Shown here one piece after another: positions 1-35,374 of a stretch of DNA of 35,374 nucleotides. The notes under the pieces are model-generated. The model ran no database searches, was not told where the DNA came from, and worked only from the letters and a program-made list of their open reading frames with translations. The position numbers and the translations under genes are program-made. The stretch spans positions 1 to 35,374 of the forward strand of contig JABGRF010000307.1 in assembly GCA_018648405.1 (NCBI GenBank), in the 5' to 3' direction. The DNA comes from Candidatus Scalindua sp. (lineage in GTDB: Bacteria > Planctomycetota > Brocadiia > Brocadiales > Scalinduaceae). Numbering within the stretch: the stretch's first letter is position 1; each line of letters begins with the position of its first letter.

Positions 1-3000
1 CTGACTCTTGAACACCAGGTGCTACTGAATCATCTACCGTATCACTCGCGTCTTGAATTATAGTTAATACCACTTTACCCTTTTCCGTAAACTTTACCGC
101 GTTACCAACAATATTGGTCAGAACCTGAGTCAAACACTGAGACTCTCCATGCAACAGGTCTGGTATTTGAGGCGCAATCGATACCTGGAATTGTAACCCT
201 TTACGTCCTGCCTCAAATGACATTGTCACAATACTCTTTTCAACTATATCGCGTAGGTGGAAATCTACATTATCCATTTCCCATTTTCCTGCTTCTATCT
301 TTGAAATGTCAATCACATCGCTTGTAAGATTTAGTAACGCTTGACCGGAAGTCTTTCCCATTTCCAGGTATTCCTTTTGTTTTGCTTTGTCGTTGGTCCT
401 CAGTGCCAGTTCCATTAGACCAATTACCGAATTAAGCGGGGTTCGGATCTCATGGCTAATATTGGATATAAAGATAGATTTTGCCTGATTGGCCTCTTCA
501 GCAGCTTCTTTGGCTTTTTGGAATTCAATAGATCTCAAACGTTCTCGTTCTGCCTCTTTTTGAAATGTAATATCTCGCATAATACCCTGATAACCAATGA
601 TGGTTCCATCTGGTGCATAACGTGTCGTTGCTGTTACAGATGCTTCTTTTATACTGCCATCTTTTACCCGCAACTTGACCTCAAAATCCCGGACTGATCC
701 GTGCCGGGACATTGCTTCTTGAAAATGCTGTCGATCTGTTAAATCAGCATAAATATTTTGTGCTTTTAGTTGTAAAAATTCATGGTGTGCGTACCCTGCC
801 AATTCTTCAGCTGCCGGATTTACGTCAATTATTTGACCATCAGTCGCAGTAACAAACAACACATCTTTAGAGTCTTCAAAAATAGTCCTATATCTTTTTT
901 CACTCTCTTGTAGGCTGCTGTAGAGTCTGGCATTTTCAATTGAAATAGCCATTTGAGATGACAGTACTTGCAGAAGCTCTATTCTTGCTGTGTCAAATAC
1001 TCCTCTTGCCTGGTAATTCTCAAGATACAGGATACCATGCAGTCTTCCCTGTTTCACAATCGGTATACAGAGGAGAGATTCCAGGTTTTTTGACTCTATC
1101 ATGTAAGGATCTGAGGCAAACAGATCATTGTTCAAAGCCTCCTCTAACAAGATGCTTTCAAGTGTCCTGCGCGTGTATTGGACAATAGACAGGGGGAGCC
1201 TGTCTTTATAAAAATGCAGTGGTATTGTTTTGAGAATCTGGGCTTCTTCGTTTCCAAGTACACCTTCCACTTCAACAACCAGTTTATCTGATTTCTCCAT
1301 GATCAGGAACCCTTTCGTTGCACCAGCGTTCTCCATTACTATTTTCATAAACTTTGCCAGGAGTTTTTCAAGGACAATTTCACTGGAAATGGCCAATGAT
1401 GTTTTTATCACTGTTTCCAGGTCAAAGGCAGATGTTGAATACTCTCTGGTAAAGGTAGCTGCGGTCAACTGGCGCTCTGGAGGTTGCTCCTCGATCAAAT
1501 TTGTTTTCAGCAATTGTGGGTAACGCATTTCAAGATCCTTCACCTTCGTATACGCTCCCCATCGATAATAGCAATAATGAGCCTCTTTCATATGATAAAT
1601 CGCATCTCTTTTATTGTCCCTGGAAGTATAAAATCTGGATGCTACTTCATTGGCAAGGGCCTCATTATTTAAATATTTGTTTTCTCTTGCCTGCGCTATA
1701 GCTTTATCATAAAGATTAATTGCTTTCTTATCATTCCCTTTTACACGTGCCACTTCCGCCTCTACAAGATAATATTTATGCAGGTGATTCATGGGGGCAT
1801 GGTGTGCCCACTTTTTCATTTTTTTCTGATTAGATGCTATTGCTTTCAAATAAATCCCTTGATCTTGTCTCTTTGCCTCAGGATAAAGGACTAGCAAGAC
1901 AAGGGAATGGTATAGATTCAGTCTGGTAAGAATATACTCTCCCCAAAGAACATCAACATACCTCTTTGCCATCAGTACACTCTCTAGAGACATTGAAAAA
2001 TCTTCAAAGAGATAAGAAAGCACAGATTTATGTATATAAAAAATAACAATTCCTCTCTTGTCTTTGATCTTCTCATTTTTCAATATTGGAAGAATCTCTC
2101 TCTCATTAAAAAACTCACCACTGAATAGACCGGTATTTGGATCACGGCTCACTAAGTCTGAAGCATACTGCCTACTCAAACTTATTCTTTGCAAAGTCTC
2201 CTCAGAATTTATTAGTTTAATTGTTATTTCATGATACTTTGCCAGCTCCTGCTCAACTATTCTCAATTCACAGCCTGAAAGGATCAGGTGGTAACAATAG
2301 CCGGCAGCAGCTCTACCCGCATACTCCAAATCACCTGTTTGTATGCCTATTGTACAACCTCTTCTAAGTGATTCATGCGTATCTATTAAATGTATTTTCC
2401 AGTGTATTAGGAGAACATTAAGTACTGTTAATGTCTTTGACTCATTTTCTCTATATTTAAACTTATTAATCAATCTCAGGGAGAGTGAGCAGAACTGGTA
2501 TCCGCGTTCAATACTACCTTCATAACGATACACACAGCTGCCGTAAAGCGTATATATCATAGGAGAAAGTTGGGAGTTGCCATATTTTATGGACAGGCGT
2601 ACCATTTTATATATTAAAATTGCGAGTATTTCAGCAGAAGCATGATAAAGTGTGGATACTGTACTTGCTACAAAGTCCATTACTGCTAATTTATGCTGGT
2701 CTTTCATAAGAGGCAGGTTTTCAATATCCTCTACCGTTTTACCTATTAACAGCGCTCTCGTTTTGATAATTTCTAAATAGAGTTGTCTCTTACTAGGTTT
2801 CCTTGGCACACGGACTCCCAGTTGTTCCAGTGTGTCTAGCGCCGTGCTCACTGCATCTTCAAGTTTATATTGAGCAATGAACGACAGCATTTGTAATTTA
2901 TATATCTTGACTCTATCAAGAATATGATCTGTATTTTTCAATACTTCATGATTCAGCTTTTCCATCTGTGAATATTCAGAACAGAGGTAAGCAGCATAAG

Positions 3001-5401
3001 TACCTGTCATATATAAAGAGAGTGTTAGTTTATAATGATTTATCCATTTACTTTCGGGTAGTAGTTGCATACCGGTAGTGACAAGTTTAAGGGCGTCATT
3101 ATATGCGGTTGAATTCTTTGCCTTTTCACCCGCCAACAGATTGAGACATGCAAGCTCAATTATTTCATTTTCATCAGTGATCAATTCAGCACCTGTATTT
3201 AAATGATCAACCAGGGCAAATATTATTTCATCTTTCTCCTCTTTAGGAGTATTCTTTAATAAAATTCTACCGATCATAAGATGCACTTCTTTTTTCTTAA
3301 CATCCGGTATTAACGTATATGCTGCTTGTTGTATACGGTCATGAATGAATTTATAGGTCATAGCTTCATGGACATAAGAATCAGAGAATTTCTTGAAATC
3401 TAATGCCGGAAATCTAGAACTGTAAATTGGAATGATCAATCCTTCCTTTATGAATTCAAAAAGGATTGCAGCTATTTCATCTTCTGCCTTTTTACTCACG
3501 AACGATAATGTCTTCAAATCAAACTGGCTTCCTATACAAGAAGCCAGTCGTATAACCTGCTGGGCATTTTCAGGAAACGTTAGAATCTTTCTCGCCATTA
3601 ATTCCACTACGTTATCCGTGATCTCTTTGCCACGGATTGATTCTATGTGCCATTGCCAACGTCCCGACTGTTTGGAATACTCAATCAAACCTTCTTCATA
3701 AATGGTTTTCAGTAACTGATTAATAAAAAAGGGATTTCCATCGGTTTTTTGACTTAACAACTCAGATAGTGGAAGAGCCTGCTCTTCATTACAGGAGAAT
3801 GTCTCGGAAACTAGCTGACAAATTTGTTGTACTTTCAAGGGAGAGAGTGTCAGAGTATTTATCTTAACATCTGCCTTTTGCATCTCGTTTACTGTCAGCA
3901 TCAGTGGATGTGTATTATCTACCTCATTGTCCCGATACGCACCAATGACAAACAAATAACGGCTGTTCCGGTTGGTTAACAAAATTTTCAATAAATTTAA
4001 AGAAGCCTGATCAATCCACTGCAAATCATCAAGAAAAATAACTAACGGATGCTCTTGTTTCGTAAAAACAGCAACGAATTCCAGAAATACCAACTTAAAT
4101 CTGTTATCTGCTGCCTTTGGTTCTACGTCTACTACAGGAGGTTGTTTTCCGATGATACTCTCAAGCTCCGGAATAATTTCTATGATTATATTTCCATTTG
4201 GACCAAGGACGCTTAGTATGGTTTCTTTCCAGCGAGCAAGACGTTCATTGCTTTTAGTTAGTAGCTGCCGAATTAATATCTGGAAAGCATTGGTGATGGC
4301 ACTGTAGGGAATAATTCTCTTATACTGATCAAATTTTCCGGAGATAAAGAAACCCCTCTGTCGTGCAATTGGCTTCTGCACTTCGTTTACCAGAGATGAC
4401 TTGCCTATACCAGAATATCCCGATACGAGGAGTAGCTCTGATGCACCATTGCTTACACGATCAAATCCAACCATAAGATTGATTATTTCCGAGTCTCTAC
4501 CGTAGAGTTTTTCTGGTATGAAGAATTTCTCTGAAACATCATATTGATCTATAGCAAACTCTTTTGTAGCATCAGTACCATCCACATAATCAGAACACGT
4601 CTCTAACGCCATTCTCAATCCATACGCGCTCTGGTACCGGTTCTCAGCATTTTTAGAAAGAAGTTTCATTACTATTTCAGATACTACCTTTGGCACATTC
4701 TCATTCAATTCACGTGGAGATACCGGGGTTTTTGCAATGTGGCAGTACACCAGTTCCAGGGGGTCTGATTCCTCAAAGGGAATTTTCCCCGTCAGCATCT
4801 CATAGTAGCTTGCACCTAATGAGTAGAAATCTGTACGATAGTCAAGTGAACGATTCATCCTGCCGGTCTGTTCAGGTGATATATAGGCAAGTGTACCACG
4901 TAATAAGTCGTGGTGTGTGCTTCTCTGCTCTTCTCTAGGAATAAGTGTTGCCATTGCAAAATCGATGATCTTTACTTCATCAGTTGTAGGATTGTACAGA
5001 ATGTTTCTTGGATTTATATCCTTGTGAATGATATTACTTCCATGAATATCTCCCAGAATATTTGATAATTGCGTGGCAATGGATAGAAATGTATTTAAAT
5101 CAAATGGATTGGAATTGAGATAATCTTTTAAGTTCTCCCCATCAAAATCCTCAAGTATCAAGGCAAGGTTTTTGTCAAGTTTCTCCAGACCATATGTTCT
5201 GATAACTCCGGGAATATCCAAATTTCTGAGTATCTCATATTCATGCTTTAGCCGGTTTAAATCTCTGAGTTGTGGATAAGCAGAATTTATGGTTTTAACG
5301 ACCACAGGAACCTTATCGGTTTCTCTTATTCCGCGATACACTGCAACCGTTGGACAATTGTTCAATCTCTTTTGAATATTATAGTTTGTTATTTCTATCA
5401 T
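1..5401 (-). CDS. Giant hybrid Ser/Thr protein kinase - AAA ATPase - GAF - PAS - histidine kinase (3' end beyond window)
   Basis: The reading frame is open from the ATG at 5401 to the left edge, at least 1800 residues. Residues 1-270 are a Ser/Thr kinase fold with VVVK as the ATP lysine, an HKD catalytic loop (D128) and DFA (D147) in place of DFG, then a GTLAYISPEQ activation segment. Residues about 290-560 are a STAND/AAA-type ATPase with a P-loop GYSGIGKSS (K334) and a Walker B LVIFLDDLQW. Residues about 600-1320 are a long helical, TPR-like region. A GAF domain (about 1330-1494, ending in MAISIENARL) and a PAS domain (about 1510-1616) follow. The histidine kinase core has the H-box ISHEIRTPLN (H1650) and an N-box NIVGNAVKFT near the edge. 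This order is that of the cyanobacterial HstK-type dual kinases. The frame was checked at the DFA, P-loop and H-box sites and is uninterrupted. A receiver domain may follow outside the window. The likely phosphorelay partner is the receiver-HPt gene 138 bases upstream. Confidence 0.93.
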   Translation of the reverse strand, partial: MIEITNYNIQKRLNNCPTVAVYRGIRETDKVPVVVKTINSAYPQLRDLNRLKHEYEILRNLDIPGVIRTYGLEKLDKNLALILEDFDGENLKDYLNSNPFDLNTFLSIATQLSNILGDIHGSNIIHKDINPRNILYNPTTDEVKIIDFAMATLIPREEQRSTHHDLLRGTLAYISPEQTGRMNRSLDYRTDFYSLGASYYEMLTGKIPFEESDPLELVYCHIAKTPVSPRELNENVPKVVSEIVMKLLSKNAENRYQSAYGLRMALETCSDYVDGTDATKEFAIDQYDVSEKFFIPEKLYGRDSEIINLMVGFDRVSNGASELLLVSGYSGIGKSSLVNEVQKPIARQRGFFISGKFDQYKRIIPYSAITNAFQILIRQLLTKSNERLARWKETILSVLGPNGNIIIEIIPELESIIGKQPPVVDVEPKAADNRFKLVFLEFVAVFTKQEHPLVIFLDDLQWIDQASLNLLKILLTNRNSRYLFVIGAYRDNEVDNTHPLMLTVNEMQKADVKINTLTLSPLKVQQICQLVSETFSCNEEQALPLSELLSQKTDGNPFFINQLLKTIYEEGLIEYSKQSGRWQWHIESIRGKEITDNVVELMARKILTFPENAQQVIRLASCIGSQFDLKTLSFVSKKAEDEIAAILFEFIKEGLIIPIYSSRFPALDFKKFSDSYVHEAMTYKFIHDRIQQAAYTLIPDVKKKEVHLMIGRILLKNTPKEEKDEIIFALVDHLNTGAELITDENEIIELACLNLLAGEKAKNSTAYNDALKLVTTGMQLLPESKWINHYKLTLSLYMTGTYAAYLCSEYSQMEKLNHEVLKNTDHILDRVKIYKLQMLSFIAQYKLEDAVSTALDTLEQLGVRVPRKPSKRQLYLEIIKTRALLIGKTVEDIENLPLMKDQHKLAVMDFVASTVSTLYHASAEILAILIYKMVRLSIKYGNSQLSPMIYTLYGSCVYRYEGSIERGYQFCSLSLRLINKFKYRENESKTLTVLNVLLIHWKIHLIDTHESLRRGCTIGIQTGDLEYAGRAAAGYCYHLILSGCELRIVEQELAKYHEITIKLINSEETLQRISLSRQYASDLVSRDPNTGLFSGEFFNEREILPILKNEKIKDKRGIVIFYIHKSVLSYLFEDFSMSLESVLMAKRYVDVLWGEYILTRLNLYHSLVLLVLYPEAKRQDQGIYLKAIASNQKKMKKWAHHAPMNHLHKYYLVEAEVARVKGNDKKAINLYDKAIAQARENKYLNNEALANEVASRFYTSRDNKRDAIYHMKEAHYCYYRWGAYTKVKDLEMRYPQLLKTNLIEEQPPERQLTAATFTREYSTSAFDLETVIKTSLAISSEIVLEKLLAKFMKIVMENAGATKGFLIMEKSDKLVVEVEGVLGNEEAQILKTIPLHFYKDRLPLSIVQYTRRTLESILLEEALNNDLFASDPYMIESKNLESLLCIPIVKQGRLHGILYLENYQARGVFDTARIELLQVLSSQMAISIENARLYSSLQESEKRYRTIFEDSKDVLFVTATDGQIIDVNPAAEELAGYAHHEFLQLKAQNIYADLTDRQHFQEAMSRHGSVRDFEVKLRVKDGSIKEASVTATTRYAPDGTIIGYQGIMRDITFQKEAERERLRSIEFQKAKEAAEEANQAKSIFISNISHEIRTPLNSVIGLMELALRTNDKAKQKEYLEMGKTSGQALLNLTSDVIDISKIEAGKWEMDNVDFHLRDIVEKSIVTMSFEAGRKGLQFQVSIAPQIPDLLHGESQCLTQVLTNIVGNAVKFTEKGKVVLTIIQDASDTVDDSVAPGVQES

Positions 5402-5539
5402 AACTTATCGTATCGAAAAAAGCACTGGTTCACCACAATGCTTGCTATATTCTAGGAATTATTTATGTATTAATAAAAAAACCATACTCTATCTTCTTCA
5501 TTTATAATTTCAGTTCCATTTTTCTATTATTGCACATAA

Positions 5540-6310
5540 CTATAACCATTTATCCCTCTTCAAATCTTCAAAATGCTCCTTTAACTGTGAAAATTTTTCT
5601 AGAAATCCCTTTATGCTGTCCTCGGAAGTAATACACTCTATTTCTGATGTAATACGAGTAATTTCTTCCTTATGTAAATACCAGCACATACTTTTTATGC
5701 TGTGGACAGCAATCCCAATCTCTTCCGGAGTATTTTCCTCAATTGCCTTCTCAATTTTTGATATCTCAAAATTCATACCCTCAAAAAACAGCTGCACATA
5801 TTGCTTCATCTTTTCCGTATTATGCCTCAAGTGGGGGATTTTGTTTAAGTTGAAAAGATCTTCGATCTTTCCGGTAGAATAACCATTATCTTCTCTGGAT
5901 TTACCCTCTATCTCTTTATCCTCTCTATCGGATAATAAATTTTCTATTTTCTCCATGAGTTCATCAGTCTCAAACGCTTTATTAATAAAGTCATCCATAC
6001 CTGCTGCCTTACACTCCCGCAACTTATCTTTCTCCGAGTATGCGGAGAGGGCAATAATGGGTATATGATCACCGCTACTTTTTTCCATTCTGCGTATCTG
6101 CACAGTTGCCTCAAATCCGCTCATTTCTGGCATCTGTAAGTCCATTAGAATAAGGTCATAATCTCCATTTTGCCACAAGTCAATTACCTTCCTGCCATCT
6201 TCTGCTATGGTTATATTATGTCCATCCATTTCGAGCAGTTCCTTTATCATAAACTGGTTCATTTTATTGTCCTCTGCAATCAGAATGTTCAATGGTGTTA
6301 TTTTATCCAT
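5540..6310 (-). CDS. Response regulator receiver domain fused to an HPt domain
   Basis: The 256-residue protein starts with a CheY-like receiver (about residues 7-125). It has the acidic pair E13/D14, phospho-acceptor D57 in LILMDLQMPEMSG, S89 and the conserved lysine K111. A charged linker (about 126-155) leads to a four-helix HPt domain with AVHSIKS, where H203 is the expected phospho-histidine. No DNA-binding or enzymatic output is present. By family knowledge, such proteins pass phosphate from a hybrid kinase to another receiver. The gene lies just upstream of the giant hybrid kinase on the same strand and probably forms a phosphorelay with it. It begins 62 bases after the TonB-dependent receptor stop, so the three genes could share a transcript. 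Confidence 0.9.
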   Translation of the reverse strand: MDKITPLNILIAEDNKMNQFMIKELLEMDGHNITIAEDGRKVIDLWQNGDYDLILMDLQMPEMSGFEATVQIRRMEKSSGDHIPIIALSAYSEKDKLRECKAAGMDDFINKAFETDELMEKIENLLSDREDKEIEGKSREDNGYSTGKIEDLFNLNKIPHLRHNTEKMKQYVQLFFEGMNFEISKIEKAIEENTPEEIGIAVHSIKSMCWYLHKEEITRITSEIECITSEDSIKGFLEKFSQLKEHFEDLKRDKWL

Positions 6311-6372
6311 AATAGAAGTTACCTTTTTAAATACAACTTACTTGTATCATCTTGTGATTCTGTTTTCAGATG

Positions 6373-8604
6373 CTAAAATTCAAAAGTTAGCTCAATCCCT
6401 GCAGTTGCTCCCACTTGTGTGTAAACAGCAGAATCAAACAGGCTGGAGTTTATCCCAAAATTAGTGTAATGTTCATCAAGTAGATTTTGCCCGAAAACTG
6501 AAAATTTCAAGTGGTCGTTGGAAAACAGATAACCTATACTGGCGTCAACTAAGGTATAACTATCCTGAGATAGTACATTATTATCTGTAATCGAATAACT
6601 ACCGGTATAGCTGGCTGAGGTTCTCAATTCCAACTCACCTTTATTTTCCCAGGGGATTGGAATATAGTATGCCCCTCCTAAATAGGCCGTCCATTCCGGT
6701 ACATTTAAAAAGTCAAGATCTTTCGCTTTATCCGGGTCTGATATTTTGTCTCCATCAACATCAATACCATCAAATCTGTCATAACTTGCATCTGTATATC
6801 CCAGTGAAAAGTCCACCTGGAAATTATCAAATGGCAAGACTGTCATCTCCACCTCAAACCCGGTAATTGTTGCATCAGCTGCATTGAGTATTTCCTGTTC
6901 AATTGAGGGGCCTAGGACAACTCTCTGTAAATTTTTATAATCATTATAGAAAGCAGACAGGTTCGTCCGTATCCTGCCATTAAACCAATCGGCCTTTACA
7001 CCCACCTCGAAGGCATCTACCCTTTCCTTATCATACGGACCTGGTGATGCCGGTAACTGGTTGCGCATATTATAACCTCCGCTACGGAAACTACGCGTCA
7101 AGCTGGCATATAGCAAGTGGTCTTCTGTCGGATGCCAGTTTAAGCCACCATGCCAGCTGATAAAATCCCATCTGTCACTGTCCTTAAAATCATAACTAAA
7201 TTCTATTAAATCAGAACTGCGAGTACCGGCTAAACTTGCCACTTTTACATCCTTCTCTTCCCAGGTATAACGTCCTCCCAGCTTCAAGGTTAATGTATCC
7301 GTAAGATCCACATCCCCCTGCATAAAAAAGCCAACTGCATATTGGTCCATAATGCTGTCAGCAGCGCGCTTGGTTGCATTGTTGTTAATAAAACGTTGTT
7401 CACTGTAAAAGAGATTTTGCGTGAAATAACTCATACCTGTTGTAAGCTCAGCACGCTTATTTAACTTCATAGCATAGCGTAATTCTTCATAAAATTGGTC
7501 CTGTTGATTTGTAGTGTTTCCATGAAATATTGGATCGGGTGTACCGTCAACATCAATTTCGCTTTTTGTCATGTATTGGCGATAACCGCTAATTGATGTC
7601 AGCTCTCCCGGCCCAATATGCCAATTAATATCCAGCACGGCTTGTTCAGTATGATAATCGGCTCCTGGCATTAAGTCAGTAGAGAATTTTTTTGATGAAT
7701 TTGAGGGATTTGAATTTGTTTTATCTTTAATTAAACGATAGGGTGCACCATCGCCTTCATAATCAGAAAATTCAGTTATTAAGGTGACTTCAAGATTTTC
7801 GGTCGGTTTCCAGGTAAGCATTGGACGAAGTAGCCATGTCCTGTCATCCCCCAGATCAGAACTTGCTTTAACAGTATTGTCATAATATCCTCCTTTGTCT
7901 CGATATAGTGTACTAAGCTTCCAGGCAAGCTTGTCTGTAATGGGTGCCTCAACTACCAGATTTTGTTGCATCGATTCATAAGTAGCTGCAGTAGTTTTTC
8001 CACGAATACTAAATTCACCTGATGGTCGTCGGTGACGTACCAGCACAGCCCCACCAGTGACATTGCGGCCAAATAATGTACCCTGCGGTCCACGCATCAC
8101 TTCCACCATTTCTACATCAAACAAATCAAACAATGTGGCAATGTTTGTGCCCAGGTACATGCCATCCACAAATACACCAACTGCTGGTTCATCAGACAGG
8201 ATGCTGGATGAAACACCCATACCGCGGATAAAGAAGTTTGCAGTATTGGGTAAAGTACCTATATCATCAAGCTTTACATTAGGAGATATCTGGCCAATAT
8301 CAGTTAAATCTTGTACAAAATTATCTTCAATGGTTTTTCTGGAATACACTGAAATTGACTCAGGAATATCCTGAACAGCTTCGCTTTCTGTTTTTTTTGT
8401 AGAGATTACAAGGATCTCTGGCAAGACATAAACACCTTTTGCTTTTATAGTGGTTTCAGAATTGGATGATGGTTCTTCAATTTCTTCTTCTGCCGAAGCG
8501 TTGACACTCTCTTTTGTGGTAGATGTTTCGGTAGTTTCACCTGCAATTAATACAGTATGAACGTTGAACAACAAGATCGTTATTAGAAATAGTGCTACTT
8601 TCAT
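6373..8604 (-). CDS. TonB-dependent outer-membrane receptor
   Basis: A 743-residue protein with an N-terminal signal peptide (hydrophobic residues about 3-20). A low-complexity Ser/Thr/Glu stretch and a TonB-box-like segment (EILVISTKK) come next. The plug domain (about residues 75-190) contains FFIRGMG, GVFVDGMYLG and EVMRGPQGTLFGRN. The rest is a beta-barrel with many alternating segments, ending in the aromatic-terminal strand IELTFEF expected for Bam-assembled porins. By family knowledge it imports a scarce ligand (siderophore, metal complex, cofactor or glycan) using energy from TonB. The sequence does not reveal the ligand. The plug is of the broad iron-complex type and lacks an N-terminal FecA-like signalling domain. 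The tonB gene lies 493 bases upstream on the same strand. No clear Shine-Dalgarno was seen at the ATG. Confidence 0.93.
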   Translation of the reverse strand: MKVALFLITILLFNVHTVLIAGETTETSTTKESVNASAEEEIEEPSSNSETTIKAKGVYVLPEILVISTKKTESEAVQDIPESISVYSRKTIEDNFVQDLTDIGQISPNVKLDDIGTLPNTANFFIRGMGVSSSILSDEPAVGVFVDGMYLGTNIATLFDLFDVEMVEVMRGPQGTLFGRNVTGGAVLVRHRRPSGEFSIRGKTTAATYESMQQNLVVEAPITDKLAWKLSTLYRDKGGYYDNTVKASSDLGDDRTWLLRPMLTWKPTENLEVTLITEFSDYEGDGAPYRLIKDKTNSNPSNSSKKFSTDLMPGADYHTEQAVLDINWHIGPGELTSISGYRQYMTKSEIDVDGTPDPIFHGNTTNQQDQFYEELRYAMKLNKRAELTTGMSYFTQNLFYSEQRFINNNATKRAADSIMDQYAVGFFMQGDVDLTDTLTLKLGGRYTWEEKDVKVASLAGTRSSDLIEFSYDFKDSDRWDFISWHGGLNWHPTEDHLLYASLTRSFRSGGYNMRNQLPASPGPYDKERVDAFEVGVKADWFNGRIRTNLSAFYNDYKNLQRVVLGPSIEQEILNAADATITGFEVEMTVLPFDNFQVDFSLGYTDASYDRFDGIDVDGDKISDPDKAKDLDFLNVPEWTAYLGGAYYIPIPWENKGELELRTSASYTGSYSITDNNVLSQDSYTLVDASIGYLFSNDHLKFSVFGQNLLDEHYTNFGINSSLFDSAVYTQVGATAGIELTFEF

Positions 8605-9097
8605 ATAAATAATTATGCAAATACATAGTCTTTTACTCTCTAATTATAAAACATAAAAAGTAAAAAATTTCTCTCTGTTTTTTAAAGGTTATTTAATGTT
8701 ACTGTAGCCTCTTGTGAACTGTTGAACCATAGCCTAGACAGTGGTTATTGCTTAACAGAAGAGAATATTCCAGTGAGATTAAAATTTTCGGTATGTTAAG
8801 TCATTTAAATTATAATTGCAATGAGAAAAAAGACCTGAATATGTACTTCGAAATAGCTGAGATTGAAATCAGAAGCAAATAGCTTGAAATTGCGTAAGTT
8901 TATATAAAAATGGATGTTATGGCATTCGGCCCTCTTCATTTATTCCGCGTGATACTTCTCTGGAATTGTAAGAGGACGGATAACAGGCTTGTCTCTTGTC
9001 GAGGTCTCCAGGGTATTTCAAAACAGTAAACCATTTTGTTGTGCCCGGGCTGTGAGTATGATGCACATGTATGAATAAATTTATAAAGTATTCTCAA
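8605..9097. other. Intergenic stretch of 493 bases between tonB and the receptor gene
   Basis: AT-rich and without a convincing reading frame on either strand. It should contain the promoter or leader of the receptor gene on the minus strand, but no clear -35/-10 pair, Fur-like box, T-run terminator or recognisable riboswitch could be identified by eye. A short palindrome GCCCGGGC lies near 9043-9050. Confidence 0.5.
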
Positions 9098-9838
9098 CTA
9101 TTTCAATTGAAAATTAACCACAATCTCTGTAAATGAAGAGACTGCACTTCCCCATTTCTTCGCAGGTACAAACTGCCACTCTTTTACTGCCTTAGTAGCA
9201 GATTTGTCTAACATCGAGTAACCAGACGATTTAACAACTTCAATATAGCCGCAACTTCCGTCAGTTTCCACCTCCACCTTGAGAGTAACCTTACCTGTTA
9301 GTGAACGTATCCTCGCCTGCCTCGGGTATTTAGGGGGAGGGTTCTTAATATACTCCGGTCGTGTGTAGGCTTGTATGCCATTTTCAGCAAGTGAAGCCTG
9401 CTCTCTCTGTTCCTCATTTTTATTTCGAGGAGAAACTGCTCTCTGTTCAACCTCTGGAGGATTCAGAGGGGGCTGAGTTCCCATCTGACTTGAAACAGTT
9501 CTCACCTCTAAATCATTCCTATTCACAACATATTCCTGCACATCCTCAGAGACAGGTGCTGTCTCTATCTTAGTATTTGCCATAGTTTGTGTAATTGGAT
9601 TCTGCTTAGTTTTGTTTTCATCAATATTGTAAACTTGTTTGGGTTTATTGAAATCTACAGAAGCTGGCTGCAATTCGGCAAACTCAAAGGTTATATCAAT
9701 CTCCCTGCTTACATCTCCTGATTTGATCTGAATTTGTGCTGATGAAAAATGTAAATAATGGATACCTGAAGCCAGGGCTGCATGAATGAGAGTGGATGCC
9801 AATAAACCGAACAAAAATAGTGTGTTACTTTTCATCAT
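9098..9838 (-). CDS. tonB: TonB energy transducer
   Basis: A 246-residue protein. An N-terminal membrane anchor (about residues 7-27) is followed by a long polar periplasmic linker that is less proline-rich than in enteric TonB. The C-terminal TonB domain starts near PPKYPRQARIRSLTGKV and includes EVETDGSCGYIEVVKSSGY and AVKEWQFVPAK. By family knowledge it transmits proton-motive force from ExbB/ExbD to outer-membrane receptors. ExbB and ExbD are not in this window. The start uses the first of two adjacent ATGs, preceded by an AAGAAG-type ribosome site. It follows a small exported protein by 26 bases, so the two are probably co-transcribed, and the receptor gene follows downstream. Confidence 0.9.
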   Translation of the reverse strand: MMKSNTLFLFGLLASTLIHAALASGIHYLHFSSAQIQIKSGDVSREIDITFEFAELQPASVDFNKPKQVYNIDENKTKQNPITQTMANTKIETAPVSEDVQEYVVNRNDLEVRTVSSQMGTQPPLNPPEVEQRAVSPRNKNEEQREQASLAENGIQAYTRPEYIKNPPPKYPRQARIRSLTGKVTLKVEVETDGSCGYIEVVKSSGYSMLDKSATKAVKEWQFVPAKKWGSAVSSFTEIVVNFQLK

Positions 9839-9864
9839 ACTTCTTAATCAGTGGGTAGTTTAAT

Positions 9865-10377
9865 TTAAAACTTGCTCTCTCTCTCGTTAATAACAAGACG
9901 TTTCCCTGTGAAAGTATTACTGAATGACTTGAGAGGGATTGCGACAGGATCGAGAGGGTCTGCTCCGGGTGAAAACAGCTTGCCGGAGAGTTTTCCGTTT
10001 ATCTGCTGATATGTTTTATCAAGATTTACGGTGAAGCTGAATAGAGATGATCCGATACCATCTTTCAGGGAAGAGAAGTTAAGTACTCTGACGGTAATAT
10101 CTCTTTCTCCTGTTTTTTTCCATACTCCCTGTTGATTGCTGAATTTGTTGTTGAGCTGAGACGAATGAATACCAAACCAATTACCATCTGCAGTGATCGT
10201 TATAATTCGGGAGCCGCCATCATCCTCCTCAGTCAGCAGGTATGTACCGGCAATTTTCTCACCGAATGTTGAAGCATTCCAATCAGCTCTGATCTCATTT
10301 GAGTATAAGATACTGAGAAGTAGGAATACTGACAATAGTACAGGAGTATAAACTGAAAAATTTCGATTGTGCTTCAT
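9865..10377 (-). CDS. Small exported protein of unknown function upstream of tonB
   Basis: A 170-residue protein that I do not recognise. An N-terminal hydrophobic segment (about residues 9-26) ends near EIRADW and looks like a signal peptide. The mature part is rich in alternating beta-type segments with a GTYLLTEEDDGG start and a GNWFGIHSSQ turn, resembling a small lipocalin-like or allergen-like beta-barrel. This is a pattern impression, not a family assignment. A ribosome site (AGAGGG) precedes the ATG. It is the first gene of the tonB-receptor run, so a role in envelope uptake is possible but unproven. It diverges from the LOG-family gene, with 164 bases between them. Confidence 0.7.
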   Translation of the reverse strand: MKHNRNFSVYTPVLLSVFLLLSILYSNEIRADWNASTFGEKIAGTYLLTEEDDGGSRIITITADGNWFGIHSSQLNNKFSNQQGVWKKTGERDITVRVLNFSSLKDGIGSSLFSFTVNLDKTYQQINGKLSGKLFSPGADPLDPVAIPLKSFSNTFTGKRLVINERESKF

Positions 10378-10541
10378 ATGCCTGCTTTCCCTCTGAATCT
10401 TGAATTCATTAAAAGTACATAGTGTTTAAAAGGTTTTACAGAAGCCATCAATATTATATAATAAATCAAAGCATGAGGTTGTCAATGTCAATTGTTAAAA
10501 CATAATTCAGTCTGGTTAACAAGCGGTGTAACTTTGTATGT

Positions 10542-11609
10542 GTGCATCGAAATAAAAATAAAAACATGAATAATAAAAAGGAATATAAAACAGGTAGAGA
10601 AGAGTTAGATAAAATTATTACGAATTTAGCGGGGGAGTCTCTTTCTGGTAATAATGCAGACTTAATTAAAGAGATGCTGACGACTGTTATGAAACTTGGT
10701 CTGGAAAACGAGGATCGTGGCGATCTGAAATTAATAAATACGGCGTTGAAGGAGCTGCGTTACGCGTCGAAAGTATTTTCTCCTTATAAGAATGACAGAA
10801 AGGTGATTGTCTTTGGTTCTGCGAGGTCAGGGAGAGATTCAGTAGAATACAAAATGGCGGTAGAAATGTCAGAGCTGATTGTGAAAAATGGATTTAAGGT
10901 AATCACTGGTGGTGGGCCGGGAATAATGGAGGCTGGTAATAAGGGGGCGGGTAGAGAAGAGAGCTTCAGTTTGAATATCAAGCTTCCTTTTGAACAACGG
11001 CATAATCCATTTATAGCCGGGGACAAAAAGGCTATCAGTTTTAAGTATTTTTTTAACAGAAAACTATTTTTCCTTAAAGAGTCTGATGTAACAGTAATCT
11101 TTCCTGGTGGCTTTGGTACTTTAGATGAGGGCTTTGAGACTCTTACGTTAATTCAGACCGGGAAAAGTAAACCACGTCCGATTATTTTAATTGAACCTCC
11201 TAATTCTCAGTATTGGAACCGCTGGATTGGTTTTGTAAAGAGCGAATTGTCCAGAGGAGATTTTATTTCACGTAATGATATGAGTTTGTTTATACATGTC
11301 AACTCCGTCGAGAAGGCGATTGATGAGATACTGCAATTTTACAGGGTTTATCATTCAATCCGATATGTGGGAGAAAAGACCGTTATCAGATTAAATCAAG
11401 CTTTGAGTAGTGAAGATATTAATGCGCTTAACAAAAAATATAGCCGTATCCTTCGGTCAGGAAAAATTGAGCCTACTGACTCTTTACCTGCAGAGCAGAA
11501 AGATGAAGAGTTCTTGGATTTGCCGAGACTGGTAATGGATTTTAATAGGCATGACTTTGGTATATTTCATGAAATGCTGCATTTTTTGAATACATTAGGT
11601 GAAGAATAA
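10542..11609 (+). CDS. LOG-family (lysine decarboxylase-like) Rossmann protein with extensions
   Basis: The central part (about residues 86-270) is a LOG/TIGR00730-type Rossmann domain with VIVFGSARSG, ITGGGPGIMEAGNKG (121-135) and the diagnostic FPGGFGTLDEGFETLT (187-202). By family knowledge, LOG proteins cleave nucleoside 5'-monophosphates of the cytokinin type, and many bacterial members are nucleotide 5'-monophosphate nucleosidases. At 355 residues it is longer than classical LOG proteins (about 180-220). It has an 85-residue helical N-terminus and an 85-residue C-terminal tail. The start is uncertain. GTG at 10542 gives the longest form, and ATG at 10566 would remove eight residues. Neither has a good ribosome site. 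The rpiB-like gene follows 60 bases downstream. Confidence 0.87.
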   Translation: MHRNKNKNMNNKKEYKTGREELDKIITNLAGESLSGNNADLIKEMLTTVMKLGLENEDRGDLKLINTALKELRYASKVFSPYKNDRKVIVFGSARSGRDSVEYKMAVEMSELIVKNGFKVITGGGPGIMEAGNKGAGREESFSLNIKLPFEQRHNPFIAGDKKAISFKYFFNRKLFFLKESDVTVIFPGGFGTLDEGFETLTLIQTGKSKPRPIILIEPPNSQYWNRWIGFVKSELSRGDFISRNDMSLFIHVNSVEKAIDEILQFYRVYHSIRYVGEKTVIRLNQALSSEDINALNKKYSRILRSGKIEPTDSLPAEQKDEEFLDLPRLVMDFNRHDFGIFHEMLHFLNTLGEE

Positions 11610-11669
11610 GATGTTAAGTGAAGTGTAGGGTCAACTTCATTTCGGCACATCAAATACTGAGAGATAATT

Positions 11670-12134
11670 GTGAAAATATATATTGGTACAGATCATGCCG
11701 GTTTTGAGTTAAAGGAGGAACTAAAAATGTTCCTTGAGAACCTCGGGTGTGAAGTTGAGGATAAGGGTGCTTACGAATTTAATGAGTCTGATGATTATCC
11801 TGACTTTATTTACCCCGTTGCTAAAGCTGTGGCTGAAGATATTGACATGGGTCTGGATTCCAAGGGAATTGTTATTGGTGGATCAGGCCAGGGAGAAGCG
11901 ATAGTGGCCAACAAGGTTAAGGGTATCAGGGCGGCAGTTGTTTATGATGAATATAGCGCAGAAATGTCAAGGAAACATAACGATGCTAACATACTATCTC
12001 TGGGGACCAGAACATTAACTATCAGTAAGGCAAAAAAGTTAGTACAGCTTTGGATGGAGACGCTGTTCAGCAATGAAGAGAGGCATAAAAGAAGAATCGA
12101 GATAATTAAGACAATAGAAAATGATAATTTATAG
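11670..12134 (+). CDS. rpiB: RpiB/LacAB-family sugar-phosphate isomerase
   Basis: A 154-residue protein of typical RpiB length, starting at a GTG. It shows IGTDHAGFELK at the N-terminus (D8, H9), GIVIGGSGQGEAIVANKVKG (66-85) and SRKHNDANILSLGTR (100-114). By family knowledge it interconverts ribose-5-phosphate and ribulose-5-phosphate in the pentose phosphate pathway. The E. coli active-site cysteine is replaced by glycine, and a glutamate (E76) follows in GGSGQGE. This matches the Mycobacterium-type subfamily, where a glutamate acts as the base, so it is probably active. A related aldose-phosphate isomerase role cannot be excluded. It lies downstream of the LOG-family gene in the same direction. 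Confidence 0.9.
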   Translation: MKIYIGTDHAGFELKEELKMFLENLGCEVEDKGAYEFNESDDYPDFIYPVAKAVAEDIDMGLDSKGIVIGGSGQGEAIVANKVKGIRAAVVYDEYSAEMSRKHNDANILSLGTRTLTISKAKKLVQLWMETLFSNEERHKRRIEIIKTIENDNL

Positions 12135-12238
12135 AGTGAGTTAAACGCCTATTTAGTGCGTCCTGATTTCTTCTATTCTTTGGTAGCCTTGTCTTGGAAT
12201 CGAGTAGTCAAGTAACTTTCTGATCTCTTACACCAGCA

Positions 12239-13837
12239 TTATTCACTTTTTCTCCGTTCGTACATTATTCGGGTGTCCTGAGGTGACTCCTCGTAATCAG
12301 CAAGGAGCTCATAAAACAGGGCCGGATCTTTCTTTTTTAATTCAATTAAAAAATCCAGGAAATTAAATAAACCTTCGGCTAAAACTTTTTTTACTTTCTT
12401 CATCAATGACCTCTGCTTTTGTGCCTCATAAATGTATGGTGTATCCGGGTTATTGTGTCTAAACAACTTAACTTCTTCAATGAAATGCAGAATATAAATC
12501 ATATTCTCGAAACCGGAATCTATGTCATGAATAATTGTCCACTCCATAAAACTATAAAATGCGTGATACGCGGGGACATACTCAATTATTATCATTTCCA
12601 TTGCGTCTAAAGATGCATATTCTATATGGTTGGCATCTTTACGCATTTGTTTCAACTCTTCCAGGCTTGCACTTTTAATTTTTGATATTGATATTATTGG
12701 AAACTTTAGTGCATTAAGGTTGGCAAGAAAAATGTTACGCAAACGTGAACGAAACAGATAGCACCTGAAGTGCATTAGTCTTTTTGACTGTTCAGCCTTT
12801 CTCTTCCTCTCTAAAATCTTTTCAATTAATAACGCACCGAACAGGATTTCAATGGGAATAGCAGCCAAGTGTAATGTAAACTCAATATGTGTCAACCAGT
12901 GGAAAAAAAGAAATAAAACAGATGTGGATATTAAACAGAAGTACAACCAAACTTTCTTTGTAAATTTTCCTATTAGATTTGTAATATTAAATGATACACT
13001 TTCAGAACGTCTGGTCTTTTCGGTAGTAGTTTTTTTGTATACCTCCAATAAACTTGTTTGTGTTGCTATCAATGATCTGAGTCGTTCTTCTTCCGTAATT
13101 TCGTCTTTATCAATTACAAATATCTTCTCATTAACAAAAGGCAAGAGTGCCATTCTTATATTCAATGCGATATTTTTAAATAAATTTGCCGTATCACGAG
13201 GGATCTTCGTTTTAGAGAATATAAGCAGTGCAAATAAGTTTCCTGTCGGTAACATACCCCCAAAACCCATTGCAGATTTAACTCCAAAAGGTACTACAAA
13301 CTCCTCCTGTGCTGGAATATATGGACTTCCGATGGCATCAGGTACATGATAGACGTTGAAAACCCTGCCTTCCAACTCAGACGATAGTGTTGGGTCAGGA
13401 TTAAGTACGTTTGAGATGCCTATACCCATTTGGTCAATAAATTGATGGACCATAATATTATTTTTCAACATATTTTCATTCTGTAGAGGAAGAACGCGGT
13501 GTCCTTTTGATTGTATCGTTGAGTTCCACTCCGGTTGTACTCCGGCAGTTGCTGACAATTCCAGGCACTTCATGTCCTGATGCACAGACTGACCATCTAG
13601 CATTTTATCGACTGATTGGCGTAATTCTGTACCAAGGCTTGAATAAGGATATGTCATGAAGAACCGGATCAGAACAGACGATTTCTCTCCGGTTTGCGTA
13701 TCGACAAGGTTGTCAAAAAAATACCGGACTATCATATCGCTTAACTCATCAATATTTTTTGCCTTGAGCTCCAATTGCTGCAAAGCATCTCCAACCTCAG
13801 ACATATCTTGCAGTGAAAATTTTGTTAAATCAAACAT
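12239..13837 (-). CDS. Unrecognised membrane protein with a GAF-like N-terminal sensor region
   Basis: A 532-residue protein. The N-terminal 235 residues resemble the GAF-like sensor region found at the start of some stress-phosphatase and histidine kinase proteins (start MFDLTKFSLQDMSE; VVPFGVKSAMGFGG near 181-194; LFALLIFSK near 201-209). A charged helical stretch (about 245-290) precedes two transmembrane helices (about 296-316 and 321-338). A cytoplasmic, helix-rich C-terminal domain of about 190 residues follows. No kinase, GGDEF, HD or phosphatase motif was found, so the output is unknown. It lies 37 bases upstream of nothing on its own strand except the end of the preceding Fe-S gene (stop at 13875), so the two could be an operon. 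The ribosome site is weak. Confidence 0.72.
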   Translation of the reverse strand: MFDLTKFSLQDMSEVGDALQQLELKAKNIDELSDMIVRYFFDNLVDTQTGEKSSVLIRFFMTYPYSSLGTELRQSVDKMLDGQSVHQDMKCLELSATAGVQPEWNSTIQSKGHRVLPLQNENMLKNNIMVHQFIDQMGIGISNVLNPDPTLSSELEGRVFNVYHVPDAIGSPYIPAQEEFVVPFGVKSAMGFGGMLPTGNLFALLIFSKTKIPRDTANLFKNIALNIRMALLPFVNEKIFVIDKDEITEEERLRSLIATQTSLLEVYKKTTTEKTRRSESVSFNITNLIGKFTKKVWLYFCLISTSVLFLFFHWLTHIEFTLHLAAIPIEILFGALLIEKILERKRKAEQSKRLMHFRCYLFRSRLRNIFLANLNALKFPIISISKIKSASLEELKQMRKDANHIEYASLDAMEMIIIEYVPAYHAFYSFMEWTIIHDIDSGFENMIYILHFIEEVKLFRHNNPDTPYIYEAQKQRSLMKKVKKVLAEGLFNFLDFLIELKKKDPALFYELLADYEESPQDTRIMYERRKSE

Positions 13838-13874
13838 AGCGTTAAATTGAAATCGACTATAGAAGGGCTGGAAA

Positions 13875-14924
13875 TTATTTAACTTCAGCTTTGTTATTTT
13901 TGATTACGGCATTTACGGTTTCTACAAGGTCGATACTAACTGGACACGATCTTGAACATCTTCCACACCCGGTACAGAAAGATGTATTGTGTTTAGTCAT
14001 TAAGTAGTTAAATTTCCTGTTAAACCGGTGTCTTAACCTCTGACCTCTGGTAGATCTGAAATTCTCTCCTGTGGCTACAACTGCAAAATCATTTAATGTA
14101 CACGCATCCCACTGACGGCATCTCTCTCCAGACTCCATATTTAATTCCATACAGTCAAAGACGTCAAAACAGTAACAGGTGGGGCATACTATATTACAGC
14201 GACCACATCCTAGACATCTATCGTTTAATTCGTCCCATATCGGATCATTATCTGCATTTTTAAACAGCAAAGGCAGGTTGGATACATCTGTGGTGAATTT
14301 CATCTCGAATTTATCTTTTCGTTCTTTTATCAATTTCTCAAACCTGTCTTTATCCTCATTGCTTGCTTCAATTGAATTTGCGTATTTTTCTATTATTGCC
14401 TCTCCCATCGGAGTATTAGTCGAAATATAGAAATTATTTCCAATATCAGTAATCATAATATCGTATCCTTCATCTACATCCAGACAACCGACACTCGCAC
14501 AGTGAGCGTGTTCATAGCATGGCCGGAGGCAGTCCATGCCCACGATAACTGTTTCGGCACGTTTATGGGTATAATTTATATCTTCGTGGTCAGAGGAAAA
14601 TATTTTGTCCAGCAGATTTATTCCATGAATATCGCAGGGTCTGACGCCAAAAAGTATCTGCTTTTTAGACTCTATAACGGGCTGTATGTCTGGATGTGGC
14701 TGAGTATCAAAACGAAGCAGAGTCTCCTGTTGAGGGAATAAATATTTTTTAGGTGGAAGAATGGTTGGTATATAGTCATTCAGAGGATCAGCAAATTCAT
14801 CTGTTTCGTCAAATACATAGAAACCTTTTTCCTTCTCTTTCACACCATAAACGGTAAATTCTTCCTTAAGACCTTTGTAAAAAGAATTTATGTCCTTTTT
14901 GCTAATTATTATTTTCTTCATCAT
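13875..14924 (-). CDS. Two-cluster 4Fe-4S protein of the sulfhydrogenase-beta / AsrA type
   Basis: A 349-residue soluble protein. The C-terminal part holds two [4Fe-4S] motifs: CLGCGRCNIVCPTC from C237 and CTGCGRCSRSCPVS from C317. The N-terminal part carries the family segment ILFGVRPCDIHGINLLD (C97) and a cysteine group C132, C136, C142 and C147. This layout is typical of the electron-transfer subunit of sulfhydrogenases (HydB), anaerobic sulfite reductase subunit A and related proteins. These normally work with an FAD/NAD subunit and a catalytic subunit. None of those partners is adjacent, so it is an orphan here and its redox partner is unknown. The first of two ATGs is used. Divergent from the PilZ gene. 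Confidence 0.87.
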   Translation of the reverse strand: MMKKIIISKKDINSFYKGLKEEFTVYGVKEKEKGFYVFDETDEFADPLNDYIPTILPPKKYLFPQQETLLRFDTQPHPDIQPVIESKKQILFGVRPCDIHGINLLDKIFSSDHEDINYTHKRAETVIVGMDCLRPCYEHAHCASVGCLDVDEGYDIMITDIGNNFYISTNTPMGEAIIEKYANSIEASNEDKDRFEKLIKERKDKFEMKFTTDVSNLPLLFKNADNDPIWDELNDRCLGCGRCNIVCPTCYCFDVFDCMELNMESGERCRQWDACTLNDFAVVATGENFRSTRGQRLRHRFNRKFNYLMTKHNTSFCTGCGRCSRSCPVSIDLVETVNAVIKNNKAEVK

Positions 14925-15101
14925 TGAAGCCGTTTATATTTAGATTTGTAACTATAAGTTCAGCAAGCCATTACAAAAAATTACTATACACCTTATAAGA
15001 TTAATCACTACTCTTAATTCTACCCGTGCTTTTCACCGATTCAACAATTTTCTTATAGTCCAAATCCAGATCATTTTTTTATAAACATAAACATTTTTTT
15101 C
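14925..15101. other. AT-rich divergent intergenic region
   Basis: No reading frame worth annotating. It separates the Fe-S gene (minus) from the PilZ promoter (plus). It has several T-runs (near 15076-15080 and 15094-15100) but no clear terminator stem. The promoter and leader of the PilZ gene follow to position 15224. Confidence 0.45.
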
Positions 15102-15129
15102 TGTTAATATCGTATATACGATGTATAAT
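15102..15129 (+). promoter_or_regulatory. Promoter of the PilZ gene with a 14-base palindromic operator in the spacer
   Basis: A TATAAT -10 box (15124-15129) lies 16 bases after a TGTTAA -35-like box (15102-15107). Between them is the perfect palindrome ATCGTATATACGAT (15109-15122), which fills almost the whole spacer. A symmetric site there would place a dimeric regulator across the polymerase-binding face. The transcript would start near 15136 and have about a 90-base leader. The regulator is not known. Confidence 0.5.
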
Positions 15130-15224
15130 GTTTAGATAAGTAAACTGTCTTGTGTGAGTTGTTTAAGTCGATCTCCACAAGGCCAGAGGATTTATGTTTT
15201 AACCTATTAGGGAGAAATGGAAGT

Positions 15225-15563
15225 ATGTCAACTGAAGAATTAGATTCTGACAAAAGGGATAACCAGAGGCTGAACCTGTCTTTTGATATTTCTTTGCCAC
15301 AGCAAAAAGGTAAGACAATAAATGTTAGCGCAACCGGTGTTTATTTCGAAGTAATAACAGATAACGTAGATGCGTTTTCCCCCGGATCAATAATTCCACT
15401 TCAAATATCAGCAGTTGACACTAATGAAAGAACACTCAATCTTAGTGGGGAAGGATTAATTATCAGAGAGGATATAAAGGAAACTTCCAGTGACGGAAGC
15501 CGAGTATGTGTAGCTGTTCAATTTACAGAAAAGCTTAATGTAAATGTGGACCCATCTGAATAA
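15225..15563 (+). CDS. PilZ-domain protein (probable c-di-GMP binding)
   Basis: A single-domain protein of 112 residues from the ATG at 15225. I prefer this start because an AGGGAG ribosome site (about 15209-15214) stands a good distance before it. An in-frame ATG at 15150 would add 25 residues with no PilZ similarity and no ribosome site. The PilZ hallmarks are RDNQR (RxxxR type) near the N-terminus and NVSATGVYFEV (the D/NxSxxG motif), followed by PGSIIPLQI. By family knowledge PilZ domains bind cyclic di-GMP and act as adaptors. No enzymatic partner is adjacent. It converges with the first cupredoxin gene. Confidence 0.78.
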   Translation: MSTEELDSDKRDNQRLNLSFDISLPQQKGKTINVSATGVYFEVITDNVDAFSPGSIIPLQISAVDTNERTLNLSGEGLIIREDIKETSSDGSRVCVAVQFTEKLNVNVDPSE

Positions 15564-15630
15564 TGTTGTATCTAACCGCCTCATTCGAAATGGATGAATA
15601 ACTTCTGAACTAAGTGTTACCTCTTGTTTG

Positions 15631-16362
15631 TCATTTCCTTTTCTTTTTTAAGACAAAGCTTACATCTGTTATCTTTCCTGTTTCTACTCTTACCTCCTGC
15701 GTAACCGACTCGAACCTTTCATGCCATGTCTTTAATGTATAGTCCCCTGGCGGGATATTATCAATTTTGAAATTACCGTCTTTCATGGTAACTGTAAAAT
15801 ATGGATTATCAAATACAACGACAAACGCAGACATCTCCGCATGCACATTACACTGAATAGGTACATAGCACGATTTGTCAAATGTTACCTGTTTTACAAC
15901 ACCTACGTCGTAAGTACCAAGATTAAACTGATTGCAACCGTCTTGTGGAGAGAAAACATTATGTTTCACAAGGTCACTGTTTGGGAAATTAAGAATGGTG
16001 CCTTTCTGTACAGCGATAACATGCGGAACGAAAGTCCGATCAAATTGGCCTATCACCCCATGCTCCTCTGGTGCAGGGTAATCGTTGTTACCGATTTCTT
16101 CAATGAAAACTACTATGTTCTCAGGGTATTTCATTCTTTTGCATTTTACATTACCCGTAATAGAGCCTCCATTCTCAACTTCAACTTCTATCTTTATCTC
16201 CCGTTTTAGCTCCTGTCTGGCCTTAGCTAGCTTCTCCTGCATTATCCTGGTACGATCTTCATATACGGTCCGGTTATCTCCTTGAGCGTCTTGGTTCAAA
16301 ACTAACAATGTAGTTACAAAACAGAATAGTATTAAGAAACATATATTTTTCATTTTACTCAC
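15631..16362 (-). CDS. Exported cupredoxin with C-terminal carboxypeptidase-regulatory-like domain, copy A
   Basis: A 243-residue periplasmic protein. A signal peptide covers about residues 1-28. A charged helix (about 36-58) and a beta segment lead to a cupredoxin domain (about 65-185). Type-1 copper ligands are visible: H134 in KHNVFS, then C171, H174 and M177 in QCNVHAEMSAF. The C-terminal 55 residues (DGNFKIDNIPPGDYTLKTWH) form a carboxypeptidase-regulatory-like fold. By family knowledge these plastocyanin-like or methylamine-utilisation-like proteins carry electrons or copper. It is a close paralogue of the gene at 18123-18851. GTG at 16362 opens the frame, but ATG at 16353 (MKNICFL) has the better ribosome-site spacing in both copies. 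An inverted repeat (CCTGTTG 16373-16379 with CAACAGG 16388-16394) sits just upstream. Confidence 0.87.
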   Translation of the reverse strand: MSKMKNICFLILFCFVTTLLVLNQDAQGDNRTVYEDRTRIMQEKLAKARQELKREIKIEVEVENGGSITGNVKCKRMKYPENIVVFIEEIGNNDYPAPEEHGVIGQFDRTFVPHVIAVQKGTILNFPNSDLVKHNVFSPQDGCNQFNLGTYDVGVVKQVTFDKSCYVPIQCNVHAEMSAFVVVFDNPYFTVTMKDGNFKIDNIPPGDYTLKTWHERFESVTQEVRVETGKITDVSFVLKKKRK

Positions 16363-16471
16363 AGCCTCTCTTCCTGTTGATATTCCGCAACAGGCTTATG
16401 ATGGATTCTGATACCTTCCAGTTTGGATACACGTGTCAATTATGGCTGGATGAGGTTACATGTGAAACGTA

Positions 16472-16945
16472 TTAAGCTTCATCTTTGCTGAGTATCTTTT
16501 CTGTCTCCCTCGCCATATACCGCACAATAGCGCCACAGAACTTTCTTCTCTCAGGTGTTGTAAACTTGCCACGATCCCTCCAAACCTTCGTTACGCATGC
16601 GCAATCTGTAGTCTTGTACTTTTGTTCGTAGGTATCTGCTATCTTTTTAGTTCGCTTGTAGGCATTATCAGAATCCTCATCAGGTTTAAGTCTACCATAT
16701 TTTATGCCCACAGCCATGATCGGGCCGGTCACTGCACCACACGTAGAGCCCTTGCCACCAAATCCTGTCCCGAATCCGGTAGACGCTTTTAGCACGATAT
16801 CTGGAACATCTAAAGTTCCCGTATCATTAAGTGCATGCAGTATACTCTCAGCGCATCCAAATCCGTTTAGATAGTGTTCTCTGGCTACTGTCCCGACATC
16901 CTGAAACGGTTCTCCGGTCAGGGCTCCAGCATCTTTGCTCTCCAT
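16472..16945 (-). CDS. C_GCAxxG_C_C family probable redox protein
   Basis: A 157-residue protein with the family layout: NGFGCAESIL (C31), GSTCGAVTGPIMAVG (C69), TTDCACVTK (C115 and C117) and KFCGAIVRY (C137). TGFGTGFGGKG lies before the second cysteine. By family knowledge these proteins (PF09719) are presumed redox or metal-binding proteins whose reaction is unknown. No signal peptide is evident, so it is probably cytoplasmic, unlike its cupredoxin neighbour. It sits between the NapH-like gene and cupredoxin A, and has no counterpart before cupredoxin B. It was therefore either inserted into this copy of the duplicated unit or lost from the other. Confidence 0.83.
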   Translation of the reverse strand: MESKDAGALTGEPFQDVGTVAREHYLNGFGCAESILHALNDTGTLDVPDIVLKASTGFGTGFGGKGSTCGAVTGPIMAVGIKYGRLKPDEDSDNAYKRTKKIADTYEQKYKTTDCACVTKVWRDRGKFTTPERRKFCGAIVRYMARETEKILSKDEA

Positions 16946-17042
16946 GATTGGTCTCCCAGTCCTTATTTTAAAATCATCTATACTTTGGCATTATATTGCT
17001 TATAACGTTAAATGTCTAACGCCAATGTTAGTCAAAGTTGTC

Positions 17043-17140
17043 CGGTTAAAGAATATCTGAATGGTTATAAAGCCACAGTGTTCATGCCGGTTTAAATCTA
17101 CCAACGAGTTCTTCAGCTCCTCCATAATGGAAGACCGTAC
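17043..17140 (-). repeat. Decayed 3' end of a secreted repeat-domain gene plus its trailer (duplicate of about 18919-19020)
   Basis: The stretch aligns base for base, with a few gaps, to the end of the truncated gene at 18977-19228 and its downstream stem-loop region. Shared blocks include CGGYTAAAGA, the trailer ATGCCGGTTT / TTGCCGGTTT and TCC(A)AATGGAAG. The part next to 17141 corresponds to the coding end of the domain gene, but its frame is lost. The homology reaches the NapH-like stop codon, so that junction is the duplication edge. Confidence 0.6.
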
Positions 17141-18073
17141 TCATCTTACAAATCCCAATGCATTATGCGGACAGACCTCAATGCATCGTCCACAGGCAAA
17201 ACAGTCAGGGTGACTCTTGCCTCCATCAATAATTGATTGCACAGCAGGACAATGGCTCTTTTTAATACAGAGATTGCAGTCTGTACAATTATGCTTGTTT
17301 ACTTTCACCTTTATCAGCGAGAAGTGTTCGAGTACCCACGTAAACAACCCGATAGGACAAACCGTGTAGCAAAATGGTCTGAAAATGAATAGTGAGGCTG
17401 TCAGTGTAACCAGGAAAACCAAGATTCCCATAGCTTCAAATCGCCAGTGTAGAAAATGAAACGGATTGAAATAGCCGTAAATACCTATTCCTGCAGTAAA
17501 GACAAGTGTTATAAAGGTTATAAATATTATAATCCGAATAGAATTAGTTACCTTAAAAGGCAGTATAACCTTAAGCTTTTCAGGAAGCGGTATCTTATTA
17601 AAAAGTTCCTGTATAGCACCAATTGGACATGCCCAGCCACAGAATATCTTATTTCCGATTATACTTAAAACTGAAATAACGGCTAAGACTGTCAGGAATA
17701 TTATAGGTACTCCTCTGTCTGCACTTAGAAACAAAAAAGGCTTTGTAATTGCGCAGACAGGGCTTGGATGCATGCCCATTCCCCATGCAAAACGTCCAAG
17801 AGGCAATGCGGGAAGAATTCCGAAAGTAAAGAATACTACACCTAAAATTACTAATCGAAGATTCCTTTGTACCCATGATTTCATCAAGAGCCAGATTCCG
17901 GCTAAACAAAAGAGAGCACCTATCCAGACGCGAGGCAATAATAAAACATCAAAAACCCCCATAGACCTTCTACTGCCACCAGAAGCCCAAACGGCTGTTG
18001 TAATGCACAGAAATAATAAGATATAAATTGATATTTTCCCTATTTTACTAATATAGTGTGAAGTATATTTCAT
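17141..18073 (-). CDS. NapH/CcoG-like polyferredoxin membrane protein, copy A
   Basis: A 310-residue membrane protein with a cleavable-type N-terminal segment (about 13-31, ending VWASGG). Five or so transmembrane helices follow (about 44-66, 72-92, 122-140, 178-198 and 214-232). Cysteine motifs typical of NapH/NosR-C proteins are CGWACP (145-150) and FRPFCYTVCP (231-240). A C-terminal double ferredoxin region has C263, C266, C269 and C275, then C291, C294, C297 and C301. C107 in SPVCAITKP is also conserved between the two copies. By family knowledge these proteins pass electrons from the quinone pool or other membrane donors to periplasmic partners. It lies between the two cupredoxin genes, which are natural acceptor candidates. 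An AAAGGTGG ribosome site precedes the ATG. Confidence 0.88.
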   Translation of the reverse strand: MKYTSHYISKIGKISIYILLFLCITTAVWASGGSRRSMGVFDVLLLPRVWIGALFCLAGIWLLMKSWVQRNLRLVILGVVFFTFGILPALPLGRFAWGMGMHPSPVCAITKPFLFLSADRGVPIIFLTVLAVISVLSIIGNKIFCGWACPIGAIQELFNKIPLPEKLKVILPFKVTNSIRIIIFITFITLVFTAGIGIYGYFNPFHFLHWRFEAMGILVFLVTLTASLFIFRPFCYTVCPIGLFTWVLEHFSLIKVKVNKHNCTDCNLCIKKSHCPAVQSIIDGGKSHPDCFACGRCIEVCPHNALGFVR

Positions 18074-18122
18074 GACTAATTCACCACCTTTCTGGAGCAG
18101 TAATATTATTCACTGCCCTTGT

Positions 18123-18851
18123 CTACTTTTTCTTTTTTAAGACAAAACTCACATCTGTTGTCTTTCCTGTTTCTACTCTTACCCCCTGTGTAACTGTTTT
18201 AAGTTTTTCATGCCATGCTTTCAATGTATATTCACCCGGAGGGATATTATCAATCTTGAAATTGCCGTCTCTTAAGGTAACTGCAAAATAAGGATTATCA
18301 AGCACCACTACAAATGCAGACATCTCTGCATGTACATTACACAATAGAGGTACATCACACGACTTATCAAATGTTACTTGCTTTACAACACCCACGTCGT
18401 AAGTACCAAGATTAAACTGTTTACAACAGTCCGGTGGAGAAAAAACATTATGTCTGACAGCGTCGCTGTTCGGGAAGTCAATAGTTGTACCTTTCTGTAC
18501 GGCCAGAACGTGGGGTACAAAGGTCAGATTAAACTGGTCTATTATTCCATGCTCCTCCGGAGCAGGATAATCGTTGCCATTTACTTCTTCAATAAAAATT
18601 ACTACGTTTTCAGGATATCTAATCCTTTTACATTTTACGCTACCAGTAATAGTTCCACCATTCTCAACTTTAACTTCTATCTTTATCTCCCTTTTCAGCT
18701 CCTGCATGGCTTTCTTTAGATTCTCCTGCATTGTCCTGGCCTGATCTTCAGATAAGGCTCGGCTTTCCCCTTGAACGTTTTGGCATAAAGCCAAAAAAAT
18801 TGTTACAAAACAAGTTAGTATTAAGAAACAAATATTCTTCATTTTACTCAC
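18123..18851 (-). CDS. Exported cupredoxin with C-terminal carboxypeptidase-regulatory-like domain, copy B
   Basis: A 242-residue paralogue of the 15631-16362 protein, collinear over its whole length and roughly three quarters identical by eye. The signal peptide is at residues 1-28. The copper ligands are all kept: H134 in RHNVFS, then C171, H174 and M177 in LCNVHAEMSAF. Copy-specific features are a CC pair at 142-143 (DCCKQF where copy A has DGCNQF) and a shorter basic tail. The start question is the same: GTG 18851, or more likely ATG 18842 behind AAAGG. It is followed 49 bases later by the NapH-like gene, the closest pairing in the cluster, so the two probably work together in the periplasm and membrane. 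Confidence 0.87.
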   Translation of the reverse strand: MSKMKNICFLILTCFVTIFLALCQNVQGESRALSEDQARTMQENLKKAMQELKREIKIEVKVENGGTITGSVKCKRIRYPENVVIFIEEVNGNDYPAPEEHGIIDQFNLTFVPHVLAVQKGTTIDFPNSDAVRHNVFSPPDCCKQFNLGTYDVGVVKQVTFDKSCDVPLLCNVHAEMSAFVVVLDNPYFAVTLRDGNFKIDNIPPGEYTLKAWHEKLKTVTQGVRVETGKTTDVSFVLKKKK

Positions 18852-18925
18852 CGCCTTTCTTTCACAGCAATATTACTTGTAAATTTCTGTGTGTATCACC
18901 AATGCTCGTCTAATTAAATCGGCTA

Positions 18926-18962
18926 AAGAGCATCTGGATTGTCATGAAGACCAGATGCTCTT
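18926..18962 (-). terminator. Stem-loop after the truncated repeat-domain gene
   Basis: Perfect 12-base arms AAGAGCATCTGG (18926-18937) and CCAGATGCTCTT (18951-18962) enclose a 13-base loop. It lies 15 bases after the stop codon on the minus strand and before cupredoxin B. The tail is T-rich but not a pure T-run, so it may be a leaky terminator or an RNA-stability element. The diverged duplicate near 17050-17090 has lost perfect pairing. Confidence 0.55.
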
Positions 18963-18976
18963 GCCGGTTTGAGTGA

Positions 18977-19228
18977 CTAACGATTCCTATGACCCTTCCA
19001 GAATGGAAGGCCGCTATCATCTCTGAGTTTAAGTAATTCACCGCCCTTTTTAACCTCAGAAGTGACGATGGCCGCTTCCCCTCTGTCATATATTCTGTGT
19101 CCCTTGATCTCTACCTTGTCATCTGGCATGAACCTAATACCTCGACTCTCCATATACCCTCCGGGACCCAGACCTACAGAGAGAGTTTCCTCTTCCGTTT
19201 TTACAATTAAATGTATACCGTAATACAT
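18977..19228 (-). CDS. Truncated copy of the secreted repeat-domain protein, probable gene remnant
   Basis: The 83-residue frame is one copy of the domain that occurs twice in the 23598-24464 protein: YGIHLIVKTEEET, LGPGGYMESRG, DDKVEIKGHRI and LKLRDDSGLPFWKGH. The domain similarity continues upstream of the ATG at 19228 in the same frame to about 19285 (GNVASIEKATPGRG) with no usable start codon. The frame is closed by a stop near 19307. No signal peptide remains. The neat W-Y-I-E of intact copies is G-Y-M-E here. It is therefore more likely a 5'-deleted remnant than a working gene, though translation from the internal ATG cannot be excluded. Confidence 0.6.
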   Translation of the reverse strand: MYYGIHLIVKTEEETLSVGLGPGGYMESRGIRFMPDDKVEIKGHRIYDRGEAAIVTSEVKKGGELLKLRDDSGLPFWKGHRNR

Positions 19229-19601
19229 TCCTCTACCCGGAGTTGCTTTTTCTATGCTGGCTACATTACCATCTGTTAAAAGTATACTTTGTACATCAAC
19301 TTTTTCCTACTTCTAATATGATTATACAATTAAGAGTTAAAAAAGAAATTGGACAAAAGTGGCATTTACAATCTCTTTGGATTCATTCCGTTGCAACTAA
19401 AGTTGCATCCATAATGAATCTAAAGACACTACCACAAAAACTTAAAAGAGTGAACTTTTCCGGTAATACTCTTGTTGTTAACAGTAAGTCAGTTTCCATA
19501 AACCGGGTATTAAATACATATGGAATGTACGGCAGGAAGAGCTTGTTTTATTCAGTAAGCTTTTAATAGATGGAACCATATAAGAAAGGAAGGGCAGAAT
19601 C
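19229..19601. other. Intergenic region of 373 bases upstream of the Rieske gene
   Basis: It contains the lost 5' end of the truncated domain gene (to about 19285) and a large inverted repeat (19375-19425). An open frame at 19243-19566 has a composition unlike the neighbouring proteins, and its middle is the inverted repeat, so I do not call it a gene. The Rieske ribosome site (AAGGAAGGG) ends the region. Confidence 0.45.
19375..19425. repeat. 51-base interrupted inverted repeat in the Rieske leader region
   Basis: The outer arms CTTTGGATTCATT (19375-19387) and AATGAATCTAAAG (19413-19425) pair with one mismatch. The inner arms TGCAACT (19392-19398) and AGTTGCA (19401-19407) pair perfectly around AA. 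No T-run follows, so it is not a classical terminator. It could be a regulatory hairpin, a protein-binding site or the remains of a small mobile repeat. Confidence 0.6.
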
Positions 19602-20117
19602 ATGGCAAATGATTTAAAAGCAAAAGAAGAAGCTTGTCCAGGTAATATCTACACATCCAAGAGAGACTTCTTTACCCTGGCTGGATGGGCGGTTTTTTTA
19701 ACAACAGTTGGGATTTATACAGCTAAATTATTGGGACCGAAAGCGGTGGGGGGATTTTTCTTTCCCAGAGTTCTTTTTGAATCTTCTCCTGTTTTCCCTA
19801 TCGGTTATCCAGCTGACTATGCTCCGGGTAGTGTAACGACATTAGAATCCAGGAAGGTTTTTATTTCTAGAGAAGGTAACAGTTTTAAGGCTATATCAGT
19901 AATATGCCAGCATCTTGGCTGTGCAGTTCATTGGACAAAGGAAAAAAACATTTTTGAATGTCCGTGTCATGGTAGTAAGTATTATAAAAACGGAGTTAAT
20001 TTTGCGGGTCCAGCACCAAGGCCATTGTATCACTTTCAGATTTCTCTCTCGGATGATGGGAAGCTGGTTGTTAATACTGAACAAAGAGTTCCGATAGAGA
20101 CTGAACTGGTTGTGTGA
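19602..20117 (+). CDS. Rieske [2Fe-2S] iron-sulfur protein (orphan)
   Basis: A 171-residue protein. An N-terminal twin-helix anchor region (SKRDFFTLAGWAVFLTTVGIYTA, about residues 19-41) has a single membrane helix without a clear twin-arginine. The C-terminal Rieske fold carries CQHLGC (C102, H104 as ligands, C107 disulfide) and CPCHGS (C120 and H123 as ligands, C122 disulfide). By family knowledge it is the high-potential electron carrier of cytochrome bc-type complexes. No cytochrome b or c1 gene is adjacent, so it either serves a complex encoded elsewhere or a separate membrane electron-transfer module next to the cupredoxin/polyferredoxin genes. A strong ribosome site (GGAAGGG) precedes the ATG. 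It ends at a bidirectional terminator. Confidence 0.92.
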   Translation: MANDLKAKEEACPGNIYTSKRDFFTLAGWAVFLTTVGIYTAKLLGPKAVGGFFFPRVLFESSPVFPIGYPADYAPGSVTTLESRKVFISREGNSFKAISVICQHLGCAVHWTKEKNIFECPCHGSKYYKNGVNFAGPAPRPLYHFQISLSDDGKLVVNTEQRVPIETELVV

Positions 20118-20177
20118 TTATCTTGAATTCAAATATGTAATTTCTTTCAAATGGTTAATGTGTGTACAGTAATATAA

Positions 20178-20207
20178 TAGAGAGCAAGATTAAGGTCTTG
20201 CTCTCTA
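20178..20207. terminator. Bidirectional intrinsic terminator
   Basis: Perfect 12-base stem TAGAGAGCAAGA (20178-20189) with TCTTGCTCTCTA (20196-20207), a 6-base loop TTAAGG, then TTTTG on the plus strand and TTATATT on the minus strand. It lies between the convergent Rieske and LuxR-type genes and overlaps the stop codon of the latter. Confidence 0.85.
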
Positions 20208-20867
20208 TTTTGATCTCAAATCCTTCCTGCACTTTTGATTCATCAGAAACACACTTGAGTTTAATGCATAGAGGGCAAGCTGGAGTCTATCAGAGACTCC
20301 AGTCTTTTTATATATCCTGCTGAGGTGTGACTTGACCGCCTGCTCACTGGTATTCAGAGCCTTCCTTATCTCCTTGTTTGATAGTCCATTACAAACCAAT
20401 TTGGCTACCTCTATTTCTTTGTCTGTCATAGAGGTTTCCTTACCACAGCTTTTTACTTTCACACCTGGAATAATTTCAAGCAGTTGCTTGTTTTCAAACC
20501 ATAACTCACCTGCGATAACACACTCTATAGCTTTCTTTAACAGAGGCAGATCGGTATCAGGAGACAAAATACCTACAAGTCCGCGTGAGATAAAGCTTAT
20601 CAAACATTCATTTTCTATTTTTGGAAGGCATCCTGTTCCTAAAAGAAGAATTCGTACCTTGTGATTGTCGGAAATGTCATCGAAAATAATACCGGCAAGC
20701 GTATTAAAATCTGTGATCAGGAGATCGTTTTCTTCCTTAATGATTTCCCGGGGGTTTGTACTGACCGTAATGATACTTTCATCAAGATTACACTCTTCCA
20801 GTAGTAGTTTTTTAAGGCCTTCTCCGAACAGATGGTTGCAGCAACCGATGTTTATTTTTAATTGCAT
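20205..20867 (-). CDS. LuxR/NarL-type regulator with a degenerate receiver domain
   Basis: A 220-residue protein. The N-terminal 125 residues follow the NarL receiver pattern (NHLFGEGLKKLL, LLITDFN with D53, ILLLGTG, GILSPDTDLPLLKKAI). However, the acidic pair that binds Mg2+ is replaced by C9-C10, and the conserved lysine after the fourth strand is missing. The C-terminal LuxR helix-turn-helix is intact (about 146-201): TDKEIEVAKLVCNGLSNKEI and SEQAVKSHLSRIYKKTGVSDR. By family knowledge it binds DNA as a dimer, but classical phosphorylation is doubtful, and the vicinal cysteines allow a redox or metal signal (inference). No histidine kinase is adjacent. The stop lies in the terminator. Confidence 0.85.
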   Translation of the reverse strand: MQLKINIGCCNHLFGEGLKKLLLEECNLDESIITVSTNPREIIKEENDLLITDFNTLAGIIFDDISDNHKVRILLLGTGCLPKIENECLISFISRGLVGILSPDTDLPLLKKAIECVIAGELWFENKQLLEIIPGVKVKSCGKETSMTDKEIEVAKLVCNGLSNKEIRKALNTSEQAVKSHLSRIYKKTGVSDRLQLALYALNSSVFLMNQKCRKDLRSK

Positions 20868-21043
20868 GGATGTATTTTATGCAAATTGTCTCGAAAATCC
20901 AAGACTATTTAATGATATTGGCATCTCTTGCGCAAATCAAAATATAGGTATAGGATATGAAAGGTGAGATATAGTCTGATATGGTGAATCGGGAAGTGCT
21001 TTGCTGGAATTTACTTTAATCCATATATTCTATAGTGTCTCAT

Positions 21044-22456
21044 TTAATTGAGAACATATTTATCACCACGAGACGGCCGCTCAGTAATGAAACCTAGTTT
21101 ATGTTCTACAACTTCTGCAAACGCCTTTGACGCTTTCTCCTCTCCATGTGTAATAAATACTTTACGGGGTGGATTGTTCTTAAACGCGGATATCCATTGT
21201 AATAATTCATCTTTATCTGCGTGAGCAGAAAACCCATTGATTTTAATCACTTTGGCCTTTACCGGATAATGTTGACCATGTATCCGCACCTTTTCTGCAC
21301 CATCTACGATTTGTCGGCCAAGTGTTCCTATAGCCTGATAACCAACAAAAAGAATTGTACATTCAGGCCTTATGATGTTGTTTACAAGATGGTGTCTTAC
21401 ACGTCCGCCATTACACATACCGGATCCGGCAATAATAACTATTGAACCTCTAATATAGTTTATTGCTTTTGACTCATCTACCGTCCTACACAATTGTAAT
21501 CCCGGAAGGTCACACGGATGTTTACCTCTACGAAGTAACTCCGCCGCCTCTTCATCAAACAAATCCGTATGATGACGAAAAACATCAGTAACTCTAATTG
21601 CCATAGGGCTATCAAGAAAAACCATAATGTGTGGAATCAGGTCCTGACGTAGAAGTTCGTTTAAGCGGTAAAGCACTTCCTGTGATCTTTCTATTGCAAA
21701 GCTTGGGATAATAACGTTTCCACCTTTATCATTAGTATTGTTGATAATATCGCTCAGGGTTTCTTGAATATTTGCCACAGAAGAAGGAGTTCCTTTGCTG
21801 CCATAAGTCGATTCCATTACAACATAATCAGCTTGCTTAAATACCGTAGCATCTTGAAGAATCGGGGTATCATTTTTGCCTATGTCGCCAGAAAAAATGA
21901 GAGTCCTTTCCTCTCCATTGCTTTTTATAAATAGCTTAATATTTGCAGAACCTAGTATGTGGCCTGCGTCATAAAACACTACATCGATGCCGTGTCCTAG
22001 ATCAAATTTCTGTTGATATGGTATCGAAGAAAAATATTGAAATGAAGCCTCGGTATCTTCCTTAGTATATAAAGGGATTTCCGGATAATTTCCTTTTTTA
22101 CCTTCACGAAGATGTCGTTTTAGTTTAAATGCAGCATCCTCTTCTTGTATTTTAGCGGAATCAAGGAGTACGATCTTTGCAATTTCAGTTGTTGCCGGTG
22201 TACAATAAATTCTGCCTTTGAAACCCTCCTTAACTAATTTTGGTATCAGGCCACAATGATCCAGATGGGCATGGGTTAATAATACGATGTCTATCTTGTC
22301 AGGTGATACATGAAACGGCTCCCAGTTTAAATTTTTTAAACCGCGCTCCTGGTATAATCCGCAATCAACAAGCAAACGGATGCCATTAACTTCAACAAGG
22401 TACTTTGAGCCGGTCACATTACGAGCGGCTCCTAAGAAAGTTAGATTTATTTCCAT
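21044..22456 (-). CDS. Metallo-beta-lactamase fold / beta-CASP ribonuclease-like protein
   Basis: A 470-residue protein of full beta-CASP length. The metallo-beta-lactamase motifs are D31 in LLVDCGLYQE, LTHAHLDHCG (H62, H64, D66, H67), DAGHILGSANI, FSGDIG and the C-terminal ITHGE. The beta-CASP insert (about 210-370) has MESTYGS, IIPSFAIERSQE and GSGMCNGGRVRHHL. The RMMBL-type C-terminus has INGFSAHADKDEL. By family knowledge this group (CPSF73/YSH1-like bacterial members) cleaves RNA; the substrate is unknown here. It lies 63 bases downstream of the NapH-like copy B on the same strand, so read-through transcription is possible, without an obvious functional link. Confidence 0.92.
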   Translation of the reverse strand: MEINLTFLGAARNVTGSKYLVEVNGIRLLVDCGLYQERGLKNLNWEPFHVSPDKIDIVLLTHAHLDHCGLIPKLVKEGFKGRIYCTPATTEIAKIVLLDSAKIQEEDAAFKLKRHLREGKKGNYPEIPLYTKEDTEASFQYFSSIPYQQKFDLGHGIDVVFYDAGHILGSANIKLFIKSNGEERTLIFSGDIGKNDTPILQDATVFKQADYVVMESTYGSKGTPSSVANIQETLSDIINNTNDKGGNVIIPSFAIERSQEVLYRLNELLRQDLIPHIMVFLDSPMAIRVTDVFRHHTDLFDEEAAELLRRGKHPCDLPGLQLCRTVDESKAINYIRGSIVIIAGSGMCNGGRVRHHLVNNIIRPECTILFVGYQAIGTLGRQIVDGAEKVRIHGQHYPVKAKVIKINGFSAHADKDELLQWISAFKNNPPRKVFITHGEEKASKAFAEVVEHKLGFITERPSRGDKYVLN

Positions 22457-22519
22457 AGTTCTGTATTTATGTTTAAGTTTAATCTTTTCTGTGTGGTTCG
22501 ATAATTTACCTCTAAATCT

Positions 22520-23410
22520 TTATCTTGTAAACCTTAAAGCCTTCTCAGGACAGGCTTCAATACATCGGCCACATGCAAAGCAGTCTGGTCTTGACCTTTT
22601 CTCTTCAAGAACAGATTGAACAGTAGGACAAGAACTTTTCTTAATGCATAGATTACAGTCTTTACAATCATGCTTGTTAACCTTGATCTTAACCAGCGAA
22701 AAGTGCTCCAGTAGCCAGGTATAAAGTCCTATAGGACAGACCACGTGACAGAAGGGTCTGAAGATGAACAGAGATGCCATCAGCGTAATAAGTAAAACCG
22801 TAACAGACATAATGTCGAATCTCCAGTGAAGGAAATGAAATGGATTGAAGTAATCGTAAATGCTCCGGCCTATGGTAAGCACTAACGTGATGAAAGCAAT
22901 GAAGATTATCATGCGTAGAGTGTTAGTTAACCGGAAGGGAAGTATAAACCTGAGCTTCCTGGTTAAGGGTATATGATTAAATGCTTCCTGAATAGCACCA
23001 ATAGGACAAGCCCAACCGCAAAAGAGTTTATTGCCAACAATACTGAACACAGAAATAAAGAATAAAATTGCTATAAAGATAATGGGCACCTGTCTGCCTG
23101 CACTAAGAAACAAAAATGGCTTGGTGATAGCACAAACAGGGCTTGGGTGCAACCCCATGCTCCAGGCAAACCAGCCCAAAGGCAATGTTGGCAGAATACC
23201 AAAAAAGAAGAATATGGCACTTAACACTATTAATCGCAATCTACTGCGTACGTGGGCCTTTATTAAAAGTCCCATTCCTGCCAGACAGAAGATAGCGCTG
23301 ATCCAGACACGTGGTAACAGCAAAATATCAAGAAACCCCATTGATCTTCTGCCACCTCCCGCAGCCCAGGTAGTGTCTGGAATACACAGCAAAATTGCAA
23401 CTGCGCACAA
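22520..23410 (-). CDS. NapH/CcoG-like polyferredoxin membrane protein, copy B, with an unusual start
   Basis: Paralogue of the 17141-18073 protein with the same motifs: SPVCAITKP, CGWACP, FRPFCHVVCP and the double ferredoxin end (CKDCNLC, then CFACGRCIEACP). The first standard start is a TTG at 23410, which would begin inside the signal-like segment. The frame continues upstream to an ATA at 23452, whose following codons (KNLYPIYRFFG) align with the N-terminus of copy A. An AAAGGAG ribosome site (23462-23468) stands nine bases before that ATA, and no ATG is available. Translation from AUA, an ATG-to-ATA mutation or a sequence error are the options. By family knowledge it relays electrons across the membrane. 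It follows the repeat-domain gene and a stem-loop. Confidence 0.85.
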   Translation of the reverse strand: MCAVAILLCIPDTTWAAGGGRRSMGFLDILLLPRVWISAIFCLAGMGLLIKAHVRSRLRLIVLSAIFFFFGILPTLPLGWFAWSMGLHPSPVCAITKPFLFLSAGRQVPIIFIAILFFISVFSIVGNKLFCGWACPIGAIQEAFNHIPLTRKLRFILPFRLTNTLRMIIFIAFITLVLTIGRSIYDYFNPFHFLHWRFDIMSVTVLLITLMASLFIFRPFCHVVCPIGLYTWLLEHFSLVKIKVNKHDCKDCNLCIKKSSCPTVQSVLEEKRSRPDCFACGRCIEACPEKALRFTR

Positions 23411-23525
23411 TACTACTCCAAAAAACCTGTATATAGGATATAAATTCTTTATATGAACTCACTCCTTTATTCAAATAACGGTAAGAGTCGTTAGTGTTAA
23501 CGTCCAGTAAAACTCCAAGCAAGCG

Positions 23526-23576
23526 CATAAGTATGCAGGGCCTTGAGAGACTAAACATTAAACCTGCATACTTATG
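23526..23576 (-). terminator. Stem-loop between the repeat-domain gene and NapH-like copy B
   Basis: Perfect 14-base arms CATAAGTATGCAGG (23526-23539) and CCTGCATACTTATG (23563-23576) with a 23-base loop. It lies 21 bases after the repeat-domain stop and before the NapH-like start, without a T-run. It may stabilise or partially terminate the upstream message. It is in the same relative place as the stem-loop at 18926-18962 but has a different sequence. Confidence 0.55.
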
Positions 23577-23597
23577 AGTATCTTTGTATCACCTGAA

Positions 23598-24464
23598 CTA
23601 GCGACGTCTCCAACCACTCCAGGCAGGAAAACCGTTCTCATCTCTGAGTCCCAGTATTTCGTCTCCATCTTTTACTTCCGCGGCAATAATAGCCGGTTTC
23701 CCGTCGAACATAATCCTTGACCCTGTTATTTCGACCTTGTCCTCAGGTTCTATAGTAAAATTCTGGTTTTCAATGTACCATCCAGGTCCCAGATGAACAT
23801 CAATTGTTTCCTTATCTGATTTTAGACTCAGATGCACTCCATATGACATACCTTTTCGCGGCGTAATTTTGTCTACGCTGATAACTTCGCCACTGATAGT
23901 TTCAATTGTCGCAGGGTTATACATCCTTCCATAACTGGATTTAGATCCCCATTTTCCGCTTCCTTTCCATCTCATTCTTTGTTGAGTGGGAGGTTGAACA
24001 TCCGCGCGTCGTCTCCAACCACTCCAGGCAGGGAAACCGTTCTCATCTCTAAGTACTAATATTTCTTCTTCCTTTTTTACTTCATAAGCAATGATTGCCG
24101 GTTTTCCATTGAAAGTAATTCTAGAGCCCTTGATTTCGACCTTGTCATTAGGTTCAATCGTAATGTCTTGATTCTCAATATACCATCCTGGTCCTAAATG
24201 AACAGGTACGGTTTCCTTGTCAGTTTTCACTGTCAAATGAACACCGTAGGAGGACGCACCTTTCCCGTGAATAATTTCGTCTATGCTGACTACCTCACCA
24301 CTGACAGTTTCATCTGTTTCCTGATTAAACATGCTACAGCATGGACCTCCAGGCCCCTGGCCCCTGCCTCCTCTCCACCCCATTCCACGCTGAGCAATGG
24401 ACTCGGTGGCATAAAGGACGGTAAAGGTAGAAATTATTAATATTAAGGTTGCTATCTTACTCAT
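23598..24464 (-). CDS. Secreted protein with two copies of an OB-like repeat domain
   Basis: A 288-residue protein. A signal peptide (residues 1-24, ending SIAQ) is followed by a Gly/Arg-rich spacer with CC at 42-43. Two copies of a domain of about 105 residues (48-153 and 183-288) are then joined by a polar linker. Each has ETVSGEVxSxDxI, YGVHLxxKxDKET, VHLGPGWYIENQ, EDKVEIxGSRI, GKPAIIAxEVK and LRDENGFPAWSGWRRR. The pattern of short beta strands suggests an OB-like fold; this is an impression, and I do not know its function. I believe similar domains occur in exported proteins of metal-respiring bacteria, but could not check. It is the first gene of a run with NapH-like copy B. Confidence 0.82.
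   Translation of the reverse strand: MSKIATLILIISTFTVLYATESIAQRGMGWRGGRGQGPGGPCCSMFNQETDETVSGEVVSIDEIIHGKGASSYGVHLTVKTDKETVPVHLGPGWYIENQDITIEPNDKVEIKGSRITFNGKPAIIAYEVKKEEEILVLRDENGFPAWSGWRRRADVQPPTQQRMRWKGSGKWGSKSSYGRMYNPATIETISGEVISVDKITPRKGMSYGVHLSLKSDKETIDVHLGPGWYIENQNFTIEPEDKVEITGSRIMFDGKPAIIAAEVKDGDEILGLRDENGFPAWSGWRRR
23601..24323 (-). repeat. Intragenic tandem duplication, period 405 bases
   Basis: The DNA encoding the two repeat domains is collinear with a spacing of 405 bases (135 codons). For example, CTCCAACCACTCCAGGCAG occurs at 23608 and 24013 on the plus strand. The retained nucleotide identity suggests a fairly recent event or ongoing homogenisation. Confidence 0.8.
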
Positions 24465-24808
24465 TTTAATCTCCTTTCTATTAATTGTTTACTTGCTGAT
24501 TACGATAACATTTACTGACATCCGCTCTTTTGCAAAACAGCAGACTTACTTCCTTGCCTATATTGCAACGTAAAAGCTAATCAATGTCAATATTAAAGTC
24601 GTAATGTTTTCTCGTGATTTCTTTTAATGGTTATAGAATTTGAATTGAATTCGCATGTAGATTAGCTTAAGATCAATTTTGATTGGAGTTACATAAAAGC
24701 TGTTATCTTGCACTAAGTTGATCTAAATTGATTTTTACATTTCTCCATTAACTTTATCAATTATCGCAAGGAAATAGTATATTTTACAAGTTTAATGTAG
24801 GTGGTGAA
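24465..24808. other. AT-rich divergent intergenic region of 344 bases
   Basis: No gene seen. It separates the secreted repeat-domain gene (minus) from the rhodanese gene (plus) and should hold both promoters. A small palindrome ATCAATTTTGAT (about 24672-24683) and a related TTGATCTAAATTGAT (about 24718-24732) could be regulator sites, but neither matches a full FNR box. An AGGTGG ribosome site precedes the rhodanese ATG. Confidence 0.45.
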
Positions 24809-25369
24809 ATGAGTGATAAAAAAATTAACGACGTAAGCTTGTTGACCGTAAAAGAGTTGTACGCAAAGATTAAAGATGGAGAGGATGTCCAGGTATTTGA
24901 TGTAAGGGAAGCTTCTGAGTATGAAGGGAATAGAATCAAGGGTGCAATTTCGGCACCATTGTCAAGGTTTAAAGAAAGTTCCAAGATATTTGATAGAAAC
25001 CGTCATTCATATATAGTTTGTCAAGCAGGTAAGAGGGCGGAACAGTTTGCAAAAAGATTGTTAGAAGATGGATATGGAGATATATCTGTTGTAGAGGGAG
25101 GACTTAAGGCATGGATCGATGCTGGATATCCAATTGAAGAGGGAGAAAGCAAGTTATGGTCTTTGGAGAGACAGGTAAGATTTGTAGCCGGTTTACTTGT
25201 ATTGCTGGGAGTTGTCTTGTCGCTTGTTTTAAATTCTGCATTCCTGATATTATCCGGAATAGTGGGGGCCGGCCTTGTCATTGCGGCTGTGACAGATACC
25301 TGTGGGATGGCCATGTTTTTAGCCAGAATGCCCTGGAACAAAGCTCCGAAAAAGATTTCAGATAAATAA
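24809..25369 (+). CDS. Rhodanese domain fused to a two-helix membrane domain (YgaP-like)
   Basis: A 186-residue protein. A rhodanese domain (about 10-110) has VFDVREASEYEG and the active-site loop CQAGKR with nucleophile C71. A C-terminal DUF2892-type membrane hairpin (about 125-143 and 146-165) follows, with the conserved cysteine C165 in TDTCGMAMFLARMPWN. By family knowledge YgaP-type proteins are membrane-bound sulfurtransferases that handle persulfide sulfur on the cytoplasmic side. The length and order match that family. It is transcribed alone, divergent from the redox cluster. Confidence 0.9.
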   Translation: MSDKKINDVSLLTVKELYAKIKDGEDVQVFDVREASEYEGNRIKGAISAPLSRFKESSKIFDRNRHSYIVCQAGKRAEQFAKRLLEDGYGDISVVEGGLKAWIDAGYPIEEGESKLWSLERQVRFVAGLLVLLGVVLSLVLNSAFLILSGIVGAGLVIAAVTDTCGMAMFLARMPWNKAPKKISDK

Positions 25370-25370
25370 A

Positions 25371-25620
25371 AATAACTCAACAGATTACAAACCGCTTCTC
25401 GAAGAGATATCCAGGACCAGTGATGCATTTGCCAGACTGAATGGCTTCTTTTGCAAGGCGGATGAAGGCACTGCCAATGATCCGGACGATCCACGGGAAG
25501 GAATTGGTTATTCTCCCTGTCTTGATCGGCTGATGTTTCTTGTACCATGCGTAATCAACCGTCTTGAGGAAGATTTATCTAAGAGTAAAGGAGGAAAAGG
25601 GGGCATGCTGATTATAGCCA
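25371..25620 (+). pseudogene. Possible coding remnant without a start codon
   Basis: The plus-strand frame starting inside the rhodanese 3' end stays open beyond 25620. It encodes a protein-like segment (LLEEISRTSDAFARLNGFF, IGYSPCLDRLMFLVPC, NRLEEDL) with balanced composition, unlike the shadow frames. There is no ribosome site or credible start until an ATG at 25533. I do not recognise the protein. It may be a gene fragment left by deletion, or chance. Confidence 0.3.
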
Positions 25621-25689
25621 AATTAATCCCCTTTCATTTAGATTTAAATTTCTACTTAAATAAAGAGCTGAGTTCAAGATGGTGTTACT

Positions 25690-25905
25690 TTATCCACAAC
25701 AACCTGTGCCGCTACAGGAACCAGACGATGATGGGGGCATGCCTCCTCCACCTGTTGAGTCAGATTGAGAACCACTCGCGAATACTGAGAACTGTTTCTC
25801 TAGCGATTTACCACCGCATTCAGGACAAACTACTTTTTCATTATTTCTCTGAAGTATCTCAGAAACTTTCTCACACTTTTTACATTTATATTCATATAAA
25901 GGCAT
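25690..25905 (-). CDS. FmdB-family zinc ribbon protein
   Basis: A 71-residue protein that starts MPLYEYKCKKCEKV and has the two CxxC pairs of the FmdB family (CKKC at 8-11, CPEC at 32-35). A Ser/Gly-rich tail ends in cysteines (GTGCCG). By family knowledge it is a small putative regulatory or nucleic-acid-binding zinc ribbon whose exact role is not settled. The terminal Gly-Ser-Cys tail is common in the family. It is transcribed alone, with 150 bases to the end of the ABC-F gene. Confidence 0.9.
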   Translation of the reverse strand: MPLYEYKCKKCEKVSEILQRNNEKVVCPECGGKSLEKQFSVFASGSQSDSTGGGGMPPSSSGSCSGTGCCG

Positions 25906-26055
25906 TTTTTTCTCTCCTATAAAAACGGTAAAGTAACAAACTGTTATAATAATGTCAAGGCGTTATCGATGTCTGATTGGAGTTCCATCTTGTTATTTGC
26001 AATATGTAAAATGTCATTGTAGCTGGTAATGCAATATTTTTATTAAAGCGAATAC

Positions 26056-27912
26056 TTACGTAAGTGCTTTTTGTTGTTCTTCTTCAAATTCTATTTTGTC
26101 CTGATCGTATTTTTCATATGCATCTTCAAGATCCTTGTATAGGGTGTCAATATGGTTTTGTGTCTGTTTGCTTGATTTAGACAGTCTTGATATCGCGGCT
26201 CCATTCTGGTCGTGTGATGCCTTAATCAGGGCTTCCGTGTCTATTCGGAGTTGTAGTTCCGCTTTGTCGATATCCTTCTCTATTCCTTTGATCATTTTTT
26301 CAAGGGGGGCTAATACCTTTGAGCGTCTGGCATTAAGCTCGGCACGGATTTTCCTTTTTTCTTTCTTGTTCAGGCCTTTTGTCTCTTCTTGCTTAGAAGA
26401 TTTTTTTCCTGGCTTGATACTGTCCTGATCGTCCCATCCAATTTGTTCAAGGAATTGAGAATATGTGCCATGAAAGAAGAATATTCTGTCATGGTGAAAT
26501 ACTATCAGCTTGTTTGCAACCCTGTGGAGTATGTGTTCATTATGGGTGACCATGAGCACTGCACCACTAAAGTTGTCAATTGCATCCATCATGGCTTCAC
26601 AGGATTGCATGTCAAGATGGTGGGTAGGTTCGTCAAGCAAGAGAATATTGGTTGGCATAACAAGCAGCTTTCCAAGTAGTGTTCTGCACTTTTCACCTCC
26701 TGACAAGACTTTTATCTTTTTTAGAGCACTATCTCCTGAGAACATCATTGCACCGCATATACTTCTGACTCTTCCTCTCTCAATGCCTGAAACAGTTGAG
26801 GCAATCTCTTCTTCAACTGTCAGTTGGTCATTAAGGGTCGCAGTATTTGCCTGTTCATAGTAACCAATCTTAGTCTGAGGATGGTTTCTAACTTTTCCTT
26901 CCTTGGGAGACAGTATACCAGCCAGCAATTTTAACAATGTTGTCTTGCCTTTACCATTCTTACCGATTATGCATATCTTATCATTACTCTCTATATTAAA
27001 GTTAAGATGGTTTATGAGAGGTGAATCGTTACCATTATAGGAAAAAGTCAGGTCTTGTGCTTCCATTATGGATTTAGCAGGGAATGGGGCTGAATTAAAT
27101 GAAAATGATAGTGTGGATATTTTTTCAAGTTTTTTCAGCACTTCCTGCTTTTCAAGTGCTTTGACGCGTGACTGTACAAGGCTGGCATGTCCGGCCTTTG
27201 CCCTGAAGCTGTTTATGAAACTCTCTGCCTGCTTACGTTTTTTATCTTCATTGAGGCGTTGTTTCTCATGAATCTCTTCTGCTTTTAATATCCTGTCATA
27301 ATACTCCTGTGTGTTTCCCTTGATCTTTACAATTTTGTGTCGATGGATACCTAATGTATGTGTTGCAACACTGTCAGTAAATCCCCTGTCATGGCTTATG
27401 ATGACAATTTCATTTTTCCAATTATTCAGGAAACCGGTCAGCCAGCGTATGGAGACAATATCAAGGAAATTTGTTGGTTCGTCAAGTAGAAGGAGATTAG
27501 GGTCTGAAACTAAAACCTTTGCAAGATTCAATCTGATTTGGTAACCACCGGAAAATTCCGATGGATCACGGTCAAAATCATCTTCTGAGAAACCAAGGCC
27601 TGAAAGTACACTCTTAACCCTCCAGTCATCTCCCTCCTGATCGGCGGGCAGACTGCAGCACCCCTCTTCGAGAACTGTTGGTTTTGTAAAATTAATGTGC
27701 TGACTCAAATATCCTATACGATAGTTCTTTGGAACGGCAATGTTACCCTCATCACACTGCTCCTGCCCTGTGAGCATTCGGAACAATGTTGTCTTGCCGT
27801 GTCCATTTCTGCCAACCAGAGCAGTGCGTTCACGGGGATTCAGGTTAAAAGAGATGTTGTCAAAGATAACTTGTTCGAGGTAGTGCTTGCTTACGTCTTG
27901 AACGGAAATCAT
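26056..27912 (-). CDS. ABC-F family ATPase (two ATP-binding domains, no membrane part)
   Basis: A 618-residue protein. The first ATPase has the P-loop GRNGHGKTT (K40), signature FSGGYQIRLNLAK (120-132) and Walker B LLLLDEPTNFLD (140-151). A helical linker (about 205-270) follows. The second ATPase has the P-loop GKNGKGKTT (K323), signature LSGGEKCRTLLGK and Walker B ILLLDEPTHHLD. The last 100 residues form a coiled-coil C-terminal extension. By family knowledge ABC-F proteins act on the ribosome as translation factors or in antibiotic protection. The C-terminal coiled coil is of the Uup/YheS type. I cannot assign a drug or a specific subfamily. It is followed on the plus-coordinate side by the HAD-like gene, 21 bases away on the same strand. 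Confidence 0.94.
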   Translation of the reverse strand: MISVQDVSKHYLEQVIFDNISFNLNPRERTALVGRNGHGKTTLFRMLTGQEQCDEGNIAVPKNYRIGYLSQHINFTKPTVLEEGCCSLPADQEGDDWRVKSVLSGLGFSEDDFDRDPSEFSGGYQIRLNLAKVLVSDPNLLLLDEPTNFLDIVSIRWLTGFLNNWKNEIVIISHDRGFTDSVATHTLGIHRHKIVKIKGNTQEYYDRILKAEEIHEKQRLNEDKKRKQAESFINSFRAKAGHASLVQSRVKALEKQEVLKKLEKISTLSFSFNSAPFPAKSIMEAQDLTFSYNGNDSPLINHLNFNIESNDKICIIGKNGKGKTTLLKLLAGILSPKEGKVRNHPQTKIGYYEQANTATLNDQLTVEEEIASTVSGIERGRVRSICGAMMFSGDSALKKIKVLSGGEKCRTLLGKLLVMPTNILLLDEPTHHLDMQSCEAMMDAIDNFSGAVLMVTHNEHILHRVANKLIVFHHDRIFFFHGTYSQFLEQIGWDDQDSIKPGKKSSKQEETKGLNKKEKRKIRAELNARRSKVLAPLEKMIKGIEKDIDKAELQLRIDTEALIKASHDQNGAAISRLSKSSKQTQNHIDTLYKDLEDAYEKYDQDKIEFEEEQQKALT

Positions 27913-27933
27913 AGTTTAATGTCATGTAATTAA

Positions 27934-28293
27934 TTATTTATATTTACTGGATTTTGAAACGAGGTTTTCAGCTATTTCACCCCAATTGTTTTTAAACTTC
28001 ATAGCCTTATCATCAATATAGGCGACTCCAATCGGTTTGTCCGGTACCCATACATCATCAAAGGGCAGTTTATAGTATTTCATATACTCCTTTATCCTGT
28101 CGAACTGATCACCAATGAGTACATTCTTAAATTTAAATGATGTTCTGCATGAATGGATAACAATACGGTATCCGGCCTTTCTTAATGTGTCTAATGCCTC
28201 CTGAACACCTTCAGTTGGCTCTCCAACATCCGGAAAGCGATGCTCACAAATAACTCCATCAAAATCAACAACTAAGGAAGGCTTCTTTTTCAT
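27934..28293 (-). CDS. HAD-like phosphohydrolase, small
   Basis: A 119-residue minimal HAD-fold protein without a cap domain. Motif I is VVDFDGVICEH (D10 and D12), motif II is IHSCRTS (S48) and motif IV is YIDDKA (D94 and D95). A lysine lies before motif IV (PDKPIG). By family knowledge it dephosphorylates a small metabolite; the substrate is unknown. An AGGAG ribosome site precedes the ATG. It lies nine bases after the stop of the first universal stress protein gene on the same strand, so it is the next gene of that transcript, and the ABC-F gene follows. Confidence 0.83.
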   Translation of the reverse strand: MKKKPSLVVDFDGVICEHRFPDVGEPTEGVQEALDTLRKAGYRIVIHSCRTSFKFKNVLIGDQFDRIKEYMKYYKLPFDDVWVPDKPIGVAYIDDKAMKFKNNWGEIAENLVSKSSKYK

Positions 28294-28302
28294 AATTGTC
28301 TC

Positions 28303-28767
28303 CTATGGATTTTTCTTTTTACTTTTAACAGATAAGACCGGGCATGGAGCTTTTCTTACTACCTTTTCGGCAACGCTGCCAATCAGCATATGTGCAAGGC
28401 CGGTCCTTCCATGTGTGCCAATTACAATTAAATCTATATCCTTCTCCCGTGCCATTTTTATAATTTCAACAAAAGGTACTCCAAACAGAATAGTTGTCTC
28501 TACCCTGCTTTGAATTTCCTCCGGAACCTCGGCTAATAACTTTTTCTCTAATTCTTCTCTGGTGGTTTGGTCGAGCGGTACCATCGTTAAAGATGGTTCT
28601 TGCCCATAAAAAGGGCTACCATAATCAATAACCCTGTTATCCACTACATGGATCAGGTATAGGGTGGCATCATCATCTTTTGACATCAGATGTATTGCAT
28701 ATTGTAACGTCTCTTGAGAGCTTTCTGAAAAATCAATGGGGCATAATATTTTTTTCAATTGTATCAT
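28303..28767 (-). CDS. Universal stress protein (UspA family), single domain, 1
   Basis: A 154-residue single Usp domain: KKILCPIDFSESSQ at the start and the ATP-binding motif VIGTHGRTGLAHMLIGSVAE (G2-x-G9-x-G-S/T) near the end, followed by APCPVLSVK. By family knowledge it binds ATP and is induced by starvation or other stress. AAAGGAG stands before the ATG. It is the middle of a run of three Usp genes on the minus strand, and the HAD-like gene follows directly. Confidence 0.92.
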   Translation of the reverse strand: MIQLKKILCPIDFSESSQETLQYAIHLMSKDDDATLYLIHVVDNRVIDYGSPFYGQEPSLTMVPLDQTTREELEKKLLAEVPEEIQSRVETTILFGVPFVEIIKMAREKDIDLIVIGTHGRTGLAHMLIGSVAEKVVRKAPCPVLSVKSKKKNP

Positions 28768-28910
28768 CTGAATTCTCCTTTGTGCATTATATATAATATG
28801 CTAAATCGAATCACAGAGAGACCTCGTTCATCAAAATAATAAATGCACTTGCCTTTTTTTACCATGTGAGATTGTGCTGTAAAAGGAAGTTTGTGGCTTA
28901 AGCATAAATA

Positions 28911-29369
28911 CTAAGGCATGACAAATTCGTGGCCGGGTTGTCTGACGGTTAACACTGGACAGGGGGCCTTTCTTACAACCTTTTCAGACACGCTGCCCAT
29001 CATCATATGTTTGAGACCGGTTCTCCCATGCGAGCCTATTACTATCATATCAATCTCTTTTTTCTTTGCGGTGCTTATAATCTCCGCGAAAGGTATACCC
29101 TGGATTACAGTGGCTTCTACGTCCATGTCATCTCTGATTTCCTCCGGTATACAATCAAGAAGTTTTACTCTTAACTGTTCAAGTGTCTCTTCATTTGGGA
29201 TCTGTGTTGACATTGCATCTAATCCCTCATTAAAAGAACGGATGTCGATTACATGCAGCAGCAGCAATTTTGCTTCGTCTTTCATTGCAAGCGAGACGGC
29301 GTATTTCAGGGCCTCTTTTGAGCAATCTGAATGATCAATAGGGCATAATATTTTCTTTAAGGATATCAT
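28911..29369 (-). CDS. Universal stress protein (UspA family), single domain, 2
   Basis: A 152-residue protein from the ATG at 29369, which sits behind an AAAGGAG ribosome site. An upstream in-frame TTG at 29390 overlaps that site and is rejected. It has KKILCPIDHSDCS and VIGSHGRTGLKHMMMGSVSE followed by APCPVLTVR, so ATP binding is expected. It is paralogous to the gene at 28303, probably by tandem duplication. The C-terminus differs (GHEFVMP). Confidence 0.92.
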   Translation of the reverse strand: MISLKKILCPIDHSDCSKEALKYAVSLAMKDEAKLLLLHVIDIRSFNEGLDAMSTQIPNEETLEQLRVKLLDCIPEEIRDDMDVEATVIQGIPFAEIISTAKKKEIDMIVIGSHGRTGLKHMMMGSVSEKVVRKAPCPVLTVRQPGHEFVMP

Positions 29370-29480
29370 TTTGAACCTGGCTCCTTTCAATCGCTAATTT
29401 TATGGTCTGTAGCTTTCAGGCTGTGGTTACTTTAATAATATTGACAAAAAACAATAAATTAGCAAACGAAATAGACTAAT

Positions 29481-30320
29481 TTATCTGCATAGTAATACCG
29501 CGCAACTTACTTTTCTCATAATCTGTACAGTAGTATTTCCAAGGATTAATTCTCTTATCTTAGAGTGACCGTAAGCACCCATTACCAGCAAGTCATAAGA
29601 ACCTTCATTGCAGGAATCGAGAATTGCACTCACGGTTTCGCCACCTTTAAGGACCTTGTCATACGTAATTTTGCAATCTTTAAGATTTTCATCTGCTTGA
29701 GAAAGGATATCTTCCCCCGCTTTTTTATCATCAGATACGGTAACAACAGTTAGAGGAAGTTTCATCTGTTCCGCAATATCCGCACCTGCAGTTAAAGCCT
29801 TGATTGAGAAAGAACTGGCATCATATGCAACCAGTATTTTTGTAATCTTCTTATATTTTTCCGGGGTTACCAATACAGGTTTGTGTGTCTGCCTTACAAC
29901 AGATTCCAGGTTTGAACCCAGAAAAGCATCACGCCAGAATGCATGTTCACCTGACATTCCCATTGCTATCATATCGCACCTTTTTGCGGATTCGACTATC
30001 TCCTTGCCAACAATGCCTTCCTTTGTTGTACGTGTAAATGAGATTCCGGCAGAGCTGCATTTTCCTTCCAATTCATCCAATGCCGCCTTGGCAGTGTCTT
30101 CCAGAAACTGTCGTACATTCCGTTGGAAATCAGCATAAGGCACCATGCCACCGATGCTTGTTCCCAGGTCTCTCATGAATGGTCCAGCCAATTTTTTTAT
30201 ATCAATTATTGAGATACCTACTATCTCTGAGTTGAAAGATCTTGATAGGTCAATTGCATAATCAACTGCTACCAGACTCGTGTCTGAAGAATCAATCGGT
30301 ACAAGTATAGTTTTAAACAT
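29481..30320 (-). CDS. Tandem (two-domain) universal stress protein
   Basis: A 279-residue protein with two Usp domains. The first half has TILVPIDSSDTSLVA and a GMSGEHAFWRDAFLGSNLE variant of the ATP motif. The second half has KILVAYDASSFSIKA and a full VMGAYGHSKIRELILGNTT motif. By family knowledge, two-domain Usp proteins act as internal dimers, often with only one half binding ATP well, as seen here. AGGAGG stands before the ATG, the strongest ribosome site of the three Usp genes. It is first in the run. Confidence 0.9.
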   Translation of the reverse strand: MFKTILVPIDSSDTSLVAVDYAIDLSRSFNSEIVGISIIDIKKLAGPFMRDLGTSIGGMVPYADFQRNVRQFLEDTAKAALDELEGKCSSAGISFTRTTKEGIVGKEIVESAKRCDMIAMGMSGEHAFWRDAFLGSNLESVVRQTHKPVLVTPEKYKKITKILVAYDASSFSIKALTAGADIAEQMKLPLTVVTVSDDKKAGEDILSQADENLKDCKITYDKVLKGGETVSAILDSCNEGSYDLLVMGAYGHSKIRELILGNTTVQIMRKVSCAVLLCR

Positions 30321-30472
30321 TTCAACCTCCTAATTTGTGCAATTAATTTATAAGGACTTACACTCTGTACTTATGGTACTACACTATAAATTCAAAGTCT
30401 ATATATAAATTAGCTCTCGAAACCTCAGGAATACATCATTTTACATCTATTGGTTTTCCTGCATTAATGTCG

Positions 30473-31555
30473 TTATTGCGTATACTCTTTAAACAGATAA
30501 GGTGTCCTTTTGCAGATAGAGACAAGCATAAGCATTAAGGGAACTTCAATCAAGACTCCAACTACTGTAGCTAAAGCAGCGCCGGATGAGAGTCCAAACA
30601 GCATTGCCGATGTTGCAATGGCCACTTCAAAGTGATTGGAAGCACCAATCAAAGCCGAAGGGGCGGCGTCCTGATAAGAGAGTTTTAATAACCTTGCCAG
30701 AAGGAAGTAGCTGAGACTGAAAATGAAGACCGTCTGGAGGAATAGCGGAATTGAGATCCATAATATCGTCAGCGGATTATTAACAATAATCTGACCCTTA
30801 AAAGAGAAGAGAAGAACCAATGTAGTTAATAGCGCTATTATGCTGACCGGTGTAAGCCAATGAACAAACCTATCATTAAACCACTGCAGTCCTTTGAACC
30901 GGATTATCGCCTTACGCGTAAAGTATCCGGTAACCAATGGCAGGGCGACATAAACAGCAACAGAAAACAGAATGGTCTGCCATGGTATAGGCATAGCATT
31001 TACCCCTAACAGAAAACCGCCAAGAGGGGCATAAAGCACAAGCATAGTCAAAGAGTTGATTGCGACCATTACCAGGGTAAGGCTGTCATTGCCTCTCGCC
31101 AGGTAACCCCACATCAAAACCATTGCTGTACAGGGTGCGATTCCCAGAAGGATTGTTCCCGCGATGTAGCTTCTCCACAGCTCCACCTCATCGCCGTTTT
31201 TCAGAATCTCTGTGCCGGGCAAAAAATCTTTAAAAAGGTAGCCCAGAAAAAACCATGCAATGAGAAACATGGTAAACGGTTTGATTGCCCAATTGATGAA
31301 GAGAGTAAGGCCAACCGCTTTTGGTGTTTTTGCTACTTTTAACACCTCTGCGAAATCTATCTTGACCATGATTGGATACATCATGAAGAACAGGCATACG
31401 GCAATAGGTATGGATACCCGGTATATTGAAAGAGAATCCAGCTTAAAGGCAAGATCCGGCATTGCTTCTCCCATGCCGATTCCTGCTCCTATACAGATCA
31501 CAACCCATAGTGTCAGGTATTTTTCGAAAAATGATAATTTTTTAACTTCAGCCAT
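30473..31555 (-). CDS. acr3: Acr3-family arsenite efflux permease
   Basis: A 360-residue membrane protein with about ten hydrophobic helices, the usual Acr3 length. Diagnostic features are the essential cysteine in [20 protein letters not shown] (C142), the [10 protein letters not shown] segment and the late glutamate in [14 protein letters not shown]. By family knowledge it exports arsenite (and often antimonite) from the cytoplasm using proton-motive force. It lies 29 bases downstream of the ArsR-type gene on the same strand, so it is controlled by it. No arsenate reductase is present in the window, so arsenite itself or a reductase elsewhere is implied. Confidence 0.93.
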
Positions 31556-31584
31556 TTTATATTAAGATGTTATGTCAAAAGCCA

Positions 31585-31917
31585 TCAGCAGCGCTTTCCG
31601 GCCTTAATTGTTTCTTGAGACAAAAACAGATTTATGATTCCGCCCGCCTCACTCCATCTCTTCTTGTCGATACAGTAACAGACCCTGGGACCGTCTATGT
31701 CGCCAACTATCAATCCCGCTTCCTTCAACTCTTTCAGGTGTTGTGACACGGTAGATTGGGACAGCGGGAGTTCATTGACAACGTCGCTGCAGATACACTC
31801 TTTCCTTTTAATCAGGAAGTTGATGATCGCAATCCGTGCCGGATGAGCTAAAGCTTTGCAGAGCGCAGCGATCTTTCTCTCTCTCGTATTAAATTCACTA
31901 ACTTTTGTTATAGCCAT
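31585..31917 (-). CDS. arsR: ArsR/SmtB-family arsenic-responsive repressor
   Basis: A 110-residue protein from the ATG at 31917. An in-frame TTG at 31968 would add 17 residues but is really the -35 box (next entry). A winged helix is visible, with [15 protein letters not shown] and [18 protein letters not shown]. The metal site has C41 and C43 in KECICSDV (the ELCVCDL-type site). Further cysteines are C80, C82 and C110. By family knowledge, arsenite or antimonite binding releases it from DNA and switches on the operon. It sits upstream of acr3 and is likely autoregulated through the operator at 31934-31951. Confidence 0.9.
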
Positions 31918-31933
31918 GATATTAATAATCCTA

Positions 31934-31968
31934 TATCGCAAATATACGATAATAAGCAGTGAAGTCAA
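31934..31968 (-). promoter_or_regulatory. arsR-acr3 promoter and operator
   Basis: On the minus strand, TTGACT (31968-31963) and TATATT (31946-31941) are spaced by 16 bases. Overlapping the -10 box is an inverted repeat with arms TATCG (31934-31938) and CGATA (31947-31951), spaced by eight bases, which is the expected size and place for ArsR. The ATG lies 24 bases below the -10. Confidence 0.7.
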
Positions 31969-31989
31969 TAGGAAATTTAATAAAAATAT

Positions 31990-32160
31990 TTTGATACTCT
32001 ACAAGTCTTATTTCTTGTATCTGGTATCTTGCTTCTGGTCATTATCTCAGTCGTCAGTGCCATGTTCTCGCGCTTTTTGTCCGTGGAAATCCGTCTGTTT
32101 CCGTGGTTAAAATTCTCTGTTCTTTTCTTTGCGCTCTTAGCGTCTCTGCGGTGAGCAATC
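31990..32160. repeat. Degenerate short-word repeats in intergenic DNA
   Basis: It contains staggered words such as CTTGTATCTGGTATCTTGC, TCCGTGGAAATCCGTCTG, CCGTGGTTAAAATTCTCTG, and CTTTGCGCTCTTAGCGTCTC. They look like a decaying microsatellite-type intergenic element. A related tract (GAACTCGCAATTCGCAAATC and TCTTTACGCTCTCTGC) lies at about 32665-32715. No reading frame of interest was seen. Confidence 0.5.
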
Positions 32161-32242
32161 TTTTATATTGCAAAAAATCCATGCACTTTTATAATGGCAG
32201 GCATTGGTAAACTGCTTAATCATACTATAGGGAGATATACGA

Positions 32243-32614
32243 ATGGTAGAAGGCAATATAGATATGAAACAGGATAGGCGTAGGGGGCCGGACTTTCTGA
32301 TTAAGACACTCAGGTGGCTTGGTATTTTCGGCTGGTTTGTGATGATTGCGGCTCTATATATTCTCGACATGGCAAAACCGGAAGAAGAGAATATGTTCAC
32401 CAAGGCTGCAGACGTCAACGTACGAACAACATGGGATCCTCAACTAATAAACTATCTTTTCTGCCTATTGATCTTCGGACTTGGTATTAGCATCATCGGG
32501 GTTTTTATCAATTCCAGACGGCACCATCGTAAAGATGATAGATTCAAGTATATCCTGATTACACTGGGAGCAATTTCTACATTCGGCATAATCAAATACC
32601 TATTCAAGTTTTAA
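32243..32614 (+). CDS. Small three-helix membrane protein of unknown function
   Basis: A 123-residue protein that I do not recognise. A basic N-terminus (KQDRRRGPD) is followed by hydrophobic segments at about 26-43, 73-90 and 104-121. A polar loop (AKPEEENMFTKAADVNVRTTW) lies between the first and second. The ribosome site AGGGAGA precedes the ATG. It is transcribed on its own or with the exported 85-residue protein. The alternating basic residues before each helix suggest an inside N-terminus. Confidence 0.65.
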   Translation: MVEGNIDMKQDRRRGPDFLIKTLRWLGIFGWFVMIAALYILDMAKPEEENMFTKAADVNVRTTWDPQLINYLFCLLIFGLGISIIGVFINSRRHHRKDDRFKYILITLGAISTFGIIKYLFKF

Positions 32615-32753
32615 TGACGTATGGCCGGAGGCGGTTAGATAAGCCATTGGCTATTTGTAAATCTGAACTCGCAATTCGCAAATCCTAATGCCTTCTCTTT
32701 ACGCTCTCTGCATCTTCACGTGAACAAAATTTATTACTAAAAGGAGAATTGAA

Positions 32754-33011
32754 ATGAAGAACTGTTATTGGTTAATATTTGCAGCTGTATTTGTTGTCGG
32801 TTTAATGATTTCGAGTGCATTCGTATCTGCAGAGGAGAAGACTGTTGAAATGCAATGGGAATATAAGATCGTAAGTGCAAAAACTAAAGGATCAATGAAA
32901 CAACAGGTCAAGCAAGACCAGCCGGTCCTTAATGAACTTGGTAAGCAAGGATGGGAACTTGTTACTGTGCAATATAGTAACTACTATTTCAAAAGAAAAA
33001 TCATAAAATAA
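32754..33011 (+). CDS. Small exported DUF4177-type protein
   Basis: An 85-residue protein with a signal peptide (about 1-25, ending FVSAEEK). The mature domain has MQWEYKIVSAK, ELGKQGWELVTVQ and YYFKRK, which match the DUF4177 pattern (WEYK, GW.L, Y.F.R). The function is unknown. A strong AAAAGGAG ribosome site precedes the ATG. An inverted repeat (33072-33101) lies 60 bases after the stop. Confidence 0.75.
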   Translation: MKNCYWLIFAAVFVVGLMISSAFVSAEEKTVEMQWEYKIVSAKTKGSMKQQVKQDQPVLNELGKQGWELVTVQYSNYYFKRKIIK

Positions 33012-33071
33012 AAAAGCTTCTGGGTGGGAGTTGATCTGTGGCTAAACTTTTCTGTTTTTTCTTTACACCTG

Positions 33072-33101
33072 CCCTGTGAAATCTGAATATATTTCACAGG
33101 G
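33072..33101. terminator. Inverted repeat, possible terminator
   Basis: CCCTGTGAAAT (33072-33082) pairs perfectly with ATTTCACAGGG (33091-33101) around an 8-base loop. It lies between the convergent DUF4177 and small hypothetical genes. There is no T-run on the 3' side on either strand, so intrinsic termination is uncertain. Confidence 0.5.
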
Positions 33102-33145
33102 GTTCTCCCCGAACAAAAGACGCCGAGGATTCTCTGCAGCTATAA

Positions 33146-33379
33146 CTAAAAATCAATTTTGTGATCAGGATGTGTGCCGTCAACTATCTGTTTGCCTAAA
33201 TTTAATGAATGTTCTTCTGCCTCTTCTTTGGTGTCAAAAATCTCTTTACAATAAAACGCCTTTGTCTTATAGCCATCGGAACTAAGTTTGTTGATATGAA
33301 CAGAAGTCATCCATTCATCTTTACCATATGATTTTGCAGGTGCTGAATCCAAATCGTAATTTTTATAATTGGTATTCAT
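33146..33379 (-). CDS. Small hypothetical protein
   Basis: A 77-residue soluble protein, rich in Lys, Asp and Tyr, with a helical C-terminal half (FDTKEEAEEHSLNLGKQIVDG). The closest pattern I can name is the C-terminal half of HlyU-like or DUF2188-like small proteins, which is weak. The ribosome site GGATAAC precedes the ATG. It converges with the DUF4177-type gene. Confidence 0.5.
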   Translation of the reverse strand: MNTNYKNYDLDSAPAKSYGKDEWMTSVHINKLSSDGYKTKAFYCKEIFDTKEEAEEHSLNLGKQIVDGTHPDHKIDF

Positions 33380-33556
33380 GGTTATCCTTTTTAATAAATT
33401 TGGTGATACTCTAATAATTAGTACATCCTACCCAATATCATATTCCTGTCAATTCAAAATGTGGATGATGGTTGGAAATAAGGCTACTGTTTTCTCATCG
33501 AATATGTCAGAATGGCTTTAAATTTAGCATTTAGGTAAAAAAAGTGGAGGCTGTGT

Positions 33557-34042
33557 ATGGCTGGTTTTTTAGATAAATTTAGAAGTAATGTAATCACATC
33601 AGTATGGAAAGACGAAGATGATAGGCCTGAGGTGAAGGACATAGATGATAAGATCGCCCTGGGGGCGCTGTTATGGGTTGTTGCAGAGGCGGATGAGAAG
33701 TTTCTGGCGAAAGAAGATGAGAAGATCAAGGAAATCCTCACTTTATACAGCAAAATACCGGAAGATGAGATGGTAACAGTTATGGCTTCTATTAAGGAAG
33801 CTGCGATAGAAAGGATAGATCTGCATCGTTTTACCCGCGAGGTTGGTAAAAACCTCTCTTATGACGTAAGAAAGTCAGTTATAGAGACTCTTTTCCGTGT
33901 TGCGTGTTGTGATGATGAGCTCGATCATAATGAGGTTGAAACAATAAGGAAAATATCAGGCCTGTTTAATGTAGCACATAAAGACTTCATTAATGCCAAA
34001 ATAACTATCAAGAAAGAGTTTGGCCTGGACGTCGCTGAGTAA
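33557..34042 (+). CDS. TerB-like (tellurite resistance fold) protein
   Basis: A 161-residue all-helical protein with the TerB pattern: ALGALLWVVAEADEKFLAKED near residue 35-55, then VIETLFRVACCDDELDHNEVE. These are paired acidic turns that could bind metal. By family knowledge TerB domains occur in stress-response and membrane-associated complexes; the exact role is not known. A GTGGAGG ribosome site precedes the ATG. It is transcribed alone. Confidence 0.8.
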   Translation: MAGFLDKFRSNVITSVWKDEDDRPEVKDIDDKIALGALLWVVAEADEKFLAKEDEKIKEILTLYSKIPEDEMVTVMASIKEAAIERIDLHRFTREVGKNLSYDVRKSVIETLFRVACCDDELDHNEVETIRKISGLFNVAHKDFINAKITIKKEFGLDVAE

Positions 34043-34297
34043 AAAGCCGGGGTTGAACCCTTCAGATTGACAAACTATTCAGCCCATCATTTCTGCCTTT
34101 GATAGCATACATTCCCTTTTTCAGAGCTCTCTGCGATGTTTTTTCTCTTTCTCATATCTAGAGCGGCTAGTTATCATACATAGTTGCTATATACCATGAA
34201 GTACCTGGAGTTGATAAACTATTTTTTCAAAGGATTTATAGTTTAGTATCGTCTAATATTCAGAGCAGTCTAAGCAGACGGGAAAAGTATACGAAAT

Positions 34298-34843
34298 ATG
34301 GAAAATCAAGATGATACAGAATTGATAAAGTTGGCCAGGGAAGGGGACTCAGTTGCGTTTGAAGAACTGGTTGAACGAAACTACATGTTTGTATATAAGA
34401 TATCATATAAGTGGACCGGGATAAAAGAGGACGCGGAAGATATTACCCAGAATGTATTTATGAAACTTGCCGGGAGCATACAAACGTTTAAAGAGTCTTC
34501 GTCATTTCAAACCTGGTTGTACAGGATCACAATAAACAGCGCTAAGGATTTTTCGAAAAAAAATGCCAGGATACGTAAAAAGGAGATGGCATTGTCGGAT
34601 CAGCAGAATATGAAGGAAGGATCAACATCCGAAGAGAATTCGATTGCAGAATTAATCCAGTATATGATAACTAAACTTCCTCACAAATTGAAAGAGACTG
34701 CACTGCTTGTATTTAGTGAAGGTATGAGTCACAAGGAAGCTGCAGTCGTGTTGGATTGCGCTGAGAAGACTGTTTCGTGGAGAGTGTTTCAGGTTAAAAA
34801 AAAACTTAAAAAGCATTTAGAATCAGACGGGGTTAAATTGTGA
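34298..34843 (+). CDS. ECF-type RNA polymerase sigma factor (sigma-70 family)
   Basis: A 181-residue protein with sigma region 2 (about 20-90: AFEELVERNYMFVYKI, AEDITQNVFMKL, FQTWLYRITINSAKDF). Sigma region 4 follows (about 120-172: LPHKLKETALLVFSEGMSHKEAA and CAEKTVSWRVFQVKKKLKKHL). A Lys-rich linker separates them. By family knowledge it directs polymerase to stress or envelope promoters and is held by an anti-sigma factor. The stop codon overlaps the next gene's start as GTGA, so the two are translationally coupled and probably form a sigma/anti-sigma pair. Confidence 0.93.
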   Translation: MENQDDTELIKLAREGDSVAFEELVERNYMFVYKISYKWTGIKEDAEDITQNVFMKLAGSIQTFKESSSFQTWLYRITINSAKDFSKKNARIRKKEMALSDQQNMKEGSTSEENSIAELIQYMITKLPHKLKETALLVFSEGMSHKEAAVVLDCAEKTVSWRVFQVKKKLKKHLESDGVKL

Positions 34844-35374
34844 AAGAGAAAGATATAGATAAAATTCTACAGGAAATAAAGATTCCTGAACCGGATGAAG
34901 TTGTCAAAAGGGCTACGATTAAAGCCTCTGTAAGTGAATTTAACCGGCAAAAAGAATCATTACAAAAAAATATCAAAGGAATTGATACCGAACGGCGTCT
35001 AATTGGCAGAATCAACTTATTTCTTAATTTATTAGGAGGTTTTGCCATGAGAAAGTCTTATGTTATAGCGGGTGGCGCAACAGCTTTTGTCGCAATCTTA
35101 GTAGTTAGTCTGACATATTTATCTGTAGATCTCAATCGAACTCCACAACCCATAAATGTACCTGTAGAACAGAATGGTACTATATCGTCAGGCGGGGCTG
35201 CTGGCATGCACCAGGAGGCGTATGATTATTCATATTCGGTGCCTCAAGGCGGTGGGAGTATTTCCTACAATAAATCAGCTGCGCCACCAGCTCCTTCCGT
35301 AAAAAGAGGAATTGGCTCTTCCATTCATAGTATGATTGCAGAGATGCCAATGAATCATGGTGGCTCTTCATATA
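34840..35374 (+). CDS. Membrane-anchored partner of the ECF sigma factor (anti-sigma or VWA-type protein), cut by the window edge
   Basis: The frame opens with GTG at 34840, overlapping the sigma stop, and runs off the right edge (178 complete codons). The first 60 residues are cytoplasmic and charged (KEKDIDKILQEIKIPEPDE at the start). A single membrane helix (about residues 74-93) is followed by a low-complexity Gly/Ser/Pro segment that would be outside. The N-terminal part and position fit an anti-sigma factor. The helix and extended tail also resemble the N-terminus of YfbK-type von Willebrand factor A proteins that follow sigma genes, which is my best but unproven guess. A perfect internal ribosome site AGGAGG (35034-35039) and ATG at 35047 lie in frame just before the helix. 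Confidence 0.65.
   Translation, partial: MKEKDIDKILQEIKIPEPDEVVKRATIKASVSEFNRQKESLQKNIKGIDTERRLIGRINLFLNLLGGFAMRKSYVIAGGATAFVAILVVSLTYLSVDLNRTPQPINVPVEQNGTISSGGAAGMHQEAYDYSYSVPQGGGSISYNKSAAPPAPSVKRGIGSSIHSMIAEMPMNHGGSSY

Follow-up and report, generated by a model that had tools for sequence, protein, structure and literature searches.

The window, a stretch of 35,374 nucleotides, is the whole of contig C106 of its own 78%-complete genome (Candidatus Scalindua, anammox; 2.57 Mb). Its relatives are marine anammox bacteria of Candidatus Scalindua, among them the sister genome G004 (SI037_bin72; record JABHIW010000149.1). The window carries a set of genes for OB-fold, blue-copper (cupredoxin) and NapH-like membrane proteins, all on the minus strand, and every gene named in a preliminary description of this DNA was confirmed at the positions given there. 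We compared 13 Scalindua genomes, the window's own included; these are MAGs, so absences from them are soft. The features of the locus are:

23598-24464, minus strand: OB2, a secreted protein of 288 aa with two OB-fold domains and a Sec-type signal peptide
22520-23410, minus strand: NapHB, second copy of the NapH-like membrane polyferredoxin, 68% identical in amino acids to NapHA
20205-20867, minus strand: LuxR/NarL-type regulator (Pfam GerE 8.7e-14), candidate binder of the palindrome
19602-20117, plus strand: Rieske [2Fe-2S] protein, a divergent neighbour that has its intergenic region in common with the module operon
19300-19428, minus strand: promoter stretch ahead of the OB-cup-NapH operon, conserved and aligned across five loci
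19391-19408, no strand: 18-bp palindrome ATGCAACTTTAGTTGCAA, an operator candidate and the single such site in the window and in its own genome
18977-19282, minus strand: OBfrag, C-terminal half of an OB2-type gene, its N-terminal half deleted
18123-18851, minus strand: cupB, blue-copper (cupredoxin) protein with a C-terminal carboxypeptidase-regulatory-like domain
17141-18073, minus strand: NapHA, NapH-like membrane polyferredoxin
16993-17146, minus strand: 3'-end remnant of an OB gene with its trailer, at the junction of the tandem copies; 69% identical to 18870-19022 over 155 nt (E=8e-9)
16472-16945, minus strand: C_GCAxxG_C_C redox protein (Pfam PF09719 1.4e-23, above cut-off)
15631-16362, minus strand: cupA, second blue-copper protein, 76% identical in amino acids to cupB

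Duplicated units and their age

Read along the minus strand, the tandem order is OBfrag, cupB, NapHA, the OB remnant, the C_GCAxxG_C_C gene and cupA, and we infer an ancestral unit of OB-fold protein, cupredoxin and NapH-like protein. OB2 and NapHB form a separate unit at 24464-22520 that lacks a cupredoxin, a correction to the preliminary description, and this unit is a second, older one.

The collinear homology between copies for which that description had suggested a dot-plot of the module region emerged from self-BLAST of 15.0-25.5 kb on the minus strand, with a repeat finder in agreement. The cupredoxin copies (18128-18861 and 15639-16372) are 81% identical over 734 nt, and the NapH-like copies (22522-23368 and 17143-17989) share 71% over 851 nt. 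Within the OB2 gene, one half matches the other (24006-24335 and 23601-23927, 74% over 330 nt), and OBfrag matches OB2 (19011-19222 and 24037-24248, 67%), with homology that extends to about 19282 and not 19228 as first reported. The repeat-domain remnant noticed earlier at 17043 is real, judging by its match to 18870-19022 and a readable OB C-terminus: it starts at 17146, overlaps the NapHA stop codon, and its translation DEYGLPLWRS* aligns to DDSGLPFWKGHRNR. The trailers of this pair score 81 on their own, against a shuffle mean of 26, and none of 300 shuffles scored as high. Other trailer pairs lie near chance level, so that homology in non-coding trailers, claimed more generally before, holds for this pair only. 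A short shared AGATGAG is possible at the tandem junction.

Positions 18861 and 18870 are contiguous in one copy, and their counterparts in the other stand 620 nt apart (block 16373-16992). The C_GCAxxG_C_C gene, whose product passes family cut-offs (Pfam 83.6 versus 27 bits; NCBIfam 70.1 versus 47.4), fills this block. Because the block comes precisely between two stretches that adjoin each other in the other copy, the gene was either inserted into one copy or lost from its counterpart; the breakpoints place it outside the unit within which it had been counted.

In a tree of 24 cupredoxins, cupA pairs with its own orthologue in G004 (on contig C75; support 99/96), and the two sit in a four-member clade of window and G004 genes (100/98). 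NapHB branches before the group formed by NapHA and the single NapH of G004, G009 and G010 (90/94). By these placements the paralogues are older than the species. The dN/dS ratios are 0.08 for NapHA/NapHB and 0.16 for cupA/cupB, at dS of 0.8 to more than 2, which argues against a fresh tandem event; both pairs are old and retained by purifying selection. Of the proposed history of tandem duplication followed by loss, duplication and loss therefore stand, borne out by the collinear copies and the conserved neighbourhoods described below, while a single recent nested event is ruled out by dS and the trees.

Related loci and a common promoter element

Contig C5 of the sister genome G004 has the order luxR-OB2-cup-NapH, collinear with the window. 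Its OB2 gene is intact and collinear with OBfrag, and its cupredoxin is reduced to the last 33 residues (break at window 18233/18909); the window's OB2-type gene has lost its first half (break near 19272/19300). The two loci carry reciprocal damage to one ancestral operon. G010:C28 has an OB-NapH pair whose NapH gene is split by about 2 kb. On one strand of G009:C68 lie NapH, a 179-aa membrane protein, an HlyD/ABC-2 exporter set, OB2, DUF4405 and cup; a TAA stop suspected in this genome's cupredoxin was dismissed, the gene being open for 239 aa. OB and cupredoxin are fused in single genes in G010:C22 and G004:C168 (384 and 386 aa), strong evidence, at the level of sequence, that the two proteins work together. 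Damage of this kind recurs (a truncated cup in G004:C5, a split NapH in G010:C28, a halved OB gene in the window), which makes the module look dispensable. The flanks of the window are syntenic with G004:C75, where a cupredoxin pair stands in place of the window's whole module.

Each of the five Scalindua genomes that contain OB also has at least one of NapH and DUF4405, and the other eight lack both, a distribution expected once in 1287 if the genes were independent, although shared descent of the five may inflate this figure and the MAGs are incomplete. OB and NapH recur together in G004, G009 and G010, joined by cup or its remnant in the first two, the conserved neighbourhood that the preliminary description had looked to related genomes for. 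OB adjoining NapH was not found outside Brocadiales in Stahlbacteria, Armatimonadetes and two Planctomycetota, and the NapH-like proteins of Stahlbacteria and other Planctomycetota have no OB or module-type cupredoxin alongside.

The OB domain is present in most Brocadiaceae examined, and 11 Brocadiaceae loci (one shortened) have a same-strand DUF4405 gene directly after the OB gene. Proteins of this family were shown to be haem b binders and presumably carry electrons across the membrane (PMC11334425). DUF4405 is absent from the window and was not found in its 78%-complete genome; NapH-like proteins are there instead. Because the OB gene is followed in Brocadiaceae by this demonstrated haem b family, NapH-like and DUF4405 proteins look like alternative membrane partners of the OB protein. 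The small helical domain at the C-terminus of Scalindua DUF4405 proteins resembles the start of distant NapH-like proteins from other Planctomycetota and an Armatimonadetes MAG (hhalign probability 89%, P 2e-6). In several of the Brocadiaceae loci, OB-DUF4405 lies near genes for an exported, TAT-type Fe superoxide dismutase and for a dihaem cytochrome c (two CXXCH motifs).

The conserved promoter stretch holds the 18-bp palindrome ATGCAACTWWAGTTGCAT, followed by a TATAAT-like box. The stretch is conserved upstream of OB2 in G004:C5, of NapH in G009 and of the two OB::cup fusions, with TATAAT or TATAGT kept. The palindrome precedes six operons with OB, cup or NapH: the window's, G004:C5, G004:C168, G009:C68, the G010:C22 fusion and, with a single mismatch, OB-NapH in G010:C28. 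A seventh copy (G010:C22, 88 kb) lies upstream of an HlyD/ABC...DUF4405-cup cluster and an eighth (G006) upstream of a 179-aa membrane protein and a DUF6448 protein. One-mismatch palindromes in G001, G002, G003, G007, G011 and G012 fall within or beside genes that have no link to the module, most of them housekeeping genes, and are put down to chance, and a common promoter for OB2-NapHB is ruled out, no palindrome standing upstream of 24464. The gene orders and promoters together show, as far as comparison of sequences goes, that genes for OB-fold, blue-copper and NapH-like proteins repeatedly cluster on one strand, downstream of a single promoter element.

A module-linked intergenic palindrome occurs in only five of the 13 Scalindua genomes (G000, G004, G006, G009 and G010), and a luxR-type gene is found in exactly the same five; the Rieske gene stands between luxR and palindrome in G010 and G006 too. 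We propose that the LuxR-type protein, encoded next to the operon, probably controls it through the palindrome as candidate operator. Related genomes show the module to be a real, selected and probably co-regulated gene set. The recurrence of OB, cup and NapH fragments, with the possible AGATGAG at the junction, would also fit a decaying genomic hotspot, its copies generated by illegitimate recombination and kept mainly by chance with no joint function; we hold this to be very improbable, given the dN/dS of 0.08-0.16 at high dS in the intact copies and a promoter palindrome that is conserved where the coding order differs.

Protein families and proposed electron routing

An AlphaFold model of the G010 fusion gives its single OB domain an OB fold (pLDDT mostly 63-94 over the domain), with the OB folds of RPA14/32 and Stn1 as best Foldseek matches; a PDB sequence search with the OB profile returned ubiquitin-like matches only, probably by chance. 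Relatives of OB2 were found in Scalindua and Brocadiaceae. The cupredoxin part of the same fusion, at moderate model confidence, matches NirK, amicyanin and plastocyanin (TM-score by target up to about 0.6). Both cupA and cupB have the type-1 His, Cys, His, Met ligand set, with an HN motif and CNVHAEM (C-x2-H-x2-M), the latter present in 24 of 24 cupredoxin relatives; the Pfam Copper-bind score is 18.3 against a cut-off of 21.2. NapHA and NapHB each have two CX3CP motifs (CGWACP and CYTVCP or CHVVCP), two 4Fe-4S motifs and at least five hydrophobic stretches, and by these motifs and predicted membrane helices would be NapH-type proteins. NapHB has no ATG or GTG at the aligned start, the closest start being a TTG at 23410. 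A PDB sequence search found no relative of NapHA, and an AlphaFold model of it from six sequences (pLDDT 39) was left out of the analysis.

The nearest Brocadiaceae cupredoxin (G022, 55% identical) is encoded directly after an nxrA-like gene. In nine Scalindua genomes a cup orthologue lies just upstream of a Rieske gene, and in those loci that were read through it heads the Rieske/cytochrome b operon. Because relatives adjoin nxrA and Rieske/cytochrome b genes, we place the cupredoxin family, by genome context, in high-potential electron transfer. The module cupredoxins might then be extra high-potential carriers between NXR and Rieske/cytochrome b, incidentally placed beside NapH and OB. The G004 pair, which stands without OB or NapH, would fit such a role, as would the blue-copper proteins kustd1699 and kustd1713 that flank the nxr cluster of Kuenenia (PMC11897245, PMC8387239), but the module cupredoxins form clades apart from the Rieske-linked ones (about 65-71% identical to them), and the OB::cup fusions and common promoter tie them to the OB protein; we regard this explanation as unlikely.

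We consider it an even call that the locus represents a module, found in some anammox bacteria, for regulated extracytoplasmic electron transfer, present here as two eroded copies and a third partial one. In this module, the NapH-like protein would take electrons at the membrane from menaquinol or a cytoplasmic donor and relay them to the other side through its two CX3CP motifs and its pair of 4Fe-4S clusters. The OB-fold protein may be a docking partner on the outer face, from which the blue-copper protein would carry single electrons to exoplasmic acceptors or enzymes. Elsewhere among anammox genomes DUF4405, a b-type cytochrome, would replace NapH, and the LuxR-type regulator would probably control the operon by binding the palindrome. 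The idea already put forward in the preliminary description, that a membrane polyferredoxin supplies periplasmic copper proteins with the help of an extracytoplasmic accessory protein, gains support from the fusions, the promoter palindrome and the NapH/DUF4405 swap, and stays an interpretation. Within it, the most likely use would be to supply reductant on demand to redox enzymes of the exoplasmic side during oxygen or nitrosative stress, a role built on neighbour genes in another family, the Brocadiaceae.

The same parts may instead handle copper, with the NapH-like protein as a CcoG-like Cu(II) reductase and the cupredoxin and OB protein taking Cu(I) for enzyme loading or safe storage. CcoG, a membrane protein of similar make that has a pair of 4Fe-4S clusters, is a Cu(II) reductase (review PMC7558416); operons in G008 and G010 continue as cup-105 aa-FtsX-LolD-membrane protein-NosL-like, reminiscent of Nos copper assembly, and an HlyD/ABC-2 exporter lies within the G009 operon. 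We think this rather unlikely, if worth keeping in view on account of that weak NosL-like gene and the activity of CcoG: the NosL match (17.3 versus 24 bits, E 0.006) belongs to a tail not found beside the window copies, the cupredoxins have a complete type-1 electron-transfer site and relatives with NXR and Rieske/cytochrome b, the C-terminal Ig-like domain of CcoG is absent, and the neighbour genes that were read included neither a P-type copper ATPase nor CopZ.

Returning to the electron-transfer module, we put forward more tentatively that it represents an undescribed regulon with an exported OB-fold dock, interchangeable NapH-type and DUF4405 carriers, a blue-copper acceptor, a switch of LuxR protein and 18-bp palindrome, and a copper or stress link at the exoplasmic face. 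Anammox bacteria account for a large share of nitrogen loss, and to our knowledge it is still unsettled how they route high- and low-potential electrons among NXR, the complexes of Rieske protein and cytochrome b, and detoxifying enzymes. By linking an NXR-type blue-copper protein to an iron-sulphur or haem-b protein of the membrane, a small regulated module would supply concrete, testable parts of this routing, and gives context to a nameless Brocadiales OB-fold protein and its associated DUF4405 cytochromes.

Comparison with known systems

NapHA and NapHB share with the NapH/MauN family the two CX3CP and two C-terminal 4Fe-4S motifs, and their best NCBIfam match is TIGR02163 (3.5e-27 and 4.6e-28), but they fall below the cut-offs (TIGR02163 95.5/98.4 versus 213.05 bits; PRK09477 86.1/90.5 versus 234). 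They differ from this Nap quinol dehydrogenase subunit in an extra N-terminal membrane region and in their OB and cupredoxin partners, and NapA and NapG were absent from the neighbour genes read in the window and in the relatives' loci. NosR (match 3.2e-13) and CcoG are likewise membrane polyferredoxins linked to copper enzymes; unlike NosR, the window proteins lack an FMN-binding domain and have only 310 aa, and unlike CcoG they end at the ferredoxin motifs, without the periplasmic Ig-like domain that YccM-type CcoG homologues also lack (PMC7558416). The OB domain matches the magnetosome protein MamS weakly (1.8e-7; 31.5 bits versus an equivalog cut-off of 200), and no magnetosome genes were seen. 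DUF4405 haem-b cytochromes (PMC11334425) occupy beside the OB gene in Brocadiaceae and G009 the slot that NapH-like proteins have in the window. The cupredoxins are akin to those of anammox NXR clusters and Rieske operons, from which the module copies differ in their association with OB and NapH or DUF4405; the comparison with kustd1699 is one of gene position. What appears to be new, from gene order and sequence, are the OB::cupredoxin fusions, the promoter palindrome with luxR, the OB-DUF4405 pairing and the nxrA and Rieske neighbours of the cupredoxins. Set against the open-licence literature, the module is likely to be a side branch, not described before, in the handling of electrons or copper: its parts are of known kinds, and their combination is new and probably regulated.

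A promoter-like site, a regulator gene and its neighbour

The trailer of the OB remnant, the surviving 3' end of a gene for a secreted OB-fold protein (OB), contains a sequence resembling a promoter that precedes both the C_GCAxxG_C_C redox protein gene and the cupredoxin gene cupA. Two further genes in the window, one of them encoding a regulator, are listed with it:

16990-17018, strong promoter-like match (TAGACA-17-TATAAT) within the OB remnant trailer
20205-20867, minus strand, LuxR-type regulator whose receiver domain is atypical and gives only a weak VpsT-like match
21044-22456, metallo-hydrolase of the beta-CASP type, with matches to archaeal aCPSF1 and to NCBIfam type VII Cas14

The regulator gene is confined to five of the 13 Scalindua genomes, and G004 carries a paralogue (57%). 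The metallo-hydrolase, whose type VII Cas14 match (1.9e-126) falls under the NCBIfam cut-off, again adjoins the regulator gene in G009 and G010, at 88-89% identity. In G006, a genome with neither OB nor the NapH-like polyferredoxin (NapH), a copy of the 18-bp palindrome, a candidate operator, is followed by genes for a DUF6448 protein and a 179-aa membrane protein (L166 8824-9423).

NapH-like genes

The window copy NapHB lacks the canonical start: at 23410-23470, ATA occupies the aligned position where relatives have ATG, and the nearest start is a TTG preceded by GGAG. The NapH gene of G010 is split by an insert of ~2 kb encoding a 534-aa ORF (L038 8863-11827), and a 51% identical NapH-like protein stands alone on its contig in a Stahlbacteria MAG (L034 1336-2262).

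Clusters in other genomes

G009, G010 and G008 share a long cluster, all on one strand (record coordinates L037 133-9896; L073 1240-13092; L164 232655-237491), that runs (NapH), 179-aa membrane protein, HlyD, two ABC ATPases, two ABC-2 permeases, (OB), DUF4405 haem-b membrane cytochrome, cupredoxin, 105-aa protein, FtsX, LolD, membrane protein and NosL-like protein. The Brocadiaceae cluster combines OB and a DUF4405 cytochrome with a dihaem cytochrome c and a TAT Fe-SOD (L079 9536-13071, L121, L122), and may represent an oxygen-defence set.
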